Source: Occultella kanbiaonis (GTDB lineage Bacteria; Actinomycetota; Actinomycetes; Actinomycetales; Beutenbergiaceae). From it: a stretch of 64,000 bases of DNA. This document shows, in pieces, positions 1 through 64,000 of this stretch. A model generated the notes under the pieces. That model was not told where the DNA came from and searched no databases. It saw nothing but the letters and a program-made list of their open reading frames with translations. The DNA lies in contig NZ_CP046175.1 in the NCBI RefSeq assembly GCF_009708215.1, positions 4,712,001 to 4,776,000 of the forward strand, in the 5' to 3' direction. The position numbers and the translations under genes are program-made. How positions within the stretch are numbered: position 1 is the stretch's first letter; each line of letters opens with the position of its first letter.

Positions 1-292
1 CGGTGGCGAGGTAGAGCTCGTCGGCGCCCTTGAGGAGCTTCTTGAGCTCGGCGACCTTCTTCTTCTTGTCCGCGTCCACGACGTAGTAGGGGTCGAACCC
101 GTTGTCCACGTCGATCGCGAACTTCTTGTAGGGCCCCTTCTTCATCTCGGCGGGCAGCTCGGAGGGCTGCGCCAGGTCCCGGATGTGTCCCACGCTGGCC
201 TCGACGTCGAAGTCGGAGCCCAGGTAGCCGGCGATGGTGCGAGCCTTCGCCGGGGACTCGACGATGACCAGCCTGCGATGGGGTGTGGTCAC
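1..292 (-). CDS. topA: DNA topoisomerase I, N-terminal part (cut by window edge)
   Basis: This is the first 97 codons of a type IA topoisomerase, which relaxes negatively supercoiled DNA by single-strand passage. The reverse complement begins at a GTG and reads RRLVIVESPAKARTIAGYLG, the opening of the TOPRIM domain with its VESPAKA motif and metal-binding Glu. The sequence SVGHIRDL follows, and a lysine-rich stretch (DADKKKKVAELKKLL) is typical of actinobacterial TopA. The catalytic tyrosine and C-terminal repeats lie outside the window. No ATG is in frame near this position, so GTG is the only sensible start. It is divergent from the MoxR operon. Identification is from recognisable motifs and I am confident of it. 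Confidence 0.93.
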   Translation of the reverse strand, partial: MTTPHRRLVIVESPAKARTIAGYLGSDFDVEASVGHIRDLAQPSELPAEMKKGPYKKFAIDVDNGFDPYYVVDADKKKKVAELKKLLKGADELYLAT

Positions 293-679
293 GCGGACCT
301 TCCTTCTCGGTTCGCGCCGACCGGACACGGTGGCGCGTTTAGGGGGACACTGCGGCTCGACGGTACATCGTCTTTCGGCGGATCGCCGCGGATCCTGCCC
401 CGGAACCGGCTCTGTCGGGCCCGCTGGGGGCCGTTGCGCGCCGGCCGGATCGTCACATCACGCACCCGAGCCACCGGCGCCGCTCACCCTGGGGCGAGCG
501 TGGTACCGCCGCTGGGACGAGGGTACCTCTCCCCAGGCCCCTGACCCGATCCGACCCACAAACGCGGCTAGTGTCGGTGCCACGGGATCGGACTCCGGGT
601 CGCCCACGCGACCGTGTTCCGGCCGGGTCGCCACGATCCGGTCCCACCCTCCACCGCCTCTCGCACCCACCGGAGCACC
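293..679. other. Intergenic region between topA and the moxR operon
   Basis: This divergent, non-coding stretch must hold promoters for topA (minus) and the MoxR operon (plus). A TAGTGT hexamer near 571-576 could be a -10 box for the plus strand, but no good -35 accompanies it. Seven-base arms CCTGGGG (488-494) and CCCCAGG (531-537) enclose two GGTACC palindromes. They may be a regulatory hairpin but are too weak to call. I see no convincing gene; the open frames here lack ribosome sites and homology. Confidence 0.4.
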
Positions 680-1699
<1,020 letters not shown>

Positions 1700-1709
1700 C
1701 GGAGCCTCG

Positions 1710-2597
1710 ATGTCCTCCCTGTTGGTCGAGGTCCGGACCAAGATGTCGATCCATGCCCACGAGAAGGTGCGTGGGCTGCTGGCCGGCGAGTACGCGTCCG
1801 TGCACAAGGGCCGCTCCATGGACTTCGACGACCTGCGCGAGTACCAGCGCGGCGACGACGTCAAGGACATCGACTGGAAGGCCACTGCCCGCAGCGGGCA
1901 CGTGCTGCTGAAGCGGTACGTGGCGGTCAAGAAGCACAACGTGCTGCTCGTCGTGGACACCGGCCGGACCATGTCCGCCACCGCCGCGGGTGGCGGCAGC
2001 AAACGCGACGTGGCGGTGCTCGGCACCGGTGTGATGGGCCATGTTGCCACCCAGCACGGCGACCTGGTCGGACTGGCCTGCGGGGACGCCGACGGCGTCA
2101 GCTACCTGCCGCTGCGCGGTACCTCCGGGCACCTGGAGACCCTGCTCCAGCGCATCCACGGGCGGATCCGCACCGACGGCGCCGCCCAGGACCTGCTCGG
2201 TCTGCTGGACTCCGTCCGACGGACCATCACCCGGCGGATGATCGTCCTGATCGTCACCGACGAGGTGGACCTCGGCCCGGCCCACGAGGAGGTGCTGCGC
2301 CGGCTCCGGGTGCAGCACGAGGTCCTCTGGCTGACGATCTCGGACGCGGAACTGACCGACGACCGGTTCGCCGGGCGGGACCTGCTCGACGTCGACGCAC
2401 TGCAGGGGCTGCCGGCTGCGCTGCGGGACGATCCGCAGTTGCGCCGCGAGCACGCCGCCGCCGTCGCGGCGGCCCGTGGCGGCCGGGACGCACTGCTGCG
2501 CCGGGTCGGGATCGCCGCGGAGCGGATCGGCTCCGACGCCGAGGTCATCCCCGCCGTGTTCCGGCTCCTCGAGAAGCAGCGCGCCGCCCGTGGCTGA
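1710..2597 (+). CDS. DUF58 domain-containing protein
   Basis: A 295-residue DUF58 protein. The diagnostic block GRSMDFDDLREYQRGDDV followed by IDWKATAR lies at about residues 34-62. After it comes a VWA-like fold opening with LLVVDTGRTMSA, where the Asp/Thr arrangement resembles a degenerate MIDAS. DUF58 proteins accompany MoxR ATPases across bacteria; their biochemical role is not settled. The start ATG follows a GGAG ten bases downstream of the moxR stop, and the 3' end overlaps the next start. No membrane segment is evident, so it is probably cytosolic or peripheral and handled by the adjacent MoxR. Confidence 0.93.
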   Translation: MSSLLVEVRTKMSIHAHEKVRGLLAGEYASVHKGRSMDFDDLREYQRGDDVKDIDWKATARSGHVLLKRYVAVKKHNVLLVVDTGRTMSATAAGGGSKRDVAVLGTGVMGHVATQHGDLVGLACGDADGVSYLPLRGTSGHLETLLQRIHGRIRTDGAAQDLLGLLDSVRRTITRRMIVLIVTDEVDLGPAHEEVLRRLRVQHEVLWLTISDAELTDDRFAGRDLLDVDALQGLPAALRDDPQLRREHAAAVAAARGGRDALLRRVGIAAERIGSDAEVIPAVFRLLEKQRAARG

Positions 2598-3084
2598 CGA
2601 CCTCTACGGCCCGTGGCAGTACGGCGCCCTCTGGCCGGTGCTCGGCGCACTGCTCGTGGTGGCCGTGCTCGGCTGGTTCGGGTACCTGTTCTGGAGCACC
2701 CGGGCGGTGCCGGCGACGGCCCAGCCGACGCCCATGCACGGCCGCGGTCTCGCGGAACTGAAGCAGGCGCACCTGGCGCAGCTGCACGCCGTCGGGGTTG
2801 AACACGCCGCCGGCCGACTGCCCGAACGGGACGCCTACCAGCGCCTCAGCGCCATCGTGCGCACCTTCGCGTTCGCGGCGTCAGGGGTGCCCGCACACAC
2901 GATGTCTCTGGCGGACCTGAAGCGGCACCACCCCGGGGTGCTTCCGGCCGCGATCGAGCAGCTGTACCCGGTCGAGTTCTCCGCCCCCGAGCCCGGCACG
3001 GACACGACCGACGGCCGCGGCAGCGCGGCCGACGTGCCGGGCGCGGTCGCCCTGGCCGCCGGCGTGGTGGGAGGGTGGCGATGA
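2590..3084 (+). CDS. Small membrane protein of the MoxR operon
   Basis: A 164-residue protein with one strong membrane helix near residues 11-33 (WPVLGALLVVAVLGWFGYLF) and a cytosolic or exported C-terminal part containing YQRLSAIVRTFAFAASG. The start GTG at 2590 overlaps the DUF58 stop, and the stop overlaps the next ATG, so it is translationally coupled on both sides. Position and shape match the DUF4129/DUF4381-like partner found in MoxR-DUF58-VWA operons, but I cannot assign the family with certainty. It probably anchors or scaffolds the complex. Confidence 0.8.
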   Translation: MADDLYGPWQYGALWPVLGALLVVAVLGWFGYLFWSTRAVPATAQPTPMHGRGLAELKQAHLAQLHAVGVEHAAGRLPERDAYQRLSAIVRTFAFAASGVPAHTMSLADLKRHHPGVLPAAIEQLYPVEFSAPEPGTDTTDGRGSAADVPGAVALAAGVVGGWR

Positions 3085-4058
3085 CCGTCTCGATCCTGTG
3101 GGGCTGGCTGATCCCGGTGCTCCTGGTCGCGATCGCGGCCGGCGCGTGGTGGTGGTGGCGCCGCACGGCGGCCCGCACGTCCGCCGACGCCGTCCGGGTG
3201 GCCCACTCGGAGCGGCTCACCTCGTTGCCGCGCTACCGCGCGCTCGCTGCCCGACGGCGGCAGCTGCTGACGGCGATGACGGTCGCCGTCGCGGGGCTCG
3301 CCGTGGCCGGCACGGTGCTGCTGGCCCGCCCGATCGGGGCGTCGGCGACCGAGCCGGAACTGCACACCCGCGACATCATGCTCTGCCTGGACGTGTCCGG
3401 GTCGATGGACTCCTTCAACGAGGAGCTGCTGGCCACGTTCGCCGAGCTGGTGCCGCAGTTCGAGGGCGAGCGGATCGGCATGACGATCTGGGACAGCTCA
3501 GCCGTGACCGTGTTCCCGCTGACCACGGACTACGCCTACGTCACCGAGCAGCTGACGATGCTCTCGCAAGGCTTCGCGGAGAACGACTACGGCCAGCTCC
3601 AGGGCACCTACTACGGCGAGGGTGGCTCCTCGCTGATCGGGGACGGCCTGGTCTCCTGCGCGCTCCGGTTCGACGCGGTCGACACCGACCGGTCCCGCTC
3701 GATCATCATGGCCACGGACAACTACGTGTCCGGCAACCCGCTCGTGACGCTGCCGGAGGCGGCCCGGCTCGTGGCCGACCGCGACATCCGGTTGTACGCG
3801 CTGAACGTGACGTCCTGGGGTGAGAGCGACGAGAGCGTGGAGCTGGCCGAGGCCGCGGAACTGACCGGCGGGGCGAGCTACCTGATCGAGGAGCCGGAGG
3901 AGATCGCGGCGCTCGTGGACACGATCGCCGACTCCGAGGCGGCCGCGTTCACCGGCGCACCCCAGGTGCTGGAGTACGCGGCTCCCGGGGTGTTCCTGGC
4001 GCTCGGCGGGGCCGGCCTGGTCGCGTTGATGGGTCTCGCCTGGAAGGCCGGGCTATGA
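3081..4058 (+). CDS. VWA domain membrane protein, BatA-like
   Basis: A 325-residue protein with two N-terminal membrane helices (about 5-26 and 62-84), a VWA domain with a complete MIDAS opening (LDVSGSMD, Asp104-Ser108), and a C-terminal helix near residues 304-321. This is the aerotolerance-type BatA layout, in which the VWA domain sits outside the membrane and binds a metal-dependent partner. I prefer ATG 3081 over the in-frame GTG 3075 because GGGAGGG ends five bases before the ATG. The ATGA overlap couples it to the gene before, and another couples it to the next VWA gene. The substrate is unknown. Confidence 0.9.
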   Translation: MTVSILWGWLIPVLLVAIAAGAWWWWRRTAARTSADAVRVAHSERLTSLPRYRALAARRRQLLTAMTVAVAGLAVAGTVLLARPIGASATEPELHTRDIMLCLDVSGSMDSFNEELLATFAELVPQFEGERIGMTIWDSSAVTVFPLTTDYAYVTEQLTMLSQGFAENDYGQLQGTYYGEGGSSLIGDGLVSCALRFDAVDTDRSRSIIMATDNYVSGNPLVTLPEAARLVADRDIRLYALNVTSWGESDESVELAEAAELTGGASYLIEEPEEIAALVDTIADSEAAAFTGAPQVLEYAAPGVFLALGGAGLVALMGLAWKAGL

Positions 4059-5209
4059 CGCTCCTGCCGGTGGCCCCATGGTGGCTGATCGCCGTGTTCG
4101 CCGCGGTTACGGTCGGCTTCGCAGCCTGGGCCGGCCGGCAGGATCCGCGCCGGCGCCGGGCCTGGCTGCGCCGGGCCGGGATCGCCGCGCTGCTCGCCGT
4201 GATCGCGCTGCGGCCGGGCATCCCCGATCCGGACGCGCGCGCCGCCAACACGAACGTCGACGTGTTCTTCGTGGTGGACACCACGAGCTCGATCGTCGCC
4301 GAGGATCACGACGGCGGCCGGCCACGTCTGGAGGGGGTCGCCGAGGACGTGGTCGCGATCGCCGACGCCCTGCCGGGCGCCCGGTTCACGCTGCTCACGT
4401 TCGACCAGATCGGTCGGGTCGAGCTGCCGCTGACCGATGACACGACGGCGCTGCGCACGGCCGTCGAGGTGCTCCAGCCGGAGATCGCGTTCTACTCGGC
4501 AGGCAGCTCCCCGCTGACGGCGGTCGAGGTGATGGCCGAGCGGCTCACCGCCGCCCAGGAGCAGGAGCCCGACCGGACCCGGGTGGTGTTCCTGATGACC
4601 GACGGCGAGACCACCTCGAGCTCGCCGCCGGACGCCTCGTTCGCCTCGCTCGCGGACCTCGTCGACGACGGCGCGGTGCTCGGATACGGCACCGCGGAGG
4701 GTGGGCGGATGCTCGAGAACAGCGGCTACGAGACCGAGGCGCGGTACATCCAGGACAACAGCGAGTCCCCGAGCACGGACGCGATCTCCCGGATCGACGA
4801 GGCCGCGCTCACGGCGATCGCCGGCGAGCTGGACGTGGACTACGCACACCGGACCGCGCCGGGCGGCTTGGAGGACGTCGTCGACGTCGAGACCGGTGGC
4901 CTCGAGGCGACCGACGAGGAGCTCGCCGGGCGCGCCGACCTGGGCTGGCTGCTCGCCGTGCCGCTGCTCGCCCTGGTGCTCTGGGAGGGCGCACTGCTCG
5001 TCCCCGAACTGCTCGCGATCGGCCCGGCCCGGCGGCGCGGCGACGACGACGGGAAGCGCCGTCTGACGCGCGGCGATCGCAGCCGCAGCACGACCGGAGC
5101 CGGACGGGACCACCCCACCGCCGGGGACCGCAACGCGACGAACGGCGAGCCGGAGAACACGGCGACCCGCGGCGACCGGGACCGCACCACGAACGGAGCC
5201 CTCCGATGA
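4055..5209 (+). CDS. VWA domain membrane protein, BatB-like
   Basis: A 384-residue paralogue of the preceding gene. Helices lie near residues 9-26, 41-57 and about 296-320. The MIDAS is FVVDTTSSI (Asp75-Ser79), which fits D-x-[ST]-x-S. The last 50 residues are a hydrophilic tail rich in Arg, Thr, Gly and Asn, probably disordered. It starts at the ATGA overlap with the upstream VWA gene and ends in the same kind of overlap with the next gene. Two consecutive VWA proteins downstream of MoxR/DUF58 match the BatA-BatB pattern. Function beyond envelope-associated complex formation cannot be read from sequence. Confidence 0.88.
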   Translation: MTLLPVAPWWLIAVFAAVTVGFAAWAGRQDPRRRRAWLRRAGIAALLAVIALRPGIPDPDARAANTNVDVFFVVDTTSSIVAEDHDGGRPRLEGVAEDVVAIADALPGARFTLLTFDQIGRVELPLTDDTTALRTAVEVLQPEIAFYSAGSSPLTAVEVMAERLTAAQEQEPDRTRVVFLMTDGETTSSSPPDASFASLADLVDDGAVLGYGTAEGGRMLENSGYETEARYIQDNSESPSTDAISRIDEAALTAIAGELDVDYAHRTAPGGLEDVVDVETGGLEATDEELAGRADLGWLLAVPLLALVLWEGALLVPELLAIGPARRRGDDDGKRRLTRGDRSRSTTGAGRDHPTAGDRNATNGEPENTATRGDRDRTTNGALR

Positions 5210-6057
5210 CGACCCCGACCGCTGCTCCGCCGTCGACCCCTCCGGGCCACGAGGGCGCCAAGCCCGGCGCCGGAACCCGGCCCGATGCCGGCTACGCCCA
5301 CCCCGGCAGTACCGACACCGCCGCCGTCAACGACCGACGCAGGCTCCGCCGTCTCCGGCTCCTGCGCTGGTCCGTCGGACCGGCGGCCGTGGCCCTGCTG
5401 ATCGCCGGCAAACTGCTCGGCACCCCGATCCTGAACGCCACCGCGGTGTCGGCGTACGAGGCGGGCATCGCGGACCCGATGGAGTACGAGCGCAGCCAGC
5501 GGCTATTCACGCTCGCCGGCTTCGCGAACCTGTTCGAGCGCGAGGTGTCGCCGTTCAACCAGGGCGACGTGCTGTTCCGGCTCGGGGACCTGCCCGGCGC
5601 CCAGGCCCAGTTCGAGCGGGCCCTCGGCCCGGCCGGCCCGGACCGCGCCTGTCAGGTGCGGGTGAATCTCGTGCTCAGCATCGAGGGCCAGGGCGACGCG
5701 CTCGGCGACGTCCCCGGCGCGCAGGCCCACTACGACGCGGCGCTGGCCGTGATCGACGAGGCCGAGTACTGCTTCTCCGAACAGGCCGGCAGCGAGGCGT
5801 CCGAGGCGGGCGATCGGCTGATGGACGCACAGGAGCGCATCGAGGAGAACTCGGACCCGGAGTCAGGCGAGGGGGACGACGGGGAGGAGGGCGAGGATGG
5901 CGAGGCCGAGGGCGAACCCGAGTCGGCGCCCGACCAGAGCACCCTTGAGCAGTTGGAGGAGCAGCAGGCCGGGGCCGCGCAGGAGCGCGCCGAGGGCGAG
6001 CAGAACCAGGAGTCGCGGGACTACGAGCCGGCGGAGTACGACGACGCCCGGTGGTGA
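5206..6057 (+). CDS. Membrane-anchored TPR-like protein (BatC-like position)
   Basis: A 283-residue protein with a basic N-terminus, one membrane helix near residues 57-75 and a helical middle part containing FRLGDLPGAQAQFERAL and GDVPGAQAHYDAALAVIDEA. These two stretches look like tetratricopeptide repeats. The C-terminal 85 residues are strongly acidic and Gln/Glu rich, probably disordered. It is the last gene of the MoxR operon and starts on an ATGA overlap. TPR proteins commonly close Bat operons. The 3' end overlaps the convergent PAP2 gene by 37 bases. Confidence 0.78.
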   Translation: MTTPTAAPPSTPPGHEGAKPGAGTRPDAGYAHPGSTDTAAVNDRRRLRRLRLLRWSVGPAAVALLIAGKLLGTPILNATAVSAYEAGIADPMEYERSQRLFTLAGFANLFEREVSPFNQGDVLFRLGDLPGAQAQFERALGPAGPDRACQVRVNLVLSIEGQGDALGDVPGAQAHYDAALAVIDEAEYCFSEQAGSEASEAGDRLMDAQERIEENSDPESGEGDDGEEGEDGEAEGEPESAPDQSTLEQLEEQQAGAAQERAEGEQNQESRDYEPAEYDDARW

Positions 6058-6914
6058 GGGCGCATCGCGAGCATCGCGAGGGTCGCCACCGCTGACGCCG
6101 CGATCACCGAGGAGCAGGCGCCGACGTAGGCGATCACCTCGCCGGGACGCTCGTAGACCGGCACGTTGAGGGCCGTGAGCACACCGATCGAGGCGCCGAG
6201 CAGTCCCGTCGCGACGGCCACGACACTGAGCAGCGTGACCGCGTTCGCCCCCGGCGCACCGCGGTAGCCGCGAGGCAGCGAGCGGCGCCGCACGGAGCGG
6301 GCCGCCTCGATGATGAAGTACCAGAACGCGGCGACGGCGAACGCGGCGACCACGTCGGACGCGCGGTGCCATTCGATGGCCATCGTGGCCAGGCCGGTCG
6401 CGATCGCGTAGAGGGCACCGCCGATGGCGACGGGTCCGCGCCAGCGCTGAGGGGCGATCAGCAGCGCGGTCGCGGCGACCGACGCGGCCACCGTGGTGTG
6501 CCCCGAGGGGAGCGAGTTGGACAGGGCCAGGGTGGCGTCGAGGTCCGGCCGGGGCAGGATCGCCTTGAGGACCTGGGTGGTCACGTTCGCGCCGACCAGC
6601 AGGAGCACGGCGGCGCCGGCGATCGACCAGCGGCGCTGTGCCACCGCGATCACCACGGCGCCCACCACCGCCGCGGCGACGAACGGAACGGACACCACGT
6701 TGAGGATGGGCAGGATCGCCTGGGTGAGGGTGAGCGGGCCGGCGTCCGCACCGGACAGGGCGGCGTCGTCGATGAGCTGCCCGAGCCGGGTCGTGACGAA
6801 GAACCACGCCGTGGCCACCAGGACCGCCGCCGAGGCGAGGGCCGCGAGCAGCGGGGCGGTCAGCCCGCGCCTCCCGCGGGCGTCGAGAGGCGCCGGGGTC
6901 GGAGCCATGGTCAC
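6021..6914 (-). CDS. PAP2 superfamily phosphatase
   Basis: A 297-residue integral membrane phosphatase of the PAP2 family (lipid phosphate or undecaprenyl-diphosphate type). All three signature elements are visible: KAILPRP (K-x-x-x-x-R-P), PSGHTT and EWHRASDV with the catalytic His and supporting Asp. At least six hydrophobic helices are present. On the coding strand GGAGG is followed by ATGACTGCTGTGACC. The first ATG is too close to the GGAGG, so I take the GTG nine bases downstream (6914) as start. The protein likely dephosphorylates an isoprenoid or glycerolipid phosphate on the outer face of the membrane. The exact substrate is unknown. Confidence 0.88.
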   Translation of the reverse strand: MTMAPTPAPLDARGRRGLTAPLLAALASAAVLVATAWFFVTTRLGQLIDDAALSGADAGPLTLTQAILPILNVVSVPFVAAAVVGAVVIAVAQRRWSIAGAAVLLLVGANVTTQVLKAILPRPDLDATLALSNSLPSGHTTVAASVAATALLIAPQRWRGPVAIGGALYAIATGLATMAIEWHRASDVVAAFAVAAFWYFIIEAARSVRRRSLPRGYRGAPGANAVTLLSVVAVATGLLGASIGVLTALNVPVYERPGEVIAYVGACSSVIAASAVATLAMLAMRPHHRASSYSAGS

Positions 6915-7036
6915 AGCAGTCATCCTCCACGGTAACCATGGCCGGCGGCCAGATACCGCGCCGACGTGCGCAGGGGTGGTGAGACTCGTGTGCAGATCTG
7001 TTGGTCCGCCGTCGACGGGGGTTGGGGCGCGGGCGC

Positions 7037-7084
7037 GGCAGCGGACCGCGTGAGCGGGGCGGCAGCGGACCGCGTGAGCGGGGC
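7037..7084. repeat. 24-bp perfect direct repeat, two copies
   Basis: Two identical adjacent 24-base units occupy 7037-7060 and 7061-7084, each beginning GGCAGCGGACCGCG. They lie in the gap between the 3' end of the methyltransferase gene and the 5' side of the PAP2 gene, outside both coding regions. This is a recent local duplication with no evident function. Confidence 0.8.
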
Positions 7085-7106
7085 CGGGCGCGCAGTGCCG
7101 CCGCTC

Positions 7107-8681
7107 TCACTCGGGCAGCAGCAGGAGTCCGTCGAGGATCAGCCCGCGGACGTGCGGCAGGGCGTCCGCCAGGACGTCGGCGGGGCGGGTGTCGGTGAGC
7201 ACCGCGACACCGGACGCGATCTGCCCGACCGTGAGTTCGCCGTCGCTCGCGCCGACCACCGCGGCCAGCGCGGTGCCCGCGCGCACGGTCCGCCCGAGAC
7301 CGCCGCCCTGACGCAGCACGATCACCTGCGGATCCATCTGACCGGGCGTGTAGTGGCGCTCCTCCGTGACGTCCCCGGCCACGCGCAGACGTTGATCGGC
7401 GAGCACCTCGTCCCCGAGGTGCGCGAGGCGGTCCTTCGCGGCGAGGGTCGCGGCGATCGTGGGCCACAGGGTGGGCGCCAGGGTCCCGGTGATCTCCTCG
7501 AACCGGTGCCAGGGCAGGGCGGCGGGGCGCAGTGGCTTGTGCAGGGTGACGTACCCGAACCCGACGGCGTCCACTCCCCTGGCCTCGAAGTCGTCCAGCC
7601 AGGCGGTGTAGCCGCGCCGCCACGCGTCCGCGTCACGGTCCGGGGTGATGCCGCCGTCCCGCAGCCAGGTCTCGGCGTACTCGGCGGGGTCGGCGTACTC
7701 GCGCTGGATGACCCACCCGTCGAGGCCGCTCTCGGCCAGCCACTGCTGGACCCGGTCGAAGGCACCCTCTCCGCGGTGCACCTCCCAGTTGGCGAGGAAC
7801 TGCGCCGTGCCGCCCGGCGCGAGCACCGCGTGAACGCCTGTGATCAGGTCACGGACGAGGTCGTCACCGCGGCGACCACCATCGCGGTAGGTATAGGTCT
7901 CCACGGCCTGGGCTGCGCCCCCGGTTGTGCGCGGGGTGATCACGAAGGGCGGGTTGGAGACCACGAGGTCGAACTGCTCCCCCGCCACGGGCTCGAGCAT
8001 CGAGCCGTGGCGCAGGTCGACGGCGCAGTCGTTCAGGGCGGCATTGAACGCCGCGTAGGCGAGGGCAGCGGCGGAGATGTCCGTGCCGACCACCGACTGC
8101 GCGAAGCCGGCCAGGTTGAGGGCCTGGATCCCGCTCCCGGTGCCCAGGTCCAGGGCCCGCCCGACTGGGGTCCGCACCGTGAGTTCGGCCAGCGTTCGCG
8201 AGGCGCCGCCGAGGCCGAGGACGTGTTCGGCGCCGACGGCGGCGCCCGTGGTGGCCTCGCCGAGGTCGGCGGCGAGCCAGAGGCCGCCGCCGGAGGTGTC
8301 CACCGGGCGCAGGTCGATGCGGGCCGTGACCCGGTCGTCCGGAGCCGTGCCGGCGGCTGTCAGCAGGCCGAGTCCGGCGGCGCCCTCGACGCCGAGCTCC
8401 GGGAGCGCACGCGTCGCCTCGGCGACGGTGACGTCGTCGCCGAGGATGAAGAGCCGGACGAGGACGGCGGCCGGCTCGTCGCTGCTGCGGGCCACGCGGA
8501 TCGCCGGGAGCACCTGCTCGCGCGCCATCGCCGCCGTCGCGACCTCGCCGAGCACGTCGGCGAGGGTGTCGACGTCGTAGTGACTGTGCAAGAGGTCGGA
8601 TCGCAACCGGTCGATCTGCTGGGGCGAGCCGCCGATGCCTGTCACAGCGGCAATCGTAGAGGCGCGACGGGTGGGTGCCAC
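7107..8681 (-). CDS. SAM-dependent methyltransferase with N-terminal DUF7059-like domain
   Basis: A protein of up to 524 residues. The central Rossmann methyltransferase shows motif I ALDLGTGSGIQALNLAG (about 174-190), a DISAAALAYA motif II and the NPPF tetrapeptide (about 247). NPPF is typical of N6-adenine, N5-glutamine or rRNA guanine methyltransferases of the HemK/RsmC type. About 160 residues precede it, matching the actinobacterial arrangement I know as DUF7059 plus methyltransferase small domain, and a long C-terminal extension follows. The substrate is not predictable. No good ribosome site precedes the GTG at 8681; an in-frame GTG at 8645 (VTGIGG) is an equally possible start. Confidence 0.85.
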   Translation of the reverse strand: MAPTRRASTIAAVTGIGGSPQQIDRLRSDLLHSHYDVDTLADVLGEVATAAMAREQVLPAIRVARSSDEPAAVLVRLFILGDDVTVAEATRALPELGVEGAAGLGLLTAAGTAPDDRVTARIDLRPVDTSGGGLWLAADLGEATTGAAVGAEHVLGLGGASRTLAELTVRTPVGRALDLGTGSGIQALNLAGFAQSVVGTDISAAALAYAAFNAALNDCAVDLRHGSMLEPVAGEQFDLVVSNPPFVITPRTTGGAAQAVETYTYRDGGRRGDDLVRDLITGVHAVLAPGGTAQFLANWEVHRGEGAFDRVQQWLAESGLDGWVIQREYADPAEYAETWLRDGGITPDRDADAWRRGYTAWLDDFEARGVDAVGFGYVTLHKPLRPAALPWHRFEEITGTLAPTLWPTIAATLAAKDRLAHLGDEVLADQRLRVAGDVTEERHYTPGQMDPQVIVLRQGGGLGRTVRAGTALAAVVGASDGELTVGQIASGVAVLTDTRPADVLADALPHVRGLILDGLLLLPE

Positions 8682-8828
8682 GACGGTCGCCGTAGACCAC
8701 CCCTACGACAGTGGAGATCCAGTCGGTCCGGGCCGTGTGGATGGAGGGTCATCGGGGTGTCTCGGCGGCTGGTTGTGGGTCGGTTGGATGGGCTGCTGTC
8801 CCTGTATCCACAACGGAAATCGGGGTCC

Positions 8829-8856
8829 TTGCGCTGTCGGTGGGACGTCCTAGAGT
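8829..8856 (+). promoter_or_regulatory. Predicted promoter of the DUF222-HNH gene
   Basis: TTGCGC (8829-8834) and TAGAGT (8851-8856) are separated by 16 bases. They match a housekeeping-sigma promoter at most conserved positions (TTG of the -35, TA...T of the -10). Transcription would start near 8863, leaving a leader of about 70 bases before the ATG at 8934. Confidence 0.5.
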
Positions 8857-8933
8857 GGAGGTCAAGCAGTCAAACAGACGTACGAATGCCAGTCAGTGTC
8901 TCGGGCCATTCGACGACGGGGAGGTGAGCACAC

Positions 8934-11243
8934 ATGGACGACACCACCACGACCGGCACCGGCGGCCCCGGTTCGACCACCGGTGCTGTCCCGTCGGGTC
9001 CGGGTGTGGCGCTCGCGTCCCGGATGCATCTGTCTCTGGCGGACCTGATGGCGGGGTCGCTGGATGATCAGTTGATCGCGATCGAGGCCCTCACGCAGGG
9101 CATCGCGACCGCGGATCCGGTCACCGAGTCCGACCGGTATGGGTCCCGGTTCCTGGGCCACGCGGCGCTGCGGACGCACCTGATCACGCAGGCGTTGACC
9201 GGTGCCCAGCTGGACTGGATGGGCCTGGAGTCCGAGGCCGGGACCTGGGACACCAGCAAGGGATTGCGCACCTATCCGCATTACGTGGCCAAGACCTACG
9301 GCATCAGCGGTGCCAGCGCCCGCCGGATGTCGACCCTGGCCACCGGGCTACGCAACAGTCTGCCCGCGACCCGGACCTGGCTACGGACCGGAAAGATCGG
9401 CATCGACCAGGCCCAGATCCTGCTCAAGGCCACCACCACCCAAGCCGCCGTCGACGGCCTGCAATACCCCGCCACCCCCACCAACCCCAACACAGCCGAG
9501 GCGAGCACCGACGGCAGCACCAGCACCGACGGCAGCGATGGCACCGACGCGACCGCGGCCAGCGACCCCACCGAGGGCGCCGACGCCACCGAGTCCGTCG
9601 AGGCCACCGACGCCACGACAGGCAGCGCCGACGCCAGCGACGCCACCCCCGAAGCCGAGCCCGACGACGACGCGACCCCCGACCGTGCTGGGCGGGTGCA
9701 GACGGTGGAGGAGTTCCTACTCGCCAACGCCGCCACCCGCTCGCCGGAGGACCTGCGCAGGCTGGTCGATCACTTCGTCGCGATCGCCGACCCCGACGCC
9801 ACCGACAAGGCCCACCACGCCGCCTCCGACCGCGAATACCTCAACATCGACCGCACCATGGACGGCTACCACCTCGCCGGATTCCTCACCCTCGAACACG
9901 GCCAATACGTACGCACCGCACTCGAAGCGATCATGGGCAAGCCCGCCGCCGGAGAGACCCGCACCTCCTCCCAACGCCGCGCCCAAGCCCTCAGCGACCT
10001 CGCCCACACCGCCCTGGACCACGGCAAAGTCGGCACCTCCGGATCCGTCCGACCCCACCTCGGCGTCCTCATCAACTACCCCGAATTCCTCGACATCATC
10101 ACCACCACCGAAACCACCGAAGCCGCAACTGGAGCCGGAGCAGCCGGAACCGAAGACTCGGCAGCTGACGAGGGGCCCGACGCAGCCGAGGCAGCCAGCC
10201 CGACGGCGCCCCCGCAGCCGATCACCGAACCCCTACCCGGCCTGGACACCACCACCGACCCGACCGATGACCCGGCCGACCACAGCCCGCGCAGCAACGC
10301 CGGCCCGACCACAACGGACACGGCAGCCCGTCCGGCGAACGAGCCCGGCACGCCCGCGCAAGCACCCACTGTCGCGAACCCGGCCACTCCGGCAGGCGGG
10401 CCCGGCGCTTCCGCGCAAGCGCCCACCCCGACGAACCCGGCCACCCCGGTAGGCGAGCCCGGCGCTTCCGCGCAAGCACCGACCCCGGCGACCGGGCACG
10501 AACCCGAGGACTCCACACCTACGGCGAGCAACACGAGCCCTCCCGGGCAAGCACCCGCCCCCTCGCCCACGTCGGAGGCCACCGGTCTGCCCGACTGCCA
10601 ATCGCGGGCCGTCGGAGCACTCGGCCAACCCACCAGCGGCACCGCCGTGCCCGGCACCAACAGCACCGCCCTGCCCGGCACCAACGGCACGGCCCTGCCC
10701 AGCATCGCCGTGCCCGGCATCGCCGTGCCCGGCATCGCCGTGCCCGGCATCGCCGTGCCCGGCATCGCCGTGCCCAGCATCGCCGTACCCGGTGGCGGGC
10801 GGGACTGGGCCGCGTTACTCGCCGCGGGACCAGCCACCTTCACCGACAACACCGGACCCGTCCCCCGCGACCTGCTCGACCGCATCATCGGCTGCTCCGG
10901 CGAGACCTACCGCATCATCTTCGGACCCGACAACGAAATCCTCAACCACGGCCGAGCCCACCGCCTCTACACCGCCGCCCAACGCCGCGCCATCATCGCC
11001 CGCGACCGCCACTGCGTCTACCACAACTGCACCGCCCCACCCGAACGCTGCGAAACCCACCACGGCACCAAACACTGGGCCGACGGCGGCAACACCGACC
11101 TCCACGACGCCGGCCTCGCCTGCTACTACCACCACCACTGGATCCACACCCACAACATCACCATGACCCGACACAACGGAAAATGGCACTTCTACCGACC
11201 CGACGGCACCGAAATCCACCCCACCAACCCGCCCTGGAACTGA
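8934..11243 (+). CDS. DUF222 / HNH endonuclease domain protein (13E12-type) with repeat linkers
   Basis: A 769-residue protein. A DUF222 domain fills about the first 170 residues and resumes after an acidic Asp/Ala/Thr-rich insert (about 180-250), ending near residue 400. A long Ala/Pro/Thr linker (about 400-620) follows, then an HNH nuclease domain at the C-terminus with RDRHCVYHNC, ERCETHHGTKHWADGG and a final YYHHHWIH. The HNH Cys and His residues are intact. Proteins of this family occur in many copies in actinobacterial genomes and were described as 13E12 repeats; their role is unresolved. The linker carries 19-residue repeats and a run of AVPGI pentapeptides, making this copy unusually long. 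Start ATG has GGGAGG nine bases upstream. A hairpin terminator overlaps the stop. Confidence 0.9.
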   Translation: MDDTTTTGTGGPGSTTGAVPSGPGVALASRMHLSLADLMAGSLDDQLIAIEALTQGIATADPVTESDRYGSRFLGHAALRTHLITQALTGAQLDWMGLESEAGTWDTSKGLRTYPHYVAKTYGISGASARRMSTLATGLRNSLPATRTWLRTGKIGIDQAQILLKATTTQAAVDGLQYPATPTNPNTAEASTDGSTSTDGSDGTDATAASDPTEGADATESVEATDATTGSADASDATPEAEPDDDATPDRAGRVQTVEEFLLANAATRSPEDLRRLVDHFVAIADPDATDKAHHAASDREYLNIDRTMDGYHLAGFLTLEHGQYVRTALEAIMGKPAAGETRTSSQRRAQALSDLAHTALDHGKVGTSGSVRPHLGVLINYPEFLDIITTTETTEAATGAGAAGTEDSAADEGPDAAEAASPTAPPQPITEPLPGLDTTTDPTDDPADHSPRSNAGPTTTDTAARPANEPGTPAQAPTVANPATPAGGPGASAQAPTPTNPATPVGEPGASAQAPTPATGHEPEDSTPTASNTSPPGQAPAPSPTSEATGLPDCQSRAVGALGQPTSGTAVPGTNSTALPGTNGTALPSIAVPGIAVPGIAVPGIAVPGIAVPSIAVPGGGRDWAALLAAGPATFTDNTGPVPRDLLDRIIGCSGETYRIIFGPDNEILNHGRAHRLYTAAQRRAIIARDRHCVYHNCTAPPERCETHHGTKHWADGGNTDLHDAGLACYYHHHWIHTHNITMTRHNGKWHFYRPDGTEIHPTNPPWN
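10340..10500 (+). repeat. 57-bp (19-residue) tandem repeats in the HNH linker
   Basis: The block CGCGCAAGC recurs at 10355, 10412 and 10469, exactly 57 bases apart. It encodes near-identical 19-residue units of the form ASAQAPTPTNPATPVGEPG. The repeats are in frame and extend the disordered linker between the DUF222 and HNH domains. Confidence 0.85.
10702..10791 (+). repeat. 15-bp repeats encoding AVPGI pentapeptides
   Basis: Six consecutive 15-base units of the form GCATCGCCGTGCCCG run from 10702 to 10791 and encode (IAVPG)n with single-base variants. The preceding 70 bases encode degenerate relatives (TAVPGTN, TALPGTN). The peptide resembles elastin-like VPG repeats. Copy number is likely to vary by slippage. 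Confidence 0.9.
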
Positions 11244-11267
11244 CGCGGTGCGTCAGGACCGCGTCAG
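11240..11267 (+). terminator. Terminator of the DUF222-HNH gene
   Basis: Perfect 10-base arms CTGACGCGGT (11240-11249) and ACCGCGTCAG (11258-11267) with an 8-base loop. The hairpin includes the stop codon. No U tract follows, as is common for GC-rich actinobacterial terminators. Confidence 0.7.
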
Positions 11268-11388
11268 AGGGATCCGTTGGCGCGGCTCGGGGGCAGCACA
11301 GCTGGATCCACGCGCCACCGCCACGCCCGAGGTGCGCCGTTCGTCCGTTGGACACCATCTGGATGCAGGTTGTCTCTACCTTGTCCCT

Positions 11389-12792
11389 ATGGACGAGACG
11401 AACAAGGCGGTGTCGCCTGCGCCAGGTGCCTCGAGCATCGACAGCGATCCGAAGGCGCCGCCGAGCCGGATCCTGACCTGGCCGGTGACCGCCTGGGCGC
11501 TCTGGGACTGGGGCTCCGCAGCGTTCAACGCTGTGATCACCACGTTCGTCTTCACTGTCTACATCACCTCGGACGCGTTCGGCCCGGGTGCGGAGTCCAC
11601 GCTCGGATGGGTCCTCGCCGGAGCGGGTGTGCTGATCGCACTGTTCGCTCCCATCACGGGCCAGAGCGCAGACCGGGCGGGTCGACGCACCCTGTGGCTG
11701 ACGGTCAACACTCTGCTCGTCGTGATCGCCTCGGCCGGGTTGTTCTTCGTCCAGCCCGCGCCCGAGTACCTCTGGCTCGGCCTGCTCCTCCTCGCCGGCG
11801 GCAACATCGCGTTCGAGTTCGCCTCCGTCAACTACAACGCCATGCTCAACGAGATCTCGACGGCGAGTACCGTGGGCCGGGTGTCCGGGCTCGGCTGGGG
11901 ACTGGGCTACATCGGCGGGATCGTGCTGCTGCTGATGGTCTACTTCGGCCTGATCAACCCCGACGTGGGCGTCTTCGGCATCACTGGCGAGAACGGCATG
12001 GACGTCCGCGTCACCATGCTCCTGTGTGCCGTCTGGACGCTGCTGTTCTCGATCCCGGTGATCCTGACGATCCGGGACAAGCCCAAGACCGGCGCCGCGC
12101 GAGCTCCCCGACCCGGTCTCATCGAGTCCTACCGCCTGCTCTTCCGCACGATCGCCGACCTTTGGCGTGCAGACAGGAACACCGTCTTCTTCCTGATCGC
12201 CTCGGCCGTGTTCCGCGACGGCTTGGCCGGCGTGTTCACGTTCGGCGGGGTGATCGCGGCCGGAGTGTTCGGGTTCAGCGCCGGGCAGGTGATCATCTTC
12301 GGTGTCGTGGCGAACGTCGTCGCCGGGGTCGCCACGATCGCGTTCGGCGCCCTGGACGACCTGCTCGGCCCGAAGCGCGTGATCCTGCTGTCGCTGACGT
12401 CCATGATCATCGCCGGCACCCTGATCTTCTTCTTCCACTCCGGCGGCACCAGGGTGTTCTGGATCCTCGGGTTGATCCTGTGCATCTTCGTCGGGCCGGC
12501 CCAGTCCGCCTCGCGCACGTTCCTGGCCAGACTCATCCCCGCGGGACGCGAGGGTGAGGTGTTCGGCCTCTATGCCACGACAGGGCGAGCGGTCAGTTTC
12601 ATGGCGCCCGCCGCGTTCTCAACCGCGATCGTGGTGGGCGTCGCCGTGACCGGGCTGTCGAGGGATGAGGCTCAGTACTGGGGCATCCTCGGCATCATCC
12701 TGGTGCTGCTCGTCGGCCTGCTGCTGCTCATCCGGGTGCGCCCGCGCGAGCACCACGACACCGCCCTCGATCAGCCGCCGGTCACGAGCTGA
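11389..12792 (+). CDS. MFS transporter, UMF1 / Atg22-like family
   Basis: A 467-residue integral membrane transporter with about 12 hydrophobic helices. The N-terminal signature VTAWALWDWGSAAFNAVITT is characteristic of the UMF1/Atg22-like branch of the major facilitator superfamily, proposed to export amino acids or other small solutes. DRAGRRTLWL after helix 2 is the MFS loop motif. The ATG at 11389 is preferred over an upstream GTG at 11248, because the extra 47 residues are not MFS-like. There is no Shine-Dalgarno site before the ATG, and a TACCTT at 11377-11382 would place the transcript start at or beside the ATG, so a leaderless mRNA is possible. Substrate unknown. Confidence 0.88.
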   Translation: MDETNKAVSPAPGASSIDSDPKAPPSRILTWPVTAWALWDWGSAAFNAVITTFVFTVYITSDAFGPGAESTLGWVLAGAGVLIALFAPITGQSADRAGRRTLWLTVNTLLVVIASAGLFFVQPAPEYLWLGLLLLAGGNIAFEFASVNYNAMLNEISTASTVGRVSGLGWGLGYIGGIVLLLMVYFGLINPDVGVFGITGENGMDVRVTMLLCAVWTLLFSIPVILTIRDKPKTGAARAPRPGLIESYRLLFRTIADLWRADRNTVFFLIASAVFRDGLAGVFTFGGVIAAGVFGFSAGQVIIFGVVANVVAGVATIAFGALDDLLGPKRVILLSLTSMIIAGTLIFFFHSGGTRVFWILGLILCIFVGPAQSASRTFLARLIPAGREGEVFGLYATTGRAVSFMAPAAFSTAIVVGVAVTGLSRDEAQYWGILGIILVLLVGLLLLIRVRPREHHDTALDQPPVTS

Positions 12793-12799
12793 CGGCACC

Positions 12800-12817
12800 A
12801 CCGCACCCGGGTGCGGT
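12800..12817. terminator. Bidirectional terminator between MFS and SDR genes
   Basis: ACCGCACCC and GGGTGCGGT form a perfect 18-base palindrome eight bases after the MFS stop, in the gap between two convergent genes. It can serve both directions. Confidence 0.6.
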
Positions 12818-12857
12818 CCTGCGCGAGACCTGGAGTGTGGACGCGACGTCCCAGCGG

Positions 12858-13646
12858 TCAGACCCAGTCCGTGATCTCGAGACGGCGCCCGGCTTGCGGT
12901 CCCGCTGCCGCTCGGGCGCGCAGATCATCGACCGTGTCCAGGCCAGCCCTCAGGTAGCAGCCGGAGAGGTTGTCCAGTTCCCCCGCCGCGATGGCCGTCA
13001 CGATCCCTGCCACGGCCTCGGGTGGGGTCCAGTCGGTCCGGTCCGCGTGCATCCGCATCCCGGTGGACATGTCGGTCGGGACCACACCCGGCGCCACCTC
13101 GAACGCCCGCAAGCCGCGCGAGAAGCCGGCCGCGTGCAACCCGCCACCGATGCGGAAGAGTGCCGTCTTGGCCGCGTTGTAGGAGCTCAACTCGGCGAAG
13201 TCGCGGGTGCCCGCCCCGGAGTTGAGGTCCACGACCCGCCCGCCGCCGCGACTCAGCATCCCCGGCACGACGGCCCGAGCCAGCAGGAACGGCCCGTACA
13301 CGTCCGTGATGAGAACCTCTCGCCACTGGTCGGGATCCGCCTCCCAGAGCGGCACCTCGGCATCCACCAGGCCGGCGTTGTTGACCAGCAGGTCCACCCT
13401 CCCGAGGGCATACTCGGCCTCGGCGACGGCGGCATCGACGGCGACGCGATCGGTCACGTCCGCTGCCAGCACCACCGCACGACGACCACGGGACTCGACC
13501 TCCTCGGCCACGCCCGTCAGCCGGTCGACGTCCCGAGCGAGCAGCGCCACATCCAGCCCTGCGTCGGCCAAGCCGAGGGCAAGGTGGCGTCCGATGCCCC
13601 GGCTCGCGCCGGTGATCAGGGCGGTACGTGCGGCAGTTGGATCCAT
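12858..13646 (-). CDS. SDR family NAD(P)-dependent oxidoreductase
   Basis: A 262-residue classical short-chain dehydrogenase/reductase. It has the cofactor motif TGASRGIG (12-19), NNAG (about 88), a catalytic SSYNAAK motif (Tyr and Lys four apart) and the downstream PGVVPTDM loop. The Arg after TGAS suggests NADP(H) preference, as in many SDRs, but this is inference. The start ATG has a GAGG a few bases upstream; in-frame codons further upstream run into the divergent cupin gene and are rejected. The substrate cannot be predicted. It is divergent from the cupin gene, with a perfect palindrome between them, so the two are probably co-controlled. Confidence 0.9.
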   Translation of the reverse strand: MDPTAARTALITGASRGIGRHLALGLADAGLDVALLARDVDRLTGVAEEVESRGRRAVVLAADVTDRVAVDAAVAEAEYALGRVDLLVNNAGLVDAEVPLWEADPDQWREVLITDVYGPFLLARAVVPGMLSRGGGRVVDLNSGAGTRDFAELSSYNAAKTALFRIGGGLHAAGFSRGLRAFEVAPGVVPTDMSTGMRMHADRTDWTPPEAVAGIVTAIAAGELDNLSGCYLRAGLDTVDDLRARAAAGPQAGRRLEITDWV

Positions 13647-13662
13647 GCCCTCATCGTGCCAT

Positions 13663-13693
13663 TGCCAACGCCTCGCCTGGCGCGGCGTTGGCA
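13663..13693. promoter_or_regulatory. Palindromic operator candidate between SDR and cupin genes
   Basis: TGCCAACGCC (13663-13672) and GGCGTTGGCA (13684-13693) are perfect 10-base inverted arms with an 11-base spacer. They lie in the 58-base gap between two divergent start codons. The size and symmetry suit a dimeric repressor or activator controlling both genes. No regulator gene is adjacent. Confidence 0.6.
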
Positions 13694-13704
13694 GACTATG
13701 GGCC

Positions 13705-14067
13705 ATGACAGAAGACGCGGTGGACCTCAACGCGAAGTTCGATCTCTTCGCCGAGCCTTGGTCGCCCAAACTCGTCGCGCGCCTGAACGACTACGAGGTC
13801 AAGCTGGTCCGGATCAAGGGCGACTTCGTCTGGCACACCCACGATGAGACCGATGAGTTGTTCCTCGTGCTGGACGGGCTGCTCACCATCCAACTGCGGG
13901 ACCGGGACGTCGTCCTCGGCCCCGGCCAGCTCTTCGTCGTGCCGCGAGGGGTCGAGCACTGCCCGCGCGCCGACGCGGAGGTCAAGGCACTGCTGCTGGA
14001 GCCCGCCGGGGTCGTCAACACCGGCAATGCCGGGGGCGACCTGACGTCCGTGGTCGAGCAGATCTGA
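13705..14067 (+). CDS. Cupin domain protein
   Basis: A 120-residue single-domain cupin. Motif 1 is GDFVWHTHDETDELFLVLDG (His and Glu metal ligands) and motif 2 is GPGQLFVVPRGVEHCP (final His). Both are intact, so a mononuclear metal site is expected. Stand-alone cupins of this type act as small isomerases, dioxygenases or binding proteins; which applies here is unknown. The ATG at 13705 is the only start giving a normal cupin length. The gene is divergent from an SDR oxidoreductase, suggesting a shared small pathway. Its last codons form the first unit of a 20-base tandem repeat. Confidence 0.9.
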   Translation: MTEDAVDLNAKFDLFAEPWSPKLVARLNDYEVKLVRIKGDFVWHTHDETDELFLVLDGLLTIQLRDRDVVLGPGQLFVVPRGVEHCPRADAEVKALLLEPAGVVNTGNAGGDLTSVVEQI

Positions 14068-14120
14068 GCCGTGACAGGCAGACCTGAGCCGTGGCGGGCA
14101 GATCTAAGCCGTGGTCAGCA
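14061..14120. repeat. 20-bp tandem repeat, three copies, overlapping the cupin stop
   Basis: Units GATCTGAGCCGTGACAGGCA, GACCTGAGCCGTGGCGGGCA and GATCTAAGCCGTGGTCAGCA start at 14061, 14081 and 14101, exactly 20 bases apart. The first overlaps the stop codon of the cupin gene. It looks like slippage duplication of a gene end. Confidence 0.85.
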
Positions 14121-14197
14121 CGTGCGACGAAACGCCGAAGGGCGCCCCACGACCCTCACGGCCGTAGGACGCCCACCGGTCGGCGGCGCGAGTGAAC

Positions 14198-16513
14198 TCA
14201 GTTCGCCGCGATCTGCTCCGCTTCGCGTTCGGCCTGAGCCTCGTTGGCGGCGTCCACCTTCGACGCACGCAGCCGAGAGGCGACGATCGCGCCGAACGCG
14301 ATCAGGGCGGCCGCCGTGGCGATCGCGATCCGGACCACGTGGTTGGCGTCGGCCGGGACACTCATGACGACCACGGCGGGTGCGATCAGCACCGAGACCA
14401 GGTTCATCACCTTGATCAGCGGGTTGATGGCCGGGCCGGCGGTGTCCTTGAACGGGTCACCGACCGTGTCACCGATGACCACCGCGGCGTGCGCCTCGGA
14501 GTTCTTGCCGCCGTAGTGGCCGTCCTCGACGATCTTCTTGGCGTTGTCCCAGGCACCTCCGGAGTTCGCGAGGAACACCGCCATCAGCACCCCGGCACCG
14601 ATCGCACCCCCGAGGAACCCGGCGAGCGCACCGACACCCAGGCCGAACCCGACGGCGATCGGCGCGAACGCGGCCAGCAGACCCGGCGTCGCCAGTTCCC
14701 GCAGCGAGTCGCGGGTGCAGATGTCCACGACCTTGCCGTACTCCGGTCGTGTCTCGCCGGTCATGATGCCGGGGAAGTCCCGGAACTGACGGCGCACCTC
14801 GAACACGATCGCCCCGGCCGCGCGGGTCACGGCGTCGATCGCCAGCCCGGAGAACAGAAACACCGTCGCAGCCCCGAGGATCAGGCCGACCAGCGTGATC
14901 GGGGAGACGATCTCGTAGTTCAGCATCGCCGCGACGAGGTCGTTCCCGCGCGCTGCCGGGTCGAAGTCGATGTCCGCCAGGGCAGTGTTCACCGCGTCGC
15001 CGTAGGAGCCGAAGAGTGCGGTCGCCGCGAGCACGGCGGTCGCGATCGCGATCCCCTTGGTGATGGCCTTCGTGGTGTTCCCGACGGCGTCCAGGTCGGT
15101 CAGGATCTTGGCGCCCTCCTCGTCGACGTCACCGGACATCTCGGCGATGCCCTGCGCGTTGTCGCTGACGGGCCCGAACGTGTCCATCGCGACGATCACA
15201 CCGACGGTCGTGAGCAGGCCACAACCCGCGAGCGCGATCAGGAACAGCGAGAGCCAGATGGAGCCGCCTGCTAGCAGGAACAGCCCACACATGGCGGCCG
15301 CGATGATCCCGGCCGTGTACACGGCCGACTCGAACCCGACGCCGATGCCGGACAGCACCACGGTGGCGGCGCCGGTCCGCGAGGTGGCTGCCACGTGCTT
15401 GGTCGGCTTTGACGTGGTGCCGGTGAAGTACCCGGTCACGGCCAGGATGATCCCGGCCAGGACCACGCCGACCAGCACTGCCGCGGCCGTTACGAGCCGC
15501 GGGTCGCCGGCGTGCTCGGCGAGGTCGGCGCTGACGCCGGGGATCGCCGCGAAGGTCGACGGCAGGTAGATGAACGCCGCCACGGCCGCGAGGCCGGCGC
15601 CGACGAGAGCGGACACGTAGAAGCCGCGATAGATCGCCCGCAACCCGCTCTCGGTGCCGCGGACACGCGTGATCGCCACGCCGAGCACGGCCACGATCGC
15701 CCCGATCGCGGTCACGATGAGCGGGAACACGAGCCCCTGCTCACCCATGGTCGCCTTCCCCAGGATGAGCGCGGCAACCAGCATCACGGCGTAGGACTCG
15801 AACAGATCCGCGGCCATGCCGGCACAGTCGCCGACGTTGTCACCGACGTTGTCCGCGATGGTGGCGGCGTTGCGCGGGTCATCCTCGGGGATGCCCTTCT
15901 CGACCTTGCCGACCAGGTCCGCACCGACGTCGGCGGCCTTCGTGAAGATGCCGCCGCCGACGCGCATGAACATCGCCAGCAGCGCCGCGCCGAAGCCGAA
16001 GCCCTCCAGCACCGCGGGCGCATCGCCGCGGAAGCTGAGCACCACGGCCGCAGCGCCGAGCAGACCGAGGCCCACCACGCTCATGCCGACCACGCCGCCG
16101 GTGCGGAACGCGATGCGCGCCCCCTCGGCGCGTCCGTTCGCCCCGGTGGCGGCGGCAGCGACGCGCAGGTTCGCGCGGGTCGCGAGCCACATGCCGAGGT
16201 AACCGATCGCGGCGGAGAAACCCGCCCCGAACAGGAACGCGACCGACCGCCCGATCTTGATGGCGCCGTCGCCTGGTAGCAGGAACAACAACCCGAACAC
16301 GACCACGGCGAAGATCGCCAGTGTTCGGAACTGCCGGCTCAGATACGCCGAGGCCCCCTCTTGGATAGCGGCGGCGATCTCCTGCATTTTCGGCGTTCCC
16401 TCACCGGCAGCGAGAACCTGCTTCCGCAGGATCACCGCCAGGACCAGCGAGAGAACACCGATGACAGCGATCACCGACACAATGACAACGCTCGTGTTTC
16501 CGAGCTCGAGCAT
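14198..16513 (-). CDS. hppA: Proton-pumping membrane pyrophosphatase, K+-insensitive type
   Basis: A 771-residue membrane pyrophosphatase that couples hydrolysis of PPi to proton export, with about 16 helices. The substrate site DVGADLVGKVEKGIPEDDPR contains the D-x7-K-x-E signature, followed by NVGDNVGDCAGMAADLFESY. Near the C-terminus, VVIGDTVGDPFKDTAGPAIN is the second conserved metal and PPi block. The segment GNTTKAITKG has Lys where potassium-dependent enzymes have Ala, the family's marker for potassium independence. The ATG at 16513 has GAGGAGG four bases upstream; a longer upstream frame is rejected. The gene stands alone between the cupin and nrdG. It recovers energy from biosynthetic PPi, useful under low-energy or anaerobic conditions. 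Confidence 0.96.
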   Translation of the reverse strand: MLELGNTSVVIVSVIAVIGVLSLVLAVILRKQVLAAGEGTPKMQEIAAAIQEGASAYLSRQFRTLAIFAVVVFGLLFLLPGDGAIKIGRSVAFLFGAGFSAAIGYLGMWLATRANLRVAAAATGANGRAEGARIAFRTGGVVGMSVVGLGLLGAAAVVLSFRGDAPAVLEGFGFGAALLAMFMRVGGGIFTKAADVGADLVGKVEKGIPEDDPRNAATIADNVGDNVGDCAGMAADLFESYAVMLVAALILGKATMGEQGLVFPLIVTAIGAIVAVLGVAITRVRGTESGLRAIYRGFYVSALVGAGLAAVAAFIYLPSTFAAIPGVSADLAEHAGDPRLVTAAAVLVGVVLAGIILAVTGYFTGTTSKPTKHVAATSRTGAATVVLSGIGVGFESAVYTAGIIAAAMCGLFLLAGGSIWLSLFLIALAGCGLLTTVGVIVAMDTFGPVSDNAQGIAEMSGDVDEEGAKILTDLDAVGNTTKAITKGIAIATAVLAATALFGSYGDAVNTALADIDFDPAARGNDLVAAMLNYEIVSPITLVGLILGAATVFLFSGLAIDAVTRAAGAIVFEVRRQFRDFPGIMTGETRPEYGKVVDICTRDSLRELATPGLLAAFAPIAVGFGLGVGALAGFLGGAIGAGVLMAVFLANSGGAWDNAKKIVEDGHYGGKNSEAHAAVVIGDTVGDPFKDTAGPAINPLIKVMNLVSVLIAPAVVVMSVPADANHVVRIAIATAAALIAFGAIVASRLRASKVDAANEAQAEREAEQIAAN

Positions 16514-16690
16514 CCGTCCTCCTCGACGAACTACGCACAGGTCCCCAGGCATCCGTGTCGCCTCGGGCTGAGCGAGAGTCTAGCCAACAGGGGCGATGCC
16601 ATGAGCCACTCGGGTGCTCGGCCCGCCCACCCATGGCACCGCCCCCGGGCGCCAGGCGCGAGGCCAGCGCGCCCCACCCCCGGCCCTGCC

Positions 16691-17470
16691 TCAGCCCGAC
16701 CGCACCTCGAACCGTTCGAACCCGACCTCGCCGACCGCCTCGGCGAGGCGGGCGAACCGCTCCTCCCAGCCGACGCCGTCGGCCGCGAACTCCTCCCGCG
16801 TCCCCTCGGGCCGGGCGCGCTGCAGGGCGTAGTGGCGCACGCCTGCGGCGTGCAGCCGCCGGGCCAGGGCGAGGACGTCGACGGCGGAGCCCGGGTGGGT
16901 AGTGGTGCGCACCTCCGCGTCGGCGCCGGAGGCCAGGGCCACGTCCAGGCTGCGCCAGGCCGCGGCCCCGCCGCCGGTGCGGATCACGTCCGGGTACCCG
17001 TCGGGCTCGGCCTTGATGTCGAGGCCGATCCAGTCGACGGACCCGGCGACGGCGGCCAGCCGGCTCGGGTACGCGCCCGACGTGTGCAGTCCGACGCCGA
17101 ACCCGAGGCCGCGCACGGCTTCGATCGCACCGCCGAGGGCCAGCTGGCGGGTGGGCTCGCCGCCGGAGAAGACGACGCCGTCGAGCAGGCCGACGCGACC
17201 GGCCAGGAACTCGAGCACGTCCTGCCAAGCGTGCAGGCCCGGGGTGCGGGTGGGGATCAGGTCAGGGTTGTGGCAGTACGCGCAGTTCCACGGGCAACCC
17301 TGCAGGAACACGGTCGCGACGAGGCGCCCGGGCCAGTCGCACCCGGACATCCGGGTCAACCCGGCCACCTGCAGGCCCGCCGCCCGCGCGCCCGGGCGAG
17401 TGGGCGCCGTCGGGCCGTCCACCCCGGCCGGACTCACTGCGCCCCGGCGAGCGATCGACGTCGTGCTCAC
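16691..17470 (-). CDS. nrdG: Anaerobic ribonucleotide reductase activase (radical SAM)
   Basis: A 259-residue radical SAM enzyme that installs the glycyl radical on NrdD. The cluster motif is C-x3-C-x2-C at Cys59, Cys63 and Cys66 (GCPWNCAYCHNPDL), with Phe replaced by Trp in the loop. FSGGEP follows as the SAM-binding GGE motif. The N-terminal 40 residues are an Ala/Gly/Arg-rich extension absent from short NrdG proteins. The start GTG overlaps the nrdD stop (GTGA), so synthesis is coupled to its substrate protein. It is co-transcribed behind nrdD under the predicted NrdR boxes. Confidence 0.94.
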   Translation of the reverse strand: MSTTSIARRGAVSPAGVDGPTAPTRPGARAAGLQVAGLTRMSGCDWPGRLVATVFLQGCPWNCAYCHNPDLIPTRTPGLHAWQDVLEFLAGRVGLLDGVVFSGGEPTRQLALGGAIEAVRGLGFGVGLHTSGAYPSRLAAVAGSVDWIGLDIKAEPDGYPDVIRTGGGAAAWRSLDVALASGADAEVRTTTHPGSAVDVLALARRLHAAGVRHYALQRARPEGTREEFAADGVGWEERFARLAEAVGEVGFERFEVRSG

Positions 17471-19365
17471 ACCGGCTCCAGCACCGGAGCACCGACGCCC
17501 GCCGCCGCCTCCGTGAAGTGGCGCCGCTCCTCGTGCTCGCCTCTCTTGCCGATGTTGAACGAGCTGACCGGCCGGTGGTAGCCCATCACGCGGGTCCAGA
17601 CCTCGCAGACAACGGGAGGAGCGTCCGGGTCGGCGGCGGCGCAACGCGGGCAGGTCGGCTGCTCCCCCGCCAGGTAGCCGTGCGCGGGGCAGATGGAGAA
17701 GGTCGGAGTGACGGTTAGGTACGGCAGCGAGAACCGCTCGAGCGAGCGACGCACCAGCCGCTTGCAGGCCTCCGCGCCGGAGAGCCGCTCGCTCAGGTAC
17801 AGGTGCAGCACGGTGCCGCCGGTGTACTTGCGCTGGAGGTCGTCCTGGCGGGTCAGGGCCTCGAACGGGTCGTCGGTGAAGCCAACGGGCAACTGGGAGG
17901 AGTTCGTGTAGTAGGGGTTGGCGTCGGTGCCGGCCTGGACGATGCCGGGGAAGCGGCGCCGGTCCTCCTTCGCGAACCGGTACGTGGTGCCCTCGGCGGG
18001 GGTGGCCTCGAGGTTGTACAGGTGGCCGGTCTCCTCCTGGTAGCCGATCAGGCGCTCGCGCACGTGATCCAGCAGCCGGGCGACCAGCGCGTGCCCGCGC
18101 GGGTCGGTGAGGTCGTAGGCATCGGCGCTGAAGTTGCGGACCATCTCGTTCATCCCGTTCACGCCGAGCGTCGAGAAGTGGTTGTCGAGCGAGGGCAGGT
18201 AGCGCCGCGTGTACGGGTACAGGCCCGCCTCGAGCCAGCCGGCGACGGCGGTCCGCTTGAGCTCCAGCGACTCCTTGCCCAGGTCCAGCAGCCGGTCCAG
18301 CGCCGCCACGAGCGCGGCCTCGTCGCCCGCGTGCAGGTACCCCAACCGGGCGCAGTTGACGGTCACCACGCCGATCGACCCGGTCAGCTCCGCGGACCCG
18401 AACAACCCGTTGCCCCTCGCCAGCAGCTCGCGCAGGTCGAGCTGCAGCCGGCAGCACATCGAACGGATCATGCCCGGGTCCAGGTCGGAGTTGATGAAGT
18501 TCTGGAAGTAGGGCAGCCCGTACTTCGCGGTCATCGCGAACAGCGCCTGCGCGTTCCCGGAGTCCCAGTCGAAGTCCTTGGTGATGTTGTAGGTGGGGAT
18601 CGGGAAGGTGAAGACCCGCCCGCCGGCGTCACCGGCGGTCATCACGTCGATGTATGCCCGGTTGATCAGGTCCATCTCGGCCTGCAGGTCGCCGTAGCTG
18701 AAGTCGCACTCCTGCCCACCGACGATCGGGATCTGCTCGCGCAGGTCGTCGGGGCACGTCCAGTCGAACGTGAGGTTCGTGAACGGGGTCTGGGTGCCCC
18801 ACCGCGAGGACGCGTTCAGGTTGTGGATCATCTCCTGCAGACACTGGTGCACCTGTTCGTAGGTCATCGCGTCCGCGCGTACGAACGGGGCCAGGTAGGT
18901 GTCGAAGGAGCTGAACGCCTGCGCCCCGGCCCACTCGTTCTGCAGGGTGCCGAGGAAGTTCACGATCTGCCCGACGGCGGCGGAGAGGTGCCGGGGTGGC
19001 CGAGCCGCGATCGCGCCGGGGACCCCGTTGAAGCCCTCGTGCAGCAGTGCGCGCAGCGACCAGCCGGCACAGTAACCGGAGAGCATGTCGAGGTCGTGGA
19101 TGTGCAGGTCCGCCGCGCGGTGGGCGCGGCCGACGGCGGCCGGGTAGACCGTGTCCAGCCAGTAGTTCGCGATGACCTTGCCGGAGGTGTTCAGCATCAG
19201 GCCGCCGAGCGAGAAACCCTGGTTCGCGTTCGCGTTGACGCGCCAGTCGCTGCGGTCCAGGTAGTCGTCCACCGTCGCGACCGGGTCGACGAGGGTGGGC
19301 CGGACGGCACTGCCCGACGGCGTCGCGTGGGTCTGGCGGGCGGGTGGGAGGTTCTGGGTACTCAC
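17467..19365 (-). CDS. nrdD: Anaerobic (class III) ribonucleoside triphosphate reductase
   Basis: A 632-residue glycyl radical enzyme that reduces ribonucleotides to deoxyribonucleotides without oxygen. The finger loop has the MCCRLQLDL cysteines. The C-terminal zinc site is CPAH...CPRC (three Cys, one His). The glycyl radical residue is Gly595 in RVMGY, followed by FNIGKRGEH. No N-terminal ATP-cone is recognisable, so allosteric activity control may be reduced. I start at GTG 19365 because GGAG lies seven bases upstream; the longer frame would run through the regulatory boxes. It forms an operon with nrdG. Its presence implies an anaerobic growth mode or a back-up reductase. Confidence 0.95.
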   Translation of the reverse strand: MSTQNLPPARQTHATPSGSAVRPTLVDPVATVDDYLDRSDWRVNANANQGFSLGGLMLNTSGKVIANYWLDTVYPAAVGRAHRAADLHIHDLDMLSGYCAGWSLRALLHEGFNGVPGAIAARPPRHLSAAVGQIVNFLGTLQNEWAGAQAFSSFDTYLAPFVRADAMTYEQVHQCLQEMIHNLNASSRWGTQTPFTNLTFDWTCPDDLREQIPIVGGQECDFSYGDLQAEMDLINRAYIDVMTAGDAGGRVFTFPIPTYNITKDFDWDSGNAQALFAMTAKYGLPYFQNFINSDLDPGMIRSMCCRLQLDLRELLARGNGLFGSAELTGSIGVVTVNCARLGYLHAGDEAALVAALDRLLDLGKESLELKRTAVAGWLEAGLYPYTRRYLPSLDNHFSTLGVNGMNEMVRNFSADAYDLTDPRGHALVARLLDHVRERLIGYQEETGHLYNLEATPAEGTTYRFAKEDRRRFPGIVQAGTDANPYYTNSSQLPVGFTDDPFEALTRQDDLQRKYTGGTVLHLYLSERLSGAEACKRLVRRSLERFSLPYLTVTPTFSICPAHGYLAGEQPTCPRCAAADPDAPPVVCEVWTRVMGYHRPVSSFNIGKRGEHEERRHFTEAAAGVGAPVLEPV

Positions 19366-19418
19366 GGTGGGCTCCTTGGTCCGAAGTGGATTCGACCTTT
19401 CGACCGTAGATCCGGACG

Positions 19419-19466
19419 AGGCTAGATGTTGTGGTGCAACACGCCGTGAGTTACTACATGTTGCGG
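19419..19466 (-). promoter_or_regulatory. Tandem NrdR-box candidates upstream of nrdDG
   Basis: Two 16-base sites, AGGCTAGATGTTGTGG (19419-19434) and TTACTACATGTTGCGG (19451-19466), match the NrdR-box consensus acaCwAtATaTwgtgt at the five strongest positions and at about 11 of 16 overall. They are 32 bases apart, the spacing usual for paired NrdR boxes (about three helical turns). They lie 54-101 bases ahead of the nrdD start, where bound NrdR would block transcription when dATP is plentiful. The regulator gene itself is not in the window. Confidence 0.65.
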
Positions 19467-19538
19467 TTTGCTGACCTGACGTACGAAAACACCGGGACGT
19501 TGGTCCCTGGCGCCACCACAATCGGGGGTGGGTGGACT

Positions 19539-19563
19539 CAACGGTTCGGGACGCTGGGTCGTC
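19539..19563 (+). promoter_or_regulatory. ECF-type promoter of the first sigma module
   Basis: CAACGGTTCGGG (19539-19550) and CGTC (19560-19563), with 17 bases between the CAAC and the CGTC, resemble an ECF promoter (AAC-type -35, CGTC -10). The same element with identical spacing precedes the second sigma gene at 21331-21355, which argues for auto- or cross-regulation by the encoded sigma factors. Confidence 0.65.
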
Positions 19564-19649
19564 TACCTCTATGAAGGCCGGCCCGACGCCGGTCGCACGG
19601 GGTTCGCGCCGAACCCGCTGCCGGTGACAGGTTGCAATGAGGGGACATC

Positions 19650-20174
19650 ATGAGCCACTGGGAACCGGTCCTGACGGACCTGGTGCGCCAACGAGGGGGT
19701 GCGTTGGTGCGGTACGCGGCCCTGCTGTGCGGGGATCGCGCCGAGGGTGAGGACCTCGTCCAGGAGGCCCTCACGAAGGTGTTCGCAGTGATGCGCAAGC
19801 CACCGCGTGGTGACGGCCGCGTCGCCATCGAGCACGCGGAGGCCTACGTACGCCGCACCGTCCTGACGCTCTACCTGGACGGCTACCGCCGCCGTCGGCG
19901 CTGGGCCGCCGTGCGGCACCTGCTGCCCGGTTCGGAGTCCACGGCCGGTCCCGAACGGCACAGCCCGGACCGCCTCGACGTGGACCGCGCCCTGGCCGTC
20001 CTCGGACCCAGGCAACGTGCCTGCATGGTCCTTCGCTACTACGCGGACCTCACCGTCCCGCAGATCGCCGACGAGCTCGGCGTGAGCCCCGGCACCGTGA
20101 AACGGCACCTGCACGACGCGGGCCTGCACCTGGTGGCCGAGCTCGATGGGTCCCTGGAAGGAGAACGGCGATGA
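19650..20174 (+). CDS. SigE-family ECF RNA polymerase sigma factor (module 1)
   Basis: A 174-residue two-domain ECF sigma factor. Region 2 includes RYAALLCGDRAEGEDLVQEA and AYVRRTVLTLYLDGYRR. Region 4 has RACMVLRYYADLTVPQIADE and a helix-turn-helix GVSPGTVKRHLHDA. It belongs to the small actinobacterial SigE/SigJ-like group. ATG 19650 is preceded by GAGGGG. Its stop overlaps the start of a membrane protein likely to be its regulator. It shares strong similarity with the second sigma factor at 21393, so the pair arose by tandem duplication. Confidence 0.93.
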   Translation: MSHWEPVLTDLVRQRGGALVRYAALLCGDRAEGEDLVQEALTKVFAVMRKPPRGDGRVAIEHAEAYVRRTVLTLYLDGYRRRRRWAAVRHLLPGSESTAGPERHSPDRLDVDRALAVLGPRQRACMVLRYYADLTVPQIADELGVSPGTVKRHLHDAGLHLVAELDGSLEGERR

Positions 20175-21307
20175 ACCTCGAAGACATGCTCCGCAACGAG
20201 GCGCGCGCGAGCGCGCCCAACCCGCTGACCTCCCGCACCGGTGAGCTCATCGCCGGGGTCAGGCGCCGCCGTCGGGCCCGCGCCGCCGGCGCCACCATGG
20301 CGAGCGTCGCCACCGTGGCCGCGATCGGCGTGATCGTGTGGCAGGTGAGCGACCTGGACTCCGGCCCGCTGCCGCCGGCCCAGCCGGTCGAGGTGTGCAC
20401 GCTGACGATCGACGACCTCCTGCCGGACGGTGTCTCGTCCGCGGTGGCGTCCTCGGCGATCGCACCCGACGGGCAGGGGCCGGCCGCGGTGGTCACGACC
20501 ACCGTGGCGAACCCCGACGACGGCGACTTCGAGGTGCCGGTCAGCTCGATCTCCTCCTATGCGGTGGACCCGGTGACCGGATCGGTGCGCGGGTACCACC
20601 TGGACGGACGCTCGGCCGAGATGATCACCGTGCCGGCCGGGAACGCGGTGGACTGGTCTGCCACGTTCGAGTTCTCGGCGTGCGAGGGGCAGTCCCTCGC
20701 GGACGGCGACTACGCGCTGCACCAGGTCGGCTCCGTCGTGGATTCCGGACGGTGGGCCACGGACGCGGCGGCGTTCTCGATCACCGACGGCGTGGTCGGC
20801 CCAACGGAGCCGGTCGGCGCCCTCGAGCCCGCCCCGGTGTTCGAGCCGGTGTGCGGCGACGCCTGGGCGCCGCCGACGATGAACACCGGCCTCGAGCTGA
20901 CCGTGGCGTGGCCGGACGGCCCGTTCGTCTCCGATCCGAGCGCCGGGGGGAACTCCATCTCCCTGGAGCCCACGGCACGCAACGTCAGCGCGGAGTCGGT
21001 CGCGCACGGGGTCTACACCTGGACCGTCCTGGTCTCCGACGGCGTGGTCGTCTCCCCCGAGTACCTCGGCAGTGACGACACCCGTGATCTCGCCCTCGGC
21101 CCGGACGAGACGCAGGTCGTCAACGCCGGGCACTCGCTCGGGGACTTCTGCGCACCGGGCTGGTCGCCGTCCCTCCCGCTCGAGCCACTGGAGCCGGGCC
21201 GGTACGAGGCGTACGTGATGCTCATGGACCTCGACCTGTACTGGAGCGAGGGCACCCGCAACGTCCTGGCCATCGCCCCTGCCGGCGTCATCGAGATCAC
21301 CGACTGA
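20171..21307 (+). CDS. Membrane-anchored candidate anti-sigma protein (module 1)
   Basis: A 378-residue protein starting MNLEDMLRNEA, with a short basic cytosolic N-terminus of about 40 residues (RRRRRARAAG), one membrane helix (about 42-60) and a large extracytoplasmic domain. The outer domain has four cysteines (in VCTLT, ACEGQ, VCGDA and FCAPG) matched one-for-one in the paralogue at 21992, suggesting two disulfides. It overlaps the sigma gene by ATGA. Position and topology fit an anti-sigma factor, but no zinc-binding H-x3-C-x2-C motif is present. The anti-sigma role is inference and the outer domain belongs to no family I recognise. Confidence 0.7.
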   Translation: MNLEDMLRNEARASAPNPLTSRTGELIAGVRRRRRARAAGATMASVATVAAIGVIVWQVSDLDSGPLPPAQPVEVCTLTIDDLLPDGVSSAVASSAIAPDGQGPAAVVTTTVANPDDGDFEVPVSSISSYAVDPVTGSVRGYHLDGRSAEMITVPAGNAVDWSATFEFSACEGQSLADGDYALHQVGSVVDSGRWATDAAAFSITDGVVGPTEPVGALEPAPVFEPVCGDAWAPPTMNTGLELTVAWPDGPFVSDPSAGGNSISLEPTARNVSAESVAHGVYTWTVLVSDGVVVSPEYLGSDDTRDLALGPDETQVVNAGHSLGDFCAPGWSPSLPLEPLEPGRYEAYVMLMDLDLYWSEGTRNVLAIAPAGVIEITD

Positions 21308-21330
21308 CGCCAGCGCCCGCCGGGGTTACC

Positions 21331-21355
21331 CAACGATTCGGGGCTGTGGTGCGTC
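21331..21355 (+). promoter_or_regulatory. ECF-type promoter of the second sigma module
   Basis: CAACGATTCGGG (21331-21342) and CGTC (21352-21355) repeat the element found before module 1, with one mismatch in the 12-mer and exactly the same spacing. It lies 38 bases before the chosen ATG. Confidence 0.65.
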
Positions 21356-21392
21356 ATCATGGGTAGAGGCGCCCAAGGTGACGAGGTGGGTG

Positions 21393-21995
21393 ATGAACGG
21401 CGAGGATGCCCTGACCGAGTTGGTCCGCGAGCGCGGCACGGCTCTGCTGCGGTACGCCTCGCTCCTGGTCGGCGAGCGACGCGGCGCCGAGGACCTCGTC
21501 CAGGACGCGCTCGTCAAGGTGTTCGCGGGCACCCGCCGCCCGCGTGACATCGAGGACGTCGAGGCGTACGTGCGCCGCGCGATCCTCACCCTGTACCTGG
21601 ACGCCTACCGGCGGCACCGCCGCTGGGCCAAGGTGCGGCACCTGTTCGTGGTGCCCGAGGGCGTCGCACCGGAGCCCGACGGCGTCGTGTCGGCCCGCGT
21701 CGACGTCACCGCCGCGCTGCGCACCCTGAGCCCGCGCGAGCGCGCGTGCGTGGTGCTGCGCTACTACGTGGACCTGAGCGTCCCGCAGATCGCCGAGGAG
21801 CTCGGGATCGCCCAGGGCACCGTGAAGCGCTACCTGAGCGACGCGAACGCCGCGCTCGCCGCGCGGCTCGCGCCCGATCCGTCCCCGGACCCGGTAACCA
21901 CCCCGGACCCTGTACCCACCGCAGACCCGCTACCCACCGCAGACCCGGTAGCCACCGCAGACCCGGTAACCACCGCAGGAGAGGCCCACCCATGA
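21393..21995 (+). CDS. SigE-family ECF RNA polymerase sigma factor (module 2)
   Basis: A 200-residue ECF sigma factor, a close paralogue of the one at 19650. Shared blocks include LLRYASLLVGERRGAEDLVQ, AYVRRAILTLYLDAYRR and VPQIAEELGIAQGTVKRYL. It differs by a C-terminal tail of about 40 residues made of Asp-Pro-Val-x-Thr-Ala repeats that no typical sigma factor needs. I start at ATG 21393, with GAGGTGG five bases upstream, rather than GTG 21378. The stop overlaps the next ATG, coupling it to its candidate anti-sigma partner. Confidence 0.92.
   Translation: MNGEDALTELVRERGTALLRYASLLVGERRGAEDLVQDALVKVFAGTRRPRDIEDVEAYVRRAILTLYLDAYRRHRRWAKVRHLFVVPEGVAPEPDGVVSARVDVTAALRTLSPRERACVVLRYYVDLSVPQIAEELGIAQGTVKRYLSDANAALAARLAPDPSPDPVTTPDPVPTADPLPTADPVATADPVTTAGEAHP
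21888..21977 (+). repeat. 18-bp tandem repeats in the sigma factor tail
   Basis: Five units of the form GACCCGGTAACCACCGCA begin at 21888, 21906, 21924, 21942 and 21960, exactly 18 bases apart. They encode DP[VL]xT[AP] hexapeptides at the C-terminus of sigma factor 2. In-frame expansion or loss would change only tail length. Confidence 0.9.
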
Positions 21996-23569
21996 ACCTC
22001 GATGAACTGCTGCGGGAGGTGGCCGAGACGACCGTACCCGAGGCCGACCCGCTCACCGGGCGCCTCGGCGCGATCCGGAGCCGGGTGCGGCACCGCCGCA
22101 CGGTGAACCGGGTGGGCTCGAGCGCCGTGGGGGTGGTGGGCGTGGCCGGTGTGGCGGCCATCGGCACGCTGACCTGGCAGGCGACCCAACCGGATCCTCC
22201 GGCGCCGCCGGTGAGCACGGCCTGGGACTACTGCGGTTCCCGCCTGGCCGATGTCGTGAGTTCGGCCTCCGTCTCCTCCGGCCCCGCGTCGCTGACGATG
22301 GCGGACGGGATGCGGCTGGCAGTGGCCACCACGGTGACGAACCCCGGCAGCACCGAGGTGCAGGCCGCGCCCGCCCAGCTGGTCGTGTATCTCTTCGGCG
22401 GCGGGGACATCGTGGGTCTTGCGACGGCCGGCGGCACCGAGCCGACCACGCTGGGCCCGGGGGCATCCGGCGTGGTGGCGGCGCTCGGCACGGTGGGGGC
22501 CTGCGGGTCCGAGACCGTCGCCCAGGGCGACCCGCTGCCCGATGGCACCTACGGCCTCATGCTCACCGGTGGACTCACCCCGCTGGGTGGGGACTGGCAC
22601 TCCGACGCCGTGATCATCGACGTGACCGATGGCCGGGTCACGACCGTCGAGGACCCCGATCCGACGGCGGACCCCACCGATGCGTCGGCGGGCGGGTACG
22701 CCCCGGTGTGCGGCGAGGTGACGCCCGCGGCGGGTGAGAACCCGTTGTACGTGACGCTCGGCACCGATGCCGGACCGCACCGGGCCGGCGACCCGGACGA
22801 ACCGGGCACCGACGGCCTGAGCCTGGACCTCACGATCGGTTCCGTGAACGCCGGCCACCTGACCGGCACCGTCAACGCGCAGACGGTCACCATGATCACC
22901 GACCTCGACGGCCGGGTGCTCAGCTGGTGGCGCGCCGGCACGACAGGTGGGCCGCCGTCCGGGACTCCGCTCGACCTCCCGGCGGACGGCTCACAACTGG
23001 TGCTCACAGGAGCCTGGCACCCGCTGACGGACACCTGCACAGACCCCTCGACCGACGTGCCGCCGCTCCCCGACGGGGACTACCGCGTGTTCGTGGCGGT
23101 CGGCTTCGGCATCGACGCACCCGAACACCCGGCCTCCTGGGAGGTGCTCAGCGCACCGCTCGAGCTGACCGTGACCGGCGGCGACGCCGCCGTGACCGGT
23201 GGGCTCGACGCGGCCGACGTCGGGTCGGACGCCGGCCAGGAGTTCCCTGGTGCACTGCCCCCGGACTTCCCCGAGGGCGAGCTGCCCCTGATGGACGGCG
23301 TGCTGCTCGGTTCGGGTGGCAACGCGGACACGGGCTGGACCATCAGTGGCGACTACGCCATCCACGGCAGCTCGATCGCCGCACTGGACCAGGCGATCGA
23401 ACGGCTCGTCGGCGTCGGGTTCACGCTGGAGTCACGGGTCGGCCCACCGGAGGCGGACGGCGCGCACGCGGTCCTGGAGAACGGGATCCTCCGGGTGCAG
23501 GTGGACGTCACCGGCTTCGAGTCGGCCAGCCTGCCGGGCGGCTACATCATCGAGCCGATAGACCGCTGA
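21992..23569 (+). CDS. Membrane-anchored candidate anti-sigma protein (module 2)
   Basis: A 525-residue paralogue of the protein at 20171. It starts MNLDELLREVA, has a basic cytosolic segment (RSRVRHRRTVNR), one membrane helix near residues 44-62, and a longer outer domain. The four cysteines of the paralogue are kept (YCGSR, ACGSE, VCGEV, TCTDP). An additional C-terminal domain of about 110 residues (from about FPEGELPLMDGV) is absent from the shorter copy and may be a separate sensing module. It is coupled to the sigma gene by ATGA. Anti-sigma function is inferred from topology and pairing only. Confidence 0.7.
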   Translation: MNLDELLREVAETTVPEADPLTGRLGAIRSRVRHRRTVNRVGSSAVGVVGVAGVAAIGTLTWQATQPDPPAPPVSTAWDYCGSRLADVVSSASVSSGPASLTMADGMRLAVATTVTNPGSTEVQAAPAQLVVYLFGGGDIVGLATAGGTEPTTLGPGASGVVAALGTVGACGSETVAQGDPLPDGTYGLMLTGGLTPLGGDWHSDAVIIDVTDGRVTTVEDPDPTADPTDASAGGYAPVCGEVTPAAGENPLYVTLGTDAGPHRAGDPDEPGTDGLSLDLTIGSVNAGHLTGTVNAQTVTMITDLDGRVLSWWRAGTTGGPPSGTPLDLPADGSQLVLTGAWHPLTDTCTDPSTDVPPLPDGDYRVFVAVGFGIDAPEHPASWEVLSAPLELTVTGGDAAVTGGLDAADVGSDAGQEFPGALPPDFPEGELPLMDGVLLGSGGNADTGWTISGDYAIHGSSIAALDQAIERLVGVGFTLESRVGPPEADGAHAVLENGILRVQVDVTGFESASLPGGYIIEPIDR

Positions 23570-23602
23570 ACGCTGCATCGTCGCAGGTCAGACCCTGTTA
23601 CT

Positions 23603-23641
23603 TAACGGACGTTAGACAAAATCGAAGATCGGGACTAGCGT
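23603..23641 (+). promoter_or_regulatory. Promoter with overlapping palindromic operator for the ABC transporter
   Basis: TAACGGACGTTA (23603-23614) is a palindrome with 5-base arms and a 2-base spacer. It overlaps a possible -35 TTAGAC (23612-23617), followed after 18 bases by TAGCGT (23636-23641). A repressor bound here would block transcription of the binding-protein gene. The downstream TetR at 27410 is the obvious candidate, but its own upstream region lacks this palindrome. Confidence 0.5.
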
Positions 23642-23683
23642 TCCTGGACGTCGGCAGAGTCGCCACGTCCAAGGAGAACCCCA

Positions 23684-25375
23684 ATGTCGCAGGCCCCGAT
23701 CCACATCCCCCTCACCCGCCGCGGTTTCCTCACCGTGGCCGGCGTCACGACCGCCGGTGTCGCGCTCGCCTCGTGCTCGTCCGGCGGTGGCGGCGGCAAC
23801 CGCCCGAACCCGGGTGACGCCGTCGAGCTGGAACTGCCCACCTACGTGGCGCCGCCCGAGATCCCCGGCGGCCTGGTCAGCGAGGTGGAGGGCATGCCGG
23901 CGATCTACACGCAGCCGATCGCCGAGTACACGGACTCCGTGACCGAGGTGCCGCTCTCCGGGGGCGAGGTGACCACGTTCCAGGTGCTGTGGGGCGCGCC
24001 ACCGCAGGACGCCCCGGCCAACGAGTACTGGGTGAGCCTCAACGAGCGACTCGGCGGGGAGTTCAAGCCGACCCTGGTCGCGTTCGACACCTACAACGAG
24101 AAGATGGCCACCACCATCGCCTCCGGCGAGATCCCGGACCTGTCCTTCGTGCAGGACACGAACGCCGTGGCAGCGCAGGCCATCGGCGACGGCGTGTTCG
24201 CGGACCTGTCCGAGGTGCTCGCCGGCGACGGCATCCTGCAGTGGCCGAACCTGGCGAACGTCGCCTCCAACGCGTGGACCGCGTCCGCCAAGAACGGGCA
24301 CATCTTCGGGGTCCCGAACGAGGACCCGTACCTGACGAACTTCCCGGCGATCCGCTACGACCTCATGGCCGCCGCGGGACACGACGCGATCCCGGACGAC
24401 GCGGACGGCTACCTGCAGATGATGAGCGACATCGCCGCGCTCGGGTCCGTCAACGGCAAGCAGCACTGGGGCATCGCCGCCTTCGACGGCAAGGCCCAGT
24501 CCTACGTGGAGTGGATGTTCCGGGCCGGCACCACCTGGCAGGTCGATGACGCGGGCAAGGTCGTCAACATCATCGAGACCGATGCCTACGCCGACGTCCT
24601 CGCGTTCCACAACAGCCTGTGGAACGCCGGCGTCTACCACCCGGACGCCCTGGCCCTGGCGACCCAGGGCAACCAGGCCGCCGAACTGTTCACGAACGGC
24701 CAGGTGGCACTCACGGTGGACTCCTTCAACGGCTTCTTCGGGGCCGGGATCTTCCGGGACACCGTGGACATCACCCCGGGTGCGGCGCCCGGCCTGTTCG
24801 TCCCGCCCGCGTTCGACGGCGGCGACCTGCTGATCCAGCGCAACGACGGCTACTGGGGCATGGTCGCGATCTCCGCGAAGGCCGCCGAGGACCCGGAGCG
24901 CCTGGCCGAACTACTCAACGTCATCAACTACTGGCGCGCCCCGGACGGCAGCACCGAGGCCCTCTTCATCCACACCGGCGTGGAGGGCTACAACTTCGAG
25001 TTCGGCCCTGGCAACGAGATCCTCAGCCTCGACGACGAGACCGCGAACTCCGACCGGGCGGCCCTGCAGTGGCTTGGCGCCTTCAAGTCGCCGTCGTTCA
25101 ACATCCCAGCGAACGCGCTCGAGTTCGTGGACAACTTCCGCGAGTCCGTCGAGGTGCTCATCGCGGCGACCGTGCCGAGCCCCGTGGTCGGGATCTACAA
25201 CGAGCCGTCCGTGGAGAACGGGTCCCGGATGTCCGAGGTGGACACCGACTACCGCGGCGGGATCGTCTCCGGCCGGATGGACCTGAGCGCCATCGAGGAG
25301 TACCGCGAGGCGTGGCGGTCCGCCGGTGGCGACGCCGTCCGGGACGCCTACCAGGCCGCCCTCGACGAGGCCTGA
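23684..25375 (+). CDS. Tat-exported lipoprotein, extracellular sugar-binding protein of an ABC transporter
   Basis: A 563-residue solute-binding protein. The signal peptide has a twin arginine (TRRGFLTVAG) and ends in lipobox LASC with lipidated Cys31, followed by a Gly/Ser spacer. Such Tat lipoproteins are folded before export and anchored on the outer face. The size and sequence style (GAPPQDAPANEYWVSLNERL, FSEFV-like C-terminus) match the large LplA/LipO-type carbohydrate-binding family that feeds two-permease systems. ATG 23684 is preceded by AAGGAG. It starts an operon with two permeases; the following GH3 and GH5 hydrolases suggest an oligosaccharide ligand, probably beta-linked. Confidence 0.9.
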   Translation: MSQAPIHIPLTRRGFLTVAGVTTAGVALASCSSGGGGGNRPNPGDAVELELPTYVAPPEIPGGLVSEVEGMPAIYTQPIAEYTDSVTEVPLSGGEVTTFQVLWGAPPQDAPANEYWVSLNERLGGEFKPTLVAFDTYNEKMATTIASGEIPDLSFVQDTNAVAAQAIGDGVFADLSEVLAGDGILQWPNLANVASNAWTASAKNGHIFGVPNEDPYLTNFPAIRYDLMAAAGHDAIPDDADGYLQMMSDIAALGSVNGKQHWGIAAFDGKAQSYVEWMFRAGTTWQVDDAGKVVNIIETDAYADVLAFHNSLWNAGVYHPDALALATQGNQAAELFTNGQVALTVDSFNGFFGAGIFRDTVDITPGAAPGLFVPPAFDGGDLLIQRNDGYWGMVAISAKAAEDPERLAELLNVINYWRAPDGSTEALFIHTGVEGYNFEFGPGNEILSLDDETANSDRAALQWLGAFKSPSFNIPANALEFVDNFRESVEVLIAATVPSPVVGIYNEPSVENGSRMSEVDTDYRGGIVSGRMDLSAIEEYREAWRSAGGDAVRDAYQAALDEA

Positions 25376-25379
25376 GCCG

Positions 25380-26459
25380 GTGGCAGTCAACGCACGCACG
25401 TCGGCCTCGGACCTGCCCGGCAGCGTGGTGGAGACCGCAGCGGCGGGCGCGCCCGGCGGGAAGGACGCGCGCCGCGAGACGTCGGCCGGCGGCGGGAGCG
25501 GCGCAGGTGGCGGCGCGCGCGGGGGGAACCGGGGCCGTGGCCGGGACGCCCGTGGCCGGGCCACCACGTGGACGCGGATGAAACGCGAGCGGGCCACCTA
25601 CCTCTTCATCGTGCCCGGTCTGCTGTTCTTCCTGATCTTCGCCTACCTGCCGCTCGCCGGGAACGTGGTCGCGTTCCAGGACTACTCCCCGTACTGGGGC
25701 ATCGGCGGCTCGGAATGGGTGGGCCTGCAGAACTTCGCCGCGATGTTCAACGACCCCCAGTTCATGCGGGCGCTGACGAACACCCTGGTGATCTCGTTCC
25801 TGCAGATCGTGTTCGCGTTCCCGGCTCCGATCCTGCTCGCGCTGCTGCTGAACTCGCTCATCTCGGAGCGGATCAAGCGCGTGGTGCAGTCGATCGTGTA
25901 CCTGCCGCACTTCATCTCCTGGGTGATCGTGATCGCGATCTGGCAGCAGGTCCTCGGCGGCGCCGGCCCGGTGGCCGAGCTGTTCTCCGCCATCGGCATC
26001 GACGGCGTGAACATCATGTCCGACCCGGACACGTTCAAGGCGCTGGTGGTCTCCCAGGTGATCTGGAAGGACATCGGCTGGGGCACGATCATCTTCTTCG
26101 CCGCCATCACCTCGATCCCGAACGAGCTGTACGAGGCGGCCGCGGTCGACGGCGCAGGGTCGTTGCGGCGCACCTGGCACGTGACCATGCCGGGGCTGGT
26201 GCCGGTGATCACGCTGCTGCTCATCCTGACCATCGGGAACGTGCTCACGGTCGGCTTCGAGCAGTTGCTGCTGCAGCAGCCCGCCGTCGGGTCCGCGGCA
26301 GCGGAGGTCCTGGACACGTTCGTCTACTACCGCGGCATCGCCGGCGGCGATTGGGGCCTGTCCACGGCCGCCGGTCTGTTCAAGGGCGTGATCGGCACCA
26401 TCCTGGTCATCGCCGCCAACAAGTTCGCCAAGCGACTCGGCACGGAAGGACTGTTCTGA
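25380..26459 (+). CDS. Sugar ABC transporter permease 1
   Basis: A 359-residue binding-protein-dependent permease with about six helices in its last 290 residues. The EAA loop reads ELYEAAAVDGAGSLRRTWHV, the contact site for the ATPase. RATYLFIVPGLLFFLIFAYL is the typical first helix of the LplB/UgpA group. The first 65 residues form a Gly/Arg/Ala-rich disordered extension, which is unusual. If the ATG at 25578 were used instead of GTG 25380, this extension would vanish and the protein would be of normal length. The GTG lies four bases after the binding-protein stop, which favours it. Confidence 0.9.
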   Translation: MAVNARTSASDLPGSVVETAAAGAPGGKDARRETSAGGGSGAGGGARGGNRGRGRDARGRATTWTRMKRERATYLFIVPGLLFFLIFAYLPLAGNVVAFQDYSPYWGIGGSEWVGLQNFAAMFNDPQFMRALTNTLVISFLQIVFAFPAPILLALLLNSLISERIKRVVQSIVYLPHFISWVIVIAIWQQVLGGAGPVAELFSAIGIDGVNIMSDPDTFKALVVSQVIWKDIGWGTIIFFAAITSIPNELYEAAAVDGAGSLRRTWHVTMPGLVPVITLLLILTIGNVLTVGFEQLLLQQPAVGSAAAEVLDTFVYYRGIAGGDWGLSTAAGLFKGVIGTILVIAANKFAKRLGTEGLF

Positions 26460-27394
26460 TGGCGGCCCTGCTCCCCACCGCTACGCCAACGAGGGGACCG
26501 GACGACCGGCGCCGGTACCCGAACCGCCCCGTCTGGATGGGCGTCCCGTCCAAGCCCGTCCAGGCGGCCAAGGCGGTCACGATCGCGTTCATCGTGCTCG
26601 TGATGCTGTACCCGTTCGTGTACGTCATCGCGATGAGCTTCGCCTCCCGCGAGGCCGCCGCGTCCGGCGGCCTGTTCCCGACGTCGTTCTCGCTGGACGC
26701 CTACCGGTCCATCCTCGGCGGGGACGTGGTCACCCGGGCGATGCTCGTCTCGATCGGGATCACCGCCGTCGGCACCACGCTGTCGATGATCTTCACCACC
26801 ACGCTCGCGTACGGGCTGATGCGCACCCGGGACGTACCCGGCGCGAAGTTCGTGCTCGTGCTGGTCCTGTGCACCATGCTGTTCGGGGCCGGGATCATCC
26901 CGAACTACCTGCTGGTGCGCTCCCTCGGGATGCTGGACTCGTACTGGTCGCTGATCATCCCGGGCCTGATCTCGGCGTTCAACATGGTGGTGGTCCGGAA
27001 CTTCTTCATGGGCCTGCCCTCCGAACTGCTCGAGTCGGCCCGCCTCGACGGCGCGAGCGACCTGCGCATCTTCACGCAGATCGTGCTGCCGCTGTCCAAG
27101 GCGGTGCTCGCGGTGATCGCGCTGTTCTACGCCGTCGGGTACTGGAACGCGTTCTTCAACGCGATGATCTACCTCAACGACACCACGAAGTGGCCGATCC
27201 AGGTGGTCCTGAACCAGTACGTGGTGCAGGGCTCGGCGCTGACCTCGATCCAGGCACCGGACCAGCCGCCGCCACCGGGTCAGACGCTGCAGATGGCCGT
27301 GATCGTGGTGGCCACGATCCCGATCCTGCTGCTCTACCCGTTCGCGCAGCGGTACTTCACGAAGGGCGTGCTCACGGGCGCCATCAAGGGCTGA
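26459..27394 (+). CDS. Sugar ABC transporter permease 2
   Basis: A 311-residue permease of the LplC/YtcP type with six helices and the EAA loop ELLESARLDGASDLRIFTQI. It starts on a TGATG overlap with permease 1. The pair forms the heterodimeric membrane channel for the upstream binding protein. No ATP-binding subunit is encoded in the window, so a shared MsmK-type ATPase elsewhere must energise it, as is common for such systems in Gram-positive bacteria. It is convergent with the TetR gene, 15 bases away. Confidence 0.92.
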   Translation: MAALLPTATPTRGPDDRRRYPNRPVWMGVPSKPVQAAKAVTIAFIVLVMLYPFVYVIAMSFASREAAASGGLFPTSFSLDAYRSILGGDVVTRAMLVSIGITAVGTTLSMIFTTTLAYGLMRTRDVPGAKFVLVLVLCTMLFGAGIIPNYLLVRSLGMLDSYWSLIIPGLISAFNMVVVRNFFMGLPSELLESARLDGASDLRIFTQIVLPLSKAVLAVIALFYAVGYWNAFFNAMIYLNDTTKWPIQVVLNQYVVQGSALTSIQAPDQPPPPGQTLQMAVIVVATIPILLLYPFAQRYFTKGVLTGAIKG

Positions 27395-27409
27395 GCCCGC
27401 CCGCGGCCC

Positions 27410-28051
27410 TCAGTCCTCCTCCGGGGCCAGCGCGGCGATCAACGCATCGATCGTCCGCCTGGTCACTGCCTCCATGTCCACCGTCCCGGGAGCGAGCAAC
27501 CATTGGATCTGCAACCCGTCCATCACCGCGATGATCGCCGTGGCCGTCTCGGCGATGTCCGCGTCGTCGCGGAGCTCGCCGATGTCCCGCGCGTCGGCGA
27601 GCGCTTCGGTGACCATGGCGCGCAGCCCCTCGTAGCGCGCCCGGAACCACGCCTGGGCCGGGTGGTCGGTGGTCACCGACTCCGCGGACAGCACCGTGTA
27701 CAGCTGCGTGATGCCGGGCCGGGTGGCGTTCCGGGCGGCGGTGTCGACGAGGTGGTGCAGGAACTCCAGGCCGCGCAGGCCGTGCCCGTGCCCGGCCTCC
27801 TCGATGTCGGCCATGTCCCGGTGGTGCAGGAGCTCGGTGAGCAGCTGGTCCTTGCTCTTGAAGTGATGCAGGATCCCGGCCGCGGAGATGCCGACCTCGT
27901 CGGCGATCTCGGCCAGGGACGCGTTGTAGAAGCCACGGGTGGCGAACGTCTGCGAGGCCACCTCGAGGATCTCCTGCCGCCGGCGCCTGGTGCGCTGCTT
28001 CTGCACCCCGTCCGCGCGGACGGACGCCGCCACGTCCGGATCGATACCCAT
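27410..28051 (-). CDS. TetR family transcriptional regulator of the glycan locus
   Basis: A 213-residue TetR regulator. The N-terminal helix-turn-helix shows ILEVASQTFATRGFYNASLA, IADEVGISAAGILHHFKSKD and the following LL. The C-terminal ligand domain contains TAARNATRPGITQLYTVLSAE, typical of a TetR subgroup associated with sugar and glycoside hydrolase genes. ATG 28051 is chosen over GTG 28102; neither has a strong ribosome site. It is divergent from the GH3 gene (75 bases) and convergent with the permeases, so it probably represses the whole locus in response to a sugar. Sugar loci of this kind are more often run by LacI proteins. Confidence 0.88.
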   Translation of the reverse strand: MGIDPDVAASVRADGVQKQRTRRRRQEILEVASQTFATRGFYNASLAEIADEVGISAAGILHHFKSKDQLLTELLHHRDMADIEEAGHGHGLRGLEFLHHLVDTAARNATRPGITQLYTVLSAESVTTDHPAQAWFRARYEGLRAMVTEALADARDIGELRDDADIAETATAIIAVMDGLQIQWLLAPGTVDMEAVTRRTIDALIAALAPEED

Positions 28052-28125
28052 GTCGGCGACTGTAGACGACTTCTCCGACCCCTCCGGCCCACTCGAAACC
28101 ACCCCGCAGCAACGATCGGATCTCG

Positions 28126-30627
28126 ATGACCTCCCTGCCCACCGAAGACCTTCTCGCCCGGGTCGCCACCCTGACCGTCGCCGAGAAGGTCACCCTGCTC
28201 ACCGGCGCCACCGCCTGGACCACCCACGCCCACGAGGCGATCGGCCTGGCGGAGGTCGTGATGTCGGACGGCCCGGCGGGCGTGCGCGGCATCGAGCCCG
28301 GCACGTCGACCTCGCTCCCGGCCCCGAGTGCGCTCGCCGCCACCTGGGACCTCGAGCAGGCGGCGCGGATCGGCCGGTTCTTCGCGGCGGCAGCCCGGCG
28401 CCGGGGCGTGGACGTGGTCCTGGCCCCGGTGCTGAACCTGCAGCGGATCCCGGTCGGCGGACGCCACTTCGAGAACTACAGCGAGGACCCGTACCTGACC
28501 GGGGAGGTCGGCGCCGCCGTCATCGCCGCGATGCAGGACCTCGGCGTGGCAGCCTGCGCGAAGCACTTCGTCGCCAACGACTCCGAGACCGACCGGACCA
28601 CCTACGTGGCCCGGGTGGACGAGGTCACCCTCCGCGAGGCGTACCTGCCGCCGTTCCACCGGGGTGCGGTCGAGGCCGGCGCCTGGACGGTCATGTCCGC
28701 CTACAACGGCCTCGACGACGGCGAGGAGTCCGCCCCCGCGGGCGAGCACCGCCGGCTGCTCACCACCCTGTTGAAGCAGGAGTGGGGCTACGACGGGCTC
28801 GTGGTCAGCGACTGGGCGGCGGCCCGCACGACCGCCCCGACGGCGAACGCCGGGATGGATCTGGTCATGCCCGGACCGCACGGGCCCTGGCAGGACGCGC
28901 TCGTCGCGGCCGTCGAGGCCGGCGAGGTGCCCGAGTCGGTCATCGACGACAAGGTGGTCCGGTTGCTGCGCCTGGCCGAGCGCGTCGGCAAGCTCGACGG
29001 CGCAGGTCCGGTGCCGATCCCGGCGCACCTCGCCGAGGAGGGCCGGTCGGTCTCGCGCGACCTCGCGGCGCGCGCGACCGTCGTGCTGCGCCGCGGGACG
29101 GCGTGGCCACTGGCGGCGGCGTCCGCCGGCCCGACGATCGCGCTCATCGGCGCCAACGCCGTCGAGCCCTACGTGCAGGGCGGCGGCAGCGCGAAGGTGC
29201 GCGTCGAGCACGAGGTGAGCCCCCTCGAAGGGCTCACGGACGCGCTCGACGGCACCTCCGCCGTCGTCCGCTTCGCCCGCGGTGGCGCGGTGCTCGCGCA
29301 TGCGCCGATGCTCGGCACCGACCTCGTCACGGACCCCGTCACCGGCGGGCCCGGCGTGCACCTGAGCGCCCACGACGCCGGCGGTGCGCTGCTCGCGCAG
29401 GAGTCCGCTGCCCGCACCGACTGGACCTGGCACTACGGCTTCCCGGCGGACACGGCCGAGCTGGTCCTGCGTACCACGGTGCACCTGACCGGGGACGGCA
29501 CCCACGAGCTGGAGCTCGGCGCGATCGGCTACCACGACGTGTTCGTCGACGGCGAGCTGGTGGCCAGCGTCCGCGACGACGACGGCGCCCAGGCGGTGCT
29601 GAACTCGTCGGTGAACGCACCCCTCGGGGTACGGGTGCCCGTCGCGGTCGAGGGGTCGCGGGACGTCCCGGTCGAGCTGCGCCTGCACGTCGTGGACACC
29701 GGCCAGTACGGGCGGCTCATCAGCGCGACGCTGCGGCACGCGCTGCCCGGCCCGGACTCCGGCACCGAGATCGACGATGCCGTGGCCCTGGCTGCCGAGG
29801 CGGACGTCGCGGTCGTGGTGGTCGGCACGAACGGCGAGGTGGAGAGCGAGGGCTGGGACCGCGCCTCGCTCGCGCTGCCGGGCCGCCAGGACGAGCTCGT
29901 CCGCCGCGTCGCGGCCGTGAACCCGCGCACCGTGGTGGTGGTGAACGCGGGCGCGCCGGTGCTGCTGCCGTGGCTCGACGAGGTCGACACGGTGCTCTGG
30001 GCGTGGCTGCCGGGGCAGGAGTTCGGGCATGCCCTCGCCGACGTGCTGCTCGGCCGGACCGAGCCCGCCGGCCGACTGCCGTGGACGCTGCCCGCGAGCG
30101 CCGACGACGTGCCGGTCCCGGACGGCGTGCCCATCGACGGCGTCATCGACTACCGCGAGGGCACGGACGTGGGCTACCTGGGCTGGCAGCGGCTCGGCCG
30201 CACGCCGGCGCTGCCGTTCGGGCACGGGCTGGGCTGGACCGACTTCACCCACGGCGAGGCCGCCGTGACCTTCGAGCCCGACGGCGATCTCACGGTCGGC
30301 GTGGACGTCACCAACGTCGGACCGCGCGCCGGGCGCGAGGTGGTGCAGGTGTACCTGGAGCGACCCGGTGACCCGGGGATGCTGCGGCTGGCCGCCTTCG
30401 CGAGCACTGACCTGGCAGCGGGTGCCGTGGCCGCGGTGACCGTGCGGGTGCCCGCGCGTGCCGTCGAGCGGTGGGTCGTTGCCGGATCGGGATCGCCGGG
30501 GTGGCGGCGGGTCGGCGGCACCTATCGGGTGCACGTGGGCCGGTCCGTGGCGGACATCCGCGCCACCGCGAACGTCACCGTCGAGGGTGCGGACATGCCC
30601 GTTGCCGACGGCGTGGTGCACGCATGA
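28126..30627 (+). CDS. Glycoside hydrolase family 3 (beta-glucosidase type)
   Basis: An 833-residue GH3 enzyme. The N-terminal TIM barrel carries the substrate Asp in MSDGPAGVRG and the nucleophile Asp229 in LVVSDWAAART. A PA14-like insertion follows (LTGDGTHELELGAIGYHDVF region). The alpha/beta sandwich contributes the acid/base Glu around NGEVESEGWDR. A fibronectin type III-like domain (VGVDVTNVGPRAGREVVQVY) closes the protein. This GH3-PA14-FnIII order is typical of beta-glucosidases and beta-xylosidases. There is no signal peptide, so it should act in the cytosol on imported oligosaccharides. It overlaps the GH5 gene by ATGA. The ribosome site is weak. Confidence 0.94.
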   Translation: MTSLPTEDLLARVATLTVAEKVTLLTGATAWTTHAHEAIGLAEVVMSDGPAGVRGIEPGTSTSLPAPSALAATWDLEQAARIGRFFAAAARRRGVDVVLAPVLNLQRIPVGGRHFENYSEDPYLTGEVGAAVIAAMQDLGVAACAKHFVANDSETDRTTYVARVDEVTLREAYLPPFHRGAVEAGAWTVMSAYNGLDDGEESAPAGEHRRLLTTLLKQEWGYDGLVVSDWAAARTTAPTANAGMDLVMPGPHGPWQDALVAAVEAGEVPESVIDDKVVRLLRLAERVGKLDGAGPVPIPAHLAEEGRSVSRDLAARATVVLRRGTAWPLAAASAGPTIALIGANAVEPYVQGGGSAKVRVEHEVSPLEGLTDALDGTSAVVRFARGGAVLAHAPMLGTDLVTDPVTGGPGVHLSAHDAGGALLAQESAARTDWTWHYGFPADTAELVLRTTVHLTGDGTHELELGAIGYHDVFVDGELVASVRDDDGAQAVLNSSVNAPLGVRVPVAVEGSRDVPVELRLHVVDTGQYGRLISATLRHALPGPDSGTEIDDAVALAAEADVAVVVVGTNGEVESEGWDRASLALPGRQDELVRRVAAVNPRTVVVVNAGAPVLLPWLDEVDTVLWAWLPGQEFGHALADVLLGRTEPAGRLPWTLPASADDVPVPDGVPIDGVIDYREGTDVGYLGWQRLGRTPALPFGHGLGWTDFTHGEAAVTFEPDGDLTVGVDVTNVGPRAGREVVQVYLERPGDPGMLRLAAFASTDLAAGAVAAVTVRVPARAVERWVVAGSGSPGWRRVGGTYRVHVGRSVADIRATANVTVEGADMPVADGVVHA

Positions 30628-32351
30628 GCTCCACCGTGTCCGGCACCCACCCGCCGCTGAGCCCGCTCGCCGCGACGCGTCCGGACGTCACCGCGCGCTC
30701 CTTCGTGCGCCGCGCGGGCACCCGGATCGTGGACGGCACCGGCGCACCGGCGCTCGAACGCGGCGTCGGGATCGGCACCTGGCTGCTGCCGGAGGGCTAC
30801 ATGTGGGGCTTCCGGCCGGCCGAGCGGCCCGGAGCCGGCGTGCCCGCGCAGTCCCCGCGGGAGATCGAGGCCCTGTTCGCCGACCTGGTCGGGCCCGAAC
30901 GGGCGGCGGCGTTCTGGACCCGGTGGCGGGCGTCGTTCTTCACCGAGGCCGACGTCGCCGAGATCGCCGCGCAGGGTTTCGACCACGTGCGGTTGCCGAT
31001 CAACTCCCGCGTCGTCATGGATGACTCGGGCGCGTTCCTCGCCGACGGGTTCGCCCTGGTCGACGCGTGCATCGACTGGTGCCGCACGCACGGCCTGCAC
31101 GTGGTGCTGGACCTGCACGGCGCCCCCGGCGGGCAGACCGGCACCAACATCGACGACTCACCGCGCGGGCGCCCGGAACTGTTCACCGATCCGGGCTACC
31201 GCGCGCTGACCGTCGCGCTGTGGGCCGAACTGGCCCGCCGGTACTCCGGCGAGCCGGTGGTCGCGGCCTACGACCTGCTCAACGAACCGCTGCCGAACGA
31301 GCACGCCGCCGCCCACGCCGTCGACCTGGTCAACCTGTACCGCGACCTCACCGCGACCATCCGGGCCATCGACCCCGACCACCTGATCATGTACGAAGGT
31401 CTGCACTGGGCCAGCGACGTCTCGATCTTCACCGAGGTCTGGGACGCGAACTCTGCGATCCAGTTCCACCGGTACTGGGCGCCGCCGGACCGGGCCGGGA
31501 TCGCGCATGTCCTCGAGGTCCGGGACCGACTCGGCCTGCCGATCTACATGGGCGAGGGCGGCGAGAACGGCACCGACTGGCTCGCCGCCGCGTTCGGGCT
31601 GTACACGGCCCAGGGCATCGGCTGGAACTTCTGGACCTGGAAGAAGATCGACAACCCGCACTCCCCCGCCGTGGTCGTGCCACCGCCGGGATGGGAGGCG
31701 ATCACCGGGTACGCGGCCGGCCTGCGTGAGCGGCCCGACCCCGACGCCGCCTGGGCCACGCTGCTCGCGCTCGTCGAGGCGGTGCGGCTGCCGAACTGCA
31801 CCTGGCACGGTGAGGTGATCGCGGCGCTGCTGCACCGCGCGCCGGTGACCCTGCCGGCCTACGCGTTCTCCGGTGCCGGCGCAGGTGAGCCCGCGGCCAC
31901 GGCCGGCGGCGCCGCCGACGAGCCGTGGGCCGACGACCCGGTGACCATCCGGTACACCGGCGGCGACCCCGACGTGAACCCGTTCGCCGCCGACCCGGCC
32001 GAGCGCGCCCGGGCCGGCACGTTCACGGCGCACCTGCGCGCCGGGGACCGGATCGACTACGACCTGCACGTCGCCGAGCCGGCGGCGCGCCCCGGCGGCG
32101 CACCCGAGACCACGGTGACCCTGCGGACCGGGCCGGCTGCGCCGTCGGGCATCACGCCGACTCCGGCCCCGTCGGCGGACCCGGCCACGCCCTCCGGCGC
32201 CCTGGCCGTGCGCCTCGGCGGCGTCGCGGTCACCGGCGCCTGGTCCGGGACCACCTGGCGCGGCTCGACGCCGACGGTCCCCGGCCCCGCCACGCTCCGG
32301 ATCGGCGTCGAGGACGGTGTGGTCGACCTGATCGAGATCGCCGTGCGCTGA
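30624..32351 (+). CDS. Glycoside hydrolase family 5-like enzyme with C-terminal beta domain
   Basis: A 575-residue clan GH-A hydrolase. The barrel shows LPINSR, HVVLDLHGAPGGQ, the acid/base Glu221 in LLNEPLP, a conserved QFHRYW strand and the nucleophile Glu311 in YMGEGGENG. This is the GH5 exo-glucanase/beta-glycosidase pattern. After about residue 420 comes an Ala/Gly linker and a beta-rich domain (DRIDYDLHVAE, LRIGVEDGVVDLIEIAVR) resembling a carbohydrate-binding module. No signal peptide is visible, so it is probably cytosolic and works with the coupled GH3. The exact linkage is unknown. Confidence 0.9.
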   Translation: MSSTVSGTHPPLSPLAATRPDVTARSFVRRAGTRIVDGTGAPALERGVGIGTWLLPEGYMWGFRPAERPGAGVPAQSPREIEALFADLVGPERAAAFWTRWRASFFTEADVAEIAAQGFDHVRLPINSRVVMDDSGAFLADGFALVDACIDWCRTHGLHVVLDLHGAPGGQTGTNIDDSPRGRPELFTDPGYRALTVALWAELARRYSGEPVVAAYDLLNEPLPNEHAAAHAVDLVNLYRDLTATIRAIDPDHLIMYEGLHWASDVSIFTEVWDANSAIQFHRYWAPPDRAGIAHVLEVRDRLGLPIYMGEGGENGTDWLAAAFGLYTAQGIGWNFWTWKKIDNPHSPAVVVPPPGWEAITGYAAGLRERPDPDAAWATLLALVEAVRLPNCTWHGEVIAALLHRAPVTLPAYAFSGAGAGEPAATAGGAADEPWADDPVTIRYTGGDPDVNPFAADPAERARAGTFTAHLRAGDRIDYDLHVAEPAARPGGAPETTVTLRTGPAAPSGITPTPAPSADPATPSGALAVRLGGVAVTGAWSGTTWRGSTPTVPGPATLRIGVEDGVVDLIEIAVR

Positions 32352-32436
32352 CCCGCTCAGGTCCACCTCGCGGACCCGCTCGGACCCCGCCACGTCGGAG
32401 TAGAGTGCGAAACCCAGCCCCTTCTCGAGGTGTGCC

Positions 32437-33246
32437 ATGCACGTCCAGGCCGATCGCGTCGCAGCGTTCCACCGCCTGCACTCCGGTGGCACCTTCGTGA
32501 TGCCGAACCCCTGGGACCCCGGGAGCGCGCGGGCCCTGGCGGGGCTCGGTTTCCCGGCGCTGGCGACGACGAGCTCGGGGTTCGCCTGGACACGCGGTCG
32601 GGCGGACACCCACGTCGACCTCGAGCAGGTCCTCGCGCACCTGCAGGAGGTCGCCGACGCCGTCGAGGTGCCGGTGAACGCCGACTTCGAGGGTGGCTAC
32701 GCCGTCGATCCCGAGCAGGTGGCCACGAACGTGACCCGCGCCGTCGCGACCGGTATCGCCGGCCTGTCGATCGAGGACTCCTCGGGCGATGCGACCGAGC
32801 CGCTGCTCCCGTTCGGGGTGTCCCTCGAGCGGGTGCGGTCGGCGCGACGCGCGATCGACGAGAGCGGAACGGGGGTGCTGCTGACCGCGCGGTCGGAGGG
32901 CTTCGTCGTCGGCCGCCCGGACATCGTCGAGACCGTGCGCCGGCTGCGCGCGTACGCCGAGGCGGGTGCAGACTGCCTCTACGCGCCCCGGATCACGTCG
33001 GTCGAGGACGTCGAGGCGGTCGTGGCCGCGGTCGCGCCGAAGCCGGTGAACCTGCTGATCAACGCGCCGTTCCTGACCGTGGCGCAGGCGGGCGAGCTCG
33101 GCGTGCGGCGGATCAGCGTGGGCGGCACCCTGGCGCGCTCGGCGTGGGGCGCCTTCCTCGGCGTCGCGCGGGAGATCGCCGACACCGGCACGTTCTCCGG
33201 GTTCCGGGACCTGCCGGACGTCGACGGTATGTTCGCCGGCGGCTGA
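32437..33246 (+). CDS. Isocitrate lyase / PEP mutase superfamily enzyme
   Basis: A 269-residue single-domain enzyme of the PrpB-like superfamily, which cleaves or forms C-C or C-P bonds next to a carboxylate. Recognisable elements are FVMPNPWDPGSARAL, ADFEGGYAVDP (metal-binding acids), SIEDSSGD and a late NLLINAP strand. It lacks the ICL KKCGH motif and the PEP mutase EDK-x5-NS motif, so the reaction is probably a decarboxylase or lyase on an oxaloacetate- or methylisocitrate-like acid. A TAGAGT hexamer near 32402 could be its -10. It is separate from the next operon (137-base gap). Confidence 0.88.
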   Translation: MHVQADRVAAFHRLHSGGTFVMPNPWDPGSARALAGLGFPALATTSSGFAWTRGRADTHVDLEQVLAHLQEVADAVEVPVNADFEGGYAVDPEQVATNVTRAVATGIAGLSIEDSSGDATEPLLPFGVSLERVRSARRAIDESGTGVLLTARSEGFVVGRPDIVETVRRLRAYAEAGADCLYAPRITSVEDVEAVVAAVAPKPVNLLINAPFLTVAQAGELGVRRISVGGTLARSAWGAFLGVAREIADTGTFSGFRDLPDVDGMFAGG

Positions 33247-33383
33247 GGCACCCGGCCCCGGTGGGGATCGTCACCCGCCCGCTCAGATGAGACCTCTCTC
33301 ACGCTCCACTCATGGAGTCCTTACTCGCGCGCAGGACCTTTGGTGTTGTCACCCTCCGGTCCCTCGAGTGGAGCTGAACCACG

Positions 33384-34295
33384 ATGTCACTCTCCCTGCT
33401 CGGTGTGCACGCGCTGTGCCACACCCTGGCGGCGGTCGCCGCGCTCGGCCTCGGCTCGGTGCTGGCCCGCCGTCTCCGGCGACACCGACTGCTGATCGTC
33501 GTGGCCGTCGTCTCCGCGATCGTCCTCGTCCCGGCGAACCTCTACTGCGCCGTCTCGCCGGCCGCGCACGACTGGCTGGTGATCGGTGTGACGCTCGCCA
33601 GCATGCTCAGCCTGGCCACGGTCACCGTGCTCGCGCTGACCCACCGGGTGGCGACCCCCGGAGCGCTCCTGCCGCGCCGGGTGCTGGCCATCGGCGCGCA
33701 CCCGGACGACCTCGAGCTCGCCTGCGGCGGCACCCTCGCGAGGCTCGTGGACTCCGGTCACGAGGTGCACCAGCTGGTGATGAGCGCGGGATCCGTTGGC
33801 GGTGACGGCGACCGGCGACCCGACGAGGCGGTGCGCGCCGGCGGATTCCTCGGCAGCACCCGCACCGAGGTCCACGACTTCACAGACACCCGGCTGGAGG
33901 AGTCCGACGTCGAGATGATGCAGGTCATCGAGGCGAAGATCCGTCGGTTCAATCCGGACGTGATCTTCACCCACTCGGCCAACGACCAGCACCAGGACCA
34001 CCGGGCCGTGCACATCGCCACCCTCAGGGCAGCCCGCAGGCACCCGGCGATCCTGTGCTACGAGAGTCCGTCGGCGACCCGGGCGTTCGATCCCTCGGTC
34101 TTCGTCGACATCGAGGGCTACGTGGACGTCAAGGCCGGCGCCGTCGCGACGCACGGCAACCAGAGGGACAAGCCGTACATGTCCGCCGAACGGGTGCACG
34201 GCAAGGCGGTCCACCGGGGCGATCAGGCCAAGGTGCGCCACGCCGAGGGTTTCGAGCCGGTGCGCCTGATGGGATTCGTGGCGGGTGACCTGTGA
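33384..34295 (+). CDS. Membrane-anchored PIG-L family deacetylase
   Basis: A 303-residue protein with three N-terminal helices (about 5-28, 35-56 and 64-86), followed by a PIG-L/LmbE domain. The zinc site is AHPDDLE (His106, Asp109) with the later QHQDHRAVH supplying the third ligand. PIG-L enzymes remove acetyl groups from N-acetylglucosaminyl compounds such as GlcNAc-PI or mycothiol precursors. The membrane anchor points to a lipid-linked or polymer substrate. GGAG lies about ten bases before the ATG. It is coupled by a GTGA overlap to an ATP-grasp enzyme and then a processive glycosyltransferase. Confidence 0.9.
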   Translation: MSLSLLGVHALCHTLAAVAALGLGSVLARRLRRHRLLIVVAVVSAIVLVPANLYCAVSPAAHDWLVIGVTLASMLSLATVTVLALTHRVATPGALLPRRVLAIGAHPDDLELACGGTLARLVDSGHEVHQLVMSAGSVGGDGDRRPDEAVRAGGFLGSTRTEVHDFTDTRLEESDVEMMQVIEAKIRRFNPDVIFTHSANDQHQDHRAVHIATLRAARRHPAILCYESPSATRAFDPSVFVDIEGYVDVKAGAVATHGNQRDKPYMSAERVHGKAVHRGDQAKVRHAEGFEPVRLMGFVAGDL

Positions 34296-35194
34296 GCGGC
34301 CGGCCGATCCTCGTGACCGGCGCCGGCGGCCCGGCCGGCCGGTCGCTGGTACGGCAGTTGCAGGAGCGCGGGCTGCCCGTGGTCGGCGTCGACGCGGAGC
34401 CGGTCGAGATTCCCGGCGTGGACACCCGGGTGGTGCCGCTCGCGCGGTCCGCGGCCTTCGTGCCGGTGCTGCTGGCGCGGGCCCGGGACTGGGGCGCACG
34501 CCTCGTCGTGCCGACCGTCAGCGAGGAGCTCCCGGCCCTGGCCGCACACGTCGCCGTACCCGACCCACCGGGGCACCGGGTGCCGATCGTGGTGGGCGAC
34601 CGGGCCGCCGTCGCGCTCGCGGACGACAAGTGGCTGACCGAGCGCGCGCTGCGCGACGCGGGCCTGACCACGCCGCGCACGCTCTGGCCGGTGCCGGACG
34701 ATCCCGACGGCGTGGCGGGGCCGCTCGGTCTGCCGTTCCTCACCAAGCCGCGGGTCGGCCGGGGCGGCCGCGGCGTCGTCCTGCACGCGCAGCCGCCGAG
34801 CGCGCGCACCGAGTGGGGCGCCCGGGTCCTCGCCCAGGAGTTCCTGCCCGGCACCGAGTACGGCCCGAACGTGTACGTGGCCGCCGAGCCCGACGACGAC
34901 GTCGTGGTGGTGCTCGAGAAGGTCGGCCTGGCGCAGGGCGCGGTGGGGAACGCGACGTCGGTCCGGCGGGTCGAGGCCCAGGACGTGGCCGCCCTCGCCC
35001 GGGCCGCCGCCCGTGCGCTCGGTCTGCGGGGGCCGGTGGACGTCGACATCCGACGCCGCGCGAGCGGGGAACCGGCGGTCCTCGAGCTCAACGCCCGGTT
35101 CGGGGCGAACAGCGCCCATGCCCCCGAGATGCTGGACGCGCTGCTCGGCGAGTACGCCGGACCGGTCGATACCTTGGCCCGGGCGACCCGGTGA
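34292..35194 (+). CDS. ATP-grasp ligase
   Basis: A 300-residue ATP-grasp enzyme of the carbamoyl-phosphate-synthase-like group. The N-terminal part is a pre-ATP-grasp Rossmann fold (ILVTGAGGPAGRSLVRQL). The ATP-grasp fold has DDKWLTERALRDAGL, the phosphate loop TKPRVGRGGRGVV, EFLPGTEYGPNVYV and the metal-binding LELNARFGANS. These enzymes join a carboxylate to an amine, thiol or alcohol through an acyl-phosphate. With a deacetylase upstream that would create a free amine, it may ligate an acyl or amino-acyl group to an amino sugar. That link is inference. It is coupled at both ends by 4-base overlaps. Confidence 0.88.
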   Translation: MSGRPILVTGAGGPAGRSLVRQLQERGLPVVGVDAEPVEIPGVDTRVVPLARSAAFVPVLLARARDWGARLVVPTVSEELPALAAHVAVPDPPGHRVPIVVGDRAAVALADDKWLTERALRDAGLTTPRTLWPVPDDPDGVAGPLGLPFLTKPRVGRGGRGVVLHAQPPSARTEWGARVLAQEFLPGTEYGPNVYVAAEPDDDVVVVLEKVGLAQGAVGNATSVRRVEAQDVAALARAAARALGLRGPVDVDIRRRASGEPAVLELNARFGANSAHAPEMLDALLGEYAGPVDTLARATR

Positions 35195-36465
35195 TCGCGA
35201 CACTGGGGCAGTACTACTTCCTGCTCGTCGGGCCGGTGCTGCTGATCGGTCTGATCGAACTGGCCTACTACCCGCTCGCGCTGGCGTTCGAGGTTCGCCG
35301 GCGCCGGGAGGTGCCGGCGTCCTGGCGGCCCCGAGTGTCGGTGATCGTGCCCGCCTACAACGAGGGCCGGGTGATCGCCGCCTGCGTGGAGTCGATCCTC
35401 GCGGACGACTACGCCGACAAGGAGGTGATCCTGGTCGACGACGGGTCCACCGACAACACCCTGCCACTGCTGTGCCGCTACCTGGCCCGTGGGAACGTCA
35501 CCGTGCTGCATCGCCCGAACGGCGGCAAGGCAGCCGCCCTGAACGCGGGGATCGAGCGGGCCACCGGGGAGGTGCTGGTGTTCGTGGACGCGGACGGGCT
35601 GTTCACCGGCAACACCATCGGCAGACTCCTCAACGGCTTCACCGGTCCCGACGTCGGCGCGGTCTGCGGCAACGACGAGCCGGCCAACCTGGACCGGGTA
35701 CAGACGCGACTGCTGGCACTGCTGACGCACGGCACCGCCTTCGCCCGACGCGCCCTCGCCTCGGTGAACCTGCTCACCATCGTCTCGGGCAACATCGGCG
35801 CGTTCCGGCGCTCGGTCCTGGATGAGATCGGGACGTTCCGGGAGGGCTTCATCGGCGAGGACCTGGAGCTCACCTGGCGGGCGCACCGGGCCGGCTACCG
35901 GGTCGCCTTCCGCCCGGACGCACTCGTCTACGCCGAGGTCCCGTCGACCGCTGCCGGCCTCTGGAAGCAACGGGTGCGCTGGACCCGTGGCCTCGCGCAG
36001 ACCGCCCTGTTGCACCGGGACCTGATGTTCTCCCCGCGGCACGGTCGGCTGGGCTGGTACCTGCCGTACAACGTGCTCGCGATGCTGGTGCTGCCCGTGC
36101 TGCAGGTGCTGTCCCTGCTGCTCACGCTCGCCCTGCTGGTCTCCGGAGACCTGCCCCTGTCGCCGCAGGTACTCACCGGGGTTGGCCTGATCGGTGCGGC
36201 GACCGCGGTCGGCACGGTGGTCTATGCGATCGCCCTCGACCGGGCCTGGCGTGATCTGCGGTTCCTCTACGTGCTGCCGCTGTGGACGGTGTACTCGCTC
36301 GCGATGAGTCTCGTCGTGGTCCGGGCCCTGCTGCTCGAGGCAGCCGGGGCACCGTCGCGGTGGAACAAGCTCGAGCGGACCGGCGTGATCGACCGGCAGG
36401 ACGTGAGCACGCTGCCCGTCGAGCTGGGCGCGCCGGCCGGCAGGTCCACCGACGTGGCGGCGTAG
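35191..36465 (+). CDS. Processive family 2 glycosyltransferase
   Basis: A 424-residue membrane glycosyltransferase. One helix precedes the GT2 domain and three or four follow it. Catalytic elements are VIVPAYNEG, VDDGSTDNT, FVDADG (DXD), GEDLELTWR and the QRVRW motif that marks processive enzymes of the cellulose, hyaluronan and poly-GlcNAc synthase class. It should extrude a polysaccharide or build a glycolipid at the membrane. It begins with a GTG overlapping the ATP-grasp stop and ends 12 bases before convergent nadE. With the PIG-L deacetylase it resembles a minimal poly-GlcNAc-type synthesis and deacetylation unit. Confidence 0.92.
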   Translation: MIATLGQYYFLLVGPVLLIGLIELAYYPLALAFEVRRRREVPASWRPRVSVIVPAYNEGRVIAACVESILADDYADKEVILVDDGSTDNTLPLLCRYLARGNVTVLHRPNGGKAAALNAGIERATGEVLVFVDADGLFTGNTIGRLLNGFTGPDVGAVCGNDEPANLDRVQTRLLALLTHGTAFARRALASVNLLTIVSGNIGAFRRSVLDEIGTFREGFIGEDLELTWRAHRAGYRVAFRPDALVYAEVPSTAAGLWKQRVRWTRGLAQTALLHRDLMFSPRHGRLGWYLPYNVLAMLVLPVLQVLSLLLTLALLVSGDLPLSPQVLTGVGLIGAATAVGTVVYAIALDRAWRDLRFLYVLPLWTVYSLAMSLVVVRALLLEAAGAPSRWNKLERTGVIDRQDVSTLPVELGAPAGRSTDVAA

Positions 36466-36477
36466 TCGCCGGCCCGG

Positions 36478-37341
36478 TCAGAGGAGGGCGAGGTCGTCCG
36501 GGGTGACCGGCATGGCCCGTTTGTGCCCGGTGCGGGCGAAGGCCGCCTCGATCGTCTCGCGGTCCGCCTCGGCGACGACGCCACCCTCGAGGTAGGTGTC
36601 GATCGCCTCGTAGGTCACGCCGAGGGCCACCTCGTCCGGGTTGCCGGGCTTGCCGTCCTCGAGGTCCGCCGTCGGGACCTTCGTGACCAGCTGCTCCGGC
36701 GCGCCCAGGTGGGCACCGATCGCCCGGACCCGACGCTTGGTGAGCCCGGCGAGCGGGGTCAGGTCGCAGGCGCCGTCGCCGTGCTTGGTGTAGAAGCCGG
36801 TGACCGCCTCGGCCGCGTGGTCGGTGCCGATCACGAGCAGGTTGCGGGCGCCGGCGATCGTGTACTGGGCGACCATCCGCTGGCGGGCCTTGATGTTGCC
36901 CTTGACGAAGTCCGCCGCGGCCTCGCTGGGGGCGGTCGCGCCACCGGCCCGGACCGCGGCGACCATGGCATCGGTCGGCTCGGCGATGTTCACGGTGAGC
37001 ACCTCGTCGGCCTCGATGAAGGAGATGGCCACCTGGGCGTCGGCCTCGTCGGCCTGCACCCCGTACGGCAGCCGGACCGCCACGAACGCGGCCTGCCTGC
37101 CCTCGGCACGGAGCCGCTCGACGGCCAGTTGTGCGAGGCGTCCCGCCGTCGTGGAGTCCACCCCGCCGCTGATGCCCAGGACGTACCCCGCCGCACCGGT
37201 GCGGCGCAGGTACTCGACCAGGAACCCGATCCGGCGCTCGGCCTCGGCGGCAGCGTCGAACTCGGCAGGGACGCCGAGCTCGTCGACGATGCGCTGCTGG
37301 GTGGGTGGGAGCTGGCGGATCTGCGCGGTGGTCACGTTCAC
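36478..37341 (-). CDS. nadE: Ammonia-dependent NAD(+) synthetase
   Basis: A 287-residue NAD synthetase that amidates nicotinate adenine dinucleotide in the last step of NAD synthesis. The PP-loop is [17 protein letters not shown] (about residues 57-72). [19 protein letters not shown] and [20 protein letters not shown] are family blocks for deamido-NAD and metal binding. There is no N-terminal nitrilase domain, so the nitrogen source is ammonia rather than glutamine, unlike the larger glutamine-dependent enzyme of mycobacteria. The start is a GTG; a second in-frame GTG two codons on is equally possible. Confidence 0.95.
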
Positions 37342-37389
37342 ACGGTAGCGATCAGCGAGGTGCCGGTACCAGCGTGGTCGGGCCGAGGC

Positions 37390-39828
37390 TCACGACCCGG
37401 GTGCGAACTCGAGGAGCAGTCCGAGCACGATCAGGGCGCCCGCCTTGTCCAGCGGGTTGTTGTTGTTCCCGCACTTGGGCGACTGCACGCAGCTCGGGCA
37501 GCCCGTCGCGCACCGACATGAGGCGACGGCGTCCCGGGTCGCGGCGATCCAGGTGCGGGCCGCGCGAAAGCCGCGCTGCGCGAACCCGGCGCCGCCGGGG
37601 TACCCGTCGTAGACGAACACGGTGGGTTCGAACGTGTCGGCGTGGATCGCCGTGGAGAGTCCGCCGATGTCCCACCGGTCGCAGGTGGCGATCAGCGGGA
37701 GCAGTCCGATCGCGGCGTGCTCGGCGGCGTGCAGGGCCCCTGGCAGGTTCGCGGGGCCGACGCCTGCCTCGGCGAGGACCGAGGAGTCCACGTGCCACCA
37801 GGTGCCGGTGGTGTGCAGGGTGCGCTCAGGCATGTCGAGCGGGTAGGACGCGATGATCTCCATGCCAGGCAGCCGGCGGCGGTCATAGCCGTTCACCCGG
37901 GCCGTCACCTCGAGGTGCCCGTAGTTCCACCGGACCGGTCCCCACTGCTGCTCGGTGTCCGTGCTGACGATCCGCACGTGGGTGTCGGAGCGGGCCCGGG
38001 TGCGGTAGCCGAGGTTCTGGGCGGTGACGAGCGCGACGTCGTCGCCGTAGTGCTCCACCCGGTAGGTGCGGCCCTGGTGGGTGTAGACCGCCCCTTCGTG
38101 CACGGTGGCGTCGGCGCGGTCACCGTCGACCGTGCCGAGCACACGGCCGGTGCCCTCCTCGACGACCTGGACCTGCGCCTCGCTCCCGCCGCGCAGGTCG
38201 GTGAGCCCGGCGGGGTGCTCGGGGCGGGCGTAGTTCCAGTACCAACCGCCGGGACGACGGCGCAGCAGCCCCCGCGCGACGAGCTCGTCCGGGAGGGCGG
38301 CGTCGGCGAGGCCGAACCTGGCCAGGTCGGCCTCCGTCAGCGGGAGTTCGGCGGCGGCGGCGCACAGGTGCGGGGCGAGCACGTAGGGGTTGGCCGGGTC
38401 GAACGCGGTGGCCTCGACCGCGACGCCGAAGATCGCCTCCGGGTGGTGCACCAGGTAGGAGTCCAGCGGGTCGTCGCTGGCGATGAGTACCGCGAGACCT
38501 TCGGCGCCCGCCCGGCCGGCCCGGCCGACCTGCTGCCACAGCGACACCCGGGTTCCCGGCCAGCCGGCGATCAGGACGGCATCGAGGCCTGAGATGTCCA
38601 CGCCGAGCTCGAGGGCGTTCGTCGAGGCGAGCGCGAGCAGGTCGCCGGTCCGCAGAGCGGCCTCGAGCTCGCGGCGCTCCTCGGGCAGGTATCCGCCCCG
38701 GTAGGCGGCGACCCGGTCCGCCAGGTCCTCCTGGGCGCTCGGGTCCGGGGCGGCGCCGGGCGCGCGCCAGCGCCGGCCGAGCCGGTCGCGGGTGTGGACC
38801 GCGATCACCTCGGCGCCGATGCGCGAGCGGACGAAGGCGAGGGTGCGGCGTCGGGCCCGGACGAGGTCGGTGAGAAGGTCCGCGGTCTCCGACAGGGCCG
38901 ACCGCCGCGGACCGTCCTCGGGGGCACCGCTCGGGACACCCGGCGGCAGGTCCTGGTCGACGAAGTCGTCCTCGGCGACCTCTTCGGCGTCGGTGAGCAA
39001 CGGCGGCATCCAGAGCGCGACGGTGCGCCGGCCGGCGGGCGAGGCATCCGCGGTGACGGCATGCACCTCGGCGGCATCGACCCCGAGCAGCCGGGCCGCC
39101 GTCACCTCCGGCTCCCCCGTCGTCGCCGACGCCATGATCGCCGTCGGGTGTGCCCCGTAGTGCTCGGCCAGCCGGAGCAGCCGGCGCAGCACCAGGGCCA
39201 CGTGCGCGCCGAGGACCCCGCGGTAGGCATGGCACTCGTCCACGACGATGTACCGCAGGCCGCGGAGCAGTCGCTGCCAGCGCTTGTGCCCGCTGAGCAT
39301 GGAGAAGTGCAGGAAGTCCGGGTTCGTCAGGACGATGTCTGCGTAGTCGCGGGCCCAGTCGCGCTCGTTCAGCGGGGTGTCGCCGTCGCACGTCACGGCC
39401 CGCACGTCCCTGATCGCTCCGGCGCGGAGCAGTTCGGTGAGTCCGTGCAGTTGGTCCGCAGCCAGCGCCTTCGTGGGGCTGAGGTACAGGACGCTCGGAC
39501 GACGGGTGAGTGTGGAGATCCTGGTGCCGGGGGCCTGGGCGCGGATGGCGGTGATCGCCGGGAGCCACCCGGCCAGCGACTTGCCGGATCCCGTGGAGGT
39601 CGCGAGGACCACGTGCCTCCCGGCCCAGGCGGCCTCCGCGGCCTCCACCTGGTGCACCCAGGGCTCGGTGATGCCGCGGGCACGATAGGCGCTCACGAGG
39701 TCGGGGTCCGCCCACTGCGGCCACGCGGCGGTCCGGCCGGCACGCGCCGGCATCCGCTCGACGTGCAGGAGACTGTCCTGCTCACGACGACCGGTCAGGA
39801 GCACCTGCAGCGTGTCCCGGTCGGCCAT
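37390..39828 (-). CDS. DEAD/DEAH helicase with DUF1998 zinc domain, MrfA/Hrq1-like
   Basis: An 812-residue superfamily 2 helicase. Motif I is STGSGKSLAGWLP, motif II VVDECHAYRG, motif III SATTG and motif VI QQVGRAGRAG. The C-terminal DUF1998 domain carries clustered cysteines (CRCATGCPSCVQSPKC) that bind zinc. Helicases with this architecture include yeast Hrq1 and Bacillus MrfA, the latter involved in repair of mitomycin C damage. A DNA repair role is therefore likely. The ATG at 39828 gives a normal length. In M. tuberculosis a homologous helicase (Rv3649) sits near topA; here about 37 kb separates the two. Confidence 0.92.
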   Translation of the reverse strand: MADRDTLQVLLTGRREQDSLLHVERMPARAGRTAAWPQWADPDLVSAYRARGITEPWVHQVEAAEAAWAGRHVVLATSTGSGKSLAGWLPAITAIRAQAPGTRISTLTRRPSVLYLSPTKALAADQLHGLTELLRAGAIRDVRAVTCDGDTPLNERDWARDYADIVLTNPDFLHFSMLSGHKRWQRLLRGLRYIVVDECHAYRGVLGAHVALVLRRLLRLAEHYGAHPTAIMASATTGEPEVTAARLLGVDAAEVHAVTADASPAGRRTVALWMPPLLTDAEEVAEDDFVDQDLPPGVPSGAPEDGPRRSALSETADLLTDLVRARRRTLAFVRSRIGAEVIAVHTRDRLGRRWRAPGAAPDPSAQEDLADRVAAYRGGYLPEERRELEAALRTGDLLALASTNALELGVDISGLDAVLIAGWPGTRVSLWQQVGRAGRAGAEGLAVLIASDDPLDSYLVHHPEAIFGVAVEATAFDPANPYVLAPHLCAAAAELPLTEADLARFGLADAALPDELVARGLLRRRPGGWYWNYARPEHPAGLTDLRGGSEAQVQVVEEGTGRVLGTVDGDRADATVHEGAVYTHQGRTYRVEHYGDDVALVTAQNLGYRTRARSDTHVRIVSTDTEQQWGPVRWNYGHLEVTARVNGYDRRRLPGMEIIASYPLDMPERTLHTTGTWWHVDSSVLAEAGVGPANLPGALHAAEHAAIGLLPLIATCDRWDIGGLSTAIHADTFEPTVFVYDGYPGGAGFAQRGFRAARTWIAATRDAVASCRCATGCPSCVQSPKCGNNNNPLDKAGALIVLGLLLEFAPGS

Positions 39829-39943
39829 TCGCCGATTGTCGCAGCACCGTCGGACACCATCTGTTCGCTGCGACGACCGCGCGCCCCGTCGGCGACGTAC
39901 CCGAGCAACGTCGATCAGCCTGCGCCGACGATGCGGCGATTCG

Positions 39944-40501
39944 TCAGCGACGCAGCGAGTCGATCATCCGGTTCAGCGCCGCCTCGGCCAGTTCCGGTCG
40001 TCCGCCGTCGGCGATCCAGATCGCCGCCTCGTTCATCGCGCCGCCGAGCAGCGCACCGGCGGCACCGGGGTCCACGGCCAGATCGTCGAGCGCGGCCAGT
40101 CCTTCGGCCAGTAGGTGCGCGGACTGCTGGGAGTCCATCCGGCGCCAGGACTCCCAGCCGACCACGGCGGGTCCGTCCACGAGCACGATCCGCCGGATAC
40201 CTGGCTCCACTGCGGCCTTCAGGAATGCCGCGCTCCCGTCCCTGATCGCGGGCCAGCCCGCGCCCGGGGCCGCGTGCGCGACGGCGTCCGCGATCACGGC
40301 GTGGGCGTCGGCGAGCACGGCCGTGAACAGCCCCAGCTTGTCGCCGAAGTGGTGATAGACCGCGCCCCGGGTCACACCTGCCGCCTCCGCCACCCGCTCG
40401 AGACCGACCGCCGCATACCCGTGCTCGGCGAACAGCTCGCGGGCCACCTCACGCAGCCGCCGTTCGGTCGCCTCGCTCTGCGCCTTGGTCGCTCTGGCCA
40501 C
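39944..40501 (-). CDS. TetR family regulator, divergent from a VOC protein
   Basis: A 185-residue TetR/AcrR-type repressor. The helix-turn-helix is VARELFAEHGYAAVGLERVA followed by EAAGVTRGAVYHHFGDKLGL. The C-terminal domain is a typical small ligand-binding bundle. I place the start at GTG 40501, because AAAGGAG ends six bases before it; a TTG at 40507 also opens the frame. On this strand TAGAAT (40532-40537) is a near-consensus -10. Two similar palindromes cover the 80-base gap to the divergent VOC gene, so it very probably represses both itself and that gene. Confidence 0.92.
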   Translation of the reverse strand: MARATKAQSEATERRLREVARELFAEHGYAAVGLERVAEAAGVTRGAVYHHFGDKLGLFTAVLADAHAVIADAVAHAAPGAGWPAIRDGSAAFLKAAVEPGIRRIVLVDGPAVVGWESWRRMDSQQSAHLLAEGLAALDDLAVDPGAAGALLGGAMNEAAIWIADGGRPELAEAALNRMIDSLRR

Positions 40502-40513
40502 GGCCAACTCCTT

Positions 40514-40568
40514 TACAAACAGTCTGTACGTATTCTACGGTGGACTCTATACATACAGAGTGTATCTA
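40514..40568. promoter_or_regulatory. Two tandem TetR operator candidates
   Basis: TACAAACAGTCTGTACGTA (40514-40532) is symmetrical at seven of nine pairs. ATACATACAGAGTGTATCTA (40549-40568) has 5-base arms ATACA/TGTAT. Aligned from ACA they agree at 13 of 18 positions and are 36 bases apart. Together they cover a -10 for the TetR gene (TAGAAT, minus, 40532-40537) and one for the VOC gene (TATACA, plus, 40548-40553). Confidence 0.68.
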
Positions 40569-40582
40569 ACTGGAGGCATCCC

Positions 40583-40978
40583 ATGATCACCAGCATCTAC
40601 CCGGTCCTGATGAGTACGGACGTGGCGGCCAGCGCCGCCTTCTTCACCGAGCGGTTCAGTTTCGAGACCGTGTTCGAGGCCGACTGGTACGTCTCGCTGC
40701 GCCGGGACAGCTGGGAGCTGGCCTTCGTCGACGCCGACCATCCGACGATCCCCAGCGGCTTCCGCGCCGCGGCGAGCGGGGTGCTGGTCAACATCGAGGT
40801 GGATCACGTCGACGAGGAATACGCCCGGCTCACTGCCGCCGGCGATGTGCGGGTCGCGCTCGAGCTCCGCTCGGAGGACTTCGGGCAGCGGCACTTCATC
40901 GTCGTGGCGCCCGGCGGCGTCCTCGTCGACGTCATCGAGCCGATCCCGTACGCCGGCGAGTTCGCGGCGCAGATCTGA
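40583..40978 (+). CDS. VOC (glyoxalase/bleomycin-resistance) family protein
   Basis: A 131-residue vicinal-oxygen-chelate protein with two beta-alpha-beta-beta-beta modules. The first is SIYPVLMSTDVAASAAFFTE and the second starts at VNIEVDHVDEEYARLTAAGD and ends HFIVVAPGGVLVDVIEP. The final Glu is a usual metal ligand. Small VOC proteins act as glyoxalases, dioxygenases or drug-sequestering proteins. Pairing with a TetR repressor suggests inducible defence against a small toxic compound. Start ATG has GGAGG six bases upstream. Its last codons belong to the first unit of a 47-base tandem repeat. Confidence 0.9.
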   Translation: MITSIYPVLMSTDVAASAAFFTERFSFETVFEADWYVSLRRDSWELAFVDADHPTIPSGFRAAASGVLVNIEVDHVDEEYARLTAAGDVRVALELRSEDFGQRHFIVVAPGGVLVDVIEPIPYAGEFAAQI

Positions 40979-41147
40979 TCCTGACGTCGCGCCGACCCCC
41001 GGGCGAGTTCGTGGCGCGTGCGCGATCCTGACGCCGCGCTGATCCCCGGGCGAGTTCGTGGCGCGGTCTTGATCCTGACGTCGCGCTGATCCTCGACGCG
41101 ACTTCGCGGCGGCGCGGGCCCGATCCTGACCCGCGCCCTGATCCCGC
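40955..41147. repeat. 47-bp tandem repeat, about four copies, starting inside the VOC gene end
   Basis: GGCGAG recurs at 40955, 41002 and 41049, and GATCCTGAC at 40977, 41024 and 41071, each step exactly 47 bases. A fourth, degenerate unit with a 4-base insertion has GATCCTGAC at 41122. The first unit encodes the last residues of the VOC protein. The array fills the whole gap up to the stop of the convergent methyltransferase. Confidence 0.9.
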
Positions 41148-41149
41148 GG

Positions 41150-41977
41150 CTACGCGGTCGCCGGTTGCGGCACGTCTGTGGCGGCGAGCGTCAGATAGGC
41201 GAATCCCATGACGTCCCGGTGCCCGCGCAGCCAGATCGAGCGCTGCGCGTCCAGGCCCTGCCTGACCGCATCGGCGTCCGGGTGGTCCGGGTGGGCAGCG
41301 AGCCAGAGTTCCCGGTCGGCCATATGACCGGACTCGTACTCCTCCCACTCCTCCCGCGTGACGGTCTCGGTGCGGATCGGACGGAAGCCGGCGGCGATGG
41401 CCTGATCGACCAGGTCGGCGAGCAACGGACAGTCCTCGGCGGTGGTGCCCTCCCACATGTTTGCGAGTTCGGTCGCCGTGGGTGGATGCTCCCAGTACTC
41501 GACTCCGAACAGCAGCCGTCCACCGTCGCGCACACGGCCGCGCAGCGCGGTGAGTGCCTCGGGGATCGAGCCGAAGGCGTGGAATGCGCCGATGTTCAGC
41601 ACGATGTCGGCCGGTTCGGTGGGCTGGGCGGCGGAGCCTTCGACGAGGTCCACGCGGTCCCCGAGGGCGCGGCCCGCAGCGGTGACCCGCGCGCGTTCGA
41701 GGTCCGGGCCATGGACATCCACGCCGATGCCGCGAGCCTCCGGTGCCCCGGCGAGCGTCATGAGCAGGAGTTCGGCCCAGCCGCAGCCCAGGTCCACGAT
41801 CAACGCCGGGCTGGTCGCCGCGAGGTCGGCCGCCAGGCGATGGGCGCGTTGGGACGAGAGCGGGGCGTTGAAGGTCAGCAGGCTGCCCGACCCCGAAGGG
41901 GGCGGAGCGGAGCCGTCGGCTGACGCAGTTCCGACATCATTTGGCGTCGCCGGGCCGTCGTTCGGTGTCGAGGTCAT
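41150..41977 (-). CDS. Class I SAM-dependent methyltransferase
   Basis: A 275-residue methyltransferase of class I. Motif I is LIVDLGCGWAELLLMTL and motif II GIGVDVHGPDLERAR. VLNIGAFHAFG stands at the position of the post-I acidic/NIG motif, and LLFGVEYWEHPP follows. The first 30 residues are Pro/Ser/Thr rich and probably disordered. WLAAHPDHPDADAV near the C-terminus matches small-molecule methyltransferases of unknown substrate common in actinobacteria. The start ATG has no clear ribosome site. Its 3' end abuts the 47-base repeat array. Confidence 0.85.
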   Translation of the reverse strand: MTSTPNDGPATPNDVGTASADGSAPPPSGSGSLLTFNAPLSSQRAHRLAADLAATSPALIVDLGCGWAELLLMTLAGAPEARGIGVDVHGPDLERARVTAAGRALGDRVDLVEGSAAQPTEPADIVLNIGAFHAFGSIPEALTALRGRVRDGGRLLFGVEYWEHPPTATELANMWEGTTAEDCPLLADLVDQAIAAGFRPIRTETVTREEWEEYESGHMADRELWLAAHPDHPDADAVRQGLDAQRSIWLRGHRDVMGFAYLTLAATDVPQPATA

Positions 41978-42064
41978 CGCAGGCGACCCTGCACCGCCGA
42001 TCTGTCACCGTCAAGGTGATTGGTGGTCACCGTCGATGGGAGTCAGCGGGGGTGGTGCCCCTCG

Positions 42065-42139
42065 GCCGACAGACTCCGGGCCGACCGACTCCGGCCCGAC
42101 CGACTCCGGCGCGACTCACTCCAGTCCGACCGGCCCGGC
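42065..42139. repeat. 15-bp repeat array A at the 3' end of the Tad operon
   Basis: Units GCCGACAGACTCCGG, GCCGACCGACTCCGG, CCCGACCGACTCCGG and CGCGACTCACTCCAG start at 42065, 42080, 42095 and 42110, each 15 bases long, and a partial fifth follows. The array runs into the last codons of the TadE-like gene. A related array with the same period lies at 42970-43074. Confidence 0.8.
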
Positions 42140-42556
42140 CCGGGCCTGCGCGGTGGCCCGGGCCGACCACCCGGGGACCGGCGTCACCGGGACCCCGACC
42201 TGCACGGTCACCATGCCGCCCGCGGACACGACACAGGAGTCGAGCTCGACGCCGTGGCGCTGCGCGACGCCACCCGCGGCCGCGCACGCGTCGCCGGAGC
42301 GGCCCGCCGCCACCTCGGCACCGGCGATGGCAGCGAGATCGGCCGACCCCTGCGCCAGGCCGCGCGCACTCGTGACCCGGGCCAACCCGCCGATCAACAC
42401 GGCGAGGATGAGCGCCGCCGCAACGATGCCGAGAACCAGGACCGTGGCCGATCCCCGTTCTCCCTCGCCGAGGCGGCTCGAGATACCTCGGTGGGCGAAC
42501 CGAGCGCGGGCACGACGTTCACCCGACGCGGCAGGCACGAACCGCACCGGTGTCAC
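42116..42556 (-). CDS. Rv3654c-like / TadE-like secretion-neighbourhood protein
   Basis: A 146-residue protein with one N-terminal hydrophobic helix preceded by EGERGSATVLVLGIVAAALI, which resembles a TadE-type pseudopilin signal (Gly-Ser-Ala-Thr before the helix). The remainder is small, with two cysteines (DACAAAG, DSCVV). It matches the actinobacterial family described as helicase/secretion neighbourhood TadE-like protein. It is the last gene of the Tad operon; GTG 42556 overlaps the TadE stop (GTGA). It probably is a minor pilin or surface component. The M. tuberculosis counterpart by position is Rv3654c. Confidence 0.85.
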   Translation of the reverse strand: MTPVRFVPAASGERRARARFAHRGISSRLGEGERGSATVLVLGIVAAALILAVLIGGLARVTSARGLAQGSADLAAIAGAEVAAGRSGDACAAAGGVAQRHGVELDSCVVSAGGMVTVQVGVPVTPVPGWSARATAQARAGPVGLE

Positions 42557-43095
42557 GGCCCACTCCCGGGTTCGGCGCGTGCGGAGAACTCGGCCGAGGC
42601 CATCAGCCCAGCGGCCCCGAACGGGCCCGCGTCCACGGGTGCGCTGACGCGGACCACCACCCACCCGTCGGCGGACGTGACCGAGACCTGAGCCTGCTCG
42701 CCGGCGAGGTCGGAGGCGATGGCTGCCACCTCCGCCTCACCGGAGCCGAGTGCGGCCGCGCGGGCACCCGCACGAGCGGCGTCCGTGCACCGCACCTGGG
42801 CGGTCGCCGCCGCCGCAACGAGCAGGACGGCGACCAGCACCAGGACGACGGCGGGCAGCACGATCGCGAACTCGGCCGTGACCGAGCCCTGCTCGCGCTG
42901 CCCAACGCCCGGCACGCCGCGGGAGTGGCCGTGTCCGGGCCTGATGCGGCCCGTGCGGCCTGCTAGGCCCCGACCGACCCGGCTCCGACCGGCCAGGCTC
43001 CGACCGACCCGGCTCCGACCGACCCGGCTCCGACCGACCCGGCTCCGACCGGCCTGACTCCGACCGGCCTGGCCACTCTTCCCGGGTGCCTGCAC
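42553..43095 (-). CDS. TadE family pseudopilin
   Basis: A TadE-like protein. The core begins REQGSVTAEFAIVLPAVVLV, the classic pseudopilin signature with conserved Glu in the helix start, and continues into QVRCTDAARAGARAAALG. From GTG 43095 it has 180 residues, of which the first 50 are Arg/Ser/Val/Gly repeats (RSRVG) encoded by a 15-base tandem array. That start lies three bases after the DUF4244 stop. GTG 42915 would give a conventional 120-residue TadE but leaves a 180-base gap and has no ribosome site. TadE proteins are minor pilins of Flp pili. The start is uncertain. Confidence 0.8.
   Translation of the reverse strand: MQAPGKSGQAGRSQAGRSRVGRSRVGRSRVGRSLAGRSRVGRGLAGRTGRIRPGHGHSRGVPGVGQREQGSVTAEFAIVLPAVVLVLVAVLLVAAAATAQVRCTDAARAGARAAALGSGEAEVAAIASDLAGEQAQVSVTSADGWVVVRVSAPVDAGPFGAAGLMASAEFSARAEPGSGP
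42970..43074. repeat. 15-bp repeat array B in the 5' part of tadE
   Basis: Seven consecutive 15-base units of the form CCGACCGACCCGGCT begin at 42970, 42985, 43000, 43015, 43030, 43045 and 43060. On the minus strand they encode the RSRVG/RSLAG pentapeptides at the TadE N-terminus. Confidence 0.9.
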
Positions 43096-43098
43096 GGA

Positions 43099-43332
43099 TC
43101 AGCCGCCCACCGACAGCGCCTGCCGGATGATCCCGAGCAGGAGCCCGCGGACCTCGTCGCTGCGCAGGATCACCAGGAGCAACCCGGCGAAGGCCACGGC
43201 CGCCAGGGTGGCGATGGCGTACTCCGCGGTGGCCATCCCCGCCTCAGCCGTGCGCCGCACCAGCACGTACCGACGCCGCAGACCCGACACGAAGCGGCGC
43301 CACGCCGCGGCTCCGAACTTGGCGATTCTCAT
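43099..43332 (-). CDS. DUF4244 Flp-type pilin
   Basis: A 77-residue protein with a basic N-terminus, the processing-like motif AGMATAEYAIATLAAVAFAG and one membrane helix. This is the DUF4244 signature, the actinobacterial Flp-type major pilin precursor, with the Glu five residues after the presumed cleavage site. ATG 43332 has GAGAGGAAG just upstream; the longer upstream frame is rejected. It sits between TadC and TadE as expected for the prepilin gene (Rv3656c by position in M. tuberculosis). No prepilin peptidase is encoded in the window. Confidence 0.88.
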   Translation of the reverse strand: MRIAKFGAAAWRRFVSGLRRRYVLVRRTAEAGMATAEYAIATLAAVAFAGLLLVILRSDEVRGLLLGIIRQALSVGG

Positions 43333-43467
43333 GTTCTTCCTCTCGTCTCCGGGATCGGCCGACCCCGTCCTGCCTCCACTGTGGGCGCTGCCACCGCCAG
43401 CGGCTCTGGGCGCCGGGGCTCCTGTGGACGGCCGGGCATCGGCCGTCTCGCGGTGGGTCACTGGAGC

Positions 43468-44073
43468 TCAGGGCCCGAGCAGGTCGAGCCCTGTCGACAG
43501 CAGCACCGGGACCAGCCCGAGCAGGATGAAGGACGGGAGCAGGCACAGCCCGAGTGGGAGGACCAACTGCACACCCAGTCGGGCCGCGGCCTCCCGGGCG
43601 CTCGCGCCCCGGCGAGCACGGACCCCTTCCGCGGCTTGGCGCAGGCCTGCTCCGGGCGCCACGCCGTCGCACCAGGCGGGGGCCAGCGCCCGAGACACCG
43701 CAGCCCAACCGTCGTCGACGCCGAGCCAGGCCTGATCCCAGTCGGCACCGAGCCGGAGGGCGCCGGCGACGCGCCGGAGCGGCTCACCCTGCTCGGCCGG
43801 CAGCGCATGTCCAAGGGCATCGAGCGCGGCGGGGATCGAGACGCCGGCGGTGAGCGCCGCGTCGAGCAGGTCGAGCACCACCGCGGGATCGACGACCGGG
43901 CCGGACTCCCGGTGCCGACGTCGTAACGGGAGCCGGCTGTGCGCCGGCTCGCCGGTCCTTGACGCTGCCGTTGTGGGCCGCGCGGACGGTGCGTACGCGA
44001 GTGGTACGCGTCGCAGCGCCCACGGCACCGCCGCGAGCACCATCAGCACGGCGGCGAGCCACGCCGGACTCAT
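43468..44073 (-). CDS. Type II secretion system F-domain protein, TadC-like
   Basis: A 201-residue inner membrane platform protein. It has an N-terminal helix (MSPAWLAAVLMVLAAVPWAL), a T2SF cytosolic domain (LLDAALTAGVSIPAALDALG), a QAAEGVRARRGASAREAAAR loop and two C-terminal helices ending PSFILLGLVPVLLSTGLDL. ATG 44073 overlaps the TadB stop as TGATG. With TadB it forms the platform through which the TadA ATPase drives pilus assembly. It is short for TadC (often about 300), as usual for the actinobacterial version. Confidence 0.88.
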   Translation of the reverse strand: MSPAWLAAVLMVLAAVPWALRRVPLAYAPSARPTTAASRTGEPAHSRLPLRRRHRESGPVVDPAVVLDLLDAALTAGVSIPAALDALGHALPAEQGEPLRRVAGALRLGADWDQAWLGVDDGWAAVSRALAPAWCDGVAPGAGLRQAAEGVRARRGASAREAAARLGVQLVLPLGLCLLPSFILLGLVPVLLSTGLDLLGP

Positions 44074-44882
44074 CACGCACCCGCTCGTTCGGCTCGACGC
44101 ACCAGCGTCGCGACCCACCGCCGGCCGACCACGACCAGTCCGACCCCGAGCACGAGGCACCAGCCGCCGATCCCGCCGCCGAGCAGCACGCCGAGCGGAT
44201 CGGCACCGAGGCCCGTGCCGAGCAGCACGCCGGCCAGCGGCAGCCAGGCGAGCAGTCGTGCCGTCGACCTGGGGCCGGCGAGCGCAGCGCGCCGGGCCGA
44301 GGCCGCCTCGGCCGACTCGACGAGCCCACTCGCACAGCGCTCGAGGACATCGGCCAGCGGCGTGCCCACGCGATGGGCGATCCGGCAGGCAGCGATGGCA
44401 CCGGCCACCTGTGCCTCGTCCGCGCCGTGCCCCACCCGTTCGGCGAGTTCCGTGAGCGGATCCGGGACGCCCGACGGCCCGCGGTCGCCCGCCATCCATG
44501 ACTCGTCCGCGCCCGGCGAGGTCCGCGCGGCGGGTGGTCGGGGCCGCACGGCGAGGGAATGGACCACCGGGTCCGCGGCCGAGGCGGGTCCGACCATGCC
44601 GGTGCTCGCAAGCGCCCGTTCCCACGCGGACTCGACGTCGGACCCGGACCGCAGCCTCGCGGCGACCTCCACGAGCACCTCACCGATGAGGATCGGTCGG
44701 TCGCGCGGCCTCCAGAGACCTCGTCGCGGCGCGCGGCGGCCGGGCCCGGCGCTCGAGCGTCGATCCGCGCGGCCGCGCGGACGACCCCGGTCCTGCGGAC
44801 GCGCGGGTGTGCCACGGTGACCGGGCGCCGTCAGCAGCCACACGGCCAGGACACACAGCACGGCCCCGAGCACCCCGCTCAC
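44073..44882 (-). CDS. Type II secretion system F-domain protein, TadB-like
   Basis: A 269-residue inner membrane platform protein with one N-terminal helix (SGVLGAVLCVLAVWLLTAP), an Arg/Pro/Gly-rich linker and a T2SF-type domain (CRIAHRVGTPLADVLERCAS). Two C-terminal helices end GGWCLVLGVGLVVVGRRW. GTG 44882 overlaps the tadA stop by GTGA. It pairs with the TadC-like protein. Confidence 0.88.
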   Translation of the reverse strand: MSGVLGAVLCVLAVWLLTAPGHRGTPARPQDRGRPRGRADRRSSAGPGRRAPRRGLWRPRDRPILIGEVLVEVAARLRSGSDVESAWERALASTGMVGPASAADPVVHSLAVRPRPPAARTSPGADESWMAGDRGPSGVPDPLTELAERVGHGADEAQVAGAIAACRIAHRVGTPLADVLERCASGLVESAEAASARRAALAGPRSTARLLAWLPLAGVLLGTGLGADPLGVLLGGGIGGWCLVLGVGLVVVGRRWVATLVRRAERAGA

Positions 44883-46108
44883 CGTGCCGCGTCCAACCGC
44901 TCGGCGAGCGCCGGCCAGCCCGGTCCCCAGCGCCACCCGCCGCGGCCGTCACGACCCATCGCGACCTCGCAGCGCATGCCGTCACCGCCGTCGGGCGAGA
45001 GCACCGCGACCTGATCCACGTGACGACGGCCCTCGGTCCGGCGCAGGTGCACCACCGCGTCGAACGCACTGAGCGCCTGGATCGCGACTGCTGCCGGACT
45101 CAGCCCGGCGAGTGTGCCGAGCGCGGCGAGGCGGGCCGGAACATCGGTGGCCGCGTTGGCGTGCACCGTGGCCAACCCGCCGTCATGGCCGGTGTTGAGG
45201 GCACCGAGCACCTCCCGGACCTCGGCTCCACGACACTCCCCCAGCACCAGCCGGTCCGGGCGCATCCGCATCGCCGTGCGCACCAGGTAGTCCAGCCCGA
45301 TCCCGCCGACGCCCTGCACGTTCGGCCGTCGGACCTGCAGGTGCACCACGTGCGGGTGGTCCGGCGCCAGCTCCGCCGCCTCTTCGATGCACACGATCCG
45401 TTCGTTCGGCGGCACCAGCGAGAGCATGCTGGCCAGGAGCGTGGTCTTGCCGCTGCCGGTGGCGCCGCTGACCAGAACGTTCGCGCGCACGCGCACGAGC
45501 TGGGCGAGGATCTGCGCGGACCGGTCGTCGAGGAACCCGTCCTCGACCAGTTCAGCGAGCCGGAACGCCCGACGGCGGACCGTGCGTAGCGAGATCAACG
45601 CACCTTCCGCGCTGAGCGGGGCAAGCACGGCGTGCAGGCGGGTGCCGTCCGGAAGTCGTCCCTCCGCAACGGGCGCGGCGTCATCCAGCCTCTGGCCGGC
45701 GACGGCGGCGAGCCGGGTGGCGAGGGTGCGGATGTCGCCGAGACCCGCCGCCGGGACCCGGCGCAGGCCGTCGCCGCGATCCACCCAGACACCGTGGTCG
45801 GCATTCACGAGGACGTCGGTCACCCGGGGGTCGTCGAGCAGCGGCTGCAGCACCGGGCCGGCGCCGAGGAGTTCGGCCCTGGCGTCCCGCTCCAGCGTGA
45901 TCAGGTCACGGTCGCCGATCGGGCTGGAGGTCTCCCGGACCGCCCTGGTGACCCGGCCGGGGTCCGGCTCCTGGTGGCTCCCGAGCAGCCGGTCGCGCAC
46001 CTGATCGACCCCAGCCTTCGCCATCGGCAGCCGATCGCCCACCTGGTTGGCACCGGTGTTCGCCAGCGGCGGCCGATCGGGTACCCGGGCGGCCCTCGTG
46101 CTCGTCAT
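44879..46108 (-). CDS. TadA-type secretion/pilus ATPase
   Basis: A 409-residue VirB11/TadA ATPase that powers Flp pilus assembly. Walker A is SGATGSGKTTLLASML, the Asp box VCIEEAAELAPDHPHVV, Walker B RPDRLVLGECRGAEV and the His box LATVHANAATDVP. The first 60 residues are a variable extension. It is the second gene of the operon, 12 bases after the Ssd/CpaE-like gene, whose product may localise it. No other ATPase is needed, so this single motor probably serves assembly and any retraction. Confidence 0.94.
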   Translation of the reverse strand: MTSTRAARVPDRPPLANTGANQVGDRLPMAKAGVDQVRDRLLGSHQEPDPGRVTRAVRETSSPIGDRDLITLERDARAELLGAGPVLQPLLDDPRVTDVLVNADHGVWVDRGDGLRRVPAAGLGDIRTLATRLAAVAGQRLDDAAPVAEGRLPDGTRLHAVLAPLSAEGALISLRTVRRRAFRLAELVEDGFLDDRSAQILAQLVRVRANVLVSGATGSGKTTLLASMLSLVPPNERIVCIEEAAELAPDHPHVVHLQVRRPNVQGVGGIGLDYLVRTAMRMRPDRLVLGECRGAEVREVLGALNTGHDGGLATVHANAATDVPARLAALGTLAGLSPAAVAIQALSAFDAVVHLRRTEGRRHVDQVAVLSPDGGDGMRCEVAMGRDGRGGWRWGPGWPALAERLDAAR

Positions 46109-46120
46109 CGTCGGTGCCGA

Positions 46121-47137
46121 TCAGTCGGCGAGGCCGAGTGCGCCGACGAGCGTGCGTGCGCCGCGGATCAGCGGACCTCGGCGCTGTTCACCCGGCGCGA
46201 CACCCCGTTCGACGGCGGCCGCGAGGGACCGTTCGGGGCGCATGGTCAGCTCCAGCGGCAGCTCGCAGGCCCGGGCGATCTCCTGGGCGGTCAGCCCGCC
46301 GGGCGCCGGGCCCCGGACCACCAGGCGTACGTCCGCGCCGGTCAGCGCGCGGGCCAGCACCTGCGCACCCGCGGCGGACGCGACATCACAGGTCGCCGCC
46401 ACGAGGACCACGTCGCAGAAGGGCACCCAGTTGGCCTCGCCGGACTCGGCCGCACCTCGGGCGAGATCGAGGACGAGGACGTCGTGACCGGCGGCCAGCG
46501 CCTCGAGGACGGGGATCTCAGCCCCCTGTGACGGGCCGCCCCGCCAGTCCGCGGACAGCACGTGCACCCCGTGCCACACCGGGAGCGCCACCGAGAGCGA
46601 TTCGGAGTCGAAGCCGCCCCGGTCCCCGGCGAGGTCGCCCCAGCGGACCCCGCCCTCGTGCTCGATGCCCAGGATCAGCTCCACGCCCGCCCCGCTCAGG
46701 TCCAGATCCGCGAGGGCCACACCCAACCCGGCATCCGCGCAGGCACGGGCCAGCGCGGTGGCCAGCGCCGAGGTGCCCACGCCGCCACGGGCGCCGATCA
46801 CGCCGACCACCTGCGCACGCCGCGTCCGGGTCGCGGCACGTGCCCGGGCGAGCACCTGCTCGGCGGCACCCGGCAGCACGAGGCACGCTCCGCCGTCGGG
46901 CGCGGCTGCCCCGGGCACCACACTCACCCACGCGGACCGGTGCCGGACCTCGGTCCACGACGGGTCCTGCGGACCCCACTCGGTGGCGCTGTCGAGCAGC
47001 AGACCGGCCTCCGGCGGCCCGGCGGCGGGCGGGTGGATCGCCAGCGGCACCCCGGCGAGCGAGGTCACCGCCCGCACCTGCTCGATCAGGGCGGCGTCGG
47101 CCGAACGCAGGGCGATGATCGGTTGCTCCAGGGACAC
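46121..47137 (-). CDS. Ssd / CpaE-like P-loop ATPase of the Tad operon
   Basis: A 338-residue MinD/ParA-fold protein. The deviant Walker A reads VIGARGGVGTSALATALARA (Gly-Gly-Val-Gly-Thr, with no signature Lys before the Thr), and an ALADLDLSGAGVELILG segment follows. The first 110 residues resemble a receiver-like domain. In M. tuberculosis the counterpart Rv3660c was described as septum site-determining protein Ssd; CpaE-type proteins position the pilus apparatus. GTG 47137 has GAGGAG six bases upstream and heads the seven-gene operon. Replacement of the P-loop Lys suggests altered or lost ATP hydrolysis. Confidence 0.87.
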   Translation of the reverse strand: MSLEQPIIALRSADAALIEQVRAVTSLAGVPLAIHPPAAGPPEAGLLLDSATEWGPQDPSWTEVRHRSAWVSVVPGAAAPDGGACLVLPGAAEQVLARARAATRTRRAQVVGVIGARGGVGTSALATALARACADAGLGVALADLDLSGAGVELILGIEHEGGVRWGDLAGDRGGFDSESLSVALPVWHGVHVLSADWRGGPSQGAEIPVLEALAAGHDVLVLDLARGAAESGEANWVPFCDVVLVAATCDVASAAGAQVLARALTGADVRLVVRGPAPGGLTAQEIARACELPLELTMRPERSLAAAVERGVAPGEQRRGPLIRGARTLVGALGLAD

Positions 47138-47540
47138 CGTGACTCCTCGGGTCGGGCCTTGAGCGTGCCCCGTGCGGCCACGCCGTCGCCGCCCCGATCA
47201 CCCCGTTGTGGACGGTGAGGGGTCGGGGATCGCCTGTGGACACGATCGTCGATCCCTTCCCAACCCCAGCCCGAGGGAGTAGAAATGGAGGACAACTCCA
47301 GCAGCGGCGAGTACCCACGCGCGATAGGTCCACGAATAGGACCGGGCGACCGGGATCCGTCCCGTAGCGACCCGTACCGGATATGCACGCTTGATCGCTC
47401 GTACGCCACTGAAGGTGACAACGGCGCCCCTGGGGCGCCGTTGTTGCGTGATTCCGGTGCCCCGCCGGTTCGGCGCGCCCTCCGGATCCGCACCGTCCAC
47501 CTCGCTACGGTGACTCCACACGACGATCTTGGAGGATCCA
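47138..47540. other. Intergenic region between ssd and the acidic membrane protein
   Basis: A divergent gap of about 400 bases. It holds the upstream region of the Tad operon (minus), a perfect 13-base-pair hairpin at 47418-47444, a weaker inverted repeat GGGATCG/CGATCCC (47226-47232 and 47250-47256), and a possible -10 TACGGT (47506-47511) for the plus gene. An open frame begins at ATG 47285 after a GAGGGAG site but overlaps the next gene and has no recognisable features. Confidence 0.45.
47418..47444. terminator. Perfect 13-bp hairpin (terminator or RNA element)
   Basis: ACAACGGCGCCCC (47418-47430) and GGGGCGCCGTTGT (47432-47444) are exact complements around a single T, so the RNA would fold with a tiny loop. 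No gene ends nearby on either strand. It may terminate a short untranslated RNA starting upstream, or insulate the divergent genes. Confidence 0.5.
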
Positions 47541-48773
47541 GTGAGCACCGACCCGCCCAGTACCGGTGACAAGGACGAGGTGAACCCCGCACCCGCCGAC
47601 GACACCACCGCGACTCCAGACGCGCCCACGCAGGGCGGCGTGCTGCCCAGCCCGTCGAGGGCCACCGGTCGGGCGGAGCCCGCCGCGTCCTCGGACCCGA
47701 CCGCCGAGCCGGTCGACCGCGGTCTCGACGAGTCCGTCGCGCCGGTCTCCGAGACCGACCTCGCCGATGAGCCCAAGGCTGCCGGTACCGACCTGCCCGC
47801 CGCCGAACCGGTGACAGCCGCCGAACCGGTGACAGCCGCCGAACCGGTGACCGCAGCCGGGACGACCCTGCCCGCCGCGAGCGAGCCCCCGACCGCCACG
47901 ACCAGCCCCGTCGAGGACACCCCCCGGGCCCTCGACGCCGACGAACCCCTGGAGGACGACGTGCCCCCTGCCCCCACCCGCGAGGAGGACGAGGCGGTCC
48001 GCGCCGAGCGAGCGCGCCGGTTCGGCCGCCCCTCCGCCGAGAGCGCCGCATCCGCCGACGAGGCCGGCACGACCGCCGTCGGCCCCACCGCGGCCGGCAC
48101 GACGGCCGCCGGCACGACCTCGACCGACGCCACGGGCAGCGACGCCGGCGCCATCGCGGCCGGCACCACCGCCGGTGTCGCGGCCGGCACCGCCACCGAG
48201 GCGGACACCGTGGGCCCGGTGACACCGTCCGAGACCGCGGCCCGCGGGGCGGACGACCCCTTCGAGGACTGGGACGACGGCCCGCAGTCCCGTACCAGCG
48301 CGCACTGGTGGGGCATCCTCATCGCCGTCGTGTTCACCCCGGTCGCGTGGTACCTCATCGCCGACGGCGGTGACCGCATCGCGCACGCGCAGAACACGAA
48401 TCTCGACCAGATCAACGTGGCCGGGTTCATCGAGCTCGGCGGGGGCATCCTCGCGCTCATCGCGCTCTTCATCGCGGCCCGTTGGTCCTCGGTGGGCTCG
48501 ATCATCGTGGGCTCGGTCGGCGTGGTGGTCGGCGCCGCGTTCCTCGCCGTGCCCCGCTTCGTCCTGGACTTCCTGGACGAGCAGGCCGCCCCGGTCTTCG
48601 AGCGGCTCCAGCAGTTCGGCACGAACATCTACGACCACCTCCTGTCCGACGGCCAGACCGGTCGCCTGGTGGCCTACGGCATCGTCCTGATCTTCACCGG
48701 CGTGGTCTCCCACGGAGCCCGCCGACAGGGTCGCCGCGAGGAACGACGCAAGACCGCAGTCGGACTCGACTGA
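47541..48773 (+). CDS. Acidic disordered / four-helix membrane protein
   Basis: A 410-residue protein with no recognised family. Residues 1-250 are acidic and rich in Ala, Thr, Pro, Glu and Asp, with AAEPVT repeats, clearly disordered. The C-terminal 160 residues hold four helices (about 259-280, 297-318, 321-345 and 375-395) and a basic end (RRQGRREERRKTAVGLD). The GTG start at 47541 has GGAGG five bases upstream. A strong hairpin terminator follows 15 bases after the stop, so it is monocistronic. Function unknown; the layout resembles actinobacterial envelope proteins with long cytosolic tails. Confidence 0.82.
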   Translation: MSTDPPSTGDKDEVNPAPADDTTATPDAPTQGGVLPSPSRATGRAEPAASSDPTAEPVDRGLDESVAPVSETDLADEPKAAGTDLPAAEPVTAAEPVTAAEPVTAAGTTLPAASEPPTATTSPVEDTPRALDADEPLEDDVPPAPTREEDEAVRAERARRFGRPSAESAASADEAGTTAVGPTAAGTTAAGTTSTDATGSDAGAIAAGTTAGVAAGTATEADTVGPVTPSETAARGADDPFEDWDDGPQSRTSAHWWGILIAVVFTPVAWYLIADGGDRIAHAQNTNLDQINVAGFIELGGGILALIALFIAARWSSVGSIIVGSVGVVVGAAFLAVPRFVLDFLDEQAAPVFERLQQFGTNIYDHLLSDGQTGRLVAYGIVLIFTGVVSHGARRQGRREERRKTAVGLD

Positions 48774-48787
48774 TCCCCACCGACCCC

Positions 48788-48825
48788 ACGGGACGGTCCG
48801 GTGCCTCGGCGCCGGGCCGTCCCGT
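48788..48825 (+). terminator. Terminator of the acidic membrane protein gene
   Basis: ACGGGACGG (48788-48796) and CCGTCCCGT (48817-48825) form a 9-base-pair stem, extended inside by a nested CCGG/CCGG pairing. It follows the stop at 48773 by 14 bases. Confidence 0.72.
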
Positions 48826-48925
48826 TCGTCGTCGTCCCGTAGTTGGGACCGGCCCGCCGGTGCCTGCGCGATGGGCATAGGCTGACCCGCGAAACCATGC
48901 ACCGTCGATGTTGCTCGGAGGAACC

Positions 48926-50917
<1,992 letters not shown>

Positions 50918-50921
50918 CCGG

Positions 50922-50937
50922 ACCCGGCGGGCCGGGT
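50922..50937 (+). terminator. Compact terminator after acsA
   Basis: ACCCGGC and GCCGGGT (50922-50928 and 50931-50937) are perfect arms around GG, four bases after the acsA stop. No U tract follows. Confidence 0.5.
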
Positions 50938-51011
50938 GCTCGCGATCGCCCACGCCGGGCGCGAGATCGTGAACACCCGCCTGCCGCGGTGTTGGGATAG
51001 CCTCAGGACCC

Positions 51012-51920
51012 GTGACCGTCGACCCCTCGATCATCCTCGGCGAGGGCCCCTGGACCCACCGGATGGTCGCCGCCAACGGCGGCCGGTTCCACGTGGCGCT
51101 GGCCGGCCCTGACGACGGTGACGCCCCCCTGGTGGTGCTGCTGCACGCCTTCCCGCAGTTCTGGTGGGCCTGGCGTGCGCAACTGCCGATGCTCGCCGAC
51201 GCCGGCTACCGGGTCGCGGCGATGGACCTGCGCGGCTTCGCCGGGTCGGACAAGCCGCCGTCGGGCCACGACACGCCTTCGATGGTCGCCGACGTGAGCG
51301 GCGTGATCCGGTCCCTCGGCGCCACGCAGGCCGTGGTCGTGGGGCACGGGATCGGTGGTCAGGTGGCGTGGTCAATGCCGAGCATGGCGCCGCGCGTCAC
51401 CCGGGCCATCGGCGTGGTCGGCGCGCCGCACCCGGTGTTCCTGCACTCGTGGTCCCATCGCGCGGCGCCGGCCGGGACGATCGGCAGGCTGGCGAAGTTC
51501 CAGGTGCCGTGGTTCCCGGAGCACTCGCTCACCCGCGGCGATCTGGTCGCGCGGCTGCTGCACGCCTGGGGCGCGCCCGGTTGGAAGAGCCCGGACGTCG
51601 ACCTGTACACGGACGCGATGCGGCTGCCATTCGTGGCCCACAGCGCGATGGAACAGATCCGCTGGTTGGTGCGCTCCACGCCGCGTACCGACGGCCGCCG
51701 GTTCCGGTCCGCGGTCTCCGCACCGGTGGCGGTACCGGTGCTGTCCCTCCACGGTGCCAAGGACGGGAACCTGCCACCACGCGCCTGTCGCCGCGACATC
51801 GAGATGGTCACCGCCCGGTACAGCCGGGTAGTGGTCGACGGCGCAGGTCACTTCGTGCCGGAGGAGTCACCCGAGGAGGTGGGTGAGTTGTTGCTCGCCT
51901 GGCTCGCCGAGCTGCCCTGA
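51012..51920 (+). CDS. Alpha/beta hydrolase fold protein lacking the nucleophile
   Basis: A 302-residue alpha/beta hydrolase of the epoxide hydrolase-like group. The oxyanion loop is LLHAFPQFWWAWRAQLPMLA. The nucleophile elbow reads VVGHGIGGQVAW, with Gly where Asp or Ser is expected (GHDWGG or GHSMGG). The acid (LHGAKDGNLPP) and the catalytic His (VDGAGHFVPEE) are present. The enzyme is therefore probably inactive as a hydrolase, or uses another mechanism. It starts at GTG 51012, eight bases after a TAGCCT that may be a -10, so a leaderless transcript is possible. It lies between acsA and crp. Confidence 0.85.
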   Translation: MTVDPSIILGEGPWTHRMVAANGGRFHVALAGPDDGDAPLVVLLHAFPQFWWAWRAQLPMLADAGYRVAAMDLRGFAGSDKPPSGHDTPSMVADVSGVIRSLGATQAVVVGHGIGGQVAWSMPSMAPRVTRAIGVVGAPHPVFLHSWSHRAAPAGTIGRLAKFQVPWFPEHSLTRGDLVARLLHAWGAPGWKSPDVDLYTDAMRLPFVAHSAMEQIRWLVRSTPRTDGRRFRSAVSAPVAVPVLSLHGAKDGNLPPRACRRDIEMVTARYSRVVVDGAGHFVPEESPEEVGELLLAWLAELP

Positions 51921-52032
51921 GGCGACCCGCCGCTCCGAGTGGCGTTGGCGGTGGGCCAGCAACCGCCCTAATGTGGCGCACGGACACGCTGGGCCTGTCA
52001 CGGTCTGCCCCAAGTCCGGGCGGGTGGCAGAC

Positions 52033-52048
52033 TGTGGTTTACCTCACA
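52033..52048 (+). promoter_or_regulatory. Crp/GlxR binding-site candidate upstream of crp
   Basis: TGTGGTTTACCTCACA matches the Crp/GlxR consensus TGTGA-N6-TCACA with one mismatch. It ends 34 bases before the crp start codon, where a bound dimer would overlap the promoter and allow autoregulation. Confidence 0.7.
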
Positions 52049-52082
52049 CGCCTGCCCGTTGGGCAACGAACAGGGAGATTCG

Positions 52083-52760
52083 ATGAACGAGACCGTGGTC
52101 CGTACCGCACCGCTCTTCGCCGAACTGAGCGACGAGAGCTATCTCGCGGTGCGGGAGCGGATGGAGGCCCTGACGTTCCGGCGCGGCGAGGAGATCTTCC
52201 ACGAGGGCTCGGCCGGTGACCGGCTCTATGTGATCGGCTCCGGCAAGGTGAAGCTCGGCCACATGGCCCCGGACGGCCGGGAGCACCTGCTGGCCATCCT
52301 CGGCCCGGGCGAGATCCTCGGCGAGGTCTCCCTCTACGACCCGGGCCCCCGCACCGCCACGGCGACGGCGCTGGCCACGACCGAGATGGTCGAGCTGAGC
52401 CATCAGGGGCTGCTGCAGATCCTCGACGCGCGTCCCGAGGTGTCCCAGCACCTGCTCCGCTCGCTGGCCCTGCGCCTGCGCCGCACGAACGACAAGGTCG
52501 CGGACCTGATCTTCTCCGACGTACCGGGCCGGGTCGCGAAGGCACTGCTGGACCTGGGCCGCCGGTTCGGCGAACGCACGGACGCCGGGCTGAAGGTCAC
52601 GCACGACCTCACCCAGGAGGAGCTTGCCCAGTTGGTCGGCGCGACCCGGGAGACCGTGAACAAGGCCCTGGCCGAGTTCTCCTCGAGGGGCTGGCTGCAG
52701 CTGCAGGGCCGATCCGTCATCCTCATCGACATCGACCGCCTCACCCACCGCGGACGCTGA
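52083..52760 (+). CDS. crp: Crp/Fnr family cyclic-AMP-responsive regulator (GlxR/Crp type)
   Basis: A 225-residue regulator, the standard length of actinobacterial Crp/GlxR. The cyclic nucleotide-binding domain contains GEEIFHEGSAGDRLYVIGSG, GEILGEVSLYDPGPRTATAT (phosphate-binding cassette with Arg and following Thr) and VELSHQGLLQIL. The C-terminal winged helix has VTHDLTQEELAQLVGATRET then VNKALAEFSSRGWL as recognition helix. ATG 52083 has GGGAG five to eight bases upstream. A near-perfect Crp site lies just ahead of the gene. It is a global regulator of carbon metabolism; M. tuberculosis Rv3676 is the positional counterpart. Confidence 0.95.
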   Translation: MNETVVRTAPLFAELSDESYLAVRERMEALTFRRGEEIFHEGSAGDRLYVIGSGKVKLGHMAPDGREHLLAILGPGEILGEVSLYDPGPRTATATALATTEMVELSHQGLLQILDARPEVSQHLLRSLALRLRRTNDKVADLIFSDVPGRVAKALLDLGRRFGERTDAGLKVTHDLTQEELAQLVGATRETVNKALAEFSSRGWLQLQGRSVILIDIDRLTHRGR

Positions 52761-52838
52761 CCGACACCCCTGCCCACCCCGGCCACCCCGGCCCAGCCCT
52801 CTTGCCGCGACCCCCGGCCCCCCGCGCACCCGCCGAGC

Positions 52839-52885
52839 GCGCGGAAACCCTCGGTCAACTCACGAGGGACCGGGGGCTTCCGCGC
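52839..52885. terminator. Bidirectional hairpin between crp and the AbiEi-like gene
   Basis: GCGCGGAA (52839-52846) and TTCCGCGC (52878-52885) pair and are extended inside by CGGTC/GACCG. The right arm encodes the last residues of the minus-strand AbiEi-like protein, so the stem can end both transcripts. Confidence 0.6.
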
Positions 52886-53820
52886 ACTCGGCCCAGGGCG
52901 GCGGCGACCTGTTGTGGGATCAGCGCCGGTTGATAGACGTCGGCGGCGGTGAATCGCAGGATCACCGTGTCCGTGCGCGACGCCAGGGCGTTCTGTCGGG
53001 CCCGGTCGCGGAACAGCGCCTCGGGAGCGGAGTGGATCGAGACGCCGTCGATCTCGACCAGCACCCACGAGCCATCCTCGCGGAGCCAGCCCATGTCACC
53101 TCGGGCGACGAAGGCACCGCGTGAGTCGGTGACCACCACCTGAATGTCATCCGGCGGGAGACACGCGTCCACGCACACCAACCTGGCACGCGTCTCGAGC
53201 GGCGACTCGGCCCGGCCGTCGACCAGGCCCCACCACGGGGTGAGCCTCGCGGCGCCTCGCCTGCCGCGAACCCGACGGCGGACCTCGGCGAGACCCTCGG
53301 CGTCGAGCTGGCGCCGGAACAGGGTCGAGTCGAGTACGGCGACCGCGCTCTCCCGGTCCATCTCGGGCAGCGCCTGGACCAGTGCGGAGCGAAGGTCGGC
53401 CACGGCCCGCCCGCGCAGTCTGGCGACGCCGAACCTGTGATCGAACCGCCGGACCCGGATCGACGCCGGACCGCGGTTCCCGCGACCTCCCGGCAGGCTC
53501 ACCTCGGGTGTGATCCGGGCGGGCAGGCCCCACACCCCGTGGAGCGCGAGGGCGCACATGCCGACGGCGATCGCGTCCGGGCCGGCACCCAGCAGTCCGA
53601 GCCACGCAGCCCGGCGCCGCTGGTGATCGTGAAGATCGCCGACCGCTGGCTCACCGCAGTCGTAGACACCCCGCACGAGCCGGTGCCACAGCCCACTGCG
53701 GACAAGATTGGCGATCCGCAGCTCGGAGATGCCGAGGCGTGCGCACTGTGCAGTCGTGATCAGCCCCGCCTGCCCACGCGCGACCCGCAACGCAGACTCC
53801 GGTTGCCTCACACCTGCCAC
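52855..53820 (-). CDS. AbiEi-type wHTH plus DUF559/Vsr-like nuclease-fold protein
   Basis: A protein of about 321 residues. The N-terminal 60 residues (RGQAGLITTAQCARLGISEL, then LVRSGLWHRLVRGVYDCGEP) are the type IV antitoxin AbiEi N-terminal domain. The C-terminal part has GDMGWLREDGSWVLVEIDG, where Asp and Glu-x-Asp fit the PD-(D/E)XK-like fold of DUF559 and Vsr endonucleases. Such fusions are frequent in actinobacteria, usually as orphans without a toxin, and their role is unknown. No toxin gene is adjacent. GTG 53820 or 53811 are both possible starts. It replaces genes found here in mycobacteria. Confidence 0.8.
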   Translation of the reverse strand: MAGVRQPESALRVARGQAGLITTAQCARLGISELRIANLVRSGLWHRLVRGVYDCGEPAVGDLHDHQRRRAAWLGLLGAGPDAIAVGMCALALHGVWGLPARITPEVSLPGGRGNRGPASIRVRRFDHRFGVARLRGRAVADLRSALVQALPEMDRESAVAVLDSTLFRRQLDAEGLAEVRRRVRGRRGAARLTPWWGLVDGRAESPLETRARLVCVDACLPPDDIQVVVTDSRGAFVARGDMGWLREDGSWVLVEIDGVSIHSAPEALFRDRARQNALASRTDTVILRFTAADVYQPALIPQQVAAALGRVRGSPRSLVS

Positions 53821-54053
53821 TGACCCAGCACACCATCGTCCGGTCCCCGCCCACGTGCCCCCTGTGGACAACGCCGACGAGCCCCCGCTCCGCTCCCATC
53901 CCCGGCGATCCCCGATCGTCCCGCACGGCTCGGCGAGCGCGCACTTGTCACGTTCCAAGCCGACCGGAACCGGTGGCAACAGCGCGCTCGAGCGAGTCGG
54001 GTGGGCAACCGAGGGTGGGGGCAGTCAGCCGGGGTGGCCTGGCCGATCGACGG

Positions 54054-54527
54054 TCAGTCGGGCAGGACCTCGACGGTCAGCTCGACCTCGACCGGAGCGT
54101 CGAGCGGAAGGACCGCGACGCCGACGGCGGAACGTGCGTGCACGCCCGCGTCACCGAAGATCTCCTGGAGCACGTTCGAGGCGCCGTTGATCACGCCCGG
54201 CTGTCCCGTGAACGACGGGTCCGAGGCGACGAATCCGACGACCTTCACGACCCGGACGATCCGGTCCACCCCACCGATCAGCGCGACCACGGCGGCCAGG
54301 CCGTTCAGGGCTGCGAGCCGGGCGAGCGCGGTCGCGTCGGCAGGACTGACCAGCCCGTCGCCCACGCCCACCTTGCCGGTGTGCGCCATCACGCCGTCGA
54401 CCATGGGCAACTGCCCCGACGTGTGCACCAGGTCACCCTGACGCAGCGCCGGCACGTAGGACGCGACCGGCGGGACGACGTCGGGCAGGTCGATCCCGAG
54501 CTCGGCGAGGCGCGCCGATGCGCTCAC
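54054..54527 (-). CDS. RidA family protein
   Basis: A 157-residue RidA/YjgF-family protein. Members hydrolyse reactive enamine/imine intermediates released by PLP enzymes, or play related roles. The sequence SYVPALRQGDLVHTSGQLPM, the later TALARLAALNGLAAV helix and the terminal PLDAPVEVELTVEVLP match the longer actinobacterial subgroup. The canonical catalytic Arg of RidA, normally in a C-R-V motif near the C-terminus, is not evident (GVAVLPLDAPVEVE), so deaminase activity is uncertain. GTG 54527 overlaps the stop of the DUF4177 gene. M. tuberculosis Rv3678c is the positional match. Confidence 0.88.
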   Translation of the reverse strand: MSASARLAELGIDLPDVVPPVASYVPALRQGDLVHTSGQLPMVDGVMAHTGKVGVGDGLVSPADATALARLAALNGLAAVVALIGGVDRIVRVVKVVGFVASDPSFTGQPGVINGASNVLQEIFGDAGVHARSAVGVAVLPLDAPVEVELTVEVLPD

Positions 54528-54679
54528 GCCTTCTCCCGCTTGAGGTAGGCGACCAGTCCCTGACCGTCGGGGCCGGGCACCACCTGAACGAGTTCCCACC
54601 CGTCGGCGCCCCACTGGTCGAGGATCGCCTTCGTCGAGTGGATGATCAGTGGAATGGTCGCGTACTCCCAAGTAGCCAT
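54524..54679 (-). CDS. DUF4177 domain mini-protein (51 residues)
   Basis: A short gene that reads MATWEYATIPLIIHSTKAIL, then DQWGADGWELVQVVPGPDGQ, ending LVAYLKREKA. This is the DUF4177 pattern: an N-terminal strand with W-E-Y, then the conserved W-x-x-x-G-W-E-L-V core. Function is unknown. The stop overlaps the RidA start (GTGA), and in many actinobacteria this mini-protein sits directly next to a RidA gene, suggesting a joint role. It has its own ATG with no strong ribosome site. Confidence 0.88.
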   Translation of the reverse strand: MATWEYATIPLIIHSTKAILDQWGADGWELVQVVPGPDGQGLVAYLKREKA

Positions 54680-54701
54680 GCCACTGATCCTAGGGCTGGC
54701 T

Positions 54702-55049
54702 TCAGTTGTTGCGCGGATCGGCCCCTCGGCGCGGCTTCGTCGCCGGCCACTTCTGGCTGATCAGTTCGTTGATGGCGTTGCGGTCCGTGTCCGCCAGGGC
54801 CATCCGCCAGGACTCCACCGTGGGTGCGCGGCGCAACAGCGCGCGGCGCTCCCGCTCGGTCATGCCGCCCCAGACACCGAACTGGATCCGGTTGTCCAAC
54901 GCGTCGACCAAGCACTCCAGGCGCACGGTGCAGGAGAAGCACACCTCGCGTGCCTGCCGCTGCGCCGCGCCCTGCACGAAGAGGTCGTCGGGCGACTTCT
55001 GCGCACACGCCGCCTGCAACGTCCAACTCTCATCAAAACGTACGTCCAC
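54702..55049 (-). CDS. WhiB family iron-sulfur regulator (WhiB4-like by position)
   Basis: A 115-residue Wbl protein. Four cysteines ligate a [4Fe-4S] cluster: ACAQ, then C-x2-C-x5-C in VCFSCTVRLEC. The glycine-rich turn is FGVWGGMTERERR, followed by a basic C-terminal segment for DNA contact. GGAGG lies five bases before GTG 55049, which I prefer to the GTG at 55061 that overlaps that ribosome site. It is divergent from a bifunctional PBP and followed by DUF4177 and RidA. The neighbourhood matches M. tuberculosis whiB4-ponA2, so a redox-sensing role is plausible. Confidence 0.93.
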   Translation of the reverse strand: MDVRFDESWTLQAACAQKSPDDLFVQGAAQRQAREVCFSCTVRLECLVDALDNRIQFGVWGGMTERERRALLRRAPTVESWRMALADTDRNAINELISQKWPATKPRRGADPRNN

Positions 55050-55114
55050 AATGACCTCCACGACGAGACTGCCTGCCAGTCACTCGACAGGAGGGCTCTC
55101 GTCCCCGAAAAATA

Positions 55115-55182
55115 CAAGGACTTCGAGCACTCCCCCCATGTGCGGAGTTATACACCTCCGCACGGACAAAAGACAGTCCTTG
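55115..55182. promoter_or_regulatory. Nested inverted repeats around the whiB promoter
   Basis: Inner arms GTGCGGAG (55140-55147) and CTCCGCAC (55156-55163) flank an 8-base loop. Outer arms CAAGGACT (55115-55122) and AGTCCTTG (55175-55182) are also perfect. On the minus strand TATAAC (55147-55152), one base off the TATAAT consensus, falls in the inner palindrome, so a dimeric regulator here would control whiB. Confidence 0.6.
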
Positions 55183-55388
55183 CCGATCGGCGGATGGAAC
55201 CGGCTCAGCAGTCGGTCGCGCCGGAGCCTGTCCGGTTCGACGATTGCCGCGGATCCCCGTGGCATCAGGCGCGAGCGGGGACGGCACTCCGACGGCCTCC
55301 GACCCGTGTCCGGTTCCCCGCTAGGGGTGCTCGGACGCGCCCTACGCGCCGCCGTGCGCGGGAGGGTGGCCACACCCGGGGCACAACG

Positions 55389-55394
55389 TATCCT
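55389..55394 (+). promoter_or_regulatory. -10 element giving a probably leaderless PBP transcript
   Basis: TATCCT ends seven bases before the ATG at 55402, the usual distance to a transcription start. No ribosome-binding site is present. The mRNA probably begins at the A of the start codon. Confidence 0.5.
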
Positions 55395-55401
55395 AGAACG
55401 C

Positions 55402-57882
55402 ATGGCACCTCCTTCCCGGTCGACTTCGCGCGCCGTCAACGCGGCACAACTGGTCTCCCTGTTTCTCGCGTTCCTTCTGGTCGCGGGCGTCGGTGGCGTC
55501 CTCTCGGCCGGTTTCATGATGCCCTTCGTGACGGCCGTCGGCGCGACCACGGACGCCTCCACCCGGCTGTTCGACGAGCTGCCGACGGAGTTGGGCACGG
55601 AGGAGCTGTCCGAGCAGACGGTCATGAACGCCTCGGACGGGACCCGGCTCGCGACGTTCTTCCTCGAGAACCGGATCGTGGTGCCGCTGTCCGAGATCAA
55701 CCCGTATATGGGTGCGGCCGTGATCGCGGTCGAGGACCAGCGCTACTACGAGCACGGCGGCGTGGACCCGGAGGGTCTGATCCGGGCCGCGGTGCAGACC
55801 CTGACCGGCTCCGGGCTCCAGGGTGGCTCGACGTTGACCCAGCAGTACGTGAAGAACGTGCTCATCGAGGCCGGCCGGAACGCGAACGACCCCGATGCGA
55901 TCGAGGCCGCGCGGGAGAGCACCATCGGCCGCAAGCTCCGCGAGGCCAAGCTGGCGATCGCGCTGGAGCAGGTCCGCACGAAGGACGAGATTCTCGAGGG
56001 CTACCTCAACATCGCGCAGTTCGGCCCGTCCCAGTACGGGGTCGAGGCCGCCGCGCAGTACTTCTTCTCGGTCAGCGCCGCCGAACTCACCCTCGGCCAG
56101 TCCGCGATGCTCGCCCGGATCACGCAGAACCCGGCGAAGTGGAACCCGCGCAACAACCCGGAGGTCGCGGAGGCCGGCCGTAACACCGTGCTCGGGCTGA
56201 TGCTCGCGCAGGGGAAGATCACCCAGGAGGAGCACGACGCCGCCGTGGCGCAGCCGATCGCGGACATGCTGAACGGCTCGGACACCCCGGTGGGCTGCTC
56301 GAACGCCGGCACCGCCGCGTACTTCTGCGACTACGTGAAGGCCGAGATCCTGAACAATCCGGTCTTCGGTGAGACCCAGGCCGAGCGGTACCAGCTGCTG
56401 GTGCGCGGCGGGCTGACCATCAACACCACGATCAACCTCACCATGCAGGCCCAGGCCTACGCCTCGCTCACCGACGCGATCCCCGTCGATGACCCCTCCG
56501 GCGTCTCGACCGCCGTCTCGACGGTCCAGCCCGGCACCGGGCAGATCCTCGCGATGGCGCAGAACACCCTGTACGGCAAACCCGCCGAGGGAGCCTCCAG
56601 AACCACCGAGGTGAACTTCAATGCCGACACCAGATACGGCGGCTCCAGCGGGTTCCAGACCGGGTCGACGTTCAAGGCGTTCGTGCTGACGCAATGGCTC
56701 ATCGACGGACACTCCCTCAACGACTCGGTGGACGGTTCGCAGGGACAGACGTTCCCCCGCAACTCCTGGAACACGTGCCTGCCCGAGTACGCGAGCACCT
56801 ACGAGCCGAAGAACCTCGAAGGCATCGGCACCGGCCGGATGACCGTGCTCTCAGCCACCGAGGAGTCCGTGAACACCGCGTTCGTGAACATGGCGAACCA
56901 GATGAACCTGTGCGATCTCGCGAACACCGCGCAGGCGATGGGCGTGCACCACGCGACCCTTCCTGTCGGTGGCACCTTCGACAACGGCTTCGAGCTGCAG
57001 GTGGTTCCCTCGATGGCGCTCGGCGTGAACGAGCTCGCGCCGCTGACGATGGCCGCGGCTTTCGCGACGTACGCCTCCGGCGGCGTGTACTGCGAGCCGA
57101 TCGCGATCCTGTCCATCCAGAACTCGGACGGCGAGGAGCTCCCGGTCCCGCCGCAGACCTGCTCGCAGGCACTCCAGCCGAACATCGCGAACGCCATGAA
57201 CTACGCGCTCGGACAGGTCGTCGCGGACGGCACCGGGCGGCCGAGCCGGCTTCCGGACCGCCCCTCCGCCGGTAAGACCGGAACGGCGAACGACGACTCC
57301 GCGGCCTGGTTCGTCGGGTACGTGCCCCAGCTCGCGTCGGCCGTGTGGGTCGGCTTCTCCGAGGGCACCGAGTCGATGCAGAACATCACCATCAACGGCC
57401 GCTACTACCAGTACGTCTACGGTGGCGCGATGTCCGCGCCCATCTGGCAGAACTACATGAGCCAGGCCGTTCAGGGGCTGCCCGTGGCAGGCTTCGCCGA
57501 GGCCGGCGACCGGGAGATCTACGGTGAACGCCGTCCCGTGCCGAACGTGGGCGGGCGTTCCGTGGCCGACGCCACGTCGATCCTGGAGGGTGCCGGCTTC
57601 ACCGTCCGCACCGGTGCCACCGAGAACCACGACACCGTGCCGGCGGGGTCCGTGATCGGCACGAACCCGGGAGCCGGCAGCCTGGTCACCCCGGGCAGCG
57701 GTGTCACGATCGTGATCAGCGGGGGTCCTGCACCGGCGCCGCCCGCAACTCCCGAACCACCGGGTGACACCGGCGGCGGCGAGGGCGGCGGCGGCCCGGG
57801 CAATGGCGGCGGTAACGGTGGTGGCAATGGTGGTGGCAATGGTGGTGGCAATGGTGGCGGCAACGGTGGCGGCGATGACTGA
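55402..57882 (+). CDS. Class A penicillin-binding protein with PASTA domain (PonA2-like)
   Basis: An 826-residue bifunctional peptidoglycan synthase. One N-terminal helix (about 14-38) anchors it. The GT51 glycosyltransferase shows VEDQRYYEHGGVDPEGLIRA and GGSTLTQQYVKN. The transpeptidase has GSTFKAF (nucleophile Ser), ESVNTAF (SxN) and AGKTGTA (KTG). One PASTA domain follows (VPNVGGRSVADATSILEGAG), then a Pro-rich and a Gly/Asn-rich tail. PASTA domains bind muropeptides or beta-lactams. Domain order, length and divergent whiB neighbour match mycobacterial PonA2. ATG 55402 fits the leaderless -10; the frame open far upstream is not coding. Confidence 0.95.
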   Translation: MAPPSRSTSRAVNAAQLVSLFLAFLLVAGVGGVLSAGFMMPFVTAVGATTDASTRLFDELPTELGTEELSEQTVMNASDGTRLATFFLENRIVVPLSEINPYMGAAVIAVEDQRYYEHGGVDPEGLIRAAVQTLTGSGLQGGSTLTQQYVKNVLIEAGRNANDPDAIEAARESTIGRKLREAKLAIALEQVRTKDEILEGYLNIAQFGPSQYGVEAAAQYFFSVSAAELTLGQSAMLARITQNPAKWNPRNNPEVAEAGRNTVLGLMLAQGKITQEEHDAAVAQPIADMLNGSDTPVGCSNAGTAAYFCDYVKAEILNNPVFGETQAERYQLLVRGGLTINTTINLTMQAQAYASLTDAIPVDDPSGVSTAVSTVQPGTGQILAMAQNTLYGKPAEGASRTTEVNFNADTRYGGSSGFQTGSTFKAFVLTQWLIDGHSLNDSVDGSQGQTFPRNSWNTCLPEYASTYEPKNLEGIGTGRMTVLSATEESVNTAFVNMANQMNLCDLANTAQAMGVHHATLPVGGTFDNGFELQVVPSMALGVNELAPLTMAAAFATYASGGVYCEPIAILSIQNSDGEELPVPPQTCSQALQPNIANAMNYALGQVVADGTGRPSRLPDRPSAGKTGTANDDSAAWFVGYVPQLASAVWVGFSEGTESMQNITINGRYYQYVYGGAMSAPIWQNYMSQAVQGLPVAGFAEAGDREIYGERRPVPNVGGRSVADATSILEGAGFTVRTGATENHDTVPAGSVIGTNPGAGSLVTPGSGVTIVISGGPAPAPPATPEPPGDTGGGEGGGGPGNGGGNGGGNGGGNGGGNGGGNGGGDD
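57801..57878 (+). repeat. 12-bp repeats encoding the GGGN tail of the PBP
   Basis: About six 12-base units of the form GGTGGTGGCAAT encode consecutive Gly-Gly-Gly-Asn motifs at the extreme C-terminus. The tail would be flexible and extracytoplasmic, and its length is prone to slippage. Confidence 0.85.
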
Positions 57883-57951
57883 TCGCCCGCAGCGTCGGCT
57901 CGTCGCGGGGACGCTCGTCCCGGGGACACTCTGAGCACCACGGGCGCGGCC

Positions 57952-58899
57952 GTGCGCCGCGCCGTCGGGATCGGTGCCCTCGGTGCCGCTGCGGGACTCG
58001 GCTGGGCCCTCCTGGAGGCCCAGGCCTACACGCTGCGCCGGGTCACCGCGAGCGTCCTGCCGGCCGGGGCGCCGGACGTGCGGGTGCTGCACATCTCCGA
58101 CCTGCACCTGCTCCCGAGCCAACGGCGCAAGGTGGAGTGGCTACGCACCCTCGCGGACCTGCGCCCGGACCTGGTCGTCAACACCGGCGACAACCTGGCC
58201 CACCGGAACTCGATGCCCGCGGTGCTGGAGGCCCTGGCACCACTGCTCGAGGTGCCCGGTGCCTTCGTGATGGGATCAAACGACTACTACGAACCGGTGC
58301 TGCGCAACCCGGCCCGGTATCTGCGTGACGACTCCCGGAGCCCGGACGCGCCCGTGGCGCCGCCGCTTCCCGCCCGGGCGCTCGGCCAGGCGTTCTCCGC
58401 GGCGGGCTGGGCGGACCTGACCAACACCCGCGCGCAGGTCGAGGCGGGCGGCGTGACGTTCTCGTTCGTCGGCGTGGACGACCCGCACCTCGAGCGCGAC
58501 CGCTACCCCGCTGCCGACGCCGGCGACCCGGGCGGAACCATGACGGGCGAGCCCGACGGCGGTGGACCCGTCCTGCGCGTGGGCGTCACCCACGCCCCCT
58601 ACGTGCGGATCCTCGACGCGATGCACGCGGACGGCTGCAGCCTGATCCTCGCGGGCCACACCCACGGCGGGCAGCTGTGCGTGCCCGGCTACGGCGCGCT
58701 CGTCACGAACTGCGACCTCGACCGTGGTCGCGCCAGCGGGCTGCACGGCTGGCCGGGCGTGCGCCCGGACGTCGACGGCGGCGCCTCCGGATCCTCCTGG
58801 CTGCACGTGAGCGCGGGGCTGGGCACGTCCCCATTCACCCCGGTCCGGTTCGCGTGCCGCCCCGAGGCGACGCTGCTCACGCTGACCGCAGCACGCTGA
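57952..58899 (+). CDS. Membrane-associated metallophosphoesterase
   Basis: A 315-residue calcineurin-like phosphoesterase. After a short hydrophobic N-terminal segment (VGIGALGAAAGLGWALL) come the metal-binding motifs HISDLHL, NTGDNLAH, GSNDYY, THAPY and GHTHGGQL, all intact for a two-metal site. The family resembles YkuE-like enzymes that act on nucleotides or lipids at the membrane. GTG 57952 is the first reasonable start; no strong ribosome site is seen. It follows the PBP by 69 bases, as in the M. tuberculosis ponA2-Rv3683 pair, suggesting a cell-wall-related role. Confidence 0.9.
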   Translation: MRRAVGIGALGAAAGLGWALLEAQAYTLRRVTASVLPAGAPDVRVLHISDLHLLPSQRRKVEWLRTLADLRPDLVVNTGDNLAHRNSMPAVLEALAPLLEVPGAFVMGSNDYYEPVLRNPARYLRDDSRSPDAPVAPPLPARALGQAFSAAGWADLTNTRAQVEAGGVTFSFVGVDDPHLERDRYPAADAGDPGGTMTGEPDGGGPVLRVGVTHAPYVRILDAMHADGCSLILAGHTHGGQLCVPGYGALVTNCDLDRGRASGLHGWPGVRPDVDGGASGSSWLHVSAGLGTSPFTPVRFACRPEATLLTLTAAR

Positions 58900-58965
58900 T
58901 TCGCGGCGACCGACCCGAGTAGGTGGCCGCAGCCCGGCCTGTGATCGTCCGCACACCGGGCCGGT

Positions 58966-58995
58966 TTCACTATGGGCCCCTTACTCCGCTATCCT
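58966..58995 (+). promoter_or_regulatory. Promoter of tRNA-Pro
   Basis: TTCACT (58966-58971) and TATCCT (58990-58995) are 18 bases apart. Transcription would start near 59002, six bases before the mature tRNA end. Confidence 0.6.
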
Positions 58996-59007
58996 GACGA
59001 GGCTCCC

Positions 59008-59082
<75 letters not shown>

Positions 59083-59102
59083 AGATTGTCGCTCGGAGAG
59101 CA

Positions 59103-59146
59103 ACACGAAACAGGCCGGTCCCTCACGGGGCCGGCCTGTTTCGTGT
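59103..59146. terminator. Bidirectional terminator between tRNA-Pro and the uracil permease
   Basis: ACACGAAACAGGCCGG (59103-59118) and CCGGCCTGTTTCGTGT (59131-59146) are perfect 16-base arms, extended inside by CCC/GGG around TCAC. The stem ends both the tRNA transcript and the convergent permease transcript. Confidence 0.88.
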
Positions 59147-59157
59147 GTGGTGCGGCG

Positions 59158-60450
59158 TCAGTCGCCGTCGACAGGCGTACCCGCACGCACCGGCTCGACC
59201 GCGGTGCCCCGCCACCGGGAGATGGCACGCATCACGTGGTAGACGAGCAGCGCGGAGGCGGTGCCGAGGGCTATGCCCTCGAACGTGAGGTCACCGGCCA
59301 CCCAGGTGTAGTTCGCGATGCCGACGATGAGCGCGATGCCGGCGGTGGTCAGGTTCACCGGATCGGAGAAGTCGACCTTGGCCTGGACCCAGATGCGGGC
59401 ACCGAGCACGCCGATCATCCCGTAGAGCACGGTAGCCGCGCCGCCGAGGACGCCAGCCGGCACCGTGTTGATGACCTCGCCGAACTTCGGGGACAGGCTC
59501 AGCACCAGCGCGAAGGTCGCGGCGGTCGCGTAGGCCGCGGTGGAGTACACCCGGGTGGCGGCCATCACGCCGATGTTCTCGGCGTAGGTCGTCGTCCCCG
59601 AGCCGCCGCCGGCCCCGGCAAGGGTGGTCGCGACGCCGTCGGCGATCAGCGCCCGCCCGGTGATCGCGTCGTAGTTGTCACCGGTCATCGCGGCGACCGA
59701 CTTCACGTGCCCGATGTTCTCGGCGATCAGCACCAGGACCACCGGGATGAACAGGCCCAGCGTCGCGAGGTCGAACGTCGGCGTGGTGAACTGCGGCAGC
59801 CCCACCCAGTCCGCCTCCCCCACCTTCGTGAAGTCGATCTCGCCCCGCCACGCGGCCACGGCGTATCCCACGAGCACCCCGAGCAGGACCGCGAGCCGGC
59901 CGAGGATGCCCCGGAACAGCACCGTGATCAACACGATCGCGGCGATCGTGACGATCGCGGTCACCGGTGCCGCGGAGACGTTGCCCCAGGCCGCCGGGGC
60001 GAGGTTGAAGCCGATCAGGGCGACGATCGTGCCCGTCACGACCGGTGGCATCACGACGTCGATCCAGTGCGCCCCGGCCACGTGCACCACGACGCCGACC
60101 AGCGCGAGCAGCACGCCGACCACGAGGATGCCGCCCAACGCCGTCGACATGCCGTGCGTGCCCATCACGGCGCCGATCGGCGCGATGAACGCGAAACTGG
60201 AGCCGAGGTAGCTCGGCAGCCGGTTGCCGGTGATCAGCAGGAACCCGAACGTCCCAATCGCGGAGAAGAACAGGGTCGTCGAGGGTGGGAACCCGGTGAT
60301 CAGCGGCACCAGGAACGTCGCGCCGAACATCGCGACCACGTGCTGAGCGCCGATGCCGATCGTGCGCGGCCAGGACAGCCGCTGCCCCGGGCCGACCACC
60401 TCACCCGGTCGGATCGTCCTGCCGTCTCGATACAACGTCCAGCCCTGCAC
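59158..60450 (-). CDS. uraA: Uracil/xanthine permease, NCS2 family
   Basis: A 430-residue nucleobase:proton symporter with about 14 helices. The signature helix regions are GAQHVVAMFGATFLVPLITG, the GSSFAFIAP half-helix, IAENIGHVKSVAAMTGDN (with the substrate-binding Glu) and GAGGGSGTTTYAENIGVMAA (second Glu). These fit UraA-type uracil permeases of the NCS2 family. GTG 60450 has GAGGAG seven bases upstream. It is monocistronic between a terminator and the divergent Nudix gene. Xanthine specificity cannot be excluded, but the sequence is UraA-like. Confidence 0.92.
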   Translation of the reverse strand: MQGWTLYRDGRTIRPGEVVGPGQRLSWPRTIGIGAQHVVAMFGATFLVPLITGFPPSTTLFFSAIGTFGFLLITGNRLPSYLGSSFAFIAPIGAVMGTHGMSTALGGILVVGVLLALVGVVVHVAGAHWIDVVMPPVVTGTIVALIGFNLAPAAWGNVSAAPVTAIVTIAAIVLITVLFRGILGRLAVLLGVLVGYAVAAWRGEIDFTKVGEADWVGLPQFTTPTFDLATLGLFIPVVLVLIAENIGHVKSVAAMTGDNYDAITGRALIADGVATTLAGAGGGSGTTTYAENIGVMAATRVYSTAAYATAATFALVLSLSPKFGEVINTVPAGVLGGAATVLYGMIGVLGARIWVQAKVDFSDPVNLTTAGIALIVGIANYTWVAGDLTFEGIALGTASALLVYHVMRAISRWRGTAVEPVRAGTPVDGD

Positions 60451-60589
60451 GGGTGCTCCTCACCGAAGTGTTCGGGCCACCGGCCGGGACCCGTCCGGCA
60501 TCGTAGCGGCGCCACGAGGATCGGCCGGACGCCCGCTGCCGCGGCGGACCGTGCGGAGCCGGCCCGGTGCCCGTGGCAGGATCGGTGCC

Positions 60590-61075
60590 ATGCCGATCCC
60601 CGACTTCGTCACGGACCTACGACGGCACGTCGGTACCGAGCTCCTCTGGCTCTCCGGGGTGAGCGCGGTGGTGTTCGACGACGCCGACCGGGTCCTGCTC
60701 GGGCGCCGTAGCGACACCGGCCGGTGGGCCGTGATCAGCGGCATCCTCGACCCCGGCGAGCAGCCCGCGCTCGCCGCACTGCGCGAGGTCGCCGAGGAGA
60801 CCGGCGTGAGCGCGCGGGTGGAGGCGTTGACGTCGGTACGCACCGGCGCCGCGGTCACCTACCCGAACGGTGATCGTGCGCAGTACCTGGACCTGACGTT
60901 CTGGTGCCGGCACACGGGTGGCGAGGCCCGCGTCGCCGACGACGAGTCGCTCGAGGTCGGGTGGTTCGCCGTGGACGCGCTGCCCGAGCCGCTTGCCGAC
61001 TCCACCGGGCAGCGCCTCGCGGACACGCTCGCCTTCCGGGCCGACCCGTCGGCCGGACCCGCCTTCGAGCGGTGA
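60590..61075 (+). CDS. Nudix hydrolase
   Basis: A 161-residue Nudix hydrolase. The Nudix box is GILDPGEQPALAALREVAEE followed by TGV, satisfying G-x5-E-x7-R-E-U-x-E-E-x-G-U. An N-terminal helix (MPIPDFVTDLRRHVGTELLW) precedes the domain and is frequent in actinobacterial Nudix proteins. Substrates of the family are nucleoside diphosphates linked to other groups; the exact one is not predictable. No Shine-Dalgarno site is evident before ATG 60590. Confidence 0.92.
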   Translation: MPIPDFVTDLRRHVGTELLWLSGVSAVVFDDADRVLLGRRSDTGRWAVISGILDPGEQPALAALREVAEETGVSARVEALTSVRTGAAVTYPNGDRAQYLDLTFWCRHTGGEARVADDESLEVGWFAVDALPEPLADSTGQRLADTLAFRADPSAGPAFER

Positions 61076-61080
61076 GACGA

Positions 61081-61107
61081 CGCCGTCGCCCGTCGGGCCC
61101 GACGGCG
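61081..61107. terminator. Terminator candidate after the Nudix gene
   Basis: CGCCGTCG (61081-61088) and CGACGGCG (61100-61107) form an 8-base-pair stem with a GC-rich, partly paired loop, six bases after the Nudix stop and between convergent genes. The neighbouring GCCCGACGG (61162-61170) can pair alternatively with 61090-61098 for the aro gene. Confidence 0.5.
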
Positions 61108-61177
61108 CGACGCCGGTTCCGTCCGTCGCCGCACCCGGTCACGTGGCCGGTCTCGTAGGCCGCCCGACGGCGCAGCG

Positions 61178-62245
61178 TCAGTTCGCGCGTCGCCGCGCCG
61201 CCGCGGCGGCCAGGTCCCGGAGCACCGACTCCGTCGTGTCCCAGGACATGCAGGCGTCCGTGACCGACTGGCCGTACGTGAGCCCGGACGGCGCCGGCTC
61301 CTGGCGCCCGGCAACCAGGAAGCTCTCCAGCATCACCCCGGCCACACCGCTCTCCCCCGCCGCGACGAGCTGTGCGAGCTCCCGAGCCACCTCGGCCTGA
61401 CGGACGTGGTCCTTGCCGCTGTTGCCGTGGCTGGCGTCCACCACGAGGCGCCGGACCAGCGCTGAGGCCTCGAGCACGTCGAGAGCGGCGGTGAGCGCGG
61501 GCGGGGCGTAGTTCGGTCCCCGCCGACCGCCGCGCAGGATCACGTGGGAGTCCGGGTTGCCCGCGGTATTGACGACGGCGGCCCGGCCGGCCGCGTCCAC
61601 GCCGAGGAAGGTCTGTGGTGCGGACGCGGCGACGCAACCGTCCGCGGCGACCTGGACGTCACCGTCGGAGGAGTTCTTGAAGCCGATCGGCATCGACAGC
61701 CCGGAGGCCAGCTGCCGGTGCACCTGGGACTCGACCGTGCGGGCACCGATCGCGCCGTAGCTGACGGTGTCCGCGATGTACTGCGGTGACGTCGTCTCGA
61801 GGAACTCACACCCGGCGCTCACGCCCGCGGCGAGAACGTCCAGGAGCACGGTCCGGGCCAGGCGCAGACCGCGCGGGATGTCGTAGCTGCCATCGAGCCC
61901 GGGGTCGTTGATCAGACCCTTCCAGCCGGTGGTGGTGCGGGGCTTCTCGAAGTAGACCCGCATCACCACGTGCAGGTCGTCGCTCAGTTCCGCCGCGAGC
62001 GCGGAGAGCCGGTGGGCGTACTCCACGGCCGCGACCGGGTCGTGCACCGAGCACGGGCCCACCACCGCGAGCAGGCGGTCGTCGCGGCCGGCGAGGATGT
62101 CCTGGGTGTGCGCGCGGGAGCGGGCCACGAGGTCCGCCGCCGCGTCCGGCAGCGGCTGCTCGGCGAGCACCTCGCTCGGGGTCGGCAGCGGCTCCATGCG
62201 CAGCACGCGCAGATCGCTGGTGCGTTCGCTCTGGATGGGATTCAT
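61178..62245 (-). CDS. 3-deoxy-7-phosphoheptulonate (DAHP) synthase, class I alpha
   Basis: A 355-residue AroF/AroG/AroH-type DAHP synthase, the first enzyme of the shikimate pathway, which condenses PEP and erythrose 4-phosphate. Family blocks are LLAVVGPCSVHDPVAAVEYA (metal-binding Cys), MRVYFEKPRTTTGWKGLIND, the PIGFKNSSDGD loop and VDASHGNSGKDH. Length equals the E. coli isoenzymes. I give ATG 62245; a TTG two codons earlier (62251) has better spacing from AAGGA. The 5' leader carries an aromatic attenuator, so expression should respond to charged tRNAs. The final Glu and Asp metal ligands are present (VAGVMLESFL, SVTDACMSWD). Confidence 0.95.
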   Translation of the reverse strand: MNPIQSERTSDLRVLRMEPLPTPSEVLAEQPLPDAAADLVARSRAHTQDILAGRDDRLLAVVGPCSVHDPVAAVEYAHRLSALAAELSDDLHVVMRVYFEKPRTTTGWKGLINDPGLDGSYDIPRGLRLARTVLLDVLAAGVSAGCEFLETTSPQYIADTVSYGAIGARTVESQVHRQLASGLSMPIGFKNSSDGDVQVAADGCVAASAPQTFLGVDAAGRAAVVNTAGNPDSHVILRGGRRGPNYAPPALTAALDVLEASALVRRLVVDASHGNSGKDHVRQAEVARELAQLVAAGESGVAGVMLESFLVAGRQEPAPSGLTYGQSVTDACMSWDTTESVLRDLAAAAARRRAN

Positions 62246-62311
62246 CTTCAACGGTGTCCTTCCGGTCCGGGCGGATCACCCCAGGTCCCGGAGCGCCCGC
62301 CTCAATGGCGA

Positions 62312-62394
62312 AGGGCGCGGACCCCAAATGGTCCACGCCCTGTGTCGGCTCCGGTTGCGCGTCAGTGACTGAGCGCGACGGCCGGGGCCGACAC
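62312..62394 (-). promoter_or_regulatory. Transcription attenuator hairpins upstream of DAHP synthase
   Basis: In RNA order on the minus strand there are two adjacent hairpins. The first pairs 62382-62394 with 62342-62354 (GTGTCGGC and GCCGACAC core, 12 of 13 pairs). The second pairs 62330-62341 with 62312-62323 (AGGGCGTGGACC and GGTCCGCGCCCT) and abuts the first. The first arm starts four bases after the Phe codon of the leader peptide. A ribosome stalled there would cover it and change the folding of the second hairpin, the terminator. A clear 2:3 antiterminator pairing was not found by eye. Confidence 0.7.
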
Positions 62395-62424
62395 GCTAAA
62401 CCAATACTGCTGTGCGCAACGCAT
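62362..62424 (-). CDS. Aromatic amino acid leader peptide (20 residues)
   Basis: The 20-codon frame MRCAQQYWFSVSAPAVALSH begins at ATG 62424 and stops at TGA 62362-62364, just ahead of the attenuator hairpins of the DAHP synthase gene. Codons 7-9 are Tyr-Trp-Phe, one for each end product of the pathway. Scarcity of any charged aromatic tRNA would stall the ribosome there. No ribosome site precedes it; TATCCT seven bases upstream suggests a leaderless start. Identification rests on position, codon content and the following structures. Confidence 0.75.
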   Translation of the reverse strand: MRCAQQYWFSVSAPAVALSH

Positions 62425-62430
62425 GAGGTG

Positions 62431-62436
62431 AGGATA
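62431..62436 (-). promoter_or_regulatory. -10 element of the aromatic leader transcript
   Basis: On the minus strand TATCCT ends six bases before the leader ATG, placing the transcript start at or one base from it. The -35 region falls within the terminator of the upstream FAD oxidoreductase gene and shows no TTGACA-like hexamer. Confidence 0.5.
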
Positions 62437-62449
62437 CACACCCGGCGAG

Positions 62450-62484
62450 GCTGCGCCGTCGGGCGTCTCACCCGACGGCGCAGC
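62450..62484 (-). terminator. Terminator of the FAD oxidoreductase gene
   Basis: GCTGCGCCGTCGGG (62450-62463) and CCCGACGGCGCAGC (62471-62484) are perfect 14-base arms with a 7-base loop, immediately after the stop at 62490 on the minus strand. Confidence 0.8.
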
Positions 62485-62489
62485 GCGGG

Positions 62490-64000
62490 TCAGAAGGCCG
62501 GACCGGTCCGCCGGATGTCGTCCGGCCAGGCCGTGGTCACCCCGAGCGTGCCCTGCAACAGATCCTGGTAGTCGCCCCGGCTGGTGGCGTCGGCATGCAC
62601 CTTGCGGGGGGCCACGCCCCGGTCCAGGCAGAACGCCACGAGCGCACCGACCGCCTCCCCGATCGACCACTCGACCGGGTGCAGGCGGTAGCAGCCGTTC
62701 GTGATGTGCGTGGTGCCGATGTTCTTGCAGGCCGGCAGCAGGTTGTCGACCCGGACCGGCAGGAGGGCACCGAGCGGGATCTGGAACGGGAAGCAGGCGA
62801 TGTCCACATAGGTGCGCCCGGCGGTCGAGGGGTGCAGGTCGATCCGGTACTGGCCGATACCCACGGCGTCGTCGAACACCTCGGATCCCGCGCCCACCCC
62901 GCGAGCCTTGACGCCCACGTGCTGCTCCAGGACCGTGAACTCGGCCTCGATCCGGCGCGACTCGCGGATGTAGGCGGCCTTGGCCAGTCCGTCCGCGGTG
63001 CCGGTCACGTCGGGGCGCAGCCGCAGGCCCGGGTAGCCGGTGCCACCGTCCTCGCGTGGCGCGTCGGTCTGCATCCAGTACAGGAAGGACAGCGACAGCT
63101 CCCGGCTGGCCGCGAGGGCCTGCTCCTTCTCGGCTTCGCCGACGCCGAGGAGCGGCGCATCCCAGTAGTCGATCTGCGGCCAGTTCACCGTGGAGATGTC
63201 ACGCAGGCCCGAGGCCGGGTCGAACTGCTCGGCGGCCAGGATCCGGCGGTAGCGCCACAGGTCGAACGGGACGCCGTCCGTCGGCTCGGACATGAAGATC
63301 GGCCGGTCCCGACGGGCCAGGAAGACGGGCTCCACGTCCACCCAGGACAGCTGCGGTCCGGGCCAGAAGTCGTCCACCTTCGTGGCCCAGTGGTGGTAGG
63401 ACGCGGGGCGGTCGATCGTGTGGTCCTCCCCGGGCCGGTGCTCGAGCGCGAAGCACCAGGAGACCGCCTGCTGATCGAGTGGATCCGCCTCCTCGGGCGC
63501 ATGGAGTTCGCCGGTGCGCTGACGAGACTCGGCGCCGATGACGTGTTCCACCCCGCCGAGCTCGAGCAGGTCCCCGAGTTCGGTGGCATCGACCACGAAG
63601 TCCGCGGTGACGGTCACCTCGTCGCCGGTGCGCTGATCGCGCAGCGTCACCGCGTCGATGAGGTCGCCGCCCGCGTGGACCGCCGTCGGGACGTGCTCCC
63701 GCAGCACCTCGATCGCTCCCGAGGCGCACCACGGAGCCAGCATCTCCTCGATGGCGGCCACCGCGACCCTGGGCTCGTGGCACAGCCGGGACACCTTGCC
63801 GAGCCCCGGGTTGAGCGCGGGGTCCTCGGCCGCGTCCGGTAGCAGCGGGTAGTTGCGCCGGTAGTAGTCACGGATCCGGCGCCGGAGCTCGGCGTAGCTC
63901 GGGGAGACGAGTTCGGACTCGATCCAGGCGTGCTCGTCGGGTGGCACGAGCTGGGCGGTCAGCTGCCCACCGAGCCAGTCGGTCTCCTCGGTGAGGACCA
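62490..64000 (-). CDS. FAD-dependent oxidoreductase, C-terminal part (cut by window edge)
   Basis: The last 503 codons of an FAD-dependent oxidoreductase of the FAD_oxidored (pfam12831-like) family. The frame is open to the window edge and reads LTEETDWLGGQLTAQLVPPD, which in full-length members follows the N-terminal FAD GxGxxG motif. Later blocks are DFVVDATELGDLLELGGVEH, IPLGALLPVRVDNLLPACKN and GTTHITNGCYRLHPVEWSIG with GEAVGALVAFCLDRG, typical of the C-terminal FAD-binding segment. Members are often linked with sugar or polysaccharide catabolism. The N-terminus and start are outside the window. A strong hairpin terminator follows. Confidence 0.9.
   Translation of the reverse strand, partial: VLTEETDWLGGQLTAQLVPPDEHAWIESELVSPSYAELRRRIRDYYRRNYPLLPDAAEDPALNPGLGKVSRLCHEPRVAVAAIEEMLAPWCASGAIEVLREHVPTAVHAGGDLIDAVTLRDQRTGDEVTVTADFVVDATELGDLLELGGVEHVIGAESRQRTGELHAPEEADPLDQQAVSWCFALEHRPGEDHTIDRPASYHHWATKVDDFWPGPQLSWVDVEPVFLARRDRPIFMSEPTDGVPFDLWRYRRILAAEQFDPASGLRDISTVNWPQIDYWDAPLLGVGEAEKEQALAASRELSLSFLYWMQTDAPREDGGTGYPGLRLRPDVTGTADGLAKAAYIRESRRIEAEFTVLEQHVGVKARGVGAGSEVFDDAVGIGQYRIDLHPSTAGRTYVDIACFPFQIPLGALLPVRVDNLLPACKNIGTTHITNGCYRLHPVEWSIGEAVGALVAFCLDRGVAPRKVHADATSRGDYQDLLQGTLGVTTAWPDDIRRTGPAF

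Follow-up and report, generated by a model that had tools for sequence, protein, structure and literature searches.

The question raised by this locus is whether one short leader peptide could sense the supply of all three aromatic amino acids for the gene that it precedes. The window, a stretch of 64,000 nucleotides from the genome of Occultella kanbiaonis, had been read from its sequence only as containing a 20-codon ORF with adjacent Tyr, Trp and Phe codons before two abutting hairpins and a DAHP synthase gene, and this arrangement was confirmed by coordinates, folds and matches to TIGR00034 and NF009395. From the comparisons given below, the element is probably a ribosome-sensing attenuator for the supply of Tyr, Trp and Phe together, and its control probably acts on both termination and translation.

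The leader and the DAHP synthase gene in the window

The features of the locus are listed here by their window positions. Hairpins A and B are two strong, mutually abutting hairpins 3' of the Tyr-Trp-Phe codons.

62431..62436, minus strand: -10-like box TATCCT, recognised from the sequence
62362..62424, minus strand: leader ORF MRCAQQYWFSVSAPAVALSH of 20 codons, probably leaderless (sequence; similar leaders in relatives)
62398..62406, minus strand: regulatory codons TAT TGG TTT (Tyr-Trp-Phe; sequence)
62372..62397, minus strand: P0, a possible hairpin in the leader ORF right after these codons, 62397-62387 with 62382-62372, which pairs when held
62382..62394, minus strand: S1, 5' arm of hairpin A (1:2), inside the leader ORF (folding, co-adaptation, compensatory changes)
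62342..62354, minus strand: S2, 3' arm of hairpin A, with S3 as alternative partner (folding, co-adaptation)
62312..62341, minus strand: B, a 12-bp hairpin abutting A, 62341-62330 with 62323-62312, terminator-like in the family (covariation)
62288..62301, minus strand: S3, partner of S2, or of S4 in hairpin 3:4 (co-adaptation, window fold)
62270..62284, minus strand: S4, 3' arm of hairpin 3:4 (folding), of which 62280-62273 is complementary to the Shine-Dalgarno region
62253..62261, minus strand: aroG Shine-Dalgarno (SD) region AAGGACACC, which can pair with S4 (7 bp, one bulged A)
61178..62245, minus strand: class I DAHP synthase gene, called aroG here (TIGR00034 and NF009395 matches)

The spacer CACCTC (six bases) separates TATCCT from the leader ATG (62424-62422, minus strand), and the stop codon TGA of the leader ORF lies at 62364-62362 (minus strand). 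No AGGA, GGAG, GAGG or AAGG was found upstream of the ATG when the window sequence was inspected. The 174-nt leader folded 3.9 SD (standard deviations) better than its dinucleotide shuffles, with 0 of 200 shuffles as good. In Rfam no match reached the gathering score except a distant tRNA gene, and the best one near the site (E 0.45) was unrelated. An inverted repeat (CTGCGCCGTCGGG..CCCGACGGCGCAG, 62451-62486) lies immediately 5' of the -10 box, at the expected -35 position; it probably serves as terminator for the gene before it (62490-63998, minus strand), which no NCBIfam model matched.

The aroG gene is the sole PF00793 match in the window genome (5.65 Mb), and a class II DAHP synthase is encoded elsewhere in that genome. 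Its probable start is ATG 62245, with TTG 62251 as the alternative; in L083, a locus from the same genus, the position of TTG 62251 is not occupied by a start codon.

Recurrence of the leader in actinobacteria

Upstream regions of class I DAHP synthase genes were taken from named genomes (80 loci kept), from 199 relatives (47 with a match) and from 394 genomes of the class (78 with a match). When ORFs of 8-45 codons in 420 bases were considered, Tyr, Trp and Phe stood within six codons of each other at 97 of the 157 actinobacterial loci vs 12 of 785 dinucleotide shuffles, and leader ORFs with at least three aromatics were present at 115 of 157 loci vs 43 of 785 shuffles. Four of these 157 loci, also among the 108 described below and none of them a cluster representative, share 150 bases with another locus; with near-duplicates removed, the counts became 94/153 and 111/153. 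Loci without such a leader include those of Nocardiopsis and bifidobacteria. A held-out set of 60 loci came from a single family, in which 211 of the 251 genomes searched have the gene. It contained the leader at 59 loci, and 58 of these 59 leaders had Tyr, Trp and Phe; two of the 60 loci are identical to others (L218 to L015, which was already in the first set, and L217 to L216), leaving 58 loci truly new and different. The conservation of a short aromatic ORF, which the sequence-only reading had put forward as a check, was therefore borne out. The Tyr-Trp-Phe design before DAHP synthase, which that reading singled out for attention, is real; it is common before actinobacterial class I DAHP synthase genes and not specific to the window.

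Parsing yielded 116 leaders, and eight (L005, L104, L107, L140, L162, L194, L195 and L197) were dropped as spurious by eye, which left 108; of the dropped ones, L005 and L107 do seem to have a related element, spelled differently or in a different frame. TANNNT ending 3-10 nt 5' of an in-frame ATG or GTG was present in 108/108 parsed leaders (100 at 6-7 nt) and in 59/59 held-out leaders, when about 0.8% per start would be expected by chance, and a Shine-Dalgarno-like 4-mer preceded the leader start in 9/108. ORF, codons and -10 distance are thus kept in relatives. Because the -10 box keeps its distance before the start, the leader is probably translated leaderless throughout the family, in agreement with what the six-base spacing and the missing ribosome site of the window leader had suggested.

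The Tyr and Phe codons of the 108 leaders mostly end in T (TAT 131 vs TAC 7; TTT 104 vs TTC 16), and these forms are rare in 28 long window ORFs (TTT 3 vs TTC 340; TAT 18 vs TAC 255), which were selected at GC3 >0.85, a selection favouring the contrast with the leader codons. This usage might stem from wobble decoding or from RNA structure. The aromatic residues stood in 17 orders in 167 leaders, a tally that requires at least three aromatics in six codons and is hence biased towards Trp; the tally of 46 leaders found with an RNA model, given below, avoids this bias. DAHP synthase leaders of the YPYF or YRYF type, with no Trp in the cluster, were seen at L115, L117, L121-L124, L126, L127, L129-L131 and L133.

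Covariation and co-adaptation of the helices

Covariation of hairpins A and B was examined in an alignment of 48 of the 49 sequences obtained from 51 cluster representatives, L100 being omitted. Changes on both sides were present in 15 of 23 pairs, and the covariation score was 0.321 vs at most 0.125 when the structure was slid, so the expectation of covarying stems held for both hairpins. Compensatory changes affected 6 of 12 pairs in hairpin A; in hairpin B, 94.9% of cells were paired and 9 of 11 pairs had double changes.

The remaining segments were examined by an alignment-free test of co-adaptation, in which the pairing of segments within one species was compared with their pairing with the segments of other species. 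The 108 leaders minus 15 of a compact type and eight mis-parsed or odd ones (L083, L084, L186, L191, L003, L095, L097 and L021) gave 85 loci in 51 clusters, with the gene start known for 39 of the 51 clusters in the S4:SD test. Co-adaptation was found for P0 (z -10.6), S1:S2 (z -11.5), S2:S3 (z -7.2) and S3:S4 (z -5.1) in 51 clusters and for S4:SD (z -5.7) in 39, and the control pairs S3:SD (z -0.7), S2:SD (z +1.5) and S1:SD (z -0.2) were null, as were gap segments. Three pairs were marginal in these tests (S1:S1b, p 0.019; S2:S4, p 0.046; aromatic codons:S2, p 0.033). The counterparts in relatives of the segments at 62301-62253, which lie outside the span originally noted, therefore co-adapt with the 3' arm of hairpin A and with the SD site. 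A small hairpin right after B (CGYC..GRCG), spotted by eye, was dropped since its pairing with S3 (T:S3) was null (z -1.2).

The tests were rerun on held-out loci, since the segments had first been spotted in the original set. With eight further loci excluded, there were 21 clusters of the type with hairpin B, to which the window belongs, and 14 of the compact type. The B-type clusters repeated P0 (p <0.0002), S1:S2 (p 0.004), S2:S3 (p 0.007) and S3:S4 (p 0.006). For S4:SD the result was p 0.11 in the B type and p 0.003 in the compact type, in which S3:S4 gave p 0.63. S4:SD is the least secure helix in the window's type because its held-out repeat came only from the compact type. Mutually exclusive helices are thus kept in relatives by compensatory change, with this limit on S4:SD, and the SD site can be closed by a segment that also pairs elsewhere (S4:SD with S3:S4).

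The compact type is without hairpin B and was found in 16 of 108 parsed loci (L011, L022, L026, L029, L032, L034, L036, L044, L059 and others). In it S2 and S3 make one short-looped hairpin (CGAGCCGG..CCGGCTCG), and the 10 nt after this 2:3 hairpin contain 1.7 T (15 of 16 loci). In the first set its S4:SD co-adapted (z -4.2, n=13), but S1:S2 gave only p 0.10.

A competitor for the arms of hairpin B was sought among the segments, and none was clear (marginal: S1:B5, p 0.050; S1b:B3, p 0.057; B5:S3, p 0.07). No antiterminator sharing bases with the terminator-like hairpin B was found in these tests, the arms of B pairing clearly only with each other. Therefore the classical terminator/antiterminator picture is incomplete for this element.

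Folding and the proposed switch

The SD segment 62261-62257 was used in the window folds, in which S2:S3 amounts to 7 bp (62354-62348 with 62294-62288). The free fold gave hairpin A at 0.99, P0 at 0.01 and S4:SD at 0.01-0.02, and with a ribosome placed at the stop codon the fold had A at 0.69 and S4:SD again at 0.01-0.02. With P0 held, S2:S3 reached 0.73 and S4:SD 0.44, about 2 kcal/mol above the free fold.

To simulate a stall, the leading edge of the ribosome was set 12 nt downstream of the codon's first base. Stalling at the Tyr or Trp codon of the window left A at 0.89 and 0.65, respectively, together with 3:4, and stalling at the Phe codon masked S1, with S2:S3 at 0.88 and S4:SD at 0.61, an OFF-like fold. 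The window's codon for Phe lies so close to S1 that a shortage of Phe may have another effect than a shortage of Tyr or Trp. Equilibrium folding of 49 loci revealed no general gain in SD access for a stall at the first aromatic codon (9 up, 6 down, p 0.32) or at the last one (6 up, 4 down, p 0.63). In such models, equilibrium folding by itself does not prove a switch.

We infer the order of the states, the sign of the response and the way in which hairpin B is overcome as follows. Transcription would start at or next to the leader ATG, as the kept -10 distance suggests, and a ribosome would load there without an SD site. When any of the three charged tRNAs (Tyr, Trp or Phe) becomes scarce, this ribosome would stall on TAT TGG TTT and cover the 5' arm of P0, leaving S1 wholly or partly free, and S1 would pair with S2 into hairpin A. 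Then S3 would be paired with S4, the SD site of aroG would be open, and more DAHP synthase would be made. When aromatics are ample, the ribosome would run through, P0 would close over S1, S2 would pair with S3, and S4 would close the SD site. This OFF fold would require P0 to be held kinetically in the window, because both the free fold and the stop-codon fold also give A. Hairpin B lies between these segments and against A, so the device would probably govern read-through too; B may terminate when aromatics are ample, and at a guess hairpin A, once formed against B, hinders termination.

Copies before other genes

A covariance model was built from hairpins A and B and searched against the window genome and 394 genomes of the class. 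Two good matches were obtained in the window genome, one being the leader of aroG (E 2.8e-16) and the other lying at G000:C1:1104290-1104436 on the minus strand (E 1.9e-8); the next best match had E 2.4. The second match lies directly before a tyrosyl-tRNA synthetase gene (loci L278 and L281; also L272-L274), whose protein is 87% identical to a same-genus protein matching TIGR00234. Its leader VLTRRVYPNGSGVSRSPARP has a single Tyr codon (TAT), with TAGGCT seven bases before the GTG, and this tyrS copy of the element was present in 3/3 same-genus relatives searched. The free folds of the copy had P0, B, 2:3 and a closed SD site in G000, G001 and G002 and hairpin A in G003, and its 3:4 pairing was seen by eye only. 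In the stalled fold the SD site was closed in 4/4 genomes and A appeared in only one. A further, distant match to that synthetase (30% identity) is present elsewhere in the window genome.

The class-wide search gave 69 matches in 67 of the 394 genomes, and 46 of the 69 precede DAHP synthase genes. Twenty matches away from DAHP synthase were fetched (G124 was not included, and that of G295, on the minus strand, overlaps a DAHP synthase leader). Eighteen of them (L288-L305) had a -10-linked leader and a chorismate mutase gene downstream by tblastn, and L306 and L307 had neither. Six of the 18 chorismate mutase proteins were compared with Pfam, three of which consisted of a DAHP-synthase-like stretch plus CM_2 and three of CM_2 alone. 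The chorismate mutase leaders contained Trp in 0/18, Phe in 18/18 and Tyr in 12/18; a -10-linked ORF was present in 46/46 model-found DAHP synthase leaders, with Trp in 33 (in three of these only outside the cluster, hence 30/46 in the cluster). In this comparison target is partly confounded with lineage: a single family supplied 17 of the 18 copies at chorismate mutase genes, and Trp is also missing from one group of leaders at DAHP synthase genes.

With that limit, the codons match the target gene, and as read from the sequences they correspond to the products of the gene that each leader precedes. A combined Tyr, Trp and Phe sensor before DAHP synthase, as had been proposed for the window, fits because the copies at chorismate mutase and tyrosyl-tRNA synthetase genes carry codons of the products of those genes. 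A broader proposal is a little less than evenly probable: a codon-programmed chassis would be spread across actinobacteria, in which a leaderless leader and a five-helix relay (P0, 1:2, 2:3, 3:4 and 4:SD) round a terminator-like hairpin would control termination and translation initiation, with a change of codons adapting it to each target (Tyr+Trp+Phe for DAHP synthase, Phe+Tyr for chorismate mutase and Tyr for tyrosyl-tRNA synthetase). Since the natural copies combine a common scaffold with differing sets of codons, the effect of codon choice and position on attenuator specificity is directly testable.

Alternative explanations

Hairpins A and B alone might matter, B being a terminator tuned by the abutting A and the pairings of S3, S4 and the SD site being a separate, constitutive brake on translation. 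This is rather unlikely, even though several results could be read in this way. Both hairpins covary clearly, and they abut within 0-2 nt in 84/85 loci. The 10 nt from the last base of B contain a mean of 5.0 T (85 loci) vs 16.6% T overall, and B looks like an intrinsic terminator in many relatives. Three Corynebacterium-like loci (L202-L204) have recognisable S2 and B, and S3 was not seen by eye; all stalled folds of the tyrS copy, moreover, keep the SD site closed. The tail after B in the window itself (TCGCCATT) is, however, a poor U-tract, S2:S3 and S3:S4 tie A to the downstream part, and the compact type keeps the leader and S4:SD although it has no B.

Classical transcription attenuation of the trp type, in which the stall masks S1, S2:S3 is the antiterminator and 3:4 is the terminator formed when aromatics are plentiful, is unlikely. 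The chain S1-S2-S3-S4 that it needs exists and co-adapts, and were 3:4 a terminator, 2:3 would qualify as an antiterminator sharing its bases. The Phe stall of the window gives S2:S3 and the stop-codon ribosome leaves A and 3:4, which is the classical order, and the available text of PMC11802643 places the attenuation of aroF in C. glutamicum at the level of the transcript. But 3:4 is followed by no U-run in the window or in the relatives inspected by eye, and such a device has no need for S4 to co-adapt with the SD region (z -5.7) or for the two arms of P0 to co-adapt with one another (z -10.6). Moreover, the 2:3 pairing would release S4 to close the SD site, which is the wrong sign.

That the sensor is the nascent peptide, or re-initiation downstream of the leader, and not codon-specific stalling is very improbable: APGG-like residues do recur 3' of the aromatic cluster, but this stretch is the coding strand of S1 and covaries as RNA, while the order of the aromatics varies (17 orders in 167 leaders) and their content tracks the target gene. 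A chance ORF with no regulatory role, for which its shortness and missing SD site could speak, was rejected as next to impossible, being contradicted by the counts of conservation, codon bias, covariation and kept -10 spacing.

Relation to known attenuators

The aroR leader of aroF in Corynebacterium glutamicum was reportedly described by Neshat in 2014. According to the text available of PMC11802643, aroR contains F-Y-F and transcription responds to Phe, Tyr supply being reported as without effect; the leader is also covered in PMC4046766 and PMC7356990, as far as their available parts tell. Like the window leader, aroR, known here by description, is a short ORF with aromatic codons in front of a gene for DAHP synthase, and control by stalling has been proposed for it; the available descriptions name Phe and Tyr codons only, whereas the window leader adds Trp and the S3, S4 and SD segments. 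RFYF leaders occur at the three Corynebacterium-like loci, where S2 and B can be recognised by eye, so aroR probably belongs to the same RNA family.

Attenuators at trp leaders are known from Streptomyces and Corynebacterium, and the 2005 survey of actinobacteria saw no conserved structures for other amino acid pathways in the portion of its text available (PMC1262725). With the trp and phe attenuators of the E. coli type the window element shares clustered end-product codons in a short ORF and alternately pairing segments. It differs from them in having three amino acids at one site, a leaderless start, a terminator-like B outside the alternating helices and a last segment complementary to the SD region. 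In translational attenuators of the erm type (ermC/ermA), stalling of the ribosome on the leader sets off exchanges between helices by which the SD site becomes free. Unlike there, starvation for a codon and not a drug would stall the ribosome of the window element, the target is an enzyme of amino acid synthesis, and B is embedded.

The uORFC-13-1 motif, which precedes aroF in Acholeplasma, resembles the window element in placing a leader ORF and a terminator before a DAHP synthase gene. The available text of PMC8632094 describes it with at least one Phe codon and from Acholeplasma and environmental sequences. A literature search in which subscription literature was thinly covered, so that absence weighs little, found the element described only for C. 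glutamicum in the texts available, besides the Acholeplasma motif; under the same thin coverage, a pan-aromatic form across actinobacteria, the leaderless rule, the SD relay and the copies at chorismate mutase and tyrosyl-tRNA synthetase genes were not found in print. Actinobacteria make numerous aromatic-derived products. The proposed reading, if true, would account for the adjustment of the shikimate pathway's first enzyme to the overall need for aromatics in many of them, and leaderless translation would be coupled to attenuation in a general way.

Mixed Phe-Tyr-Trp ORFs (e.g. FYFWYY and SYFWYF) were also seen before DAHP synthase genes of Xanthomonas, Bradyrhizobium, Mesorhizobium and others. 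Tyr, Trp and Phe stood within six codons at 15 of 39 non-actinobacterial loci as a raw count, and these cases include L046, L053-L055, L060, L061, L063, L066, L067, L069, L070, L074, L075 and L080.
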